Of a DNA stretch of 36,782 nt, positions 1-36,782 are shown one piece after another. The position numbers and the translations under genes were made by a program. The notes under the pieces were generated by a model that was given only the letters and a program-made list of their open reading frames with translations, had not been told where the DNA came from and made no database searches. The stretch's first letter is position 1. Each line of letters starts with the position of its first letter. The stretch is from a virus, in the IMG/VR virus record IMGVR_UViG_3300005337_000015, positions 1 through 36,782 of that record, one strand, 5' to 3'.

Positions 1-100
1 ACGCAGCGCAGTTTTTCGTTCTTGTGGTGTCATCTTAACTCCTTGTTCGATGATTCATGCTATCAAACAATCAAGCAGAAAGCAATAGTAAATGCGCGAT
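1..100. repeat. Left copy of 100-bp direct terminal repeat
   Basis: Bases 1-100 are identical to 36683-36782. The repeat contains the first 11 codons of the HTH-like gene (36386-36715), its ribosome binding site and its leftward promoter. It is either a true short terminal redundancy or, more simply, the overlap left by an assembler closing a circular or circularly permuted genome. Either way the window is one full genome unit. Confidence 0.97.
57..85 (-). promoter_or_regulatory. Leftward sigma70-type promoter (same site at 36739-36767)
   Basis: On the minus strand TTGCTT (80-85) and TAGCAT (57-62) are separated by 17 bp. The site lies just upstream of the HTH-like gene starting at 36715, whose ribosome binding site AAGGAG follows. 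The 9-mer TGCTTGATT (69-77) found at other putative promoters of this phage lies inside the spacer. Two TGCGCGAT copies (93-110) sit just upstream of the -35. Confidence 0.55.
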
Positions 101-110
101 GATGCGCGAT
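92..110. promoter_or_regulatory. Tandem ATGCGCGAT boxes, candidate operator
   Basis: ATGCGCGAT occurs at 92-100 and again at 102-110, one base apart, immediately upstream of the leftward promoter. Related TCGCGCA boxes occur at two other leftward promoters (3951-3957 and 6317-6323). This suggests a shared regulator site; the binding protein is unknown. Confidence 0.35.
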
Positions 111-118
111 ATTTAGAC

Positions 119-145
119 AAAAAAATGCCCAGCACTTGGCCGGGC
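119..145 (-). terminator. Rho-independent terminator ending the leftward early block
   Basis: Reading leftward, GCCCGGC (145-139) pairs with GCTGGGC (133-127) across a 5-nt loop with one G-U pair, followed by A and seven T residues (125-119). It lies 18 bp after the stop codon of the exported-protein gene and separates the early block from the promoter of the next leftward block. Confidence 0.8.
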
Positions 146-163
146 TAGTGAAGAGCTTTTAGC

Positions 164-727
164 TTATGGCAAGCCGGTCAGCGAATGGAACCAGTTTGTA
201 GATTGAAAATCCGTTACAGAGACAGTTTTGCCGTCATAGGTTACAGTGCTGGGTAGGCCATTAGCATCATAGCGCAGTGTTGCTGTGACGCTTCCGTTGC
301 CGCCCAAGCCAATCGAGGCATTTGGCGAGCCCGGATGCGATACCACAAACAGCCATGCTGACTGATTGATAGCCTGTACACCTGCCATTCTGCTGGTATC
401 AACGCCATAATCATTAGCCCATTGACGTTTAACGCCATAACCACCAACAGTCATCAGAGAGGCCGGATCAGCGGTTAGTCCAGATAGATTGAACTCAGCA
501 TAACCATTTTCAGAGCTAATATAGTACAAAGAGCGATTAGGTTTGCGCAGGATAATCCCGCCCGCCCAAGGTGTACTATCGCCAATAGTCGGCAAAGTTG
601 CAGGGTTGGTGATATAGGCCACAAAGTCAGACTTTAGCTTTGCTTCAGCAACCGCTGGAGAAAAACCAGCCGCAGAAACGAAGCCAATACTTGCAATTAC
701 AACAAACAACGATTTAAACCACTTCAT
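164..727 (-). CDS. Secreted protein of unknown function
   Basis: Encodes 187 residues. The start at 727 is chosen because AGGAG lies 7 nt upstream and the protein then begins with a clean signal peptide (MKWFKSL, a hydrophobic stretch to about residue 20, cleavage likely after AVAEA near residue 29). The mature part is rich in Gly, Ser, Thr and Asn, has no cysteine and looks beta-rich. It contains YITNPATLP and TPWAGGIIL but no motif I recognise. It is the last gene of the leftward early block and is followed by a terminator; its start overlaps the end of the preceding gene by 14 bp. An exported product expressed early could act at the cell envelope, for example in superinfection exclusion, but that is only inference. 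Confidence 0.75.
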   Translation of the reverse strand: MKWFKSLFVVIASIGFVSAAGFSPAVAEAKLKSDFVAYITNPATLPTIGDSTPWAGGIILRKPNRSLYYISSENGYAEFNLSGLTADPASLMTVGGYGVKRQWANDYGVDTSRMAGVQAINQSAWLFVVSHPGSPNASIGLGGNGSVTATLRYDANGLPSTVTYDGKTVSVTDFQSTNWFHSLTGLP

Positions 728-959
728 TTTCTTTCTCCTGATTGGCAAGCTTTGACGGGGCATGCCTTACCCGTTTCATTTTCTCCATCGCCTTAAAAAT
801 AGCCTCACGTAGAGTAGGTGCCTGCACTTCATAGTGACTATGGATGCCTTCGCCATGTTTCCAAGCGAGCACACCAAGTTGTTGGTTCCAATGAACGTCA
901 CCGCTCTCAATAGACTCTAGAAATTCCTGCTCTGTTAATTCTGTTGGGATGCGCTTCAT
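714..959 (-). CDS. Unknown protein, paralogue of the gene at 1132-1368
   Basis: Encodes 81 residues from the ATG at 959, which overlaps the stop of the upstream gene as ATGA. The second half (LGVLAWKHGEGIHSHYEVQA, then PTLREAIFKAMEKMK) matches the product of 1132-1368 almost residue for residue, and 44 bp of DNA are identical. No catalytic motif is seen. The two copies flank one small gene, which indicates local duplication. Function unknown. Confidence 0.75.
   Translation of the reverse strand: MKRIPTELTEQEFLESIESGDVHWNQQLGVLAWKHGEGIHSHYEVQAPTLREAIFKAMEKMKRVRHAPSKLANQEKENEVV
793..836. repeat. 44-bp direct repeat, copy 1
   Basis: Identical to 1163-1206. The surrounding 70 bp or so are also nearly identical (774-847 versus 1144-1217). 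The repeat encodes the conserved C-terminal part of two paralogous early proteins. Confidence 0.95.
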
Positions 960-1144
960 TTCTTTTGCTCGGCTGTTGCGGTCTGCATCGGAACACAATA
1001 GGCGCGGTAATCAATGGTATCGGGATGGTACCAAGCCGCAGCATTCATACATGCTTCTTTAGACGTAAACCCCGGCACAGATGTTACTGCTACCGCACGG
1101 GAACTGTTGCCTGCCATCCAAGCCGTAATAATCAAAGTCCACAT
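956..1144 (-). CDS. Small Cys-containing, probably exported or membrane-anchored protein
   Basis: Encodes 62 residues. A short hydrophobic N-terminus (MWTLIITAWMAG) precedes a segment with two cysteines, FTSKEACMNAAAW...YRAYCVP. This layout is common among tiny periplasmic phage and bacterial proteins with one disulfide. GGAG precedes the start; the 5' end overlaps the upstream paralogue by 13 bp and the stop overlaps the next start (ATGA). It is the unique gene lying between the two duplicated copies. Function unknown. Confidence 0.6.
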   Translation of the reverse strand: MWTLIITAWMAGNSSRAVAVTSVPGFTSKEACMNAAAWYHPDTIDYRAYCVPMQTATAEQKK

Positions 1145-1368
1145 TTCATTTTCTCCATTCCTTTAAAAATAGCCTCACGTAGAGTAGGTGCCTGCACTTC
1201 ATAGTGGCTGTTAATGCCGTCACCGCGCTCCCATGTGAGGACGCCAAGCTTTTTGTGCCAGCGGGCTTCGTAGGTTTCGATGAAGTCTAGGGCAATCTTG
1301 TCTGGCACCGTGATAGATATATCGACTGAGTCGTAATCTACTCCGCCGTTAGAAATAACCGAACTCAC
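1132..1368 (-). CDS. Unknown protein, paralogue of the gene at 714-959
   Basis: Encodes 78 residues from GTG at 1368. This start is preferred over an in-frame ATG at 1398 because AAAGGAG lies 7 nt upstream of the GTG and the GTG overlaps the stop of the 28-residue ORF as GTGA. The C-terminal half (LGVLTWERGDGINSHYEVQA, then PTLREAIFKGMEKMK) duplicates that of 714-959, while the N-terminus is unrelated. Function unknown. Confidence 0.7.
   Translation of the reverse strand: MSSVISNGGVDYDSVDISITVPDKIALDFIETYEARWHKKLGVLTWERGDGINSHYEVQAPTLREAIFKGMEKMKCGL
1163..1206. repeat. 44-bp direct repeat, copy 2
   Basis: Identical to 793-836; see that entry. The copies are 370 bp apart in the same orientation, so recombination between them would delete the 62-residue gene and fuse the paralogues. 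Confidence 0.95.
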
Positions 1369-1451
1369 AGCAGCTCTCCTTTGCATTCGGATGCGCAAAC
1401 TCTCGGGCTATTGTCGGCCAGCTCAGCGGCCTGTTGCTGTAGGGTGGTCAT
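1365..1451 (-). CDS. Very small ORF, 28 residues, translationally coupled
   Basis: Begins MTTLQQQAAELADN and ends CKGELL. The start overlaps the stop of the upstream gene (ATGA at 1448-1451) and the stop overlaps the GTG of the downstream gene (GTGA at 1365-1368), so it exactly fills a gap in a coupled gene chain. That arrangement, rather than the composition, is the support. It may simply serve to carry ribosomes onward. Confidence 0.5.
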   Translation of the reverse strand: MTTLQQQAAELADNSPRVCASECKGELL

Positions 1452-1681
1452 TGCTTAGCCACTTTCTTCGTTAGTGGTGGGTCGATTACTTCATTGATCG
1501 CCGTGATTACCGCCATGGCGCCCTTTTTGAAATGCTCAGACTTTAATGGGGTAAGGCCGGGTGGAACCTTTACGGACGCCATTGCATCTTTAATCAGCTT
1601 GAACTCAACTAATAGATCGATGGCAACTTGCATTGCGACCTCGGTATCGAATTCCTCTTGGGTGTAGAGTCTGCCTTTCAT
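1448..1681 (-). CDS. Unknown early protein (77 residues)
   Basis: Very strong ribosome binding site (AAGGAGGGGGAG) just upstream; the start follows the TAA of the preceding gene directly. The protein begins MKGRLYTQEEFDTEVAMQVA and is predicted helical, with a Pro-rich break (VKVPPGLTPLKS) and a basic C-terminus (PPLTKKVAKQ). No known family recognised. Confidence 0.7.
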   Translation of the reverse strand: MKGRLYTQEEFDTEVAMQVAIDLLVEFKLIKDAMASVKVPPGLTPLKSEHFKKGAMAVITAINEVIDPPLTKKVAKQ

Positions 1682-2287
1682 TTACTCCCCCTCCTTCGCT
1701 GCTTGCTGGGCGATGGCGGCGTCTACAATTCTGTCGAACTCTTGGCCTTCGGCCTCTCCCAGATCGTTCCAGTCACCATCAGCAGGCCACTCTATGTCGT
1801 TACTAACATCGCGCAGCCACCGATACCGCTCCGCATCCCGCGCATCCTCGCTGGGCTGGTGGCTGGATGGCCTGAAAATCGGGAATAGCCTCACGCCGTC
1901 TACTTTCGAGTAGGTGAACATTGCTTCGTAAGGGTAATTTGACGGCGGTTCGTCTTCGTTGATCCATCCGATAGGATCGCACTTCTCGCTGGGCTGGGGG
2001 TGGGTGTAGAGAGGTTTCCATTCGCGGGGCTTTTCATCGCGCAACATCTGCCCTAATACGCTCTTCGCGTTATACGGCCCTTCATATCCGCCATCATCTC
2101 CTACAGGACGATAGTAAAACGTAGGCTCATACTCCTTCGCCAGCTTGGCACGGTCGGCGGCGATGGCTTTGCGAGCGCAGCGCAGTAACTCTTCGGCGGT
2201 TACAGTCTGCAATTCGTCTTGCATAAAGCTGAACCCAATCTCATTTGAAATAAGCTCATGCAACTCTTCGTCAGTCAATTGTGTCAT
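1682..2287 (-). CDS. Unknown protein with DARDAERYRWLRD motif
   Basis: Encodes 201 residues from ATG 2287, two bases after the stop of the 56-residue membrane-protein gene. The N-terminus is acidic and helical (MTQLTDEELHELISNEIGFS). The middle has Tyr/Pro-rich segments including PLYTHPQPSEKCDPIGWI. The C-terminal part carries DARDAERYRWLRD followed by WPADGDWNDL and FDRIVDAAIAQQ. Modules of the DAERYRWLR type recur in hypothetical proteins of proteobacterial phages and prophages, often C-terminal and combined with variable N-termini. No enzymatic function can be named. This stretch is visibly richer in G+C than the genes at 3960-5660. Confidence 0.7.
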   Translation of the reverse strand: MTQLTDEELHELISNEIGFSFMQDELQTVTAEELLRCARKAIAADRAKLAKEYEPTFYYRPVGDDGGYEGPYNAKSVLGQMLRDEKPREWKPLYTHPQPSEKCDPIGWINEDEPPSNYPYEAMFTYSKVDGVRLFPIFRPSSHQPSEDARDAERYRWLRDVSNDIEWPADGDWNDLGEAEGQEFDRIVDAAIAQQAAKEGE

Positions 2288-2289
2288 GG

Positions 2290-2460
2290 TTATGCTTCCC
2301 AAGTAGTCATCAGAGTTGCAAAACCAACAAGAAAGGCAAAGCCAATACACGCCAGCAGGACTTGCGCAACTTCATAACCACGCAATGCAATCGCTAAGAA
2401 CGCGCCAAGCATCACAGCGATACCGACCAGCAGCGGCAATACAGTTAATCGTTTCATCAT
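2290..2460 (-). CDS. Small two-helix membrane protein (56 residues)
   Basis: Begins MMKRLTVLPLLVGIAVMLGA. Two hydrophobic segments are visible (about residues 5-25 and 34-52) separated by a short RGYE turn. The start overlaps the upstream stop (TGATG) and the stop lies 2 bp before the next start, so it fits the coupled chain exactly. Probably an inner-membrane protein; function unknown. Confidence 0.65.
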   Translation of the reverse strand: MMKRLTVLPLLVGIAVMLGAFLAIALRGYEVAQVLLACIGFAFLVGFATLMTTWEA

Positions 2461-2894
2461 CACTCTCCCAGCCGCGCAGAGAATGCGCGCACCATGTCGC
2501 CGGCAGACTTGCCATACCAGTCTGACTTGGCTTGGCTATCGCACCACTTGGCACACTCCCGCAGCAACTCGGTATCGTCCGGGCGCTGGGATAGGGCGGC
2601 GCAGGCTACTGCCTGAACAAATCCATGCCCGACTTGGCGCATAACTTCGTATTGCTCGCATAGCGCCTCAACAGATTGGCTAGACAGCGGACTGTAATTA
2701 AAGTTAGCCACAGCCTTCTTTGCAGATTCAAACGCCGCCCGCTCATCCAGCCCCGGCGCGGCGTCCTCATCAGCCTCAAGCTGCTCGGCAAAGGCTTCAA
2801 GTATGGCTATCACATCCCGCATATGCCAGAACTTGTTGCATCTAACTTCATCCACCAATTTACGCACTTCTGCTGCTGTAAATTTATTGGTCAT
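2460..2894 (-). CDS. Unknown helical protein (144 residues)
   Basis: Starts at the ATGA overlap with the preceding gene (2891-2894), with GGAG upstream. The sequence is mostly helical and acidic, beginning MTNKFTAAEVRKLVDEVR. Later segments read EALCEQYEVMRQVGHGFVQA and LLRECAKWCDSQAKSDW. No motif identifies a function. Confidence 0.7.
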   Translation of the reverse strand: MTNKFTAAEVRKLVDEVRCNKFWHMRDVIAILEAFAEQLEADEDAAPGLDERAAFESAKKAVANFNYSPLSSQSVEALCEQYEVMRQVGHGFVQAVACAALSQRPDDTELLRECAKWCDSQAKSDWYGKSAGDMVRAFSARLGE

Positions 2895-3208
2895 TGTTGT
2901 TCTCCGGTTGCTTTGGCGATGGCAGCGTCAACATACGCAACGTCATGGTCATTCTGATTTAGAAACCTTCGCGCGTATTTGAGCGCTTCCAGCAGCTCAG
3001 GCGCAGCCAAAATAAGCCGCGTATCGTCTGGATTATCAAATACGTCATACTCATCGCAGCCGACAATAAACGTGTCCTCCGCTCCGTAGATTGCAGGGTT
3101 GTCGCAGAAGCCATGCCCACTGTAATCAGGCGGAACTTCACCTCGCTCTGGTTCAAAGGCAATGCAGAACTTCCACGGCCCCGGCGTGTGCTTTGTTGTG
3201 TTGGACAT
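2891..3208 (-). CDS. HTPGPW-type phage protein, function unknown
   Basis: Encodes 105 residues starting MSNTTKHTPGPWKF. The ATG at 3208 is preferred to a GTG two codons earlier because GAGG lies about 10 nt upstream. The pairing of an N-terminal HTPGPW with a later NPDDTRLILAAPELLEALKY is a hallmark of a very widespread family of hypothetical phage proteins. No biochemical role is firmly established to my knowledge. Confidence 0.75.
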   Translation of the reverse strand: MSNTTKHTPGPWKFCIAFEPERGEVPPDYSGHGFCDNPAIYGAEDTFIVGCDEYDVFDNPDDTRLILAAPELLEALKYARRFLNQNDHDVAYVDAAIAKATGEQQ

Positions 3209-3210
3209 AA

Positions 3211-3489
3211 TCACTTATCCTCAAGTTTATTGACTTCAGGCCAATAATAAGAAAACTGCGCACCACAGCAGCAAGAAATAGCGCGAAACTTAAAGCCTTT
3301 TTCTGTGTAGAATTCGTTGAACACATTCAGATCAGCGCCTTGTATAACTTCAGTGTTTTCATTCTTGCAGTATGGACACATGTCATTTGTGTCTCGATTC
3401 GTCATATATCCGAATGGTGAGTAGCGCACCCCAGAGTGCTTAGGGAATGCTGTTTTGCCAACTTCCACTACAGTTAAAGTCTTATCCAT
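3211..3489 (-). CDS. Zinc-ribbon-like small protein
   Basis: Encodes 92 residues. A CPYC knuckle near residue 38 and a second cysteine cluster (ISCCCGAQFSYYWPE) about 32 residues later would suit a zinc ribbon, with MTNRDTNDM between the N-terminal strand and the first knuckle. Could bind nucleic acid or modulate a host protein; the target is unknown. Confidence 0.65.
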   Translation of the reverse strand: MDKTLTVVEVGKTAFPKHSGVRYSPFGYMTNRDTNDMCPYCKNENTEVIQGADLNVFNEFYTEKGFKFRAISCCCGAQFSYYWPEVNKLEDK

Positions 3490-3491
3490 AG

Positions 3492-3794
3492 TTATTCGTC
3501 TTCAAGCCTGCTGATTGCGAGCTGTCGCACTACATCGCTGTTCTTGATTCGATCCGCAATCTTGTCGCGCAGCAGGGCTAGGCGGAATAAACGTTGATCG
3601 TTACTGGTTGCGTCGAATACCAATGCTAGGTCATAGAAAAACAGTTGGTAGTCAGTAGCATCAGCTAAATAGCATGCTTGTCCTACTCGCTCATCTGCAA
3701 TGTCGGCGCACTTGTCTTGGATTAGCTGCGCGAACTGTTCTGCGCTTTGATCAAGGTAACGCTCTGTTTCGATTTCTACGATGCATGATTTCAC
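3492..3794 (-). CDS. Unknown early protein (100 residues)
   Basis: The start is taken as GTG at 3794, which overlaps the upstream stop as GTGA and has GGGAG about 8 nt upstream; an ATG five codons earlier (3809) is less well placed. The product is acidic and helical, with QSAEQFAQLIQDKCADIADE and LFRLALLRDKIADRIKN. No family recognised. Confidence 0.65.
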   Translation of the reverse strand: MKSCIVEIETERYLDQSAEQFAQLIQDKCADIADERVGQACYLADATDYQLFFYDLALVFDATSNDQRLFRLALLRDKIADRIKNSDVVRQLAISRLEDE

Positions 3795-3931
3795 AGCACT
3801 TTCTCCCATTGCTTTATCAGAGTATCAATCAACCACCATGCAACTAGCATCGCGCCGCAGAAAGCCGCACCAAGACATGCGTCATTGCATCCGTATATGA
3901 ATGCCTTAAGGTAGTTAAGTATTGATTTCAT
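3791..3931 (-). CDS. Small membrane protein (46 residues)
   Basis: Begins MKSILNYLKAFIYGCND, continues into a hydrophobic segment (LGAAFCGAMLVAWWLIDTLI) and ends KQWEKVL. One transmembrane helix is likely, with an amphipathic N-terminus. Its stop overlaps the next start (GTGA). There is no clear ribosome binding site, and the putative promoter -10 lies only about 7 nt upstream, so the message may be nearly leaderless. Confidence 0.6.
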   Translation of the reverse strand: MKSILNYLKAFIYGCNDACLGAAFCGAMLVAWWLIDTLIKQWEKVL

Positions 3932-3937
3932 GGCTTA

Positions 3938-3965
3938 AGCTTACACTGATTCGCGCAAAAATCAA
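3938..3965 (-). promoter_or_regulatory. Candidate leftward promoter with TGCTTGATT motif
   Basis: On the minus strand TTGATT (3960-3965) and TAAGCT (3938-3943) are 16 bp apart. The shared 9-mer TGCTTGATT covers 3960-3968, and a TCGCGCA box lies in the spacer (3951-3957). The promoter overlaps the 3' end of the upstream gene and would place the transcript start close to the ATG at 3931. Confidence 0.4.
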
Positions 3966-4420
3966 GCATAAATTGTAGGTTCTGGGACAACACTGGTAGC
4001 AGGCCGCAATCCGCTAGGATCGTGATAACTAAAGTATTGATTGCCACCAATTTTTCCAGCACGTCTTGCAAACATAATCGTTCGTGCGCCAGTTATTTTT
4101 GGCCCTGTAAAGTAAGTTCGGAAACAATCCACAACGCTGCGAGATTTGTTTTTTTCAGCTTTCCTTATGGCCTCGAAAAGTACTGATTGTGATGCTAAAA
4201 CATATACAGATTGCTTTATTTGCCTTGAATGTATTTTTCTTTTTGAGTTACCAGTAACAATCAAAATGCCATGTGAGTTTTTCAGCGCTGAAATAGCAGT
4301 GCGCACCATTGCTGATTTTTGACGGTTAGACGGATCAATATTTAGCGCAACGCATATATCGTAAAGATCACGCGGCTCCCCATCGCTCATAACCTTAACT
4401 ACTGATTCCATATAAGACAT
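3962..4420 (-). CDS. Winged-helix-like DNA-binding protein (putative)
   Basis: Encodes 152 residues with GAGGTG 5 nt upstream of the start. The N-terminal 70 residues look like a winged helix: MESVVKVMSDGEPRDLYDIC as first helix, then an ALNIDPSNRQKSAMVRTAIS recognition region and a wing (GILIVTGNSKRK). A second basic segment (RKAEKNKSRSVVDCFRTYF) follows. It lies directly downstream of the SSB-like gene, so a role in replication or early gene control is plausible. The fold is inferred by eye only. Confidence 0.5.
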   Translation of the reverse strand: MSYMESVVKVMSDGEPRDLYDICVALNIDPSNRQKSAMVRTAISALKNSHGILIVTGNSKRKIHSRQIKQSVYVLASQSVLFEAIRKAEKNKSRSVVDCFRTYFTGPKITGARTIMFARRAGKIGGNQYFSYHDPSGLRPATSVVPEPTIYA

Positions 4421-4429
4421 AATGGCACC

Positions 4430-4702
4430 TCAGAATGGAATGTCGTCTTCAAAATCTTTTACTTCTTTGTTCGCGTAAGCTTTAGTAGATTGTTCTTTTT
4501 TTACGTTATCCTGTTTATTAGTTTGTTTCTTTTCCAGATTAATAGATAATGCCGGCCCCTTTGCTGTTTCTTTTTTCCATCCACTTATCCAGTATTCAAT
4601 TCCGTCAATTTCGCAACTGCCCTTGTAGTCTGGATGGCTATCTTTTTGCTTCTTGTCATTCTTAAATAAAATGCCGCGCATATTGTTGTCATACTTTGTC
4701 AT
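4430..4702 (-). CDS. Putative single-stranded DNA-binding protein with SSB-type acidic tip
   Basis: Encodes 90 residues. The N-terminal 58 residues (MRGILFKNDKKQKDSHPDYK followed by an IEYWISGWKK strand) resemble compact DUF736-like, OB-fold-style phage proteins. A Lys/Asn/Gln-rich linker follows, and the protein ends DFEDDIPF, closely matching the DDDIPF tip with which bacterial SSBs recruit partner enzymes. Its start overlaps the end of the single-strand annealing protein gene (4699-4702), a pairing common in phage recombination operons. Length is half that of E. coli SSB, so if it is an SSB it is a minimal one. Confidence 0.6.
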   Translation of the reverse strand: MTKYDNNMRGILFKNDKKQKDSHPDYKGSCEIDGIEYWISGWKKETAKGPALSINLEKKQTNKQDNVKKEQSTKAYANKEVKDFEDDIPF

Positions 4703-5343
4703 TGCTTTTCCTTTACGTTAATTTCAGTATGTTTCTTTTTAATTGCGCTGCGAATTTTTGAATCCAACAAGCTCCACAGGAATATTTTTTCATCATCTTC
4801 TTCATTTCCATAGAAGAGATCATGTGCAGCTTGTACATTTCCGGATTCCATTTCTTCGCTGATTGATTGTGCGAAGAATCGCAAAGCTTCTTGACGCTCA
4901 ATAGGTGGAGGATTGGCAGCTTCTCTAACTGGATTTATTTTCGGAGCAACAGTCTTTGTTTCAGGTTCGTTGCCTGCTGGCAAGTCTTCGCCTGCATAGA
5001 TGTATAGTCCTAGACCATGAACAGCAATTGCTTTAGCAAGGCAACGCATCATGGCTGTATTTACTGCAAATGCATCAGGGTTAGAAATTGCTCTGTTCTT
5101 GTAGTCCATTACCGGTAAATGCATAGTCATGTCTTTGTTAAAAGCTGTAACAGTGCATGAAACCATCAAGGTATCACCAAAAGCTTTGGGCTCGTGAAAT
5201 TCCCAGTTTGCAGACGGATCATTCCGCATTAATTGATCAACTGCCCACGCCCAAGACAAATAGGAAAGATTATTTTTCTTTTCTATATGCTCATTAACAT
5301 TAATTTTGGCTAACTGTTCGAAATGGTTAATTTTTTCTGTCAT
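4699..5343 (-). CDS. Single-strand annealing protein (DUF1071/Sak3-like)
   Basis: Encodes 214 residues. The third of three consecutive ATGs (5343) has GGAG 7 nt upstream; the ORF is open further upstream but overlaps another gene. Family hallmarks are NNLSYLSWAWAVDQLM near residues 24-39 and FAVNTAMMRCLAKAIAVHGL followed by GLYIYAGEDLP near 100-130. Such proteins anneal complementary strands during phage recombination and replication. The C-terminal 60 residues are acidic and probably interact with partners. The gene is coupled to the SSB-like gene; no partner exonuclease is visible in this block. Confidence 0.8.
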   Translation of the reverse strand: MTEKINHFEQLAKINVNEHIEKKNNLSYLSWAWAVDQLMRNDPSANWEFHEPKAFGDTLMVSCTVTAFNKDMTMHLPVMDYKNRAISNPDAFAVNTAMMRCLAKAIAVHGLGLYIYAGEDLPAGNEPETKTVAPKINPVREAANPPPIERQEALRFFAQSISEEMESGNVQAAHDLFYGNEEDDEKIFLWSLLDSKIRSAIKKKHTEINVKEKQ

Positions 5344-5488
5344 CATCATTCTCCGCAGAAATAATTTGCTCTGCTTGATAAAGCATTGCGTACTCTTCTT
5401 GGCTAAGCGAGCCATTCATTTCAGCAAGCAATTCATTAACTATTTCTTGAACTGACATTTCATTGAATTTTGAGTAATCAGATTTCAT
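5327..5488 (-). CDS. Small acidic protein (53 residues)
   Basis: Begins MKSDYSKFNEMSVQEIVNEL and ends SAENDDDRKN. Helical and acidic; it overlaps the upstream gene by 11 bp and the annealing-protein start by 17 bp. An in-frame ATG at 5521 lies deep inside the upstream gene and is less likely. Function unknown. Confidence 0.55.
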   Translation of the reverse strand: MKSDYSKFNEMSVQEIVNELLAEMNGSLSQEEYAMLYQAEQIISAENDDDRKN

Positions 5489-5660
5489 TTTTTGCCTTAT
5501 CAATTTCTTTGTTAATTTCACGGTCTACGGCGTCTCTATATTCATCAATATCAAGAGCCTGCGACAGCATATTTCGAAAGCGTGCAGGATCATGTGTACT
5601 CAGCTCGCACATAAATCTAAAACGCGTTGCATCCAGAATAAGCTCGTTAACTTCTAGCAT
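5478..5660 (-). CDS. Small charged helical protein (60 residues)
   Basis: Begins MLEVNELILDATRFRFMCEL and ends REINKEIDKAKNEI. GAGGAACA precedes the start, which overlaps the end of the upstream repeat-bearing gene by 7 bp. The LDATRFRFM segment resembles short early phage proteins of unknown role. Confidence 0.6.
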   Translation of the reverse strand: MLEVNELILDATRFRFMCELSTHDPARFRNMLSQALDIDEYRDAVDREINKEIDKAKNEI

Positions 5661-5980
5661 TGTTCCTCACCGTATCCGTTTCCATCTCCGTATCCGTTTC
5701 CATCTCCGTATCCGTTTCCATCTCCGTATCCGTTTCCGTATCCGTATCCGTTTCCGCTTCCGTATCCGTCTCCGTTTCCGTATCCGTTTCCGTATCCGTA
5801 TCCGTTTCCGCTTCCGTCTCCGTGGCTTCCTTTAACTATCCATTCATTAGATACAAACTTTTCTGTTTCAACAGCTATTGTTTTATGTTTGATAACAAAA
5901 TCCACAACTCCATCAAAGCACCCCCCAGCTTCTAGTACATCAAAAGCCGTTACCCTTGCTTTGTAAGCCAATGAATTCAT
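5654..5980 (-). CDS. Protein with 25-copy Gly-X dipeptide tail
   Basis: Encodes 108 residues from ATG 5980 (GGGAGG upstream, ATGA overlap with the preceding gene). The first 55 residues form a small domain (MNSLAYKARVTAFDVLEAGG, then CFDGVVDFVIKHKTIAVETE). After SHGDGSG the chain becomes Gly alternating with Tyr, Asn, Asp or Ser (GYGNGYGDGNGYGDGNGYGD and similar) up to EEQC at the end. The tail comes from the hexanucleotide tract 5670-5819, so copy changes keep the frame. The tail would be extended, disordered and sticky. Function unknown. Confidence 0.65.
   Translation of the reverse strand: MNSLAYKARVTAFDVLEAGGCFDGVVDFVIKHKTIAVETEKFVSNEWIVKGSHGDGSGNGYGYGNGYGNGDGYGSGNGYGYGNGYGDGNGYGDGNGYGDGNGYGEEQC
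5670..5819. repeat. Hexanucleotide tandem repeat, 25 units
   Basis: Twenty-five consecutive units of CCGTAT, CCGTTT, CCATCT, CCGCTT or CCGTCT (plus strand), including four alternations of an 18-bp super-repeat at the left end. It encodes the Gly-X tail of the gene at 5654-5980. The unit length is a multiple of three, so expansion or contraction lengthens or shortens the tail without frameshift. Confidence 0.95.
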
Positions 5981-6252
5981 GCTGCCTCCCAAGCTTTAAC
6001 AGCAACATCGGTTACTTTGAATACAGCAGTAATTTTTCGCAATTGAACATCAGCACGTGCTGAAATTTTGCTGGCGTTGGTAGGCCCCGTTTCAGCTAAC
6101 TGCTGCAAGCCTTTTGTTGTGCCAAAATAAATAGCCATCCTCGCTCCAACTAAATCAATTACATCGCCGCGAGTGTCTTCTGCATAGCCAAAGAACACCC
6201 CGCGATGTTCGGTAGTTACGATAACGGCTTGGAGATTTTCAGTATTGCTCAT
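5977..6252 (-). CDS. DUF6948-like phage protein
   Basis: Encodes 91 residues beginning MSNTENLQAVIVTTEHRGVF. The ATG at 6252 is chosen because AAGGAAG lies 6 nt upstream; a longer frame to 6300 would run into the promoter -10. Family-like features are VVTTEHRGVFFGYAEDTRGD, an IDLVGARMAIYFGTTKGLQQ core and a C-terminal ITAVFKVTDVAVKAWE. Members are common first genes of early phage operons; the role is unknown. It is the first gene of the leftward block here. Confidence 0.7.
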   Translation of the reverse strand: MSNTENLQAVIVTTEHRGVFFGYAEDTRGDVIDLVGARMAIYFGTTKGLQQLAETGPTNASKISARADVQLRKITAVFKVTDVAVKAWEAA

Positions 6253-6281
6253 GATGCTTCCTTTAGTTGGTAGGCAACTGA

Positions 6282-6310
6282 ACAATACATTGTCCCGCAC
6301 AAGAAATCAA
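6282..6310 (-). promoter_or_regulatory. Main leftward early promoter
   Basis: On the minus strand TTGATT (6305-6310) and TATTGT (6282-6287) are 17 bp apart, 30 bp upstream of the DUF6948-like gene. The shared TGCTTGATT 9-mer covers 6305-6313 and an ATCGCGCA box (6316-6323) lies just upstream of the -35. It would transcribe the whole 6252-164 block. Confidence 0.65.
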
Positions 6311-6332
6311 GCACAATCGCGCAAAATATTTC

Positions 6333-6361
6333 TTGCTATGTTCGACGCACGAGCGTATCTT
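6333..6361 (+). promoter_or_regulatory. Rightward early promoter
   Basis: TTGCTA (6333-6338) and TATCTT (6356-6361) are separated by 17 bp. The predicted transcript has a leader of about 190 nt with several hairpins before the first gene at 6556. It diverges from the leftward promoter 23 bp away. The 9-mer GTATCTTGA overlapping its -10 (6355-6363) is repeated at 6391-6399. Confidence 0.55.
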
Positions 6362-6384
6362 GAGATTGCAGCAGGCGGCTATAC

Positions 6385-6418
6385 GGCGTAGTATCTTGAT
6401 ACGCCTAGAGCACTAGGC
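6385..6418 (+). ncRNA. Two adjacent leader hairpins
   Basis: GGCGTA (6385-6390) pairs with TACGCC (6400-6405) across 9 nt. GCCTA (6403-6407) pairs with TAGGC (6414-6418) across 6 nt. The stems share three bases, so they are mutually exclusive at the edge or abut after fraying. They lie 25-60 nt into the predicted rightward leader. They could equally be DNA operator sites. Confidence 0.45.
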
Positions 6419-6452
6419 AGCCTCTTGGCGGGGGCGAAAATCAGCACTAAAC

Positions 6453-6543
6453 AAGGCTAGTTATGCTTTGTGTCGGGTTTCGTTTGGTGCACCCGATCCG
6501 CCAACCGGGAAACCGGACAAAGCATAACTAGCCTTTTCTTTTG
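6453..6543 (+). ncRNA. Three-way-junction leader RNA with U-rich end (attenuator or antitermination element)
   Basis: A perfect 19-bp helix, AAGGCTAGTTATGCTTTGT (6453-6471) with 6517-6535, closes two internal hairpins. These are TCGGGT/ACCCGA (6473-6478 and 6491-6496) and CCGG-GAAA-CCGG (6505-6516), which has a GNRA tetraloop stacked against the long helix. TTTTCTTTT follows immediately at 6534-6542. The element ends 13 bp before the first rightward gene. The helix plus U tract could act as an intrinsic terminator regulating the replication operon, or as a structured antitermination signal such as the put sites of HK022. Structure is directly visible; role is inferred. Confidence 0.65.
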
Positions 6544-6555
6544 TGGAGCACAAAG

Positions 6556-6765
6556 ATGCAAATCTATTTTTCGGGGGAAAGCTCTTCATTTGAAGTCGCC
6601 AATCTCTGCGCCTCACCAGAAACTCAGGATTTTTCTGTTTTCCTGAATGATGAAAAAAACGACCATTCTTATTTTTTGTTGTCGCCTGGAGCGGCTCGTC
6701 GCCTTGCAAGGCAACTTATTGATGCAGCAGAGCTAATTGAAGTAGCTGAACGCGATGGGAGCTAG
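6556..6765 (+). CDS. Unknown first gene of the rightward operon (69 residues)
   Basis: ATG at 6556 with GGAG 8 nt upstream; a TTG five codons earlier is rejected. The product begins MQIYFSGESSSFEVANLCAS and ends with a helical RRLARQLIDAAELIEVAERD segment. The VFLNDEKNDHSYFLLSPGAARRLA part resembles small phage proteins near replication genes, but no function is known. It ends 2 bp before the DUF1376 gene. Confidence 0.65.
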   Translation: MQIYFSGESSSFEVANLCASPETQDFSVFLNDEKNDHSYFLLSPGAARRLARQLIDAAELIEVAERDGS

Positions 6766-6767
6766 TC

Positions 6768-7541
6768 GTGCACTACTATCAGCACCACATAGGCGATTTC
6801 TTAAAAGACACAAGCAACCTGTCAAATGAGCAGATTGCTGTCTACCTCAAGATGATTTGGATTTACTACACGGACGAAAAGCCATTTGCGAATGAACCAG
6901 AAGATATTGCGTTCGCAGTGCGTTCGGATGAAAAAACTGTGCGTTTGCTTCTGCGTCACTTCTTCAATTTGGAGGATGACGGCTGGCACCAAGTGCGCTG
7001 CGACAAGGAAATAGCTGAGTACCACGGAAAGAAGGAAAAGGCCAAAAACAGTGCGAATGCACGATGGAAGACTGCGTATGCAATGCGACCGCATAGCGAA
7101 CGCAATGCGAATGCACGTAAAAATGATGCTAACCAAGAACCAAGAACCAAGAACCAAGAACCAAGAACCAATAGTAATTCTATTGGCGACTTACCAGTCG
7201 CCAAGGCCAAGCGAGCAACGCAACTGCCTGAAAGCTTCTTCCCTGACGAAACAGGACAAGCGTTAGCAAGAGAACTACGCGTTAGCCAAAGCGAGCTAGA
7301 GAAATTCCGTGACTATCACACGGCTAAAGGCTCAACAATGAAAGACTGGCAAGCAGCATGGAGAACATGGGTGCGTAACGCCGCAAAGTTCTCTATGCAA
7401 ACAAATGGCAACCATAAGCCCAACTCATTTGCAGAACAGAAACAAGCAACCAGTAACACTATCCGAGCCTTTGCCGAATTAGGAAACTTACGTGAACAAC
7501 AAAACGACACTACCTTACGCTTGGGCTTCGAGGATATTTGA
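6768..7541 (+). CDS. DUF1376-type replication initiator-like protein
   Basis: Encodes 257 residues from GTG 6768 (GGAG 7 nt upstream). The N-terminal 85 residues are a clear DUF1376/YdaU-type domain: MHYYQHHIGDFLKDTSNLSN, a helix-turn-helix-like EQIAVYLKMIWIYY, and DEKTVRLLLRHFF. The middle is a basic, disordered linker containing two NQEPRT units encoded by 7-bp direct repeats. The C-terminal part (ESFFPDETGQALARELRVSQ, then WQAAWRTWVRNAAKF) is a small domain typical of primosomal initiators. Such proteins sit where lambda O sits, recruiting helicase loaders to the origin. The next gene overlaps it by 50 bp and looks like a lambda P counterpart. Confidence 0.75.
   Translation: MHYYQHHIGDFLKDTSNLSNEQIAVYLKMIWIYYTDEKPFANEPEDIAFAVRSDEKTVRLLLRHFFNLEDDGWHQVRCDKEIAEYHGKKEKAKNSANARWKTAYAMRPHSERNANARKNDANQEPRTKNQEPRTNSNSIGDLPVAKAKRATQLPESFFPDETGQALARELRVSQSELEKFRDYHTAKGSTMKDWQAAWRTWVRNAAKFSMQTNGNHKPNSFAEQKQATSNTIRAFAELGNLREQQNDTTLRLGFEDI
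7053..7117 (+). repeat. 11-bp direct repeats near the heptamer array
   Basis: GCGAATGCACG occurs at 7053-7063 and 7107-7117, 54 bp apart in the same orientation, inside the DUF1376 gene just upstream of the heptamer repeats. Together they resemble the in-gene iteron layout of lambdoid origins. Confidence 0.6.
7131..7172 (+). repeat. AACCAAG heptamer repeats, candidate origin iterons
   Basis: Five perfect AACCAAG units followed by AACCAAT lie head to tail inside the replication-protein gene. A 7-bp unit in three frames encodes a 7-residue cycle (NQEPRTK), so the array stays open in any frame, but changing the copy number by one shifts the frame of the C-terminal domain. Position inside the initiator gene parallels lambda ori within O. 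Confidence 0.75.
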
Positions 7542-8100
7542 GCGCCTTACCGCGATATACGGGCGAGAGTTCAGCGGGAAATATGAGTCAGGGCAGTTCA
7601 TCGACACTGCCGCAGGAAAGCTTGACTCAGGCATTGCCGGTGCACTTCAGGTTTGGAGAGAAGAGTTAGGCGGTTTCCATGACAAGCCAGAGTGCATTGC
7701 CTATGGACTTGAACACTTGCCGTCTAAAGCGCCAAACATGATTGAGTTCCGTGACCTATGCAGACAAGCCCCTCGCAAAGAGTTGCCACAGATCACCCGG
7801 CAATTCACTGAAGAGGAAATGGCGGCAAACAGGAAGAAGGTGGCGGGCATTACTGCGCAATTAGGAAGAATGGTAATGCCAGCAGGCAATGAAGAAACGA
7901 GGCTGCATCCACATTGGGTAAAGCTAGCGACAGGTGACAATATTCAGCAAAAGAAATTTGAGGATTGGCCACGATGCACTCAGTTAGCAATCATCAAGGC
8001 ATATAAGACAGCAGGTGTTAAATTGAGCGATGCAATAGTGGAATATGCAAAGAAGTCTGGCATGGAGAAGTATTTACCTACAGCGCAACAAGGAGAATGA
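7492..8100 (+). CDS. Putative replication P-like protein (helicase-loader candidate)
   Basis: Encodes 202 residues from GTG 7492 (AGGA 7 nt upstream), overlapping the initiator-like gene by 50 bp. The N-terminal half has ASRIFERLTAIYGREFSGKY, LQVWREELGGF, ECIAYGLEHLPSKAPNMIEF and RDLCRQAP. These resemble the N-terminal domain of lambda-P-like proteins and related DNA-replication accessory proteins. The C-terminal half is helical and lysine-rich. Synteny (initiator then loader) supports the role; no ATPase motif is present, as expected for P and unlike DnaC. Confidence 0.55.
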   Translation: MNNKTTLPYAWASRIFERLTAIYGREFSGKYESGQFIDTAAGKLDSGIAGALQVWREELGGFHDKPECIAYGLEHLPSKAPNMIEFRDLCRQAPRKELPQITRQFTEEEMAANRKKVAGITAQLGRMVMPAGNEETRLHPHWVKLATGDNIQQKKFEDWPRCTQLAIIKAYKTAGVKLSDAIVEYAKKSGMEKYLPTAQQGE

Positions 8101-8101
8101 A

Positions 8102-8269
8102 ATGTTCAGCGTCGGTATTTCAATTTTAATGTTCCTAAAACTGATAGGGTCAATTTTTCGTTTAGATAAACAATCTATTTTTTTTAAATTTGCTGAAATT
8201 GGTTTAGTTATTGGCACTGTATTATGTGTAGCAAGCATTCTTAAATTTCTTTGCACTACGCTGCCATGA
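8102..8269 (+). CDS. Small two-helix membrane protein (55 residues)
   Basis: ATG at 8102 has AAGGAG 6 nt upstream. Hydrophobic segments cover about residues 3-19 (VGISILMFLKLIGSIF) and 31-52 (AEIGLVIGTVLCVASILKFL), separated by RLDKQSIFFKF. Its stop overlaps the next start (ATGA). Function unknown. Confidence 0.65.
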   Translation: MFSVGISILMFLKLIGSIFRLDKQSIFFKFAEIGLVIGTVLCVASILKFLCTTLP

Positions 8270-8607
8270 AAATCAATTCAAGAGCCAAAGGACGGCGTGG
8301 ACAGTTAGCAGCTAGGAATTTGCTGAATGATCGCGGCTGGGGCGTTGTCGAATTAAACTCGGGCACCGCCAGCGAAGACCTGATTGCAACCGACCAAGAC
8401 GGCATAGTTTGGTCTGTGGAAGTCAAGAACACTGTGTCAATCACCAAAGACCACCGATTGCAGGCACAGAAACAGGCCAAGGAGCGACGATCTCCATGGA
8501 TGCTTATGTCCCATATACCAGGCACAAGATCGTGGCTTATACAACGCCAGAACGCCAAGCCATGTGTTTGGCATGAAAAGGATAGCGACGATGATCCTTT
8601 ATCGTGA
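8266..8607 (+). CDS. PD-(D/E)xK nuclease, Holliday-junction-resolvase-like
   Basis: Encodes 113 residues; ATG 8266 overlaps the upstream stop as ATGA. After a basic start (KGRRGQLAARNLLNDRGW) come a strand with SEDLIAT (Asp38) and then VEVKN (Glu52, Lys54). This gives the D-x13-ExK core of the restriction-endonuclease fold. The compact size and the C-terminal PWMLMSHIPGTRSWLIQ strand fit archaeal/phage resolvase-like or VRR-type nucleases. Neighbours NinB and a YbcO-like nuclease place it in recombination and branch resolution. Confidence 0.65.
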   Translation: MKINSRAKGRRGQLAARNLLNDRGWGVVELNSGTASEDLIATDQDGIVWSVEVKNTVSITKDHRLQAQKQAKERRSPWMLMSHIPGTRSWLIQRQNAKPCVWHEKDSDDDPLS

Positions 8608-9007
8608 AATAACTATTCATGGAGTTAGTCAGCTAGCAGGATTAGTTAGCTTGATTAAATCTAATGCGCAGGCTTGTATAGATGCAAAAACGCCTATACG
8701 CGTGATAGTGACGACTGAAGAGCAAAAGCGGAATGCAGAACAAAATCGATATTACTGGGGTATGACGTTAAAGACTATTGCAGAACAAGCATGGGTGGGT
8801 GGCAAGCTGTTTGATGCAGAAACATGGCATGAATACTATGCCAGAAAATTTGGGCCTCACGAAGATGTAGAAATGCCAAACGGAGAAATCGTCAGTATAC
8901 GTAAGTCCACCGCAAAAATGGGCGTCGGTGAGTTTACAGAATACGTTCGGCGAATTGAAAGCGATGCAGCTACGGAGATGGGAGTTATTTTCCCTGCTAT
9001 GCCATGA
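8591..9007 (+). CDS. ninB: NinB-family recombination protein
   Basis: Encodes 138 residues; ATG 8591 follows AGGA by 8 nt and overlaps the nuclease gene by 17 bp. The family signature is strong: RNAEQNRYYWGMTLKTIAEQ, AWVGGKLFDAETWHEYYARK, then FGPHEDVEMPNGEIVSIRKS. The C-terminal MGVGEFTEYVRRIESDAATE helix is also typical. NinB (lambda Orf) binds SSB and single-stranded DNA and helps load annealing proteins, substituting for host RecFOR. It would cooperate with the SSAP and the SSB-like protein of the leftward block. Confidence 0.9.
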   Translation: MILYREITIHGVSQLAGLVSLIKSNAQACIDAKTPIRVIVTTEEQKRNAEQNRYYWGMTLKTIAEQAWVGGKLFDAETWHEYYARKFGPHEDVEMPNGEIVSIRKSTAKMGVGEFTEYVRRIESDAATEMGVIFPAMP

Positions 9008-9198
9008 CATTATACGGGTCAAGTCGGCCGCTTAAAGTTAAAGTGTATTACCCTTTCGTAGACATGTCTGTGAACGAAGAAATTCTCGATGAGAAAATAG
9101 CTCAGGTAAGAAAAGCGGGGCTAGAGCCAGCATGGAAATTTGTAGGAAAACAAACAATGCTTATTGGTTTGGAGGTAAAAAATGTCAACGCTAGTTAA
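9004..9198 (+). CDS. Unknown protein (64 residues)
   Basis: Starts at an ATGA overlap with NinB. The product begins MTLYGSSRPLKVKVYYPFVD and contains EKIAQVRKAGLEPAWKFVGK. It looks like a small alpha/beta protein. The 3' end overlaps the next gene by 17 bp. Function unknown. Confidence 0.6.
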   Translation: MTLYGSSRPLKVKVYYPFVDMSVNEEILDEKIAQVRKAGLEPAWKFVGKQTMLIGLEVKNVNAS

Positions 9199-9343
9199 CT
9201 GGAATAATAAGCCACTCTTAAAAAAAGTGCCAGGTTCTAAGCTTTGGTGGTGTCTCGATCCAGTAAGTCGCTATATTTGGTCGTGTTGCGCAACATCTAA
9301 ATTAGCATATGAAGCTTACAAGACATTTGGTAAAAACAAATGA
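9182..9343 (+). CDS. Small Trp/Cys-containing protein (53 residues)
   Basis: Not obvious by length, but GGAGGT lies 7 nt upstream of ATG 9182 and its stop overlaps the next start (ATGA). It begins MSTLVNWNNKPLLKKVPGSK and contains LWWCLDPVSRYIWSCCATS, then KLAYEAYKTFGKNK. Three cysteines and four tryptophans in 53 residues are striking. Function unknown. Confidence 0.65.
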   Translation: MSTLVNWNNKPLLKKVPGSKLWWCLDPVSRYIWSCCATSKLAYEAYKTFGKNK

Positions 9344-9642
9344 AAAGTCAAGCTATCCGTGATAGTGCTCGCGACGAAGAATGTACGCTGCACATTGTTG
9401 GTGTATGCAACTACGACCCTGCAACTACCATCCTTGCTCACTTGCCAGATGAGTCTCACGGCATGGCAAGGAAAGCAGACGACATTTCATCGTGCTACGC
9501 TTGCTCATCTTGTCATGATTACTTAGACGGCCGCGTGAAGGTGCACGAAGAATGGCACTATGAGCGGGAATGGTATATGCGTAGGGCGCTAGTAAGGACT
9601 TTGCGGCGGCTGATAGAAAAAGAGATACTAAGCTTCAAATAG
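9340..9642 (+). CDS. YbcO/DUF1364-like nuclease
   Basis: Encodes 100 residues beginning MKSQAIRDSARDEECTLHIV. Family-defining features are IRDSARDEECTLHIVGVCNY, an AHLPDESHGMARKADD loop and ACSSCHDYLDGR, a zinc-binding HNH-like centre with paired Cys and His. Lambdoid prophage YbcO proteins of this family are small DNA nucleases encoded next to NinB-type genes, which matches the position here. It is the last gene before the structured noncoding region. Confidence 0.85.
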   Translation: MKSQAIRDSARDEECTLHIVGVCNYDPATTILAHLPDESHGMARKADDISSCYACSSCHDYLDGRVKVHEEWHYEREWYMRRALVRTLRRLIEKEILSFK

Positions 9643-9645
9643 TGC

Positions 9646-9673
9646 TTGATTTATGCCAAAAAAAGTGTATGAT
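9646..9673 (+). promoter_or_regulatory. Sigma70-type promoter of the large noncoding RNA
   Basis: TTGATT (9646-9651) and TATGAT (9668-9673) with a 16-bp spacer, starting 4 bp after the YbcO-like stop codon. The TGCTTGATT 9-mer seen at leftward promoters is present here in rightward orientation (9643-9651). The predicted start near 9679-9681 coincides with the first base pairs of the 5' pseudoknot. This is the best-looking promoter in the window. Confidence 0.7.
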
Positions 9674-9677
9674 TCAC

Positions 9678-9710
9678 TTACACCAAGCCGATAGTGGTGT
9701 AAAACATCGG
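9678..9710 (+). ncRNA. 5' H-type pseudoknot of the large RNA
   Basis: Stem 1 is 8 bp and stem 2 is 5 bp, with 2-nt loops on either side of CCGAT and a 3-nt AAC connector before ATCGG. It would form from the first transcribed bases and could protect the 5' end from RNase E/RppH-type decay or act as a nucleation module. Confidence 0.65.
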
Positions 9711-10020
9711 CAGATCATGACAAAGACCATAACCGCCCTTCGGGGTCCTCAGATTTGTGTGTGATCCGACTGACTCCCGTAAGGAGTCGCCTCAACAGAG
9801 CGTCAGCATAGGGCTATACCGGACGGCAACCCGGTATCTGGAAACAGGGCGCTCTGTTGAGGGTGAGTGCGCAGTGCTGATGCGCAGTGAACTAAATGTT
9901 GTCAAAAGACACGCCTAAAAATCAGTTCGGGCGTAAGCCGGAGATCAGCGCCGGCCGCCCTAAGCTAGCAACAACACACCACACAGCCTAGATCGCTGTG
10001 ACTACACGGCAGAGCTGGCC

Positions 10021-10136
10021 CGACAGGGCGACGCGCACCAATGGGGTTACTGAAAGTGCCAGTTCGATTCTGGCTCGCTTGTCGAGGCTTGGGAGGACGG
10101 GGGCGGTTCGATTCCGTGAAAGGTCGCTGGGCGACA
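10021..10136 (+). ncRNA. tRNA-like double module inside the large RNA
   Basis: GCCAG-TTCGATT-CTGGC (10057-10073) is a textbook T-arm with a seven-base TTCGATT loop. It is enclosed by an acceptor-like helix, CGACA plus GCGA (10021-10031) pairing with TCGC plus TGTCG (10075-10084). Only about 26 nt separate the 5' strand from the T arm, too few for D and anticodon arms together, so this is not a decodable tRNA. A second CGG-TTCGATT-CCG arm follows (about 10104-10117), and a second CGACA (10132-10136) could compete for TGTCG. No CCA is encoded. Confidence 0.55.
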
Positions 10137-10301
10137 AATGACATGACAGTCGGGAAAGACTGGCACCCTCAAAAATAACGGTTAGTAAAGCGCGGAAATC
10201 GTTCTAGACACCGAGTTGGCATGCTTAGTTAGATGCTTAAGCCATAGTTAGCCGTTATCTTTGAAGGTCTACGCATCACTTACTTTGCTTAAGGGATAAG
10301 T

Positions 10302-10508
10302 ATGGGCACTAAAGTATTTTTACTAAGGCAAGAAGCAGAAGCGCTATATGATGCAGTGAAGCAATTGAAAGAACCTGACTATTTTGCATTATTTGGAGCA
10401 AACATCTTAGCAGAGTCGTTCAAGTTTGGCGTTCGACTAGATGATTATGGCAAAGAATATAGAATTGGAGACGCTGCTCCTAATAGCGAAAAGCCGCTTA
10501 AAGCTTAG
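10302..10508 (+). CDS. Unknown protein (68 residues)
   Basis: ATG 10302 follows AAGGGATAAGT. The product begins MGTKVFLLRQEAEALYDAVK and has an amphipathic helical first half, then NILAESFKFGVRLDDYGKEY. It is the first gene after the structured RNA and may be translated from the same transcript. No family recognised. Confidence 0.6.
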   Translation: MGTKVFLLRQEAEALYDAVKQLKEPDYFALFGANILAESFKFGVRLDDYGKEYRIGDAAPNSEKPLKA

Positions 10509-10529
10509 TGTGGTACGTATCTTTCCCGA

Positions 10530-10558
10530 TATCTATCACGCGAACCTAAATCAAGCAA
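10530..10558 (-). promoter_or_regulatory. Candidate antisense promoter facing the large RNA
   Basis: On the minus strand TTGCTT (10553-10558) and TAGATA (10530-10535) have a 17-bp spacer, and TGCTTGATT is present at 10549-10557. It would transcribe leftward across 10508-9650, antisense to the structured RNA. No leftward gene lies downstream before the HNH-free 9642 boundary, so any product would be an antisense RNA. Evidence is motif similarity only. Confidence 0.35.
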
Positions 10559-10579
10559 ACACGCTACTGTTAGTGGTGA

Positions 10580-10648
10580 GGTTGCCGAGCCCGTATGTAG
10601 ACGGACGTTGCCGAATAGACTGCATCAAGCCTGGGCGGGGCTGGCACC
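10580..10648 (+). ncRNA. Second structured intergenic element
   Basis: GGTTGCCGAGCCC (10580-10592) pairs with GGGCTGGCACC (10638-10648) with small bulges, enclosing CCGT/ACGG (10591-10594, 10601-10604). GTTGCCGA is repeated directly inside. It ends about 7 nt before the AGGAGG of the next gene, so it could regulate its translation or be a separate small RNA domain. Confidence 0.45.
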
Positions 10649-10666
10649 AATTCAGCAGGAGGCATT

Positions 10667-10804
10667 ATGTCACTAGATGACTTCAAGAAATGCAGCACAA
10701 GAGCACGTAAGCAGCTAGAGGCAAGTAAGCTAACTGAGGCTCAGTTTACTCATGTGCTATGGGCACTTACGCGTAGATTCTATTTGCAGAAATCAAAATA
10801 CTGA
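10667..10804 (+). CDS. Small basic protein (45 residues)
   Basis: Strong AGGAGG 5 nt upstream of ATG 10667. The product begins MSLDDFKKCSTRARKQLEAS and ends WALTRRFYLQKSKY. It is basic and helical, which would suit nucleic-acid binding. It overlaps the next ORF by 53 bp in another frame. Confidence 0.6.
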   Translation: MSLDDFKKCSTRARKQLEASKLTEAQFTHVLWALTRRFYLQKSKY

Positions 10805-10985
10805 TAGGGATGTTATCTTGTTAGCTTTGCTAATTTATTTTTGCTTATATTTACTGGTTTGCTTATATTTATCGGCAGAAATACTGTGTGATTTTGCTGA
10901 TGCGTTAGGATGTATTTTGCGTAAAAGTGGAGCAATGAGCGATGATAGCGAACGCGATTCAAATAGCATCGATGCGAAGGATTAG
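10752..10985 (+). CDS. Small membrane protein, start uncertain
   Basis: The frame is open for 77 residues. A single long hydrophobic helix (about residues 21-48: VILLALLIYFCLYLLVCLYL onward) is followed by a Ser/Asp-rich cytoplasmic-type tail (SDDSERDSNSIDAKD). The ATG at 10752 lies inside the upstream gene without a good ribosome binding site; a TTG at 10818 just before the hydrophobic segment is possible. Holin-like topology is conceivable but the location is away from the lysis genes. Confidence 0.5.
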   Translation: MCYGHLRVDSICRNQNTDRDVILLALLIYFCLYLLVCLYLSAEILCDFADALGCILRKSGAMSDDSERDSNSIDAKD

Positions 10986-11142
10986 AGAGAAAGCTAAGTA
11001 TGGTAAATATTATAAAGAAATGCTGCGCGAAAAAGTTAAAGCGCTGAAGCTTACTGAAGAGTTGTTGCGTGGGAAAGTTAGAAATAGCCTGAATAAATTG
11101 GATTACTATATGGAGCGTGCAAATGCCACTAGCAAAAGGTAA
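10942..11142 (+). CDS. Small Lys/Arg-rich helical protein (66 residues)
   Basis: ATG 10942 with GGAG 9 nt upstream, overlapping the membrane-protein ORF by 44 bp. The product is a highly charged helix (YGKYYKEMLREKVKALKLTE, then ELLRGKVRNSLNKLDYYMER) likely to form a coiled coil. An alternative start is ATG 10972. Function unknown. Confidence 0.5.
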   Translation: MIANAIQIASMRRIREKAKYGKYYKEMLREKVKALKLTEELLRGKVRNSLNKLDYYMERANATSKR

Positions 11143-11194
11143 GTCTAAGGCAACTATTGCCAAGAACATCAAGACAGAGATCGCTGTAAGTTAA
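11123..11194 (+). pseudogene. Truncated copy of the MPLxxGKS-type small phage gene
   Basis: GGAG lies 7 nt upstream of ATG 11123, and the 23-residue product MPLAKGKSKATIAKNIKTEI ends after AVS. It is clearly related to the intact 46-residue protein at 12045-12185 ([20 protein letters not shown]) but lacks the conserved [13 protein letters not shown] half. A TCGCTGTAA/TTACAGCGA inverted repeat (11180-11188 and 11224-11232) straddles the break. The copy was probably cut when the HNH-bearing segment entered. Confidence 0.6.
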
Positions 11195-11406
11195 TGTGCG
11201 ATATGCTTTCTATGTTCCATATTTACAGCGACGTGCTAGATAAGCTCGGATCCGCCTCAGCATGTCGGAAAAAGAAAGGGCATGCCAAAAAGCAAAAACC
11301 GACCACCCTTGGAAAGTAAGTCGGTTTCTGCAAACTACACGGATTTAGGATTTACACCCCTCTGTGGTGGGGGAACCTTTTGTTGCTAACGCCGAAGGAA
11401 TTAGCG
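11195..11406 (+). other. Short intergenic stretch with small hairpins
   Basis: No convincing gene: a 28-codon ORF at 11262-11348 (MSEKERACQKAKTDHPWKV) has no ribosome binding site. AACCGAC/GTCGGTT (about 11298-11326) and a CCCC/GGGG hairpin near 11356-11373 are visible. GCTAA/TTAGC (11382-11405) would hold the AAGGA of the next gene in its loop. It may contain the left part of the inserted HNH segment. Confidence 0.4.
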
Positions 11407-11541
11407 ATGCGTAATGTATCAAATCACATTGATTTTGTCAAGGCTCAGATAGCGCACTATCAGAAGATGGTGGCGAAGAACCGTCACAATCCCTTAAACC
11501 AAAAGGGAATGACAATTCGGGCACAAAACTTCCAAATTTGA
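11407..11541 (+). CDS. Small helical protein, 3' end overlapping the HNH gene
   Basis: AAGGA lies 7 nt upstream of ATG 11407. The product, 44 residues, begins MRNVSNHIDFVKAQIAHYQK and ends IRAQNFQI. The last 16 codons overlap, antisense, the C-terminal end of the HNH endonuclease (NLEVLCPNCHSL). Because that antisense stretch encodes a conserved HNH motif, the tail of this small protein is probably borrowed from the inserted element and the original gene truncated near NPLNQK. Confidence 0.5.
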   Translation: MRNVSNHIDFVKAQIAHYQKMVAKNRHNPLNQKGMTIRAQNFQI

Positions 11542-12036
11542 AGGATGATTATTGTGTCTATTTCGATCTTTATGATGTATGCCAAGAATGGATGGATGGC
11601 TATTGAAGCCGCAGCGAGAACATTCTTTGATAAGATCACGGGCGACCATAGCTTTACGAACAGTAGTGAAATTTGGATTCCATGTATCTTTAGAGGATTT
11701 GTTAACACATGCTTTGCTGCAATAGATTCGATTATGTGCTTTATGAGCCATGAATTCTGTACCACAATGCTTACAAGAGACGGTCTCATTGCCGCGAAGC
11801 GCCATAGACTTGTAATAACATTTACGAGAGCAATATTTAGCTTTGTTTGCCCTAGAAGAAATATGAGTGAAATGTGTCCCGCAAATTGCACAATCAGCTT
11901 CAACTATTGTTCTAACAGCCATAGCTTGACAAGATCGTGAGCAGTATCTGAATGTGTCGACTCTATATTTAGGGACATACACTTGGTTAGAACAATATAG
12001 GCAGTTCTTGGCTTGACCGTCTTTCCTCTTACTCAT
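11494..12036 (-). CDS. HNH homing endonuclease with three zinc fingers
   Basis: Encodes 180 residues and is the only reverse gene in this part of the rightward operon. Three tandem treble-clef-type modules are visible: CLYC...YCSRSC (about 12-37), CAIC...YCSRKC (about 50-73) and CKHC...YCSKAC (about 87-108). An HNH nuclease follows: CSRCGFNSHPSILGIHHKD, RNRHNNH, NLEVLCPNCHSL. Such free-standing HNH proteins spread by cutting related phages and being copied in by repair. It stops only three residues after the final conserved histidine, shorter than usual, consistent with a junction near 11494-11505. Orientation and neighbouring truncated gene support recent insertion. Confidence 0.85.
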   Translation of the reverse strand: MSKRKDGQAKNCLYCSNQVYVPKYRVDTFRYCSRSCQAMAVRTIVEADCAICGTHFTHISSRANKAKYCSRKCYYKSMALRGNETVSCKHCGTEFMAHKAHNRIYCSKACVNKSSKDTWNPNFTTVRKAMVARDLIKECSRCGFNSHPSILGIHHKDRNRHNNHPSNLEVLCPNCHSLLV

Positions 12037-12044
12037 GGTGATAT

Positions 12045-12185
12045 ATGCCTCTCAAGCAAGGTAAAAGCAATAAAGCGATAAGTGAAAACATTAAAGCACT
12101 TGTCAAGAAAGAAAACAAGCCAAAAGCACAGGCAGTGGCGATTGCATATAGCGTAGCGGGTAAGAGCAAAGGTAAAAAGAAATGA
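12045..12185 (+). CDS. Intact MPLxxGKS-type small phage protein (46 residues)
   Basis: Begins [20 protein letters not shown], continues [20 protein letters not shown] and ends SKGKKK. Very basic. Tiny proteins with a MPLxxGKSxKAxSxNI start and a QAVAIAxxxA middle are widespread in proteobacterial phages, usually close to packaging genes; function unknown. Its stop overlaps the next start (12182). A truncated paralogue lies on the other side of the HNH gene. Confidence 0.7.
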
Positions 12186-12382
12186 TGCGCCGCTTAGTAA
12201 TGATTTTGGAGCTATCTTCCTATGGAGCAGTGCTAGTGATGGCGCTGATGTTCTTGTATATAGGCATGAAAATAAGCTCAGACAGCGTCAAGGGATTTGC
12301 TATGGCATGTGAGCAGAAAGGTGGCAAAATGGCTCTGCTTGATGCGACTATGATTTGCGTGCCAAAAGAAGTGATTAAGTGA
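12182..12382 (+). CDS. Membrane-anchored small protein with two cysteines
   Basis: Encodes 66 residues. One hydrophobic N-terminal helix ([20 protein letters not shown]) is followed by a likely periplasmic part with Cys at AMACEQKGG and [10 protein letters not shown]. Resembles the layout of small disulfide-bearing exported phage proteins. Start overlaps the upstream stop. Confidence 0.6.
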
Positions 12383-12416
12383 TATGATCACGAGGCAATC
12401 AATTTAAGGAGGCATT

Positions 12417-12626
12417 ATGCCAACAGTAAAAGGTCGTCATTCTCCAGAAGGCTTGCCACATGGCCATAAGCTGCCTTCGAAAAGCAATACCAAAACAGTA
12501 TCACCGAGCCAGGGTAAGACCGTAATGAATGCTGACTCAAAGCCTCGTGGTGCGCTTGGCACGCAAACAAATCAGAACTATGCCAGCAAGCCAGTAAACA
12601 TGCCGAAGAGTAAGCATACATCGTGA
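12417..12626 (+). CDS. Small basic disordered protein (69 residues)
   Basis: A near-ideal AAGGAGG lies 5 nt upstream. The product is Lys/Ser/Pro/Gly-rich without hydrophobic core (MPTVKGRHSPEGLPHGHKLP and later KPVNMPKSKHTS), so probably unfolded alone. The strong ribosome site suggests high expression; a virion or nucleic-acid-associated role is possible. GTGA overlap with the next gene. Confidence 0.6.
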   Translation: MPTVKGRHSPEGLPHGHKLPSKSNTKTVSPSQGKTVMNADSKPRGALGTQTNQNYASKPVNMPKSKHTS

Positions 12627-12928
12627 GTGATCAGTCAGATGACTATCAACTTGGCCTTGCCGCTGGCAGGGCTGAGTCGTTTTTGCTCTATAGCAAGCAG
12701 CTAGGCAGTAAAGATGAGCAGATAAACCATCTGAGCAACAAAGTAGATCGCTTGCAAAGTCCTTGTAGTGCGTTACAGAGGATTGCAGATAGATGCGAAG
12801 CAATTGCAGCTCAGTTAGAGACACTGGATAGAAAATTTGCATCAATAGGCGAAGACATAGCAGCACTAAAGCAAGACTTACAATCAGCTAGTGATGTAGT
12901 GGAAGACATTAAGGCGTCAACTCAATAG
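12623..12928 (+). CDS. Coiled-coil protein (101 residues)
   Basis: GTG start at 12623 overlapping the upstream stop (GTGA). Residues 30-95 form heptad-like helices (DEQINHLSNKVDRLQS, then AIAAQLETLDRKFASIGEDI). No catalytic features. Lies just before the probable small terminase; could be a packaging accessory or oligomerisation factor. Confidence 0.6.
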   Translation: MSDQSDDYQLGLAAGRAESFLLYSKQLGSKDEQINHLSNKVDRLQSPCSALQRIADRCEAIAAQLETLDRKFASIGEDIAALKQDLQSASDVVEDIKASTQ

Positions 12929-12938
12929 GAGAACGCAA

Positions 12939-13181
12939 ATGGCAGCAAGACTAAGGCAGCGTCATCAAGACGATATAAAGGCAAAGATTCAAGCAAGTCA
13001 GTTAGTACAACTCCTGCAAGATCATGCATTTACAGGAACATATAGAGGGCACGAGATCAATCCGTCTCGTATTGATGCTGCTAAGTTCTTGCTGAACAAG
13101 ATTATTAGCAATGCGCCTACTGAGGTAAGTGGCCCTGATGGGGATAGCATTCCTCACAGCATGACGGTTAAATTCAAATGA
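12939..13181 (+). CDS. Probable small terminase-like DNA-binding protein
   Basis: Encodes 80 residues with GGAG 7 nt upstream. It begins MAARLRQRHQDDIKAKIQAS; the core LVQLLQDHAFTG...EINPSRIDAAKFLLNKIISN resembles the helical part of short terminase small subunits, which recognise the packaging site and oligomerise. TEVSGPDGDSIPHSMTVKF at the end is typical of proteins immediately preceding a large terminase. The large subunit lies one small gene downstream. Short for the class, so moderate confidence. Confidence 0.55.
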   Translation: MAARLRQRHQDDIKAKIQASQLVQLLQDHAFTGTYRGHEINPSRIDAAKFLLNKIISNAPTEVSGPDGDSIPHSMTVKFK

Positions 13182-13429
13182 CAGATGAGTCAAAAGAAAT
13201 ACTGAGCAAGGAGATAGCTGCACTGCACAGGAAGATTGATAGGCAGTCTAGCCTAATAGAAACTCAGCAAGAGAAGATCAAATTCTTGGCGAAGCGACTT
13301 GAAGTGGCCAATAAAGTAAATATTGATATGGCTAGGCATAATGGGCAGCTTGTAAAAACTAATACTGGGGCCTTCGAGGCGTGGGCCCATGGCAAATGGC
13401 ATGGTTACCTGATGCTGCCTGATGATTGA
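13178..13429 (+). CDS. Coiled-coil protein between terminase genes (83 residues)
   Basis: Starts at ATGA overlapping the small-terminase-like stop. Residues 5-50 are a strong coiled coil (KEILSKEIAALHRKIDRQSS, then LIETQQEKIKFLAKRLEVAN). The end contains AWAHGKWHGYLMLPDD. Its 3' end overlaps the large terminase by 8 bp. It could be part of the small terminase oligomer or an independent packaging factor. Confidence 0.6.
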   Translation: MTDESKEILSKEIAALHRKIDRQSSLIETQQEKIKFLAKRLEVANKVNIDMARHNGQLVKTNTGAFEAWAHGKWHGYLMLPDD

Positions 13430-14717
13430 TATAGATTTCCCTCAACAGTTCCGCCCTTTGTTCGATAAGAAGCGATACAAATTTGTGCGTGGCGGTCGTG
13501 GCTCGACTAAGTCTTGGTCATTCGCCAGAGCATTGCTCATTAAGGGCACGCAAGAGAAACTCCGCATTCTATGCGCACGTGAGATACAGAAATCAATCAA
13601 GGACTCAGTGCACAGATTGTTGTCTGATCGTATTGTGGAACTAGGTCTTAGTGGGTTCTATGAAATATTGCGGCATGAGATTAGAGGGCAAAACGGGACC
13701 ATATTTCTGTTTTCCGGGTTGTCCGATCAGACAGTAGAAACAATTAAATCGTTTGAAGGCGTAGACATTACATGGATCGAAGAGGCAAAGAACATCACTC
13801 AGCGATCTTTAGATATTGCACTTCCTACGGTTCTGCGGAAACCAACATCTGAGCTGTGGGTAACATTTAATCCTGAGTTAGATACTGATCCTATATACAA
13901 GCTCGCGGTAACCGAATTCAGCCAGCTTCCAGAAGATAATGCAGTAAGCATTGAAGTAAATCTAGATGATGTACTGCCATTCTTAGAAGAACATGGCATG
14001 GCTGAGAGCCTACTGGAACTACGCGATTTACATCGCCGCACGAAGACGCCAGAAGAATTTAAAAACATTTGGGAAGGCAAATGCCTGCCCGCAGTGCAAG
14101 GGGCTATTTACGCCAATGAAGTTCGAGACATTGTAGAGCAAAGCCGTTTATGCAATGTGCCTTATGATCCAATGTATAAGGTGCAGGTAGTATTTGATTT
14201 GGGCTGGAATGACGCTATGTCCATAGCCATGGTTCAGCGAGTTGGCTCAGAGTTGCGCGTGATAAACTATATAGAAGATTCGCATAGAACACTTGATAGC
14301 TATTCTGAAGAACTTAAGAAACTTGAATACAACTGGGGCAAGGTATATCTGCCTCATGATGGGTTCGCGAAGAAGCATCAAACTGGCAAAGCGGATGCAG
14401 AAGTATTGCAAGCAATGGGATGGAAAGTGGTTCCGAAAGAGCAATTGGCTATCATGGGTATCGAGCAGGGCATTAAATCAGCTAGAATGGCATTGCCGAG
14501 AATGATATTTGACCAAAAAGCAGCGCGACTTGTTGAGTGTATTAAGCGGTATCGGAGGCATATCCCTCAAAATACCAATGAACCCGGAGATCCAGTTCAC
14601 GATGAGTACAGCCACGGGGCTGATTGCTTACGTTATATAGCAGTGAATGCGCATCAATTTAGCAACGAGACTGGAAATAGCGGTCCTTTGAACTATCCAA
14701 ACTACTCGGTGGCATGA
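13422..14717 (+). CDS. terL: Terminase large subunit (PBSX-type)
   Basis: Encodes 431 residues. The ATPase has Walker A GGRGSTKS (residues 24-31), adenine-side RILCAREIQKSIKDSVHRLL, and Walker B VDITWIEEA with catalytic Glu near residue 120. The motif WVTFNPELDTDPIY is typical of the PBSX-like family. The RNase H-like nuclease begins VVFDLGWNDAMSI (first Asp near 255) and ends with DEYSHGADCLRYIA (last Asp near 405). It pumps DNA into the prohead through the portal encoded downstream. Full length with all key residues. Confidence 0.92.
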   Translation: MIDIDFPQQFRPLFDKKRYKFVRGGRGSTKSWSFARALLIKGTQEKLRILCAREIQKSIKDSVHRLLSDRIVELGLSGFYEILRHEIRGQNGTIFLFSGLSDQTVETIKSFEGVDITWIEEAKNITQRSLDIALPTVLRKPTSELWVTFNPELDTDPIYKLAVTEFSQLPEDNAVSIEVNLDDVLPFLEEHGMAESLLELRDLHRRTKTPEEFKNIWEGKCLPAVQGAIYANEVRDIVEQSRLCNVPYDPMYKVQVVFDLGWNDAMSIAMVQRVGSELRVINYIEDSHRTLDSYSEELKKLEYNWGKVYLPHDGFAKKHQTGKADAEVLQAMGWKVVPKEQLAIMGIEQGIKSARMALPRMIFDQKAARLVECIKRYRRHIPQNTNEPGDPVHDEYSHGADCLRYIAVNAHQFSNETGNSGPLNYPNYSVA

Positions 14718-14980
14718 TGGTTGAAAAAGGAATTTTAGCGCTGATGAAAAAATGCGCAGAAAGATACAACAAAAGCCAGCGCGATTTCTATGAAGGCATA
14801 CCGCTAGAAGATATTCATAAGCTTTCTACGCCAGATGCTATTGAGGCATTTGAGTCAGATTGGCATTTTTTTATTGACTGCCATGTTCCATACTTTAAAG
14901 AAGTAGCCAAAGGTAATGAATGGCACTTGCCGGCAACGCATGTGATTGCATACAAGGAATGGGCATGTCGAAATCAATGA
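14714..14980 (+). CDS. Unknown protein between terminase and portal (88 residues)
   Basis: ATG overlaps the terminase stop (ATGATGG). Begins MMVEKGILALMKKCAERYNK and contains DAIEAFESDWHFFIDCHVPY, then HLPATHVIAYKEWACRNQ. Helical with three Cys and three Trp. Position suggests a packaging or head-assembly accessory. Confidence 0.6.
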   Translation: MMVEKGILALMKKCAERYNKSQRDFYEGIPLEDIHKLSTPDAIEAFESDWHFFIDCHVPYFKEVAKGNEWHLPATHVIAYKEWACRNQ

Positions 14981-15002
14981 TTACAAGAAATAAAGGTTAG
15001 AT

Positions 15003-17348
15003 ATGGCCAAGAAAATGACTGATGATGAATTGCGAGTAGTGGTTGATAACCAAGTTAGAAACGCATTTGGCTATCAGTCCGGCAAGTTATCAGAGCAGCG
15101 CAGGAAGGCATTAGCCTATTACTTGGCCAAGCCAGTAGGAGACTTGTCTCCACCAGATGTAGAAGGACGCTCCCGCGTTGTGGCTACAGATGTAGCCGAT
15201 ACTGTTGAATCGATGCTGCCAAACCTGCTTAAAGCATTCGTATCGAGTGACAATGTCGTAGAGTTTTCACCACAAAAGCCTGAAGACGAACAGAAAGCCA
15301 AACAGGCAACTGAATACGTCAACTACATTTTCTACAAGCAGAACCCGGGATTCAGCATCATGAATACTTGGTTTAAAGATGCTTTGATTCAGAAGAACGG
15401 CATCTTGAAAATCTGGTGGCTTGAAGAAGAGAAAGAGACACGCGAAGAATACAATGGGCTAACTGAAGCTCAAGTCACAATGCTGCTGGTCGATGAAGAA
15501 AACGCAAAGAAAGAGATCGTTGAGCAGACACAATATCCAGACCAAAGTGTAGTGCAGGCAAACCAAATGCAGGCTGCTGCAATCGAACAGCAGATGCAGC
15601 AGCTAATGCAACAGGCGCAGCAGCTCCCGCAGGGTACTGCGCAGGCTCAACAGGCCGCGCAACAACTACAACAGATGCAAGCACAGCTACAACAGCTTCA
15701 AAGTACTCCGGTTCCTTCTTTGTACGATATTGTCCTAAAAGGTAAAAAGAAAGAAGGGCATGTTTGCATAGAAAATGTGCCGCCAGAAGAGTTTCTAATT
15801 AGCAGAAAAGCTAAGTCAATTTACGATACGCCGTTTATTGCGCATAGGATGATGCGATCTATCGGCGAATTAAAAGCGATGGGGTACAAAAACGTAGATT
15901 CGATTCAATCAGATGAAGCTGGGGTTTATTCGTCTGAGCGCGTTGAGCGGCTTAGCATTGATGATGATCTTGCATGGCAATTTGGGGTTGATGAAGCTAA
16001 CTCTGATCCATCAATGAGGATGGTATGGCTAACTGAAAGCTATATTCAGATCGATTACGATGGCGATGGGATTCCTGAGTGGCGAAAAGTTACTCTGGCT
16101 GGTGACAGGCTTATTGATAACGAAGAGTGCGAAAACCATCCATTCGTAAGCATTACGCCTGTTCCTATCCCACATCGCTTCTTTGGAACTTGTCCAGCCG
16201 AGCAAGCAATGGAAACGCAGCGGATTAATACAGCGCTGATCCGTGCTGCACTAGATAATACTTATCTATCGGTTAATGGTAGATATTACGCAGTTAATGA
16301 CCAAGTAAATCTAGATGACTTGCTGACGGTGCGCCCTGGTGGCGTTGTACGCGTAGACAGCCCTACGGCCGTTGGGCGTCTTGACACTGGCATGGGCGAC
16401 ATGGCCAATGTAATGAACATGATCGAATTCATGGAGGTCAAGAAGGAGAATCGCACTGGATTCACACGATACTCCCAAGGCACCTCTGCTGATTCGCTTA
16501 ACAAAACTGCCACCGGCATTAATATCGTTACTAATCGTGCAGATGCGCGGCAAGACCTGATTGCCAGAACTTTTGCAGAAACAGGCGTTACTGATCTATT
16601 CCGGCGTATTTTGGAATTGGTATGCAAATATCAAGATAAACCAGCCACTGTCCGGTTAACCAATGGTTGGACAGACATTGACCCTCGTGAATGGAAAAAC
16701 GGCTTTGATTTAAATATCAATGTTGGCTTGGGAACTGGCAACAAAGATCAGATCGTGCAGCACTTGACCATGCTAATGCAAATTCAGCAGCAAGGGTTAC
16801 AGCTTGGTTTGGCAACGCCGCAAAACTTATACAATAGTGCTAAGCAGCTAACTTCTAATCTTGGCTTCAAAGAGCCTGAACAGTTTTGGACTGACCCGGC
16901 TAAAGCACAGCCGCAGCAGCCAAAGCCTGATCCGGAGCAAATTAAACAGCAAGGCGCTATGCAGCTTGAGCAATTGAAGCAACAAGGTGAAATGCAGCGT
17001 GCTCAGCTTCAAGCCCAGCAAGACGCACAACAAGCCGAGCGAGACTATCAGTTAGAAATGATGAAGCTGCAAAACCAAGCAAATATGCAACGAGAAACAT
17101 TAGAAGCGAATATTGCATTGAAGCGAGAAGAGATTGCACTTAAATATCAATTCGACAATGAAATGAACTATTACCGGCAACTTTATGCGCAATCGGAGGC
17201 AATGGTAGATGATGGATCGCGACCAGAAAATAATGCGTGGCAGACAAGCAGCGGAATTGATGGAGCACCCATTATTGGTGGAGGCGTTCCAGATAATGTC
17301 GGACAAAATCCACAAGGAATGGAACAACAGCCCGGTCAGGGATACTGA
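15003..17348 (+). CDS. Portal protein
   Basis: Encodes 781 residues. The N-terminal 150 residues have portal-like features: FGYQSGKLSEQRRKALAYYL, EGRSRVVATDVADTVESMLP, and FSPQKPEDEQKAKQATEYVN. A Gln-rich insertion (about 190-240) interrupts the wing domain. Further sections read AHRMMRSIGELKAMGYKNVD, YIQIDYDGDGIPEWRKVTLA and HRFFGTCPAEQAMETQRINT, standard for large podovirus portals. Residues about 635-740 are a Gln/Lys/Glu coiled barrel. It forms the twelve-fold DNA-entry vertex and binds terminase and adaptor. Confidence 0.88.
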   Translation: MAKKMTDDELRVVVDNQVRNAFGYQSGKLSEQRRKALAYYLAKPVGDLSPPDVEGRSRVVATDVADTVESMLPNLLKAFVSSDNVVEFSPQKPEDEQKAKQATEYVNYIFYKQNPGFSIMNTWFKDALIQKNGILKIWWLEEEKETREEYNGLTEAQVTMLLVDEENAKKEIVEQTQYPDQSVVQANQMQAAAIEQQMQQLMQQAQQLPQGTAQAQQAAQQLQQMQAQLQQLQSTPVPSLYDIVLKGKKKEGHVCIENVPPEEFLISRKAKSIYDTPFIAHRMMRSIGELKAMGYKNVDSIQSDEAGVYSSERVERLSIDDDLAWQFGVDEANSDPSMRMVWLTESYIQIDYDGDGIPEWRKVTLAGDRLIDNEECENHPFVSITPVPIPHRFFGTCPAEQAMETQRINTALIRAALDNTYLSVNGRYYAVNDQVNLDDLLTVRPGGVVRVDSPTAVGRLDTGMGDMANVMNMIEFMEVKKENRTGFTRYSQGTSADSLNKTATGINIVTNRADARQDLIARTFAETGVTDLFRRILELVCKYQDKPATVRLTNGWTDIDPREWKNGFDLNINVGLGTGNKDQIVQHLTMLMQIQQQGLQLGLATPQNLYNSAKQLTSNLGFKEPEQFWTDPAKAQPQQPKPDPEQIKQQGAMQLEQLKQQGEMQRAQLQAQQDAQQAERDYQLEMMKLQNQANMQRETLEANIALKREEIALKYQFDNEMNYYRQLYAQSEAMVDDGSRPENNAWQTSSGIDGAPIIGGGVPDNVGQNPQGMEQQPGQGY

Positions 17349-17499
17349 AGGTAGAGAACGATTATGGATGATGCAAAAACTATTGAGCAACCTGCAAATG
17401 CAGTTGAAATCCGTCGCAGAGGACGGCCACCTAACATCAATAAATTTGGAGCGGGAAAAATCGATGCTCCAAAAGATGAAGGATTGGACGATAGATTAG
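17209..17499 (+). CDS. Conserved-looking small protein overlapping two genes
   Basis: Encodes 96 residues in a different frame from both neighbours. It starts inside the portal 3' end (GGAGG 9 nt upstream of ATG 17209) and ends inside the next gene. Its sequence looks genuine: MEHPLLVEAFQIMSDKIHKE, then TEGRERLWMMQKLLSNLQMQ. The portal tail it overlaps is low-complexity, and the downstream overlap is the disordered RRRGRPP start of the next protein, which is how overprinted genes usually sit. Helical; presumably a head-assembly factor. Confidence 0.65.
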   Translation: MMDRDQKIMRGRQAAELMEHPLLVEAFQIMSDKIHKEWNNSPVRDTEGRERLWMMQKLLSNLQMQLKSVAEDGHLTSINLEREKSMLQKMKDWTID

Positions 17500-17681
17500 A
17501 TTGGCCAGCAATAGAATCGCTTGTTAATGATATAGAATTGGCATATCCTAACGAGCGAGTAGTAAAAGTGTTTTGCAATTGTGATTCTCCTGAATTATGG
17601 ATGGGTGTGTTTGGTAATGCGCCAGTAATTAAAGGGGAAACAGCAGTGCAATTCAATACGGGCAGGATTCTGCCTATTTAG
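17364..17681 (+). CDS. Protein with AT-hook-like RRRGRPP motif
   Basis: Encodes 105 residues. RRRGRPPNINKF near residues 17-28 resembles an AT-hook (GRP core flanked by basic residues), suggesting DNA binding. The C-terminal part (LNDIELAYPNERVVKVFCNC is approximated by VNDIELAYPNERVVKVFCNC) is a folded domain ending FNTGRILPI. The first 136 bp overlap the preceding ORF. Located between portal and scaffold; role unknown. Confidence 0.6.
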   Translation: MDDAKTIEQPANAVEIRRRGRPPNINKFGAGKIDAPKDEGLDDRLDWPAIESLVNDIELAYPNERVVKVFCNCDSPELWMGVFGNAPVIKGETAVQFNTGRILPI

Positions 17682-17737
17682 TGCTCTCGCAAGAGAGTAT
17701 CTCAATTTTGGCGGATAACTACCGCTCGGAGATACTG

Positions 17738-18652
17738 ATGGAAAACAGTCAACCCGCAACGGGAACTGGTGAAAACGACGTTTTGTCGTCCTTAGCCGCG
17801 TATGTTGATCAGAAAGAAGCATCTAGTGAAAGCGATGAGCCGGAAGCCAAGGGCCAATCCGATCTTGTCGAAGAGCCAGAGCAACAGACTGATAAAGAGA
17901 TGCCTACTACCTACAAAGTAAAGGTAAATGGGCAGGAACTAGAAGTTCCACTCGATGAACTTATCGCAGGCTATCAAAAAGACTCTGACTACCGCCAAAA
18001 AACGGCAGAAGTTGCAGAGCAACGTCGCCAAGCAGACGCTCAACGGCAACAAGCCGAAGCCGAAATTGCTCAGGCGATGCGTGTTACAAGCCAAGCTTCG
18101 CTAGTATTGCAATCAGAACTTGCGCAATTCAATAACGTCAACTGGCAACAATTGGCGTATGAAGATCCTGCGCAATACGTTGCACTGAAAGCCCAATACG
18201 ATGGGAAGATTCAGCAATTACAGCAAGCCCAATGGCAACATGAACAATTGGCTCAAATTGAAAATCAGCACAAGCAGCAGCAACGCGCTGAATACTATGC
18301 TTCGCAACAACAAGCATTGCTTGACAAGTTGCCGGCATGGAAAGATGCCGCAGTGGCTAAAGCAGAATCTGAATCAATTAAAAGCTATCTAAAAGATTTT
18401 GGTCTATCAGAAGATGAAATTAACGGGATTTCTGATAGCAGAGAAGTGGTCCTTGCCCGCAAGGCAATGCTTTATGACCAGCTAATGGCAAAGCAGCCTC
18501 AGGCAATGGCAAAAGTAAATCAAGCTCCACAGCGCGTTGAAAAGCCCGGCGCAGGTACGCGGCCGGCAGATCAACGTACAAGTGCAATGAAACAGCTTTC
18601 GAAGACTGGCAACGTCAAAGACGCAGCGCCGCTTCTGAAGGCCTTTCTATAA
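17738..18652 (+). CDS. Head scaffolding protein
   Basis: Encodes 304 residues from ATG 17738, chosen over an upstream GTG because GGAG lies 6 nt before it. The composition is typical: an acidic disordered N-terminus (SDEPEAKGQSDLVEEPEQQT), a short beta segment YKVKVNGQELEVPLDELIAG common in scaffolds, then a long Gln/Ala/Glu coiled coil. The C-terminal basic stretch (PADQRTSAMKQLSKTGNVKD) would bind the coat protein. It lies directly before the major capsid gene. Confidence 0.8.
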   Translation: MENSQPATGTGENDVLSSLAAYVDQKEASSESDEPEAKGQSDLVEEPEQQTDKEMPTTYKVKVNGQELEVPLDELIAGYQKDSDYRQKTAEVAEQRRQADAQRQQAEAEIAQAMRVTSQASLVLQSELAQFNNVNWQQLAYEDPAQYVALKAQYDGKIQQLQQAQWQHEQLAQIENQHKQQQRAEYYASQQQALLDKLPAWKDAAVAKAESESIKSYLKDFGLSEDEINGISDSREVVLARKAMLYDQLMAKQPQAMAKVNQAPQRVEKPGAGTRPADQRTSAMKQLSKTGNVKDAAPLLKAFL

Positions 18653-18664
18653 GGAAACGCAATC

Positions 18665-19600
18665 ATGGCAGTTCCAGCAGGTACAGTACAAACTTATGCA
18701 GCGATTGGTAATCGAGAAGACCTCTCGGATATTATCTATCGCATTTCCCCCACCAAAACTCCTTTCCTGAGTCTGTGTGCGAAGACTAAGGCCACTAACA
18801 CTTTGCACGAGTGGCAAACTCAAGATTTGGCAAGCGCCGCTAACAATGCGCAAATTGAAGGTGATGATGCAGCTACTGCTGTGTTTACGCCAACTACTCG
18901 CCTTAATAATCGTACGCAGATTTCTTCGAAGACTATCAGCGTAGCAGGCACTCAGCGTTCGATGGATACGGCTGGCCGAGATGATGAGCTATCTTATCAG
19001 CTTGGCCTGAAGGCTGAAGAGTTGAAGCGCGATATGGAAGTAGCGCTAACTCAAAATAGCACGCTTGTTGCTGGTTCTGCCGGTGTAGCGCGTCAAACTC
19101 GTGGCTTGGAAGGCTGGGTGGCAACCAACAACGATCTTGGCGCTGGTGGCGCTGCTCCAAACTATGGCACCAACACCGCCCCCACTGATGGTACTCAGCG
19201 TGCATTTACTGAGTCTCAACTCAAGAACGTCTTGCAGCTTATTTATACGCAAGGTGGTGATCCTGATGTGGTGCTGGTTGGCCCATCGCAAAAGCAGACC
19301 TTCTCAACCTTTACGGGCAATGCAACCCGTTTTGATGAGTCCAGTGATGCAAAGCTATACGCAGCAATTGACGTATATGTGAGCGATTTTGGCACTCTGA
19401 AAGTGCTGCCGAGCCGGTTCCAGCGTTCGCGTACTGCATTCGTATTGCAGTCTGATATGTGGGCTGTAGCGTATCTCCGTCCATTCCAGACTTTTGAGCT
19501 GGCTAAGACCGGTGATGCAGACCGCCGTCAAGTGCTGGTTGAATATGCTCTGGAGGCTCGTCAAGAGAAGAGTTCCGGTGCTATTCGTGACCTGCTGTAA
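18665..19600 (+). CDS. Major capsid protein (SU10/DUF5309-type)
   Basis: Encodes 311 residues beginning MAVPAGTVQTYAAIGNREDL. The N-terminal YRISPTKTPFLSLCAKTKAT and the HEWQTQDLASAANNAQIEGD segment mark the SU10-like HK97-fold coat family. Further on are QLGLKAEELKRDMEVALTQN and DPDVVLVGPSQKQTFSTFTG. The C-terminus includes FVLQSDMWAVAYLRPFQTFE and GDADRRQVLVEYALEARQEK. It builds the icosahedral shell. Confidence 0.9.
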   Translation: MAVPAGTVQTYAAIGNREDLSDIIYRISPTKTPFLSLCAKTKATNTLHEWQTQDLASAANNAQIEGDDAATAVFTPTTRLNNRTQISSKTISVAGTQRSMDTAGRDDELSYQLGLKAEELKRDMEVALTQNSTLVAGSAGVARQTRGLEGWVATNNDLGAGGAAPNYGTNTAPTDGTQRAFTESQLKNVLQLIYTQGGDPDVVLVGPSQKQTFSTFTGNATRFDESSDAKLYAAIDVYVSDFGTLKVLPSRFQRSRTAFVLQSDMWAVAYLRPFQTFELAKTGDADRRQVLVEYALEARQEKSSGAIRDLL

Positions 19601-19612
19601 TCGGAGGCTGAT

Positions 19613-20074
19613 ATGGGTACCAACATTCGACAAAACGTTGATGGCTCTGCATCGTTTGTAGATGACACCCTAGGCGAAGTTGCCCGTGTTGGTGGTTCTT
19701 CCGCATCTGCCGCGTATCGCTCGCCGATTACGGTAAAAGTAGCCCTTGCCATCACTTCTGGTGGTGGCGGGGCTTTTGCGTGGACTCCACCAGTCTCTAA
19801 TCAAGCGGTCATTGTAACCAGTGTTGTTGCAGACATTACTACTGGCGTAGCTCAGACGATCAGTATCGGGGTAGCGGCGAATGCCACTACTTCTAGCGCT
19901 AACCTGATTGATACATTGACTATGACCACTGGTGTTTATGACAACATCACAAACAAGGGCGCTGGCGGTCTGCCTACTCGAAAAGTAGCGGTCGGCCAAT
20001 ATGTGACGGGAACTAACTCTGCGACGGCCACAGGCCTAGTGGGGAATGTTTACATTACTTATCTGCCTGTGTGA
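19613..20074 (+). CDS. Putative capsid decoration protein
   Basis: Encodes 153 residues with CGGAGG upstream. Gly/Ala/Ser/Thr/Val-rich and clearly beta: VKVALAITSGGGGAFAWTPP, VADITTGVAQTISIGVAANA. It follows the coat gene and is closed by a terminator, which suggests the coat and this protein are made in bulk together. Decoration or head-fiber role is inferred from position and composition. Confidence 0.55.
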   Translation: MGTNIRQNVDGSASFVDDTLGEVARVGGSSASAAYRSPITVKVALAITSGGGGAFAWTPPVSNQAVIVTSVVADITTGVAQTISIGVAANATTSSANLIDTLTMTTGVYDNITNKGAGGLPTRKVAVGQYVTGTNSATATGLVGNVYITYLPV

Positions 20075-20077
20075 TAG

Positions 20078-20099
20078 AGGGGGCTTCGGCCCCTTCTTT
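20078..20099 (+). terminator. Terminator after the capsid module
   Basis: AGGGGGC-TTCG-GCCCCTT (20078-20095) with a UUCG tetraloop, followed by CTTTA. It lies 3 bp after the stop of the decoration-like gene. The short U tract may make it leaky, reducing rather than ending expression of the tail genes. Confidence 0.75.
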
Positions 20100-20110
20100 A
20101 AGGAGAGAAT

Positions 20111-20422
20111 ATGTCAGCCCCACGCTTTATGAGTGGTTTCACTGTCGCAAAAACAGGTGCGATCATTGCTACGTCTGGTACATCTGCCAGCGTAGCTATC
20201 CCTACGAATAGTTCTGGTGAAATCCCCCGATGGGTACGGATTGCCGCTACACAGGCAGCTTGTGTGCGCCTTACTAAGGGTGCCAGCACAGCAGTAACTA
20301 CTGATTTGCAAGTTCAGCCCGGCGACGCAGTTATTATCCGCTCGCATGCATTTGATACTGTCTCCGCTATTCAAGTTACTTCTGCCGGTGTTGTGCAAAT
20401 TTCCCCGCTGGAAGACCTGTAA
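20111..20422 (+). CDS. Small beta-rich virion protein (103 residues)
   Basis: AAGGAGAG upstream. Begins MSAPRFMSGFTVAKTGAIIA and contains PRWVRIAATQAACVRLTKGA and QVQPGDAVIIRSHAFDTVSA. Compact all-beta character resembling head-decoration or stopper-type proteins. Stop and next start overlap by one base (TAATG). Confidence 0.55.
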   Translation: MSAPRFMSGFTVAKTGAIIATSGTSASVAIPTNSSGEIPRWVRIAATQAACVRLTKGASTAVTTDLQVQPGDAVIIRSHAFDTVSAIQVTSAGVVQISPLEDL

Positions 20423-20709
20423 TGGAAGCAGTAAAGACTAAGCTTGTTGCGCAAGATGGCAATTTGCATGTGATTCGCACACAGGATTGTGATCCTGTAG
20501 CCGAACATGCAGCAGGATTACGTCAAATAGGTGCAGTCGGCTCCAATGAAATGCGCCATGCAGCGCATATCCCAATGGTTGCCATTGAGACGTATTGCAA
20601 TATCCATAACATAGAGTTTCGTGAATTTATCAAAGACCAAACTCATATTAGAGCAATGCTGAACGATCCAGCATTGAAAGCATTTAGAATATGGGAAGGT
20701 AAAGTGTAA
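20422..20709 (+). CDS. Conserved head-to-tail region protein (95 residues)
   Basis: Begins MEAVKTKLVAQDGNLHVIRT; the middle SNEMRHAAHIPMVAIETYCN and the end MLNDPALKAFRIWEGKV follow a pattern seen in small proteins located between coat and adaptor genes of short-tailed phages. No known enzymatic role. Overlaps the adaptor start by one base. Confidence 0.6.
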   Translation: MEAVKTKLVAQDGNLHVIRTQDCDPVAEHAAGLRQIGAVGSNEMRHAAHIPMVAIETYCNIHNIEFREFIKDQTHIRAMLNDPALKAFRIWEGKV

Positions 20710-21329
20710 TGTCTTTTGCTAATTACGCCGCGCTGAAAACCTCTATCGCTAATTGGCTGCATCGAGATAGTGATCCTATGTTAATTGCAGCTATCCCGGA
20801 CTTAATTAATCTGGCAGAAATCAGGTTAAGTTCTGATTTGAATGCTCGCGATATGGATAGCAGGACAAATCTAAGTACCACAGCAGAATACATTTCAACG
20901 CCATCTGACTTAGTTGAAGTGCGCCGCGTATTGTTGACGGGCGATCCCGCTAGGACATTGCAATACAGGACACCAGATCAGTTAAGCCAAACGTATGCTA
21001 CGCCACAAACTGGAAAGCCAACCGATTTCACCGTTATTGGTGAACAAATTCAACTTGCTCCCATTCCAGATGCGACTTATACGCTAGAGATAACCTACAA
21101 GCAGCGCATTCCTGCGTTGAGTGACACAAATACTACTAATTGGCTACTACTTAAGTATCCAAATACATATCTATGGGCTTCTCTTTGCGAAGCACAACCG
21201 TACATCATGGGCGATCCACGAGTCCCATTGTTTGAACAGAAATATCAACAAGCTGTTCAAGTCGTAAATTCTATTGACTGGTATTCTGGTTCGACAATGA
21301 CCATGAAATCAGATAATTACAGGGGGTAG
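20709..21329 (+). CDS. Head-tail adaptor protein
   Basis: Encodes 206 residues. Helical N-terminus (MSFANYAALKTSIANWLHRD, then DLINLAEIRLSSDLNARDMD), then TPSDLVEVRRVLLTGDPART, a strand-rich FTVIGEQIQLAPIPDATYTL and a C-terminal helix LWASLCEAQPYIMGDPRVPL. This matches P22 gp4-like adaptor proteins of podoviruses, which dock under the portal and hold the tail nozzle. Confidence 0.8.
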   Translation: MSFANYAALKTSIANWLHRDSDPMLIAAIPDLINLAEIRLSSDLNARDMDSRTNLSTTAEYISTPSDLVEVRRVLLTGDPARTLQYRTPDQLSQTYATPQTGKPTDFTVIGEQIQLAPIPDATYTLEITYKQRIPALSDTNTTNWLLLKYPNTYLWASLCEAQPYIMGDPRVPLFEQKYQQAVQVVNSIDWYSGSTMTMKSDNYRG

Positions 21330-21330
21330 C

Positions 21331-21969
21331 ATGGGCCTCGAATCAGCATCCTATATTAGCCAGCTCCAGCCACTAAACCCTGATGGAGCTGATGATATTA
21401 ACCGTGGTGACGACCATATCCGGTTAGTCAAAAGCGTTCTTCAGACTCAATTCCCTAATTTCACTGCTCAAGCTTGTACCCCAACGGTTACAGAGCTAAA
21501 TTACATGGCTGGCGTTACCGGTGCAGTACAAACACAGCTAAACGCCAAAGCACCTATTGCCAGCCCTACGTTTACGGGTACGCCAATTGTTCCGACTCCA
21601 ACTGGTGCAGTTGGCGGTGCTGCTACAAATGTAACTTACGTTAGTTCTGTCGTTGCTAGCGTTGGAACGCTTGGCGATTTAATTGATACTAGTATCAATA
21701 CATCAGGAACGTCTTCAATTAATACTCGTGAATTTGTAGATACAACTGGCGGCGTAATAAACAGAACTCTTCCAGCCGGGGTAGCAATTGGGTCTATCAT
21801 TGCCTACAAAGATGATGCCTCTAATTTTTCTACTAATAAGCTTACAATTACACCTGCCTCAGGGGATAGAATTGAAAATTCTGCGGTCGATGAAGTTATG
21901 GAAGTAACAGACAAAAATAGATATTTTGCTCTTAAAAAAAGAGCAGGTAATACTTGGAGACTTCTTTAA
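21331..21969 (+). CDS. Tail fiber N-terminal anchoring protein
   Basis: Encodes 212 residues. It begins MGLESASYISQLQPLNPDGA, then DDINRGDDHIRLVKSVLQTQ, FPNFTAQACTPTVTELNYMA, a typical N-terminal fiber module of short-tailed phages. A PTFTGTPIVPTPTG motif of the repeated collar type and a beta-rich C-terminus (TLPAGVAIGSIIAYKDDASN) follow. It probably attaches the receptor-binding fiber encoded next. Confidence 0.75.
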   Translation: MGLESASYISQLQPLNPDGADDINRGDDHIRLVKSVLQTQFPNFTAQACTPTVTELNYMAGVTGAVQTQLNAKAPIASPTFTGTPIVPTPTGAVGGAATNVTYVSSVVASVGTLGDLIDTSINTSGTSSINTREFVDTTGGVINRTLPAGVAIGSIIAYKDDASNFSTNKLTITPASGDRIENSAVDEVMEVTDKNRYFALKKRAGNTWRLL

Positions 21970-23228
21970 TGTCAAATTTGTCACAATTCTATCCGGGTCC
22001 AATAAGTATTGGCGGTGCAATAGTTCAGCCTGAAGCAGGAGACATGCTAACTTTTGAAGAGGGGAATGTATATTTACGTTCCGGCTCAACAGCGTCAGCA
22101 TCAACCTATAATCGTGCTGCTTTAAGAGATTGGATGAAAGTCTTTGGTAGTCAGCTTGGAACTCTTCCCGTTACGCCAAATGCAGGCGCAACAAGAATTG
22201 CGACAGATACTACTGGGCAATATGTAGTAGTTGTATATGGAGATGCGACAAATGTATTGAAGTCATCTGATTATGGCGCTACGTTTACAGCAGTAGCTCA
22301 TAATATGCCTGTTGGTCAGCCTAATGATGTTATTTTTGCGCTCGGAAGATTTATTCTTGCAGGTAACACGACTTCAGCTTTTGGGTATAGCCAAAGCAAT
22401 AATTATGCAACAACATTTACTTTTACGTCCGCTGGCAATACTACTTGTGGCAGTGCCGCAAGCGCAACTGCAAACACTACTAGACTTGCCGCTAGCAGCA
22501 CGACTATTGTTGCAATTGCAAATTCTGGCAATGCGTCCAATGCCTTAGGAACATCAACAACGGGGACTTCATTTACAGCGCAAAACGCTTCGTTCGCGCC
22601 TGGTTTTATTGTAAATGTTGCATTTTCATCCGCATCAGGATTATTTGTATTTGCTCCAATAACCGCTGGTGCGAATTATTACACTTCAGCTAACGGATCG
22701 ACTGGTTCTTTCACTACCAGGACATATACTTCAGCGATTCAATCAATAGTTGGATTGACGCCAAAACAAGTAATAGCTAATCCATCTGTATTTTTATACA
22801 TTAGCTCAACAGGGGCAATGTCTAGTTCAGACGGTATCAACTGGACGTTGAAAAATCTTCCTCGTGGAGTTAGCGCCTCTGGAGTGCAATCAAATCTACT
22901 AACAGTAGATGGCTCGGATTTTGTAATGGGAGATTCCTCTAGCGCCGCTGCTGGCGGAGCTTATGCTTTTTTTGTTAGCACAGATAATGCGGCAAACTGG
23001 AAGCGATACTGGTTGAATTATAGTGTGGCCAGCGGCACTGCCAATATTGTTGTTTCAAAAGTTGGAACAAGATTGCTTGCTGTAACAAATGGCACTTCGA
23101 CAGCTACTATGACAAGTTCAGGCTATCCAAATAGCCCTGACTTAATTGGATCAAAATTAACATTTGATGCAACAGGCAGCGTTAGTAATACACAAACTTC
23201 AATGCCTATCTATTTGAGAATCGCTTAA
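21969..23228 (+). CDS. Receptor-binding fiber with beta-propeller-like repeats
   Basis: Encodes 419 residues from ATG 21969 (TAATG overlap, GGAG 9 nt upstream). After a short N-terminus (MSNLSQFYPGPISIGGAIVQ) the chain is Gly/Ser/Thr/Asn-rich with repeated Asp-box-like turns: SSDYGATFTAV, SSDGINWTLKN, STDNAANWKRYW. Such spacing suggests a sialidase-like beta-propeller tip that binds a surface sugar. No catalytic residues can be assigned. This is the most likely host-range determinant. Confidence 0.65.
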   Translation: MSNLSQFYPGPISIGGAIVQPEAGDMLTFEEGNVYLRSGSTASASTYNRAALRDWMKVFGSQLGTLPVTPNAGATRIATDTTGQYVVVVYGDATNVLKSSDYGATFTAVAHNMPVGQPNDVIFALGRFILAGNTTSAFGYSQSNNYATTFTFTSAGNTTCGSAASATANTTRLAASSTTIVAIANSGNASNALGTSTTGTSFTAQNASFAPGFIVNVAFSSASGLFVFAPITAGANYYTSANGSTGSFTTRTYTSAIQSIVGLTPKQVIANPSVFLYISSTGAMSSSDGINWTLKNLPRGVSASGVQSNLLTVDGSDFVMGDSSSAAAGGAYAFFVSTDNAANWKRYWLNYSVASGTANIVVSKVGTRLLAVTNGTSTATMTSSGYPNSPDLIGSKLTFDATGSVSNTQTSMPIYLRIA

Positions 23229-24773
23229 ATGGCTATTGTTCCAATCGATAATCTTGGAACTATTGGTACTGTGCGAGATATGGCACCGCATGAGTTGCCG
23301 ATTAATGCTTTCTCTCGCTCAATGAATATGCGTTGCCGTAATGGCTATGCCGAAAAATTTGGTGGGCATGCGGCAATTTATGGCACGCCAAGCGTTTCGC
23401 CATATTATGTTCAGCCGCATTCCACTTCTACGGGCAGATACTGGATTTATGCTAGTGACAAAAAGATTTATACCGTTACTGGCAGCACACACACGAACCG
23501 TACACGGTCAGTCGGCGGCGACTATAACGCCACGCTAGGAACATGGTCGGGTGGCACATTAGGCGGTATCGCTGTGCTAAATAATCCAGCAGACACGCCA
23601 CAGTTTTGGAATGGTGCGACAGCCACCTTTGAGAATCTGACCAACTGGCCAGCCAATACAACAGCGAAAGTCATTCGACCATTCAAGTATTACTTGATTG
23701 CCTGTAACGTCACTAAAGCAGGTACTTCTTATCCACATATGGTCAAGTGGTCTAATCCAGCCGTTCCGGGTTCCGTGCCTAATAGTTGGGATGAAACTGT
23801 TGCGGCAAATGACGCGGGTGAATTTGATCTTGCTGATGATCAATCGCGCATTGTTGATGCGCTAGCTCTTGGCGATCAGTTCATTGTTTACAAAGAAGGT
23901 GCGTTCTATGCAATGCAGTATATTGGCGGCAATGCAGTTTTCCGCCAACAGCGCTTGGTTAGCGGCCAGATTGGTGCGCTATCACTGAATTGTGCTATAG
24001 AGTTTCCCGGGGGTCATTGCGTATTAGGCCAAGGTGATTTTGTATTTCATGACGGAACATCGCCGCAGTCTATCGTTGATATGAAGATGCGCCGATTCCT
24101 GTTTAACTCGATCGATTCTCAGAATTATCAACTATCGTTCTTGGCGCACAACTTCCTTCGTAATGAAGTATGGTGCTGCTATCCAACCGTAGGCGCTACA
24201 TCGTGTACGCAGGCACTTGTATGGAATTACAAAGACAATACAACCGCTATCAGGGATTTGCCGAACATTAATCATGCTAATTCAGGCGTTATCGATGCCA
24301 TTGGTTCAACTTCATGGGACTCACAAGTTGGCAGTTGGGATTCACAGACTACCGCATGGAATCAATCCGAATTTACTCAGTCATCGCAACGCCTCATTAT
24401 GGCGTCCAGTGCCAATACGAAGTTGTATATGGCTGAATATACAGAATCGTTTGATGGAACTACATTCAATGCTTACATTGAACGTGAGGGCCTAGATTTT
24501 GGTGATCCTGCCAATGTCAAAACAATGACGCAGATTCGTCCAATCATTGACGCAAAGCCTGGCACTGTTATTCAAATAACAACAGGCGGCGCATATGATA
24601 CGCAAGCCGGAACCATGTGGAACGCGCCTATTAATTTCACCGTTGGCACAGATCAAAAAGTAGATACGTTTGCTACTGGCAGATTTTTAGCAGTTCGTAT
24701 TAGTGCATCAGTAGGCGTACAATGGCGGTTAAAGAGCTATAGCATGACTTATGAAACAGTGAGCGCTTACTGA
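23229..24773 (+). CDS. Tail nozzle/stabilisation protein
   Basis: Encodes 514 residues starting directly after the fiber gene. N-terminus MAIVPIDNLGTIGTVRDMAP, HELPINAFSRSMNMRCRNGY, AEKFGGHAAIYGTPSVSPYY. The middle contains FIVYKEGAFYAMQYIGGNAV and FPGGHCVLGQGDFVFHDGTS. Proteins of this type follow the adaptor and fiber genes in P22-like and related podophages and form a large beta-propeller-like tail hub. Exact equivalence to P22 gp10 is likely but not proven. Confidence 0.65.
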   Translation: MAIVPIDNLGTIGTVRDMAPHELPINAFSRSMNMRCRNGYAEKFGGHAAIYGTPSVSPYYVQPHSTSTGRYWIYASDKKIYTVTGSTHTNRTRSVGGDYNATLGTWSGGTLGGIAVLNNPADTPQFWNGATATFENLTNWPANTTAKVIRPFKYYLIACNVTKAGTSYPHMVKWSNPAVPGSVPNSWDETVAANDAGEFDLADDQSRIVDALALGDQFIVYKEGAFYAMQYIGGNAVFRQQRLVSGQIGALSLNCAIEFPGGHCVLGQGDFVFHDGTSPQSIVDMKMRRFLFNSIDSQNYQLSFLAHNFLRNEVWCCYPTVGATSCTQALVWNYKDNTTAIRDLPNINHANSGVIDAIGSTSWDSQVGSWDSQTTAWNQSEFTQSSQRLIMASSANTKLYMAEYTESFDGTTFNAYIEREGLDFGDPANVKTMTQIRPIIDAKPGTVIQITTGGAYDTQAGTMWNAPINFTVGTDQKVDTFATGRFLAVRISASVGVQWRLKSYSMTYETVSAY

Positions 24774-25006
24774 TGTATCAAATAACTAATCCGCCAAATA
24801 GCTTTATGGATGTTTATTCTGAGCTTCAGAAACTTCAAGAAGCGCTTAATGCACAATATCCAGTTCTTCGATGGGACACGTTATATGCTGCCCCTACAAA
24901 GCCAAAAGAAGGCGATGTGGTTAAAGCAGATGGCACAAGCTGGAACCCCGGCAGCGGGGCTGGATGGTATGGATACAGAGCAGGCGCCTGGAGGTTCCTT
25001 GGCTAA
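24773..25006 (+). CDS. Small tail-associated protein (77 residues)
   Basis: TGATG overlap with the hub gene. Begins MYQITNPPNSFMDVYSELQK; residues 40-77 (YAAPTKPKEGDVVKADGTSW, NPGSGAGWYGYRAGAWRFLG) form a small WxY-rich beta module seen at the ends of phage fiber proteins. Likely a virion component. Confidence 0.6.
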   Translation: MYQITNPPNSFMDVYSELQKLQEALNAQYPVLRWDTLYAAPTKPKEGDVVKADGTSWNPGSGAGWYGYRAGAWRFLG

Positions 25007-25445
25007 TTTAAATCTTCCTGAGTTGATGCAAGGCAATCATGCCGCAGTTCTGTTTTGCATTAGTTTGCTGGATCAGATTGCTATCTATGACGATCTTATA
25101 GATGGAGATAAGCCAGTAACGCATGACATGGTTCATAAGGCGTTCTGGATTGCTAATGTAGATATGCCGAGAAATCCATTCTACAAAATGCATTTTGATG
25201 TGTTAAACCCACTCATTATGCAAGCCATCAACAATTGGCGTATCGCAAACAGACTGGAAAATGCCGGTAAATCAAGTGAGATAAGCTTTATAATTCGTAG
25301 TAGTTATGCAGACATTTTAACCATGTGCTGCTTCTTGATTGGCGGCAACGATTACGCAGAATCAGCCGGCGAAGTTATCAGGCAAATCATTCATGACGAA
25401 GGCTTGGAAGCCTATCTTCAGGAAATGAAAGAAATGAAAGGATAG
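24999..25445 (+). CDS. Unknown virion-region protein, TTG start likely
   Basis: Encodes 148 residues from TTG 24999, which has GGAGG 4 nt upstream and gives MANLNLPELMQGNHAAVLFC; the frame is open further upstream but overlaps the previous gene. Core SLLDQIAIYDDLIDGDKPVT, NPFYKMHFDVLNPLIMQAIN and DILTMCCFLIGGNDYAESAG are all helical. Similar DDLIDxDKPV proteins are conserved near tail genes of short-tailed phages; function unknown. Confidence 0.6.
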   Translation: MANLNLPELMQGNHAAVLFCISLLDQIAIYDDLIDGDKPVTHDMVHKAFWIANVDMPRNPFYKMHFDVLNPLIMQAINNWRIANRLENAGKSSEISFIIRSSYADILTMCCFLIGGNDYAESAGEVIRQIIHDEGLEAYLQEMKEMKG

Positions 25446-25448
25446 ATC

Positions 25449-25964
25449 ATGTGCGGTGGTGGTGGCGCTCCTTCTAATACTACATCAACCCAAAAAGTTG
25501 AGCTTGATCCGCGCATGAATGAATTGCTTTATGGTTCTGGCGGAGGATCAACAGGCGGCCTGTATGGTAAAGCTCAGCAATTGCTGATGAATAGAACGCC
25601 ACAACAATCAGTTGCTGGGTTCAACCCGTTGCAGCAATTTGCCATGCAGCAAATGGCGAATCTAGCTCAAAGCCCTAATTTTGGCGGACAGCAAACAAGT
25701 AATGCTGTTATTTCCAAGCTGCTAGGTCGCGGTGGAGTAAATTACCAACCGCAACAATTCAGCATGCCGCAATTTGATACGTCAAAGATGTTTGACCAGT
25801 TTAATCAATATACTCAGCCACAAGCAACACCTGCACCAGTAGTGCAGCAGCAACTGCCGACAGCGCCAAAAGAAAAGACATTTGAAGAAATGTCACCAAT
25901 GGAAAAGATGCAATACATCTTTAACCAAGCGAATCCCGGTAGAACTCAAGGAGCTTGGAAATAA
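25449..25964 (+). CDS. Small internal virion-type protein (171 residues)
   Basis: Begins MCGGGGAPSNTTSTQKVELD, an early Cys-Gly-rich start seen in podovirus internal proteins. Then Gln/Met/Asn/Gly-rich sequence (FNPLQQFAMQQMANLAQSPN) and a C-terminal helix FEEMSPMEKMQYIFNQANPG. First of four consecutive proteins of similar composition, likely ejected with DNA. Confidence 0.55.
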   Translation: MCGGGGAPSNTTSTQKVELDPRMNELLYGSGGGSTGGLYGKAQQLLMNRTPQQSVAGFNPLQQFAMQQMANLAQSPNFGGQQTSNAVISKLLGRGGVNYQPQQFSMPQFDTSKMFDQFNQYTQPQATPAPVVQQQLPTAPKEKTFEEMSPMEKMQYIFNQANPGRTQGAWK

Positions 25965-27325
25965 TGGCTTGCGATCAAGACACTGCAAAAATGAAAGGCC
26001 CATCGATTGAATCATTGACGGGCCAAAATGCGATGGTGCTTAATCAAGCGCCTATGCAGGAATATGCACAAAATACTATGGGGGTAAATCAAGCTCCTAT
26101 GGGTCGCCCGCCTATGGCAACTGAAAACCAAGTTAACCCATTGTATGGTGCCAACTATGGCAAGCCGTTGACTATTGGGCAAAACAATATTGGTTCGTAT
26201 GCCGGCGTTGGCTCGGTTGGCCAGCAAGTTACTCCGGGCAGTACACCATTTTCACATGCACAATATGATCTAGACAGCTATTTTGCCGGCCCTCGAACAG
26301 AAGGCGAAACGATGGATTGGGCAGGCGGCAAATTAACCTATCACGGCGGCCAAAATGGCAATAATGGCTATGCTGTCTATACCAATCCACAAGGTGGCAC
26401 TACACAGTTCTCAGGCGGTCAGCCTGTTGGACAGATTGCGCAAAGCGACCCAAATATTGCTGGCCAATGGAATAAACAATATGGCGGCGGATTCGGTGGG
26501 AATTTCGCGGCCAGTCCGACGCAATCTGTAACCGCTGGGCTTAGTGATCAGTATCAACCAGCACAAGGCATGGCAACGCCTGCTGCGGCCTCAACATCTG
26601 GGACTAATCCCTATCTAGATCAAATGGCAGCAGCTATTGGCCAGCAAGCTCGTCAGCAGTGGGATAGACAATTAGCGCCAGCTATTCGTGGTAACGCAAT
26701 CAGTGCAGGGGGATTCGGCGGGAGTCGGCAAGGCATTGCAGAAGGTATTGCGCTTGGCGATCTTAATCAAGGCATTACAAATAGCCTTGCGAATCTTTAC
26801 GGTCAATCTTATGAAAGCCAGCAGAATCGTGATTTGCAACGTCAAATGCAGCAAGCACAACTTGCTCAGCAAGGCCAGCAATTCGGCCAAAATCTAGATT
26901 GGCAAAAGCATCAATTCGGCAAAACCTTTGGTGAAGGTCAGCGCCAATTTGATATTGGTCAAGGCAATTGGAATGATCAATTCAACATGCAAAACTTGCT
27001 CGCAGGCCAACAGCTTGCCAATCAGCAATCAATGCTACCCTACCAACAATTGCAAATCCTATCTGGACTTGGCGGGCAGCTACAGAATCAACAACAGCAA
27101 TACAATGATGCAGATATAAACAACCTGCTTAAATATGCCAGCATATTGCAGCCTGGCGCAGGACTAGGCGCTACTACTTCTGGAACGCAAACCGGGCCAG
27201 GACAAAGTAGAGCTGGTGGAGTTCTTGGTGGGGCTGCTGCTGGAGCATCTTTAGGCAGTATTATTCCGGGGCTTGGGACTGGTCTGGGCGCTATTGGCGG
27301 CGGGCTTTTAGGGCTGTTTGGTTAA
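25964..27325 (+). CDS. Gln/Gly-rich internal virion protein
   Basis: Encodes 453 residues from ATG 25964 (TAATG overlap). The N-terminal third is Gly/Asn/Pro/Tyr-rich. A central helical part has DQMAAAIGQQARQQWDRQLA, then ISAGGFGGSRQGIAEGIALG, followed by a Gln-rich coil (NRDLQRQMQQAQLAQQGQQF). The C-terminus is a glycine-zipper-like membrane-active segment (GGVLGGAAAGASLGSIIPGL). That tail and the position suggest an ejection protein forming part of a transmembrane channel. Confidence 0.6.
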   Translation: MACDQDTAKMKGPSIESLTGQNAMVLNQAPMQEYAQNTMGVNQAPMGRPPMATENQVNPLYGANYGKPLTIGQNNIGSYAGVGSVGQQVTPGSTPFSHAQYDLDSYFAGPRTEGETMDWAGGKLTYHGGQNGNNGYAVYTNPQGGTTQFSGGQPVGQIAQSDPNIAGQWNKQYGGGFGGNFAASPTQSVTAGLSDQYQPAQGMATPAAASTSGTNPYLDQMAAAIGQQARQQWDRQLAPAIRGNAISAGGFGGSRQGIAEGIALGDLNQGITNSLANLYGQSYESQQNRDLQRQMQQAQLAQQGQQFGQNLDWQKHQFGKTFGEGQRQFDIGQGNWNDQFNMQNLLAGQQLANQQSMLPYQQLQILSGLGGQLQNQQQQYNDADINNLLKYASILQPGAGLGATTSGTQTGPGQSRAGGVLGGAAAGASLGSIIPGLGTGLGAIGGGLLGLFG

Positions 27326-27335
27326 AGGATAAATC

Positions 27336-28628
27336 ATGGGCCTTCTAGATGCTTTCAGTAACACATTAGCCACCAATCCTGCCGCTCAACAGGGTTTGCT
27401 TAATTTCGGCCTGAATCTCATGGCATCGCGTGGGAATTTAGGCCAAGCAATCGGCAATGCTGGCTTGGCAGGGCTGCAATCTTACAATCAATACAATCAG
27501 CAAGACGCACAAAAAAAGATGCAGGATTTGCAGCTTAAAGAAGCTCAGATGCGCATGGAGGCCTTGCAGCGCAAAGGTGATGAAGAAAAAGCATTACAAG
27601 AAGCGTACAAGTCTGGCTTTGCTCCTAAAACTACGTTCGATACTAGCAAGATTATGTCGAATGACTATGTGTCACCTGCTACAAACGTACAACGTATGGA
27701 CATTCGATCTGGCCTACAAAATGTACAGCAGAAGTTAATGGAACAAGGAATGATCCCTCAGGCCATGCAAGTTCAACAGCAAATGGCTGCGCTTACACCA
27801 ACTAAAAAGGTGAAAGATTGGAAAGATGTCATAGTGGGTGGAGTGCCTAAGCAGGTTCCATTGTTTGAGGATGGCACAGTGGGTCAGCCGATTGACTATG
27901 AAACCGCCCATGAATTGAAGATGCAAGATTTAGGCGGGAAAATTGGCATGTTTAACCCATTCACAGGCGTGCAGTCTGGGGCAGTTGGTAAAACTATGGC
28001 GCCCGGAGAGGGAGCTAGATTGGCCTTGGAGCAAGCTAGGTTCGCACGTGAAGGCCAAAACATGGAGCGACCAACGTTCAGTCAAGAAGCCGGGGGCTTT
28101 GTATATAGACCCAATGCACAATTCCCGACCGGTCGAGTAGTTGCGCCTCAAGGAATGCAGCCTAAAGCTGGCAGCATGACGGCATCAGAAGATGAACGTA
28201 AAGCCGCAGGTTGGTATCAACAAGCTAATTTAGCAAAACAAAATATGCAACAAGCTATGCAAGAAGAACCGGGCGTTGAGCGAAAACCGGTTATCGCTAG
28301 TGCTATTGGCGCGGTGCCCGGGTTTGGCGGTGTTAGCAATATGCTGAAATCACCTGCTCGCCAAAAGTTTGAACAAGGAGCCTCTTCATTTGCTGAAGCA
28401 ACGTTGCGTGCAGCAACAGGTGCCGGCGTCAATAAAGATGAAGCTGCGCAGAAAATTGCAGAACTTACTCCGCAAATAGGCGATTCTGATGCTGTTATTC
28501 AGCAAAAATTGAACAGCCAACAAATGTATCTTGATAGTTTAATTGCTAGAGCTGGACGGGCCGCACCGAAACAAAGTATGCAGCCACAAAATGCTAAAGG
28601 CGTGATTAAATTTCTAGGGTTTGAATAA
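27336..28628 (+). CDS. Ala/Gln-rich internal virion protein
   Basis: Encodes 430 residues. Begins MGLLDAFSNTLATNPAAQQG, with coiled-coil KKMQDLQLKEAQMRMEALQR and helical C-terminal half (SSFAEATLRAATGAGVNKDE, AAQKIAELTPQIGDSDAVIQ). Composition and order match ejection proteins. Stop overlaps the next start by one base. Confidence 0.6.
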   Translation: MGLLDAFSNTLATNPAAQQGLLNFGLNLMASRGNLGQAIGNAGLAGLQSYNQYNQQDAQKKMQDLQLKEAQMRMEALQRKGDEEKALQEAYKSGFAPKTTFDTSKIMSNDYVSPATNVQRMDIRSGLQNVQQKLMEQGMIPQAMQVQQQMAALTPTKKVKDWKDVIVGGVPKQVPLFEDGTVGQPIDYETAHELKMQDLGGKIGMFNPFTGVQSGAVGKTMAPGEGARLALEQARFAREGQNMERPTFSQEAGGFVYRPNAQFPTGRVVAPQGMQPKAGSMTASEDERKAAGWYQQANLAKQNMQQAMQEEPGVERKPVIASAIGAVPGFGGVSNMLKSPARQKFEQGASSFAEATLRAATGAGVNKDEAAQKIAELTPQIGDSDAVIQQKLNSQQMYLDSLIARAGRAAPKQSMQPQNAKGVIKFLGFE

Positions 28629-30457
28629 TGCCTATTGCACGAGTTCAACTGCCGGACGGCCGTATAGCGCGCTTTGATGTGCCAGAAGGAACTACGCCTG
28701 ATCAAGTCAATGATCTTGCCGGTAAGCAATTCATGATAAAACAGCCGCCAAAACAAGAAACACAGCAAAATCTTATTTCTCAAGAAGTAGCACAGACGCC
28801 AGCATGGAAAAATGCGCTCATTGGTGCAGGGAAAGGCTTAGGCGATATTGGCCTTGGTATTGAACAAGCGGGGGCAGGTTTACGGGATAGAGTTGGTAAT
28901 GCAATGGCATTGCTTGGCCCAATTGGCATGGTGGCTAATACGCTAAGTAAACAAGCCAGGCCGGCCCAAGAAATCCAAGAGGATATAGATACCAGAAAAA
29001 TGTTGGCTAAGCCATTGCTGCAAACTAAAGCTGGCTTGGCTGGTAATATTGGTGGCGCAATTGCTGGTGCAGCTCCTACAATGTTTATACCCGGCGCAAA
29101 CACTGCTGGGGGGGCCGCTGCTATTGGAGCGATAACTGGCGCGCTAGCTCCTGTCGCCTCTGATGAATCACGTCTACAGAATATAGCATTAGGTGGGTTA
29201 GGAGGTGCCGCTGTGCCTCTTGCAATTGGTGGAGCTAAAACGCTTGGTTCGGCTTTGTCCCCTTTGCTTAGCTCTGGAAAGCAAAAAATCGTTGGTTCGC
29301 TCTTAAATAGAGTTGCCCCACAAGGCACTATTCAGAATCTACGTGCTGCTAACGAACTTGTCCCTGGCAGCATGCCTACTGTGGCCCAGGTTGCTCAATC
29401 TGGTGGGTTGGCTGGCCTAGAAAGAATGGCAGCACAAGCTAACCCTGAAGCTTTTACACAAAGGGCTATGGAGCAAGCAGCTGCAAGGCAATCTGCCATT
29501 CGTAGTATCGCGCAAGATGATCTTGCCATTCAGTCGGCTAAATCGGCCAGAGAGGCCGCAACGTCTCCGCTATATGCCGCAGCAAAAAGCAAAACTATCC
29601 CGTCAACTGAAGAATTTCAGTCAATTATCAATCGTCTCCCAAGTGGCGTGATGGAAAGAGCTGGGCAACTAGCAAAAATGGAAGGCGTTCCGCTAACAAA
29701 TGATGCAGGCGATATTACAGGAAATACTGCTCATTACATCAAAATGGCGCTTGACGATATCATTGGTGGCGCTGGACAGCAAGGCGTAGGCGGTGCAGAA
29801 AAGCGTGCTATGCTTGGCGTGAAAGAAGCTTTGTTAAGCCACACAGGAAAAGAAATCCCTGAATACGCCCAAGCGATGAGTAAATATGCAGACTTATCCA
29901 AGCCAATTAATCAGATGCAAATTGGCCAAGAATTGCTTAATAAAGTAGCGCCTGCTTTGTCAGATTATGGTGCTTTGGCTTCTGAAACCGGGGCTAGCTA
30001 TGCTAAAGCATTGCGTGATGTAGGGCCGTTGGTTCGCAAAGCTACCGGCATGAAAAGTGCCGACCTAGAGTCAATAATGACACCTGAGCAAATAAAAAGC
30101 ATTAATGCTGTTGCTCAAGACTTGGCACGCAAAGCCAATGCACAAAATCTTGGTCGCGGAGTTGGTTCAAATACGTTTCAGAATCTTGCAATGCAAAATA
30201 TTGCTGAGCAATCAGGAATGCCAAAACTTGCTAATGCTTTGTTGGGCTTGCCAGGCATATCTAGGGGTGCAAAGTTCGTTTATCAGGACGTAGACCAGCA
30301 GCTAAAAGACCTATTGGCTCAAGCAATGCTTGATCCTAAAAAAGCCGCTACGCTCATGGAGCTGGCTCAGCCTAAGCCGGCAGGGTTGCTTGGCAATGCA
30401 ACAAGAGGCGTTGCACAGTTAGGTGCAACACAAGGCCTGCTGGGCGCTTTCCAATAA
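28628..30457 (+). CDS. Large internal virion/ejection protein
   Basis: Encodes 609 residues. N-terminus MPIARVQLPDGRIARFDVPE is a small beta module frequent in phage ejection proteins, followed by VNDLAGKQFMIKQPPKQ. Two hydrophobic glycine-zipper segments occur near 140-190 (AGNIGGAIAGAAPTMFIPGA, NTAGGAAAIGAITGALAPVA). The remainder is helical. No lysozyme or transglycosylase motif is visible, unlike some T7-like homologues. Confidence 0.65.
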   Translation: MPIARVQLPDGRIARFDVPEGTTPDQVNDLAGKQFMIKQPPKQETQQNLISQEVAQTPAWKNALIGAGKGLGDIGLGIEQAGAGLRDRVGNAMALLGPIGMVANTLSKQARPAQEIQEDIDTRKMLAKPLLQTKAGLAGNIGGAIAGAAPTMFIPGANTAGGAAAIGAITGALAPVASDESRLQNIALGGLGGAAVPLAIGGAKTLGSALSPLLSSGKQKIVGSLLNRVAPQGTIQNLRAANELVPGSMPTVAQVAQSGGLAGLERMAAQANPEAFTQRAMEQAAARQSAIRSIAQDDLAIQSAKSAREAATSPLYAAAKSKTIPSTEEFQSIINRLPSGVMERAGQLAKMEGVPLTNDAGDITGNTAHYIKMALDDIIGGAGQQGVGGAEKRAMLGVKEALLSHTGKEIPEYAQAMSKYADLSKPINQMQIGQELLNKVAPALSDYGALASETGASYAKALRDVGPLVRKATGMKSADLESIMTPEQIKSINAVAQDLARKANAQNLGRGVGSNTFQNLAMQNIAEQSGMPKLANALLGLPGISRGAKFVYQDVDQQLKDLLAQAMLDPKKAATLMELAQPKPAGLLGNATRGVAQLGATQGLLGAFQ

Positions 30458-30467
30458 TTACCATGAC

Positions 30468-30614
30468 ATGATCAAAATTCGTTTTATTAAGGATGGTTTC
30501 ATCTTTAGTTTAATAAAATTTGCAAGCATTCTGCCAGGCAGTAGAAGCAACAAAGCAATAAATGGCTTGAGCAGCATAGTTAGAAAAATAGTCATAAACG
30601 CCTTAAGCGCATAG
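30468..30614 (+). CDS. Small basic ORF, uncertain (48 residues)
   Basis: Begins MIKIRFIKDGFIFSLIKFAS and ends RKIVINALSA; amphipathic and basic. It fills the gap between the large ejection protein and the next gene, but no ribosome binding site is visible, so it may not be translated. Confidence 0.35.
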   Translation: MIKIRFIKDGFIFSLIKFASILPGSRSNKAINGLSSIVRKIVINALSA

Positions 30615-30621
30615 GATCAAA

Positions 30622-30969
30622 ATGAAAATACCAGACCCAAAACAATTAGCCGGAATGAGCTGGGATGATCTTTATTCTATGCGGCTTGAAAGAGCGCTAC
30701 AAGACCCACGTTCTCAGGCTTTGATTGCCCCTTATGAGCATCGTGCTTATGCGCGTGAACAAGTGGCAAACAACCCTTTGCTAGCGCCTGTTTACGGGGT
30801 TGCTGTCCCTGGTTATCAGGTTTTTAAGTCTATGATAGGCACATCTCGCTCCGCTCCTTCTCTTGATCAGATTCAACAGGGACTGATTGGCACAGGAGAA
30901 GGAATGGCACAAGGCATAGAGAATCTAGGTGCAAAAGCTAAACGAGGTTTGCTTAGCATGTTCGATTAG
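30622..30969 (+). CDS. Small virion-region protein (115 residues)
   Basis: GGAT lies upstream of ATG 30622. Begins MKIPDPKQLAGMSWDDLYSM; contains AYAREQVANNPLLAPVYGVA and a C-terminal helix GEGMAQGIENLGAKAKRGLL. Likely a structural or ejection-associated protein. Ends tail-to-tail with a reverse gene (4-bp overlap). Confidence 0.55.
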   Translation: MKIPDPKQLAGMSWDDLYSMRLERALQDPRSQALIAPYEHRAYAREQVANNPLLAPVYGVAVPGYQVFKSMIGTSRSAPSLDQIQQGLIGTGEGMAQGIENLGAKAKRGLLSMFD

Positions 30970-31145
30970 TCTGGCGCTGTGTTGTCAAACTCGCCTATAT
31001 CACAACTGATGCGATTGTTTGAAGATACAACACAATGATGGCTTTGCTTCCAAGCTTCAAACGCTTTGTCTCGATCAAAGTCTAGCCAAGCGCCAGCTAC
31101 AAATAGTACCGATAATGCAAGTGCGAAAACAGCAAGGGTTTTCAT
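30966..31145 (-). CDS. Reverse-strand exported small protein in the late operon
   Basis: Encodes 59 residues: MKTLAVFALALSVLFVAGAW (signal peptide or membrane anchor), DFDRDKAFEAWKQSHHC and ISCDIGEFDNTAPD. The FEAWKxxHxC...C layout recurs in small exported phage proteins. Supporting facts: no forward gene occupies 30970-31143, and the start codon forms the palindrome CATG shared with the forward gene at 31144. A TATACT -10 lies upstream inside that forward gene, without a good -35. A moron-like lysis or exclusion gene is possible. Confidence 0.55.
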   Translation of the reverse strand: MKTLAVFALALSVLFVAGAWLDFDRDKAFEAWKQSHHCVVSSNNRISCDIGEFDNTAPD

Positions 31146-31614
31146 GTCAGCCCCAAATGAAGAGGAAATCTCATACAAGCCAAGTATAGACGTGCAGTTT
31201 GCCATTTTGGAAGCGTCTATCAAGTCCTTGCATCAGAAAACTGATGCGGCGGCGGGGCAAAATGAGAGAATTCTTAGCACTGTAGAGCGCATAGCCGAAC
31301 GCGTGGTTATCGTTGAGTACAAGAGCAAAGAGCAAGATGGTGCACTACAAAGGCAATCTAGCCAGATGTCAGAGCTGGAAAACGAAATCAAGCTTCTTAA
31401 GCAGGTAGAAATAGAAGTTGGCAGGAAAATTGCTAAAGTACATGGAATAACGGTCGGCGTTGGGGCAATCATTGGCATGCTAGTAGTTGTGATGAACTGG
31501 ATCAACAGAACACAAATCGAGCCGATCATGGAGCTTCCAAAGAAAGTCATGGAGCTTCAATTTGAAACTCGTCGTCTAGATGAAGAAATCAAGCAATCGA
31601 AAGGTAAGCAATGA
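31144..31614 (+). CDS. Coiled-coil membrane protein of the lysis region (holin-related or tail-associated)
   Basis: Encodes 156 residues from ATG 31144 (AAGGG upstream). Long coiled coil (about 15-105, including TDAAAGQNERILSTVERIAE) followed by one transmembrane segment HGITVGVGAIIGMLVVVMNW near 108-130 and a second helix. Stop overlaps the next start (ATGA). The topology resembles coiled-coil plus one-helix proteins located beside endolysins in phages; pinholin or antiholin function is a guess. Confidence 0.5.
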   Translation: MSAPNEEEISYKPSIDVQFAILEASIKSLHQKTDAAAGQNERILSTVERIAERVVIVEYKSKEQDGALQRQSSQMSELENEIKLLKQVEIEVGRKIAKVHGITVGVGAIIGMLVVVMNWINRTQIEPIMELPKKVMELQFETRRLDEEIKQSKGKQ

Positions 31615-32003
31615 ATCTACTGCTTCAGCGTAGCCCAAGCAGAAATGGCACTACCATTGGTCGTCTATCTATAGATGGAACATTCTTCTGCTTCACTTGT
31701 GAGGATGAAATTAGAGAAGGCGAAAAGATCGCAGGAAAAACAGCTATCCCTGCTGGCCGCTACAAAATCATCATAACGGAAAGTAATCGCTTTGGCCGAT
31801 TGTTGCCATTGCTGGTAAATGTCCCAGGCTTCGCAGGCATCCGCATTCATCCCGGCAACACCGCAGCAGACACAGAAGGCTGCATTCTCCCCGGCTATGA
31901 TCTTCGTCCAGATGGCGTTGGTCGAAGTCGTGATGCTTTCAATGCGTTGTACGATAAAATTACCAAGGCTGATGAGATTTGGATAGAGGTGTGCAACCCA
32001 TGA
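31611..32003 (+). CDS. DUF5675-family protein, candidate endolysin
   Basis: Encodes 130 residues. The family pattern is strong: IGRLSIDGTFFCFTCEDEIR, GKTAIPAGRYKIIITESNRF, LLPLLVNVPGFAGIRIHPGN, DTEGCILPGYDL. Conserved His (IRIHPGN) and Cys (EGCIL) resemble the HG...GCI core of L,D-transpeptidase-like folds. The gene sits between a membrane protein and a holin-like gene followed by spanins, exactly where the murein enzyme belongs, and no other endolysin is found in the genome. Enzymatic activity is therefore inferred by elimination. Confidence 0.7.
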   Translation: MNLLLQRSPSRNGTTIGRLSIDGTFFCFTCEDEIREGEKIAGKTAIPAGRYKIIITESNRFGRLLPLLVNVPGFAGIRIHPGNTAADTEGCILPGYDLRPDGVGRSRDAFNALYDKITKADEIWIEVCNP

Positions 32004-32245
32004 ACTGGCTATGTGAAAGTCTGCAAGATGGAAGAAGCGGAAGATACTCATCCAGACGACTAGCAATGCTACTTGCCACAGCAAGCATGTCTGCTGGCCT
32101 GATCATTCTTTGCGTAGCCCAACTATTAGGCCGTGATGCTGCAATGGCTATTGGCGCTGTTGCTGTGCCATTGGCTGGGCTTGGCGGATACAGCTATGTT
32201 AATGGAAAAGTTAACGAGGCTAAGAATGCCATTTCTTCTAGCTAA
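32000..32245 (+). CDS. Holin-like two-helix protein
   Basis: Encodes 81 residues from ATG 32000 (ATGA overlap). Begins MNWLCESLQDGRSGRYSSRR, then two hydrophobic segments (LAMLLATASMSAGLIILCVA near 21-42 and AAMAIGAVAVPLAGLGGYSY near 47-66). Small, two helices, charged ends and position between the DUF5675 gene and the spanins fit a class II holin. Confidence 0.65.
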   Translation: MNWLCESLQDGRSGRYSSRRLAMLLATASMSAGLIILCVAQLLGRDAAMAIGAVAVPLAGLGGYSYVNGKVNEAKNAISSS

Positions 32246-32699
32246 TTGGCGACTCTTCGCTATCCTGATAATTTTGGTTGGCGCGTTTGGTGCTGGATTT
32301 AAGACTAGCAGTACTATTGAGCAAGCCAAGCAAACTAAGGCGCTACAAGCACAGATAGATGCGCAGAAGGTTGCAGAAGACGCATCTTATAAAGCCGGTC
32401 TAGAACAAGGTCAGCGAGAAGCTAAAACAGTTACTGTAACCAAGCAAATAGCCAAAGAGGTTGTCCGCTATGTACAAGTCAATCCTGAGCGTATTGAGCT
32501 GCCTGCTAGTTGGCGCATGCTCCACGATGCCGCCGCAAATAACGATGCCGAGGCCAGCGCCAAGCCTATTGATTCCTCCGCAACAGTTGACGACGCTTCC
32601 GCCATTTCAACTGTTACCAGTAACTACGCCACCTGCCAGCAATGGCGAGACCAAGTAATAGGCTGGCAAGCTTGGTATTGGGCTAACCAGCCAAAATAA
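32226..32699 (+). CDS. Inner-membrane spanin (Rz-type)
   Basis: Encodes 157 residues from ATG 32226 (GAGG 8 nt upstream, 20-bp overlap with the holin gene). One N-terminal membrane anchor (LFAILIILVGAFGAGFKTSS) then a periplasmic coiled coil (EQAKQTKALQAQIDAQKVAE) and a C-terminal domain ending WRDQVIGWQAWYWANQPK. With the embedded lipoprotein it fuses inner and outer membranes at lysis. Confidence 0.85.
   Translation: MPFLLANWRLFAILIILVGAFGAGFKTSSTIEQAKQTKALQAQIDAQKVAEDASYKAGLEQGQREAKTVTVTKQIAKEVVRYVQVNPERIELPASWRMLHDAAANNDAEASAKPIDSSATVDDASAISTVTSNYATCQQWRDQVIGWQAWYWANQPK
32470..32658 (+). CDS. Outer-membrane spanin lipoprotein (Rz1-type), embedded
   Basis: Encodes 62 residues in the +1 frame entirely inside the Rz-type gene; ATG 32470 has AGAGG 9 nt upstream. 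MYKSILSVLSCLLVGACSTM has a signal sequence with lipobox LVGAC, and the mature part is Pro-rich (PRPAPSLLIPPQQLTTLPPF), as is usual for Rz1. The embedded arrangement is typical of Gram-negative phages. Confidence 0.88.
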   Translation: MYKSILSVLSCLLVGACSTMPPQITMPRPAPSLLIPPQQLTTLPPFQLLPVTTPPASNGETK

Positions 32700-32700
32700 A

Positions 32701-32913
32701 TCATTCAGGCAACTGCTTTAAAGACCGAATTTCTTCTTCTAATTTTCGGACTTTTGCTTCAAGTGAAGCCGTGTGCATTAGAATAATATCTATGCATTCG
32801 CCCCATGTTTTATCAAAGCATTCATAATGGAAGAATGTTCTTTGATCCTCTAATGGCCTATTTTCTGACAAATATTTATTTATTTTGGCCTTTTGCTCTT
32901 TATTTAGATTCAT
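32701..32913 (-). CDS. Small coiled-coil protein (70 residues)
   Basis: Begins MNLNKEQKAKINKYLSENRP and ends with a coiled coil (SLEAKVRKLEEEIRSLKQLP). GGAG lies upstream and the start overlaps the stop of the ribbon-helix-helix-like gene (ATGA), so the two form a leftward operon inside the late region. Could be a regulator partner. Confidence 0.6.
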   Translation of the reverse strand: MNLNKEQKAKINKYLSENRPLEDQRTFFHYECFDKTWGECIDIILMHTASLEAKVRKLEEEIRSLKQLPE

Positions 32914-33092
32914 TTTCTTTTCTCCAATAAGTAAGAATTAGCTATTACTATTTGTAGTGCTATTCGCACTCCTTCTCCTTTATTCCCATCGCCAATCTTT
33001 TCTGCTCCTTTCTCTAACACTTTCGGCAATCTTACGCTAAGTGTCGTCATTGGTTCGGCCTGAAATCTGAACTGCTTTCTGTTCTTGTTCAT
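32910..33092 (-). CDS. Ribbon-helix-helix-like repressor (putative)
   Basis: Encodes 60 residues. After a basic arm (MNKNRKQFRFQAEP) comes MTTLSVRLPKVLEKGAEKIG, then GNKGEGVRIALQIVIANSYL. A strand with alternating SVRLP and two helices is the Arc/MetJ ribbon-helix-helix pattern, which dimerises on DNA. It is transcribed away from the 575-residue protein gene, and an inverted repeat TGTCAT-N8-ATGACA lies between them. Confidence 0.6.
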   Translation of the reverse strand: MNKNRKQFRFQAEPMTTLSVRLPKVLEKGAEKIGDGNKGEGVRIALQIVIANSYLLEKRK

Positions 33093-33136
33093 GTCTTACG
33101 TCTCCATCCTCATGCATTACATCTTCTGGGGCATGC

Positions 33137-33156
33137 TGTCATCGGGCCTAATGACA
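33137..33156. promoter_or_regulatory. Inverted repeat, candidate operator in divergent region
   Basis: TGTCAT (33137-33142) and ATGACA (33151-33156) with an 8-bp centre lie between the ribbon-helix-helix-like gene and the divergent gene at 33225. A TATGAT -10-like hexamer for the leftward genes is at 33169-33174, but I see no good -35 for either direction. The dyad fits a site for a dimeric repressor. Confidence 0.4.
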
Positions 33157-33224
33157 TTTGCACGGAGGATCATAACTGCATCTAGGAGATAGATTGTTAA
33201 TTTTACTTGTTAAAAGGAATAGTT

Positions 33225-34952
33225 ATGGCTGAAAACTACGACGGTACTAACGCCGTACCGCCAAACGCTCCGCCAAATCCGTCTGGGCCACGATGGGAAA
33301 GGAATAGATATGGCTCACGTTCTGAATATGGCGATGGCAGATATGGGCGTGGTGAAAGCTCTGAATACGAAAGGTCAGAATATCGCAATGACAATAGGTC
33401 GGAATATGGCGACGGAGACTCTTACGACAGACAGGGTGAATATGATGGCGGAGACTACCACAGGCATGACGGCCGAGAATTTCGTTTCGGTTTTGTGCCG
33501 TATCGTGAACGAGCAAGATACATAAGAGAGCGACCATGGTATCCAGCCCCATCATATTTGATGCCTGAATATCTTGATCCTCAAGACCAACCTCGTGGGC
33601 CACGCCATTTCAGCGCTTACCCGCCATATATGCATTACGGCGGCGGAGAAAGCGGCGGAGGTAATAAACAATCCCAAGGCAGTTTCCGCTCTTACGAGGG
33701 GAATGAGAATAGCGGAGGGGATGAAAGCCAAGGTCGAGAAAGTGGCCAAAGAGGCGGCCAAGGCGGAGACCAAGGCGGTAGTCAAGGGCCAATGTGGCAA
33801 TCACCTCCATCGCCTTATTGGATGCACGGATTTAACCCGCAATGGTCTATGAATCGACAACAGCAAGGTAGCGGCGGCGAAGGGCAAGGCAGCAGCCAGC
33901 AAAAAAGTGACACGCTCACGAAATCAGATTTTTACCGTGATATGGCACATTTTGGCGCTTTAGCTGCACATGAAACGGCATCGCAACGAAGATTTGAAGA
34001 TTTGAAATATCACATTTGCGAAGGTCAACAACCAAGCGAGAAAGGAAGCAAAATGGATTTGGGCAACGTATCTGACAAAGTAAATATCAATCTTGGTGAT
34101 GGCGGTGGCGGTGGTGGCGGTCTAGGTGCTGCTGCTTTGATTGCTGCTCTTGGTAATCGCAACCAAGATAATAGCGCAGCTTTGATTGCTGCTTTAGGCA
34201 ACCGAAACGAGACGGACAATACTTCTATGGCTCCTTTGTTTGCAGCAATGGCTGGTGGTGGTTTTAATAACGGCATGAATAGTCTATGGCCGCTGTTGCT
34301 TTTGGCCGGCCTTGGACGTGGTGGCGGTGGTCTTTTCGGCGGAGGCTGTGATGGCAATGGTTCGGCGGTTAATCAAATCACCAGTGACCTCGTGCTGTCA
34401 AAGCTCGGCAGCATTGAGGGCGCAGTCCCTCTTGCAGCAGCTCAGACTGAAAACTCCATTTGTACCCAAACAAATGCACTTACCAATCTCATCAATCAAT
34501 CTGAGTTGGCAACGCTACAGGCCGTTTCTAACACCAAAGACTCTATTCAAAACGCCACGGCACTGCTGTCAAATCAGGTAAACAATGTAAACCAGTCTGT
34601 TTTAACAACTGGCCTGCAAACTCAAATCGCCATTGGGAATGACGGCGACAAAACGCGCGCTTTGATTCAATCGATCAATGATGCGAACTTGCAGCGTCAA
34701 CTTGCAGTGGCAGAAGCAGAACTGGCAGAAGAACGCCATGTACGCCGAAGCCGCGAAATTGAAATTAATGTGACCCAACAAGTCAACCAACAACAAGCTC
34801 AGGTTCAGCTTCAGACCCAGCTTTCAGGGTTGGCGCAACTATGCCACGGTCTCGTTGGCCAATTTAATCGTGCTAACCAAGATATTGTTAACCTTGGTAC
34901 GATGGTTGCCAGTGGCACACAGGCAAATCCACAAACTAACGTAAGTCGTTAA
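33225..34952 (+). CDS. Tyr/Arg/Gly-rich disordered plus helical protein (575 residues)
   Basis: ATG 33225 has AAGGAAT about 5 nt upstream (an ATG six codons earlier is rejected). Residues 1-90 are repeats of SEYGDG, SSEYERSEYRND and SYDRQGEYDGG; 130-235 are Gly/Gln/Ser-rich. A glycine-run hinge precedes two ALIAALGNRN repeats, then a hydrophobic Gly-rich segment (MNSLWPLLLLAGLGRGGGGL). The C-terminal 200 residues are helical with NSICTQTNALTNLINQSELA. The C-terminal half resembles a family of phage proteins of unknown function. It has its own terminator, so it is an independent unit. Confidence 0.65.
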   Translation: MAENYDGTNAVPPNAPPNPSGPRWERNRYGSRSEYGDGRYGRGESSEYERSEYRNDNRSEYGDGDSYDRQGEYDGGDYHRHDGREFRFGFVPYRERARYIRERPWYPAPSYLMPEYLDPQDQPRGPRHFSAYPPYMHYGGGESGGGNKQSQGSFRSYEGNENSGGDESQGRESGQRGGQGGDQGGSQGPMWQSPPSPYWMHGFNPQWSMNRQQQGSGGEGQGSSQQKSDTLTKSDFYRDMAHFGALAAHETASQRRFEDLKYHICEGQQPSEKGSKMDLGNVSDKVNINLGDGGGGGGGLGAAALIAALGNRNQDNSAALIAALGNRNETDNTSMAPLFAAMAGGGFNNGMNSLWPLLLLAGLGRGGGGLFGGGCDGNGSAVNQITSDLVLSKLGSIEGAVPLAAAQTENSICTQTNALTNLINQSELATLQAVSNTKDSIQNATALLSNQVNNVNQSVLTTGLQTQIAIGNDGDKTRALIQSINDANLQRQLAVAEAELAEERHVRRSREIEINVTQQVNQQQAQVQLQTQLSGLAQLCHGLVGQFNRANQDIVNLGTMVASGTQANPQTNVSR

Positions 34953-34957
34953 TCCTG

Positions 34958-34980
34958 ACGGGGCTTCGGCCCCGTTTTTT
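34958..34980 (+). terminator. Strong terminator after the 575-residue protein gene
   Basis: ACGGGGC-TTCG-GCCCCGT (34958-34975) with six T residues ending at 34980. Same UUCG-capped design as the terminator at 20078. The ribosome binding site of the next gene (GGAG) begins right after the T tract. Confidence 0.9.
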
Positions 34981-34990
34981 GGAGCCATAA

Positions 34991-35266
34991 ATGCAAAGCC
35001 CACTATTAGTCAATATTCAACACCTCAAACAAGCGCTTGGCATGCCAATTTCTAGTATTGGATTCATCAGGGAAACAATAAATAAGAACAACGATATATC
35101 AGATAACCTGCCACCAGAAGACGCTGAATTTTTCATTGAAAATCTTCATTGTCTTCCTGAGTTTATTCAAACTCCTGACGGACTAGATACTTGGGCATTG
35201 CTAATGGAAGCATTTAGAGAATATGTAAACAAATATTACGAAGAAGAATCTTCTTCTGCATCTTGA
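34991..35266 (+). CDS. Unknown acidic protein (91 residues)
   Basis: GGAG lies 6 nt upstream of ATG 34991 although the gene follows a strong terminator, so read-through or a separate weak promoter is needed. Begins MQSPLLVNIQHLKQALGMPI; contains EDAEFFIENLHCLPEFIQTP; ends YYEEESSSAS. Its 3' end overlaps the convergent gene by 31 bp. Confidence 0.55.
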   Translation: MQSPLLVNIQHLKQALGMPISSIGFIRETINKNNDISDNLPPEDAEFFIENLHCLPEFIQTPDGLDTWALLMEAFREYVNKYYEEESSSAS

Positions 35267-35553
35267 TGCGATTCAGGGCCGGTAATCCACCATTGCCGGC
35301 TGTTTTTATAGGTTGCGTAATGGCTGCGTTTCATCTTAGCAATCCATCGTTCTGCATCTTCCTTCGTTTGCGCTTTGTGCCAAGTTCTGCCTAATTCATT
35401 GCCTAAAATCGCATCAATTTCATCGCGGCTAGACCGTACATGATATGGTCGTTCTTTGCGTTTTTTACGCCCGTTATCTTTTTCTTTCTGATCAACAATG
35501 CCACGGCGCTTAGCTTTGACTATGTTGTATTCTTCTCGGTATGTTTTACTCAT
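35236..35553 (-). CDS. Basic early protein (105 residues)
   Basis: N-terminal half is strongly basic (VKAKRRGIVDQKEKDNGRKK, then RKERPYHVRSSRDEIDAILG); C-terminal part is KAQTKEDAERWIAKMKRSHY, then QWWITGPESHQ. The YK-rich layout resembles small nucleic-acid-binding proteins. Last gene of the leftward block starting at 36715. Confidence 0.55.
   Translation of the reverse strand: MSKTYREEYNIVKAKRRGIVDQKEKDNGRKKRKERPYHVRSSRDEIDAILGNELGRTWHKAQTKEDAERWIAKMKRSHYATYKNSRQWWITGPESHQDAEEDSSS
35275..35308 (+). terminator. Possible rightward terminator inside the convergent gene
   Basis: GCCGG (35278-35282) pairs with CCGGC (35296-35300) across a 13-nt loop, followed by TGTTTTTA. It would stop rightward transcription 12 bp after the 91-residue gene, before the leftward genes are read antisense. 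The stem is short. Confidence 0.45.
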
Positions 35554-35580
35554 TGCAATTAATATTATCCTTTGGCTATA

Positions 35581-35799
35581 TCATTCCCATGACGTTCTAG
35601 TATCTGCATGAAACAAAATAAAATCTAGAACTTCTTCGCAATTTACAAACCGCTTAAAACTATCTGTAAAGTCTTCCGTCCAGCTGCCTTGTAATGCATT
35701 GTTCCCATGCATAATAACACTAGCAATTTCGCCTTCTATGGCGTCTTTATTGATGACAAATAACCGGAAAGGCCCAATATCTCTTCTGTAGATGAGCAT
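35581..35799 (-). CDS. Unknown protein (72 residues)
   Basis: Begins MLIYRRDIGPFRLFVINKDA and continues with GNNALQGSWTEDFTDSFKRF and EEVLDFILFHADTRTSWE. Compact alpha/beta look. Its start lies inside the 3' end of the Cys-rich gene, 64 bp of overlap in another frame. Confidence 0.55.
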   Translation of the reverse strand: MLIYRRDIGPFRLFVINKDAIEGEIASVIMHGNNALQGSWTEDFTDSFKRFVNCEEVLDFILFHADTRTSWE

Positions 35800-35969
35800 G
35801 GCTTAATCCTTGGCACAAAGAACATAGGACAGGCACTAGGCGCTGCAATCTTGAATTCTTGACATTGACTGTAATCAGCCATGATACGTGTACCGCTAAG
35901 CTCATGCCTCCCGCACTTATCCCGAATGCTGCATTTTTGACCTTCACATTTATCATTGGGCTTTCTCAT
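35736..35969 (-). CDS. Cys-rich small protein
   Basis: Encodes 77 residues from ATG 35969 (ATGA overlap with the upstream 46-residue gene). Cysteines in KCEGQKCSIRDKCGRHE are followed by SQCQEFKIAAPSACPMFF and KPCSSTEE. Small phage proteins with a CxxxxCxIRDxCxR start and later cysteines are common and may bind a metal. The last 20 codons overlap the next gene and may be less constrained. Confidence 0.55.
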   Translation of the reverse strand: MRKPNDKCEGQKCSIRDKCGRHELSGTRIMADYSQCQEFKIAAPSACPMFFVPRIKPCSSTEEILGLSGYLSSIKTP

Positions 35970-36106
35970 GATCGAAACTCCCCAAGTAAACAATATGTGG
36001 TAACTGGGAATGATATGCCAGCATTATGCGCTTCTCTTGCAGCCGACCAATATCCTCTAGTTCGTGCTGCTCGTTTCAAATATGAGCGTAGCTCAAATAT
36101 CGACAT
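35966..36106 (-). CDS. Small basic protein (46 residues)
   Basis: Begins MSIFELRSYLKRAARTRGYW and ends with SAAREAHNAGISFPVTTYCL then LGEFRS. It overlaps the previous gene and its stop overlaps the next start (ATGA at 35966-35969), so it exactly fills a gap of the coupled chain. Confidence 0.6.
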   Translation of the reverse strand: MSIFELRSYLKRAARTRGYWSAAREAHNAGISFPVTTYCLLGEFRS

Positions 36107-36389
36107 TCGCTGTAAGGCGCTCATATTCTTTCAACGCGCTAGAAAAATCAGGAAAGAATGAAACACCGGTTCGTGGAAATTCATCACCAGTCCTAATGCC
36201 AATTCCAACTGCATACTTATAATTTGTTGCTTGAACCATGGAAATAGCACCATTGGTCTTTAGTACTTTCCACGCTCTAGGCTTAACATAAGCAGGAGGA
36301 ATGCGGTTACCAATATCACCGTTATATTTGATTGTGCTATTCACGGCATAACTCCTTTTGCGTAAATATTCTTCACGTTTAAGTGTCAT
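36093..36389 (-). CDS. Unknown protein (98 residues)
   Basis: ATGA overlap with the HTH-like gene. Begins MTLKREEYLRKRSYAVNSTI; core YVKPRAWKVLKTNGAISMVQ and GIGIRTGDEFPRTGVSFFPD; ends with helix SSALKEYERLTANVDI. No family recognised. Confidence 0.6.
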   Translation of the reverse strand: MTLKREEYLRKRSYAVNSTIKYNGDIGNRIPPAYVKPRAWKVLKTNGAISMVQATNYKYAVGIGIRTGDEFPRTGVSFFPDFSSALKEYERLTANVDI

Positions 36390-36715
36390 TCCTCAATTTC
36401 CTTAAGAGCATATTTTCTGCCTCCAATAGTTGCAATGCTGTTGTGCAGACTATTTGGAGAGGCGCTTTGCCAATATTTTTTAGCCTCTTGCACGCCAATA
36501 CGTTTTTCAATCTTCTCGATCTCTGCGTTGATTTCTTCTTTAGCTCTAATAACTGTCTCAGCCATTGGGAAATAAGCAGAATTTGGTGCTACCAAACTGC
36601 GGAAATATCCGTATTCAAGCCCCAATAGCCTGCCCATCTCTTTCATCGGAATGCCTACTTTCCGACCTGCCAATACAATTTCACGCAGCGCAGTTTTTCG
36701 TTCTTGTGGTGTCAT
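36386..36715 (-). CDS. HTH-like regulator candidate at the genome junction
   Basis: Encodes 109 residues, AAGGAG 6 nt upstream. Residues 5-40 look like a helix-turn-helix (ALREIVLAGRKVGIPMKEMG then RLLGLEYGYFRSLV), followed by a charged coiled segment (RAKEEINAEIEKIEKRIGVQ) and a C-terminal GGRKYALKEIEE. The gene is split between both window ends because its first 33 bases lie in the terminal repeat. With two TGCGCGAT boxes beside its promoter it is a candidate early regulator. Confidence 0.55.
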   Translation of the reverse strand: MTPQERKTALREIVLAGRKVGIPMKEMGRLLGLEYGYFRSLVAPNSAYFPMAETVIRAKEEINAEIEKIEKRIGVQEAKKYWQSASPNSLHNSIATIGGRKYALKEIEE

Positions 36716-36782
36716 CTTAACTCCTTGTTCGATGATTCATGCTATCAAACAATCAAGCAGAAAGCAATAGTAAATGCGCGAT
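36683..36782. repeat. Right copy of 100-bp direct terminal repeat
   Basis: Exact copy of bases 1-100. In this copy the repeat joins directly to the HTH-like gene, so the promoter at 36739-36767 drives that gene leftward. The exact round length of 100 suggests an assembly overlap rather than a packaging repeat, but the sequence alone cannot decide. Confidence 0.97.

Follow-up and report, generated by a model that had tools for sequence, protein, structure and literature searches.

What is encoded between positions 9643 and 10301 of this viral DNA? The window, that is, the whole stretch of 36,782 nucleotides analysed here, comes from a phage with genes for NinB, a Sak-type annealing protein and terminase, and the region in question begins directly after the TAG stop (9640–9642) of a gene for a YbcO-type nuclease. 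An earlier note on this DNA, made from the sequence alone, had seen no credible gene there and had proposed a large structured noncoding RNA instead. The six-frame check agrees: zero ORFs of 60 or more amino acids overlap the region on either strand, the longest open stretch has 71 codons and each frame holds 9–14 stops. A coding origin was ruled out by the absence of such ORFs and by these stops. The G+C content is 54–58% within the region, compared to mostly 37–45% in its flanks, and the fold of the whole has a minimum free energy (MFE) of −233 kcal/mol (z −3.06), equalled by none of 20 shuffled sequences. The z values of its parts, folded alone, are −5.2 for 9768–9870, −3.0 for 9856–9966 and −1.8 for 10144–10275. 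The segment 10050–10165, referred to below as the core, is thermodynamically unremarkable by itself (z −0.6) and its MFE structure differs from the T-arm fold given here, which is assigned in the window from covariation, not from energy. We think it rather probable that the region encodes a modular noncoding phage RNA of large size, about 0.6 kb, which belongs to a class absent from Rfam and likely acts in trans. Judging from conservation and covariation in independent phages, both the RNA structure and the membership in a family are well supported.

The elements of the RNA are collected in Table 1. Its 5′ end lies probably near 9680, and the exact positions of both ends are approximate. The helices listed in the earlier note are all present: the perfect 13-bp helix (helix E), the two hairpins resembling tRNA T-arms, both of which covary in relatives, and the 10-bp closing helix near the end (10175–10184/10249–10258), which is part of a longer pair. 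The pseudoknot described there as 8+5 bp does have its 8-bp helix, but the second helix is of 6 bp. Comparison by eye found similar pseudoknots at the 5′ end of relatives, as well as the same CGUAA loop as in the hairpin at 9772–9788, on an altered stem, in the loci L107 and L115. The features of the C/D module are recognized in the window by MFE and comparison (P1 with a GGUG-type strand, hairpins C and D, and complementary loops), even if the scan pattern missed the window's variant GGUGAGUGC. The loop of hairpin D (AUCAGC, 9944–9949) forms a kissing helix with GCUGAU of hairpin C (9876–9881). The features of the core are likewise all found: T-arm 1, the NNNGN loop pseudoknot, the D-loop-like GG, T-arm 2 and the loop GGAAAGAC of hairpin A. 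The 5′ strand of P1 shares 3 nt with helix E (9860–9862), which amounts to an alternative pairing. As a side observation, this strand can pair either with the upstream E strand or with the downstream CACC strand in the window and also in L039, L121, L238 and L244, a possible switch or domain swap.

Table 1. Features of the noncoding region and of its borders (window coordinates).
Feature	Position	Strand	Basis
Upstream gene, YbcO-type nuclease (lambda nin-region-like)	9340..9642	+	Pfam YbcO E=1.3e-24; PHROG 131 HNH E=2.3e-28
Candidate sigma-70 promoter TTGATT-16-TATGAT	9646..9673	+	9/12 match; relatives stronger
5′ H-type pseudoknot, 9678-9685/9695-9702 (8 bp) and 9688-9693/9706-9711 (6 bp)	9678..9711	+	Sequence
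Hairpin GACUCC-CGUAA-GGAGUC, at the place of hairpin A in relatives	9772..9788	+	Fold
Helix E, 13 bp perfect, 9790-9802/9850-9862, three small hairpins inside	9790..9862	+	Fold, z −5.2
tRNA-cloverleaf-like module C/D; closing helix P1 9860-9865/9956-9961 (AGGGUG/CGCCCU)	9860..9961	+	MFE; P1 covariation in relatives
Hairpin C, D-arm position, UGCGCA-GUGCUGA-UGCGCA	9868..9886	+	Fold, covariation
Hairpin D, T-arm position, GCCGG-AGAUCAGCG-CCGGC, P1 3′ strand immediately after	9937..9955	+	Covariation
T-arm 1, GCCAG-UUCGAUU-CUGGC	10058..10074	+	Strand-swap test
Small hairpin UCG-CUUGU-CGA; 10080-10083 pseudoknotted to 10140-10143	10075..10085	+	Covariation
D-loop-like segment GGCUUGGGAGGA (consensus GGCUUGGUAGGA)	10086..10097	+	Conserved GG
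T-arm 2, GCGG-UUCGAUU-CCGU	10103..10117	+	Strand-swap test
Hairpin GUCGC-UGG-GCGAC	10123..10135	+	(U/A)GG loop kept, both stem sides vary in relatives (alignment A3; by eye)
Core pseudoknot 3′ strand GACA	10140..10143	+	Covariation
Hairpin A, GUCG-GGAAAGAC-UGGC	10149..10164	+	Loop GGAAAGAC kept, stems varied
3′ long helix 10165-10184/10249-10268, 85% complementary over 20 nt	10165..10268	+	Fold; sequence not conserved
Small downstream ORF, 68 aa, 3′ boundary of the noncoding stretch	10302..10508	+	ORF list

A DNA search of the window sequence in phage records gave zero matches, and no full-length homologue of the RNA was found; homology was established module by module. Gathering phage homologues and examining their covariation, as the earlier note had suggested, revealed compensating changes in the T-arms, the core pseudoknot and the C/D helices. 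The T-arm/D-loop-like core (10058–10164) recurs in about 30 loci of phage contigs, one plasmid, bacterial genomes and cultured phages, namely the Pseudomonas putida phages Holyagarpour and Ebordelon and jumbo Klebsiella phages. The plasmid, from Aromatoleum, has it in an unannotated gap with 86% identity over 125 nt (blastn), and patterns built on these 125 nt led to viral contigs and four bacterial-genome contigs. The order is T-arm 1, a 3-bp hairpin with a pseudoknotted loop, the D-loop-like segment, T-arm 2, a hairpin with UGG or AGG loop, the pseudoknot partner and hairpin A with its GGAAAGAC loop. The homologues were collected by exact patterns and their invariant positions are thus partly imposed. 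Initial scanning for the T-arm 1 string by itself gave 103 stretches, only a few of them homologous. Two control scans were performed, each omitting one half of the core motif. The scan without the T-loop returned mostly chance matches in protein-coding sequence, and the genuine members in it all have the T-arm; the GG of the D-loop-like part also recurs in members that were retrieved with this part left free (GGCUCGGUAGGA, GGCCCGGUGAGA, GGCUGGGUAGGA). In strand-swap tests, T-arm 1 has 68 of 75 Watson–Crick pairs against 43.8 after swapping (15 distinct strand pairs) and T-arm 2 has 52 of 60 against 35.2 (12 distinct strand pairs), with 0 of 5000 swaps as good in both cases. The same holds for the 3–4-bp core pseudoknot (31 of 42 against 19.1, 0/5000), although the rough pattern used to locate its partner strand puts this strand in the wrong place in a few sequences. 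Pair 28–93 of this pseudoknot in alignment A3 is paired in 14 of 14 sequences (UA 6, GC 5, CG 2, AU 1), and the covariation score is 0.289 versus 0.096.

The search for the C/D module began from the likeness of 9860–9961 to elements in relatives. The hairpin C pattern is present in at least 120 stretches of viral contigs and the module also in dozens of named phages, laid out as P1, 2 nt, hairpin C, a variable part, hairpin D and, at once, the P1 3′ strand. When the own flanks were compared with those of other loci, a matching P1 strand was found in 54 of 90 elements versus 7.8 (maximum 15) with the left flanks swapped. For 31 sequences of fixed length, 99.5% of the cells are paired versus 26–48% with the partners slid, and the covariation score is 0.318 versus 0.090 after shuffling; these 31 were picked among the P1-matching elements, so that the pairing of P1 is partly selected, and that of C, D and the kissing pairs is not. 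The kissing pairs are kept in 99.4% of the cells of alignment A4, with an outer pair that varies between GC, AU and UA. The layout corresponds to a tRNA cloverleaf, with an acceptor-like helix (P1), a 2-nt joint, a D-arm (C), a variable part on the anticodon side and a T-arm (D) abutting the acceptor; here the contact between the D and T loops of tRNA is replaced by a Watson–Crick kissing helix of 5–6 bp. A further likeness to tRNA is the T-loop UUCGANU closed by G–C, whereas no anticodon arm or CCA is recognized. Neither ARAGORN nor the Rfam model RF00005 finds a tRNA cloverleaf in the window, and no alanine-type acceptor stem with CCA was seen in its sequence. The RNA has no CCA end or complete acceptor arm and is therefore not a usual tRNA substrate. 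Besides, L131, L142, L163, L222 and L237 show tRNA-like domains near GGTGAATGC or GATGGTG that are closed by a long helix and lack a CCA; by eye, they seem to stand in for helix E.

The core-type and C/D-type RNAs form one modular family, as indicated by the same-strand linkage of hairpin A: 14 copies stand no more than 900 nt from a C element that shares their strand (171 kb), compared to one in 755 kb elsewhere in the contigs and none in antisense. The carriers of C/D elements include IME11 (Gamaleyavirus), Bas77-80, ZC2, SopranoGao, STGO-35-1 and Gungnir39, among others. In L127, C/D is closely followed on its downstream side by a conserved stretch that also occurs in KP8, 9NA, DS8, pSb-1, e270.2 and an E. 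coli prophage; this stretch (CCAGACGATATCTGAGTG..AAAACAGAT, L127:2652-2716 and L244:3137-3190), common to many phages, is probably a further module of the family. The RNAs usually reside in unannotated gaps of 0.7–2.1 kb. The gap of IME11 measures 2.1 kb, those of the two P. putida phages, between the genes for dCTP deaminase and a TerB-like protein, have about 0.7 kb each, and in KpLz-2_45 a tRNA island ends with one of 1.1 kb. These gaps often adjoin tRNA genes, whereas ARAGORN finds no tRNA in the window. The sister phages Holyagarpour and Ebordelon give a different kind of evidence. In the long helix upstream of the core, a perfect helix of 23 bp in one corresponds to a helix of 21 bp in the other (L359:1854-1988, L361:1867-1988), with both arms changed and complementarity kept; the identity is 48% in this helix-loop region and 92–97% in the flanks. 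The exchange of both arms between conserved flanks implies that the helix is selected as RNA.

Is this RNA an independent transcript or the leader of a longer one? The earlier note had assigned it a near-consensus promoter after the stop codon. TTGATT-16-TATGAT is indeed there, but its match of 9/12 is by itself not above chance, as 1.1 such sites are expected per 1150 bp. Promoters stand at a comparable place in the closest relatives, with matches of 12/12 in L048 and 10/12 in L117 and L123, and with 239–368 nt from promoter end to core versus 388 in the window. An own promoter of the window RNA is thus plausible but weak on its motif, and the candidates in relatives are stronger. The main rival reading is that of a cis-acting leader at the start of phage operons, acting on polymerase, as in the put-type antitermination of phage HK022, or on the downstream message. 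We regard it as unlikely, even if the neighbourhood is what one would expect for operon starts: of 49 proteins encoded next upstream, 11 are CI-type repressors (PHROG 4), more than in any other group, the downstream neighbours include terminase, endolysin and recombination genes, and several prophage copies are near CI-type repressor or terminase/endolysin genes. Moreover, no intrinsic terminator was found downstream of the window RNA, or between it and the ORF at 10302, which has no match in PHROG or Pfam. However, some lytic phages of Klebsiella, Salmonella, Shigella and E. coli have the RNA on the other strand than the neighbouring genes, tail genes among them, and the unit is closed by terminator-like hairpins in several relatives (with T-runs right after P1 in L134 and L240; by eye, after a tRNA in STGO-35-1 and at the gap end in IME11). 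The put RNA acts on its own elongation complex and is of about 70 nt with two stem-loops (PMC9378689). It is also a phage stem-loop RNA, located near early promoters as some C/D modules are near cI genes, but the family RNA is much larger. Free RNAs acting in trans are what we favour, since the relatives occupy their own gaps, and some of them have a promoter and a terminator to themselves and run against the direction of their neighbours.

The class assignment was approached with the models of Rfam release 15, none of which matches the window at gathering score; GOLLD, ROOL, tmRNA and introns are all missing. A permissive search of 9550–10420 (E≤5) did not retrieve these four either and gave small, partial, sub-threshold matches to PhotoRC-I (E 0.03) and rydB (E 0.5), and nothing else. 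T-large RNA was also considered as the identity and dropped, as it is a group II intron variant. GOLLD and ROOL are large, ornate RNAs of phages and prophages, often beside tRNA genes and with unknown function (PMC12286853). The family RNA is of the same genre, i.e., large, phage-borne and often near tRNAs, and yet the earlier note could not match its sequence to either, and their Rfam models fail on the window and on the tested relatives. It differs from both also in its tRNA-type T-arms and kissing cloverleaf, and in its marked modularity and varying length. That it is a divergent GOLLD or ROOL would be most improbable, and a new class is favoured. Another matter is whether the RNA might have a structural role like theirs, assembling into a homo-oligomeric cage or scaffold via kissing loops and exchangeable strands. 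The size, phage origin and tRNA-island neighbourhood are shared with GOLLD and ROOL (PMC12286853), and the two partners of the P1 5′ strand (E and CACC), together with a P1 shared among repeated modules of one RNA, would allow domain swapping. On the other hand, the kissing pair is explicable within a single molecule and there is no covariance-model similarity to GOLLD or ROOL; we consider such an assembly improbable, only just behind the leader reading.

The T-arms and the D-loop-like segment resemble the tRNA-like domain of tmRNA, and some relatives go further. A tmRNA-like tag frame after a PK1-like pseudoknot, searched for with the resume motif, is present in seven other phage loci (L244:2808, L246:2782, L247:2768, L245:2653, L352:1677, L353:1687 and L221:6917) and not in the window. 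The tags read ANDDVVLMAA*, ANEEMYLAVA* or ANEEVYLAVA*, with a synonymous change in the last two alanine codons of the KP8 tag, and a C/D module follows 200–355 nt downstream in 5 of the 7 loci. The alanyl tRNA-like domain is not recognised in them. IME11 has sub-threshold matches to the permuted tmRNA model RF04321 (E=5e-5) and to beta_tmRNA (E=2.5e-4). The tag-bearing loci possibly encode a phage mimic of tmRNA. That the window RNA itself would be a divergent, perhaps permuted, tmRNA is very doubtful: ARAGORN and the tmRNA covariance models, RF04321 included, find nothing in the window (E≤5), no recognisable tag or alanyl-type tRNA-like domain with CCA was found in it, and the matches of the relatives are under the gathering scores.

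The most likely function, in our opinion, would be that of a tRNA-mimicking scaffold or decoy in trans. A transcript starting near 9680 would fold into separate modules, i.e., the 5′ pseudoknot, helix E, the cloverleaf-like module, locked by the kissing of its loops, and the second core, which combines two T-arms of tRNA type with the D-loop-like segment and a pseudoknot, and would act as a separate RNA. Its surfaces resembling the tRNA elbow might engage or titrate tRNA-handling factors, such as maturation and modification enzymes or tRNA-targeting defence nucleases, and this could help the phage to keep tRNAs usable. We put this forward as the likeliest mechanism, although quite tentatively. 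The broader idea is also speculative, if a little less so: phage RNAs of a widespread class would be modular mimics of tRNA, with kissing cloverleafs, permuted T-arm/D-loop elbows and sometimes tmRNA-like tag pieces, and would control or protect, as free RNAs, the machinery for tRNA and ribosome rescue in infected cells.

Only a handful of large structured RNAs have been described from phages, and what they do is not known. Literature searches, mostly without subscription papers, found no description of this RNA family, and an earlier one may exist. Its presence in at least 120 viral contig stretches and in cultured phages of E. coli, Salmonella, Klebsiella, Erwinia and Pseudomonas putida makes deletion, probing and imaging possible in the laboratory. 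Should the likeness of its folds to tRNA be mimicry that serves a function, the class would offer a route to the role of such RNAs and also explain some unannotated gaps of 0.7–2 kb and doubtful tRNA calls in phage genomes. As regards these calls, tRNA annotations lie beneath matches in public records (tRNA-Cys in H61, H68 and H70; tRNA-Met in H42) and may be miscalled parts of the RNA.

A few minor observations concern the surroundings. The Rfam int-alpA RNA (RF02996) is found at L210:916-980 (−), and a C/D module lies on that strand of the contig too. In the window, 10510–10670 is another short noncoding stretch and has a D-like motif, AAGCCUGGGCGGGGCUGGCACCA; its part 10560–10660 was considered as a degenerate second module and dropped, as it folds no better than shuffled sequences. 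Further on, between the early and the late genes, there is an HNH endonuclease gene (11494–12036, − strand; PHROG 1271, E=1.8e-22), perhaps a homing gene.
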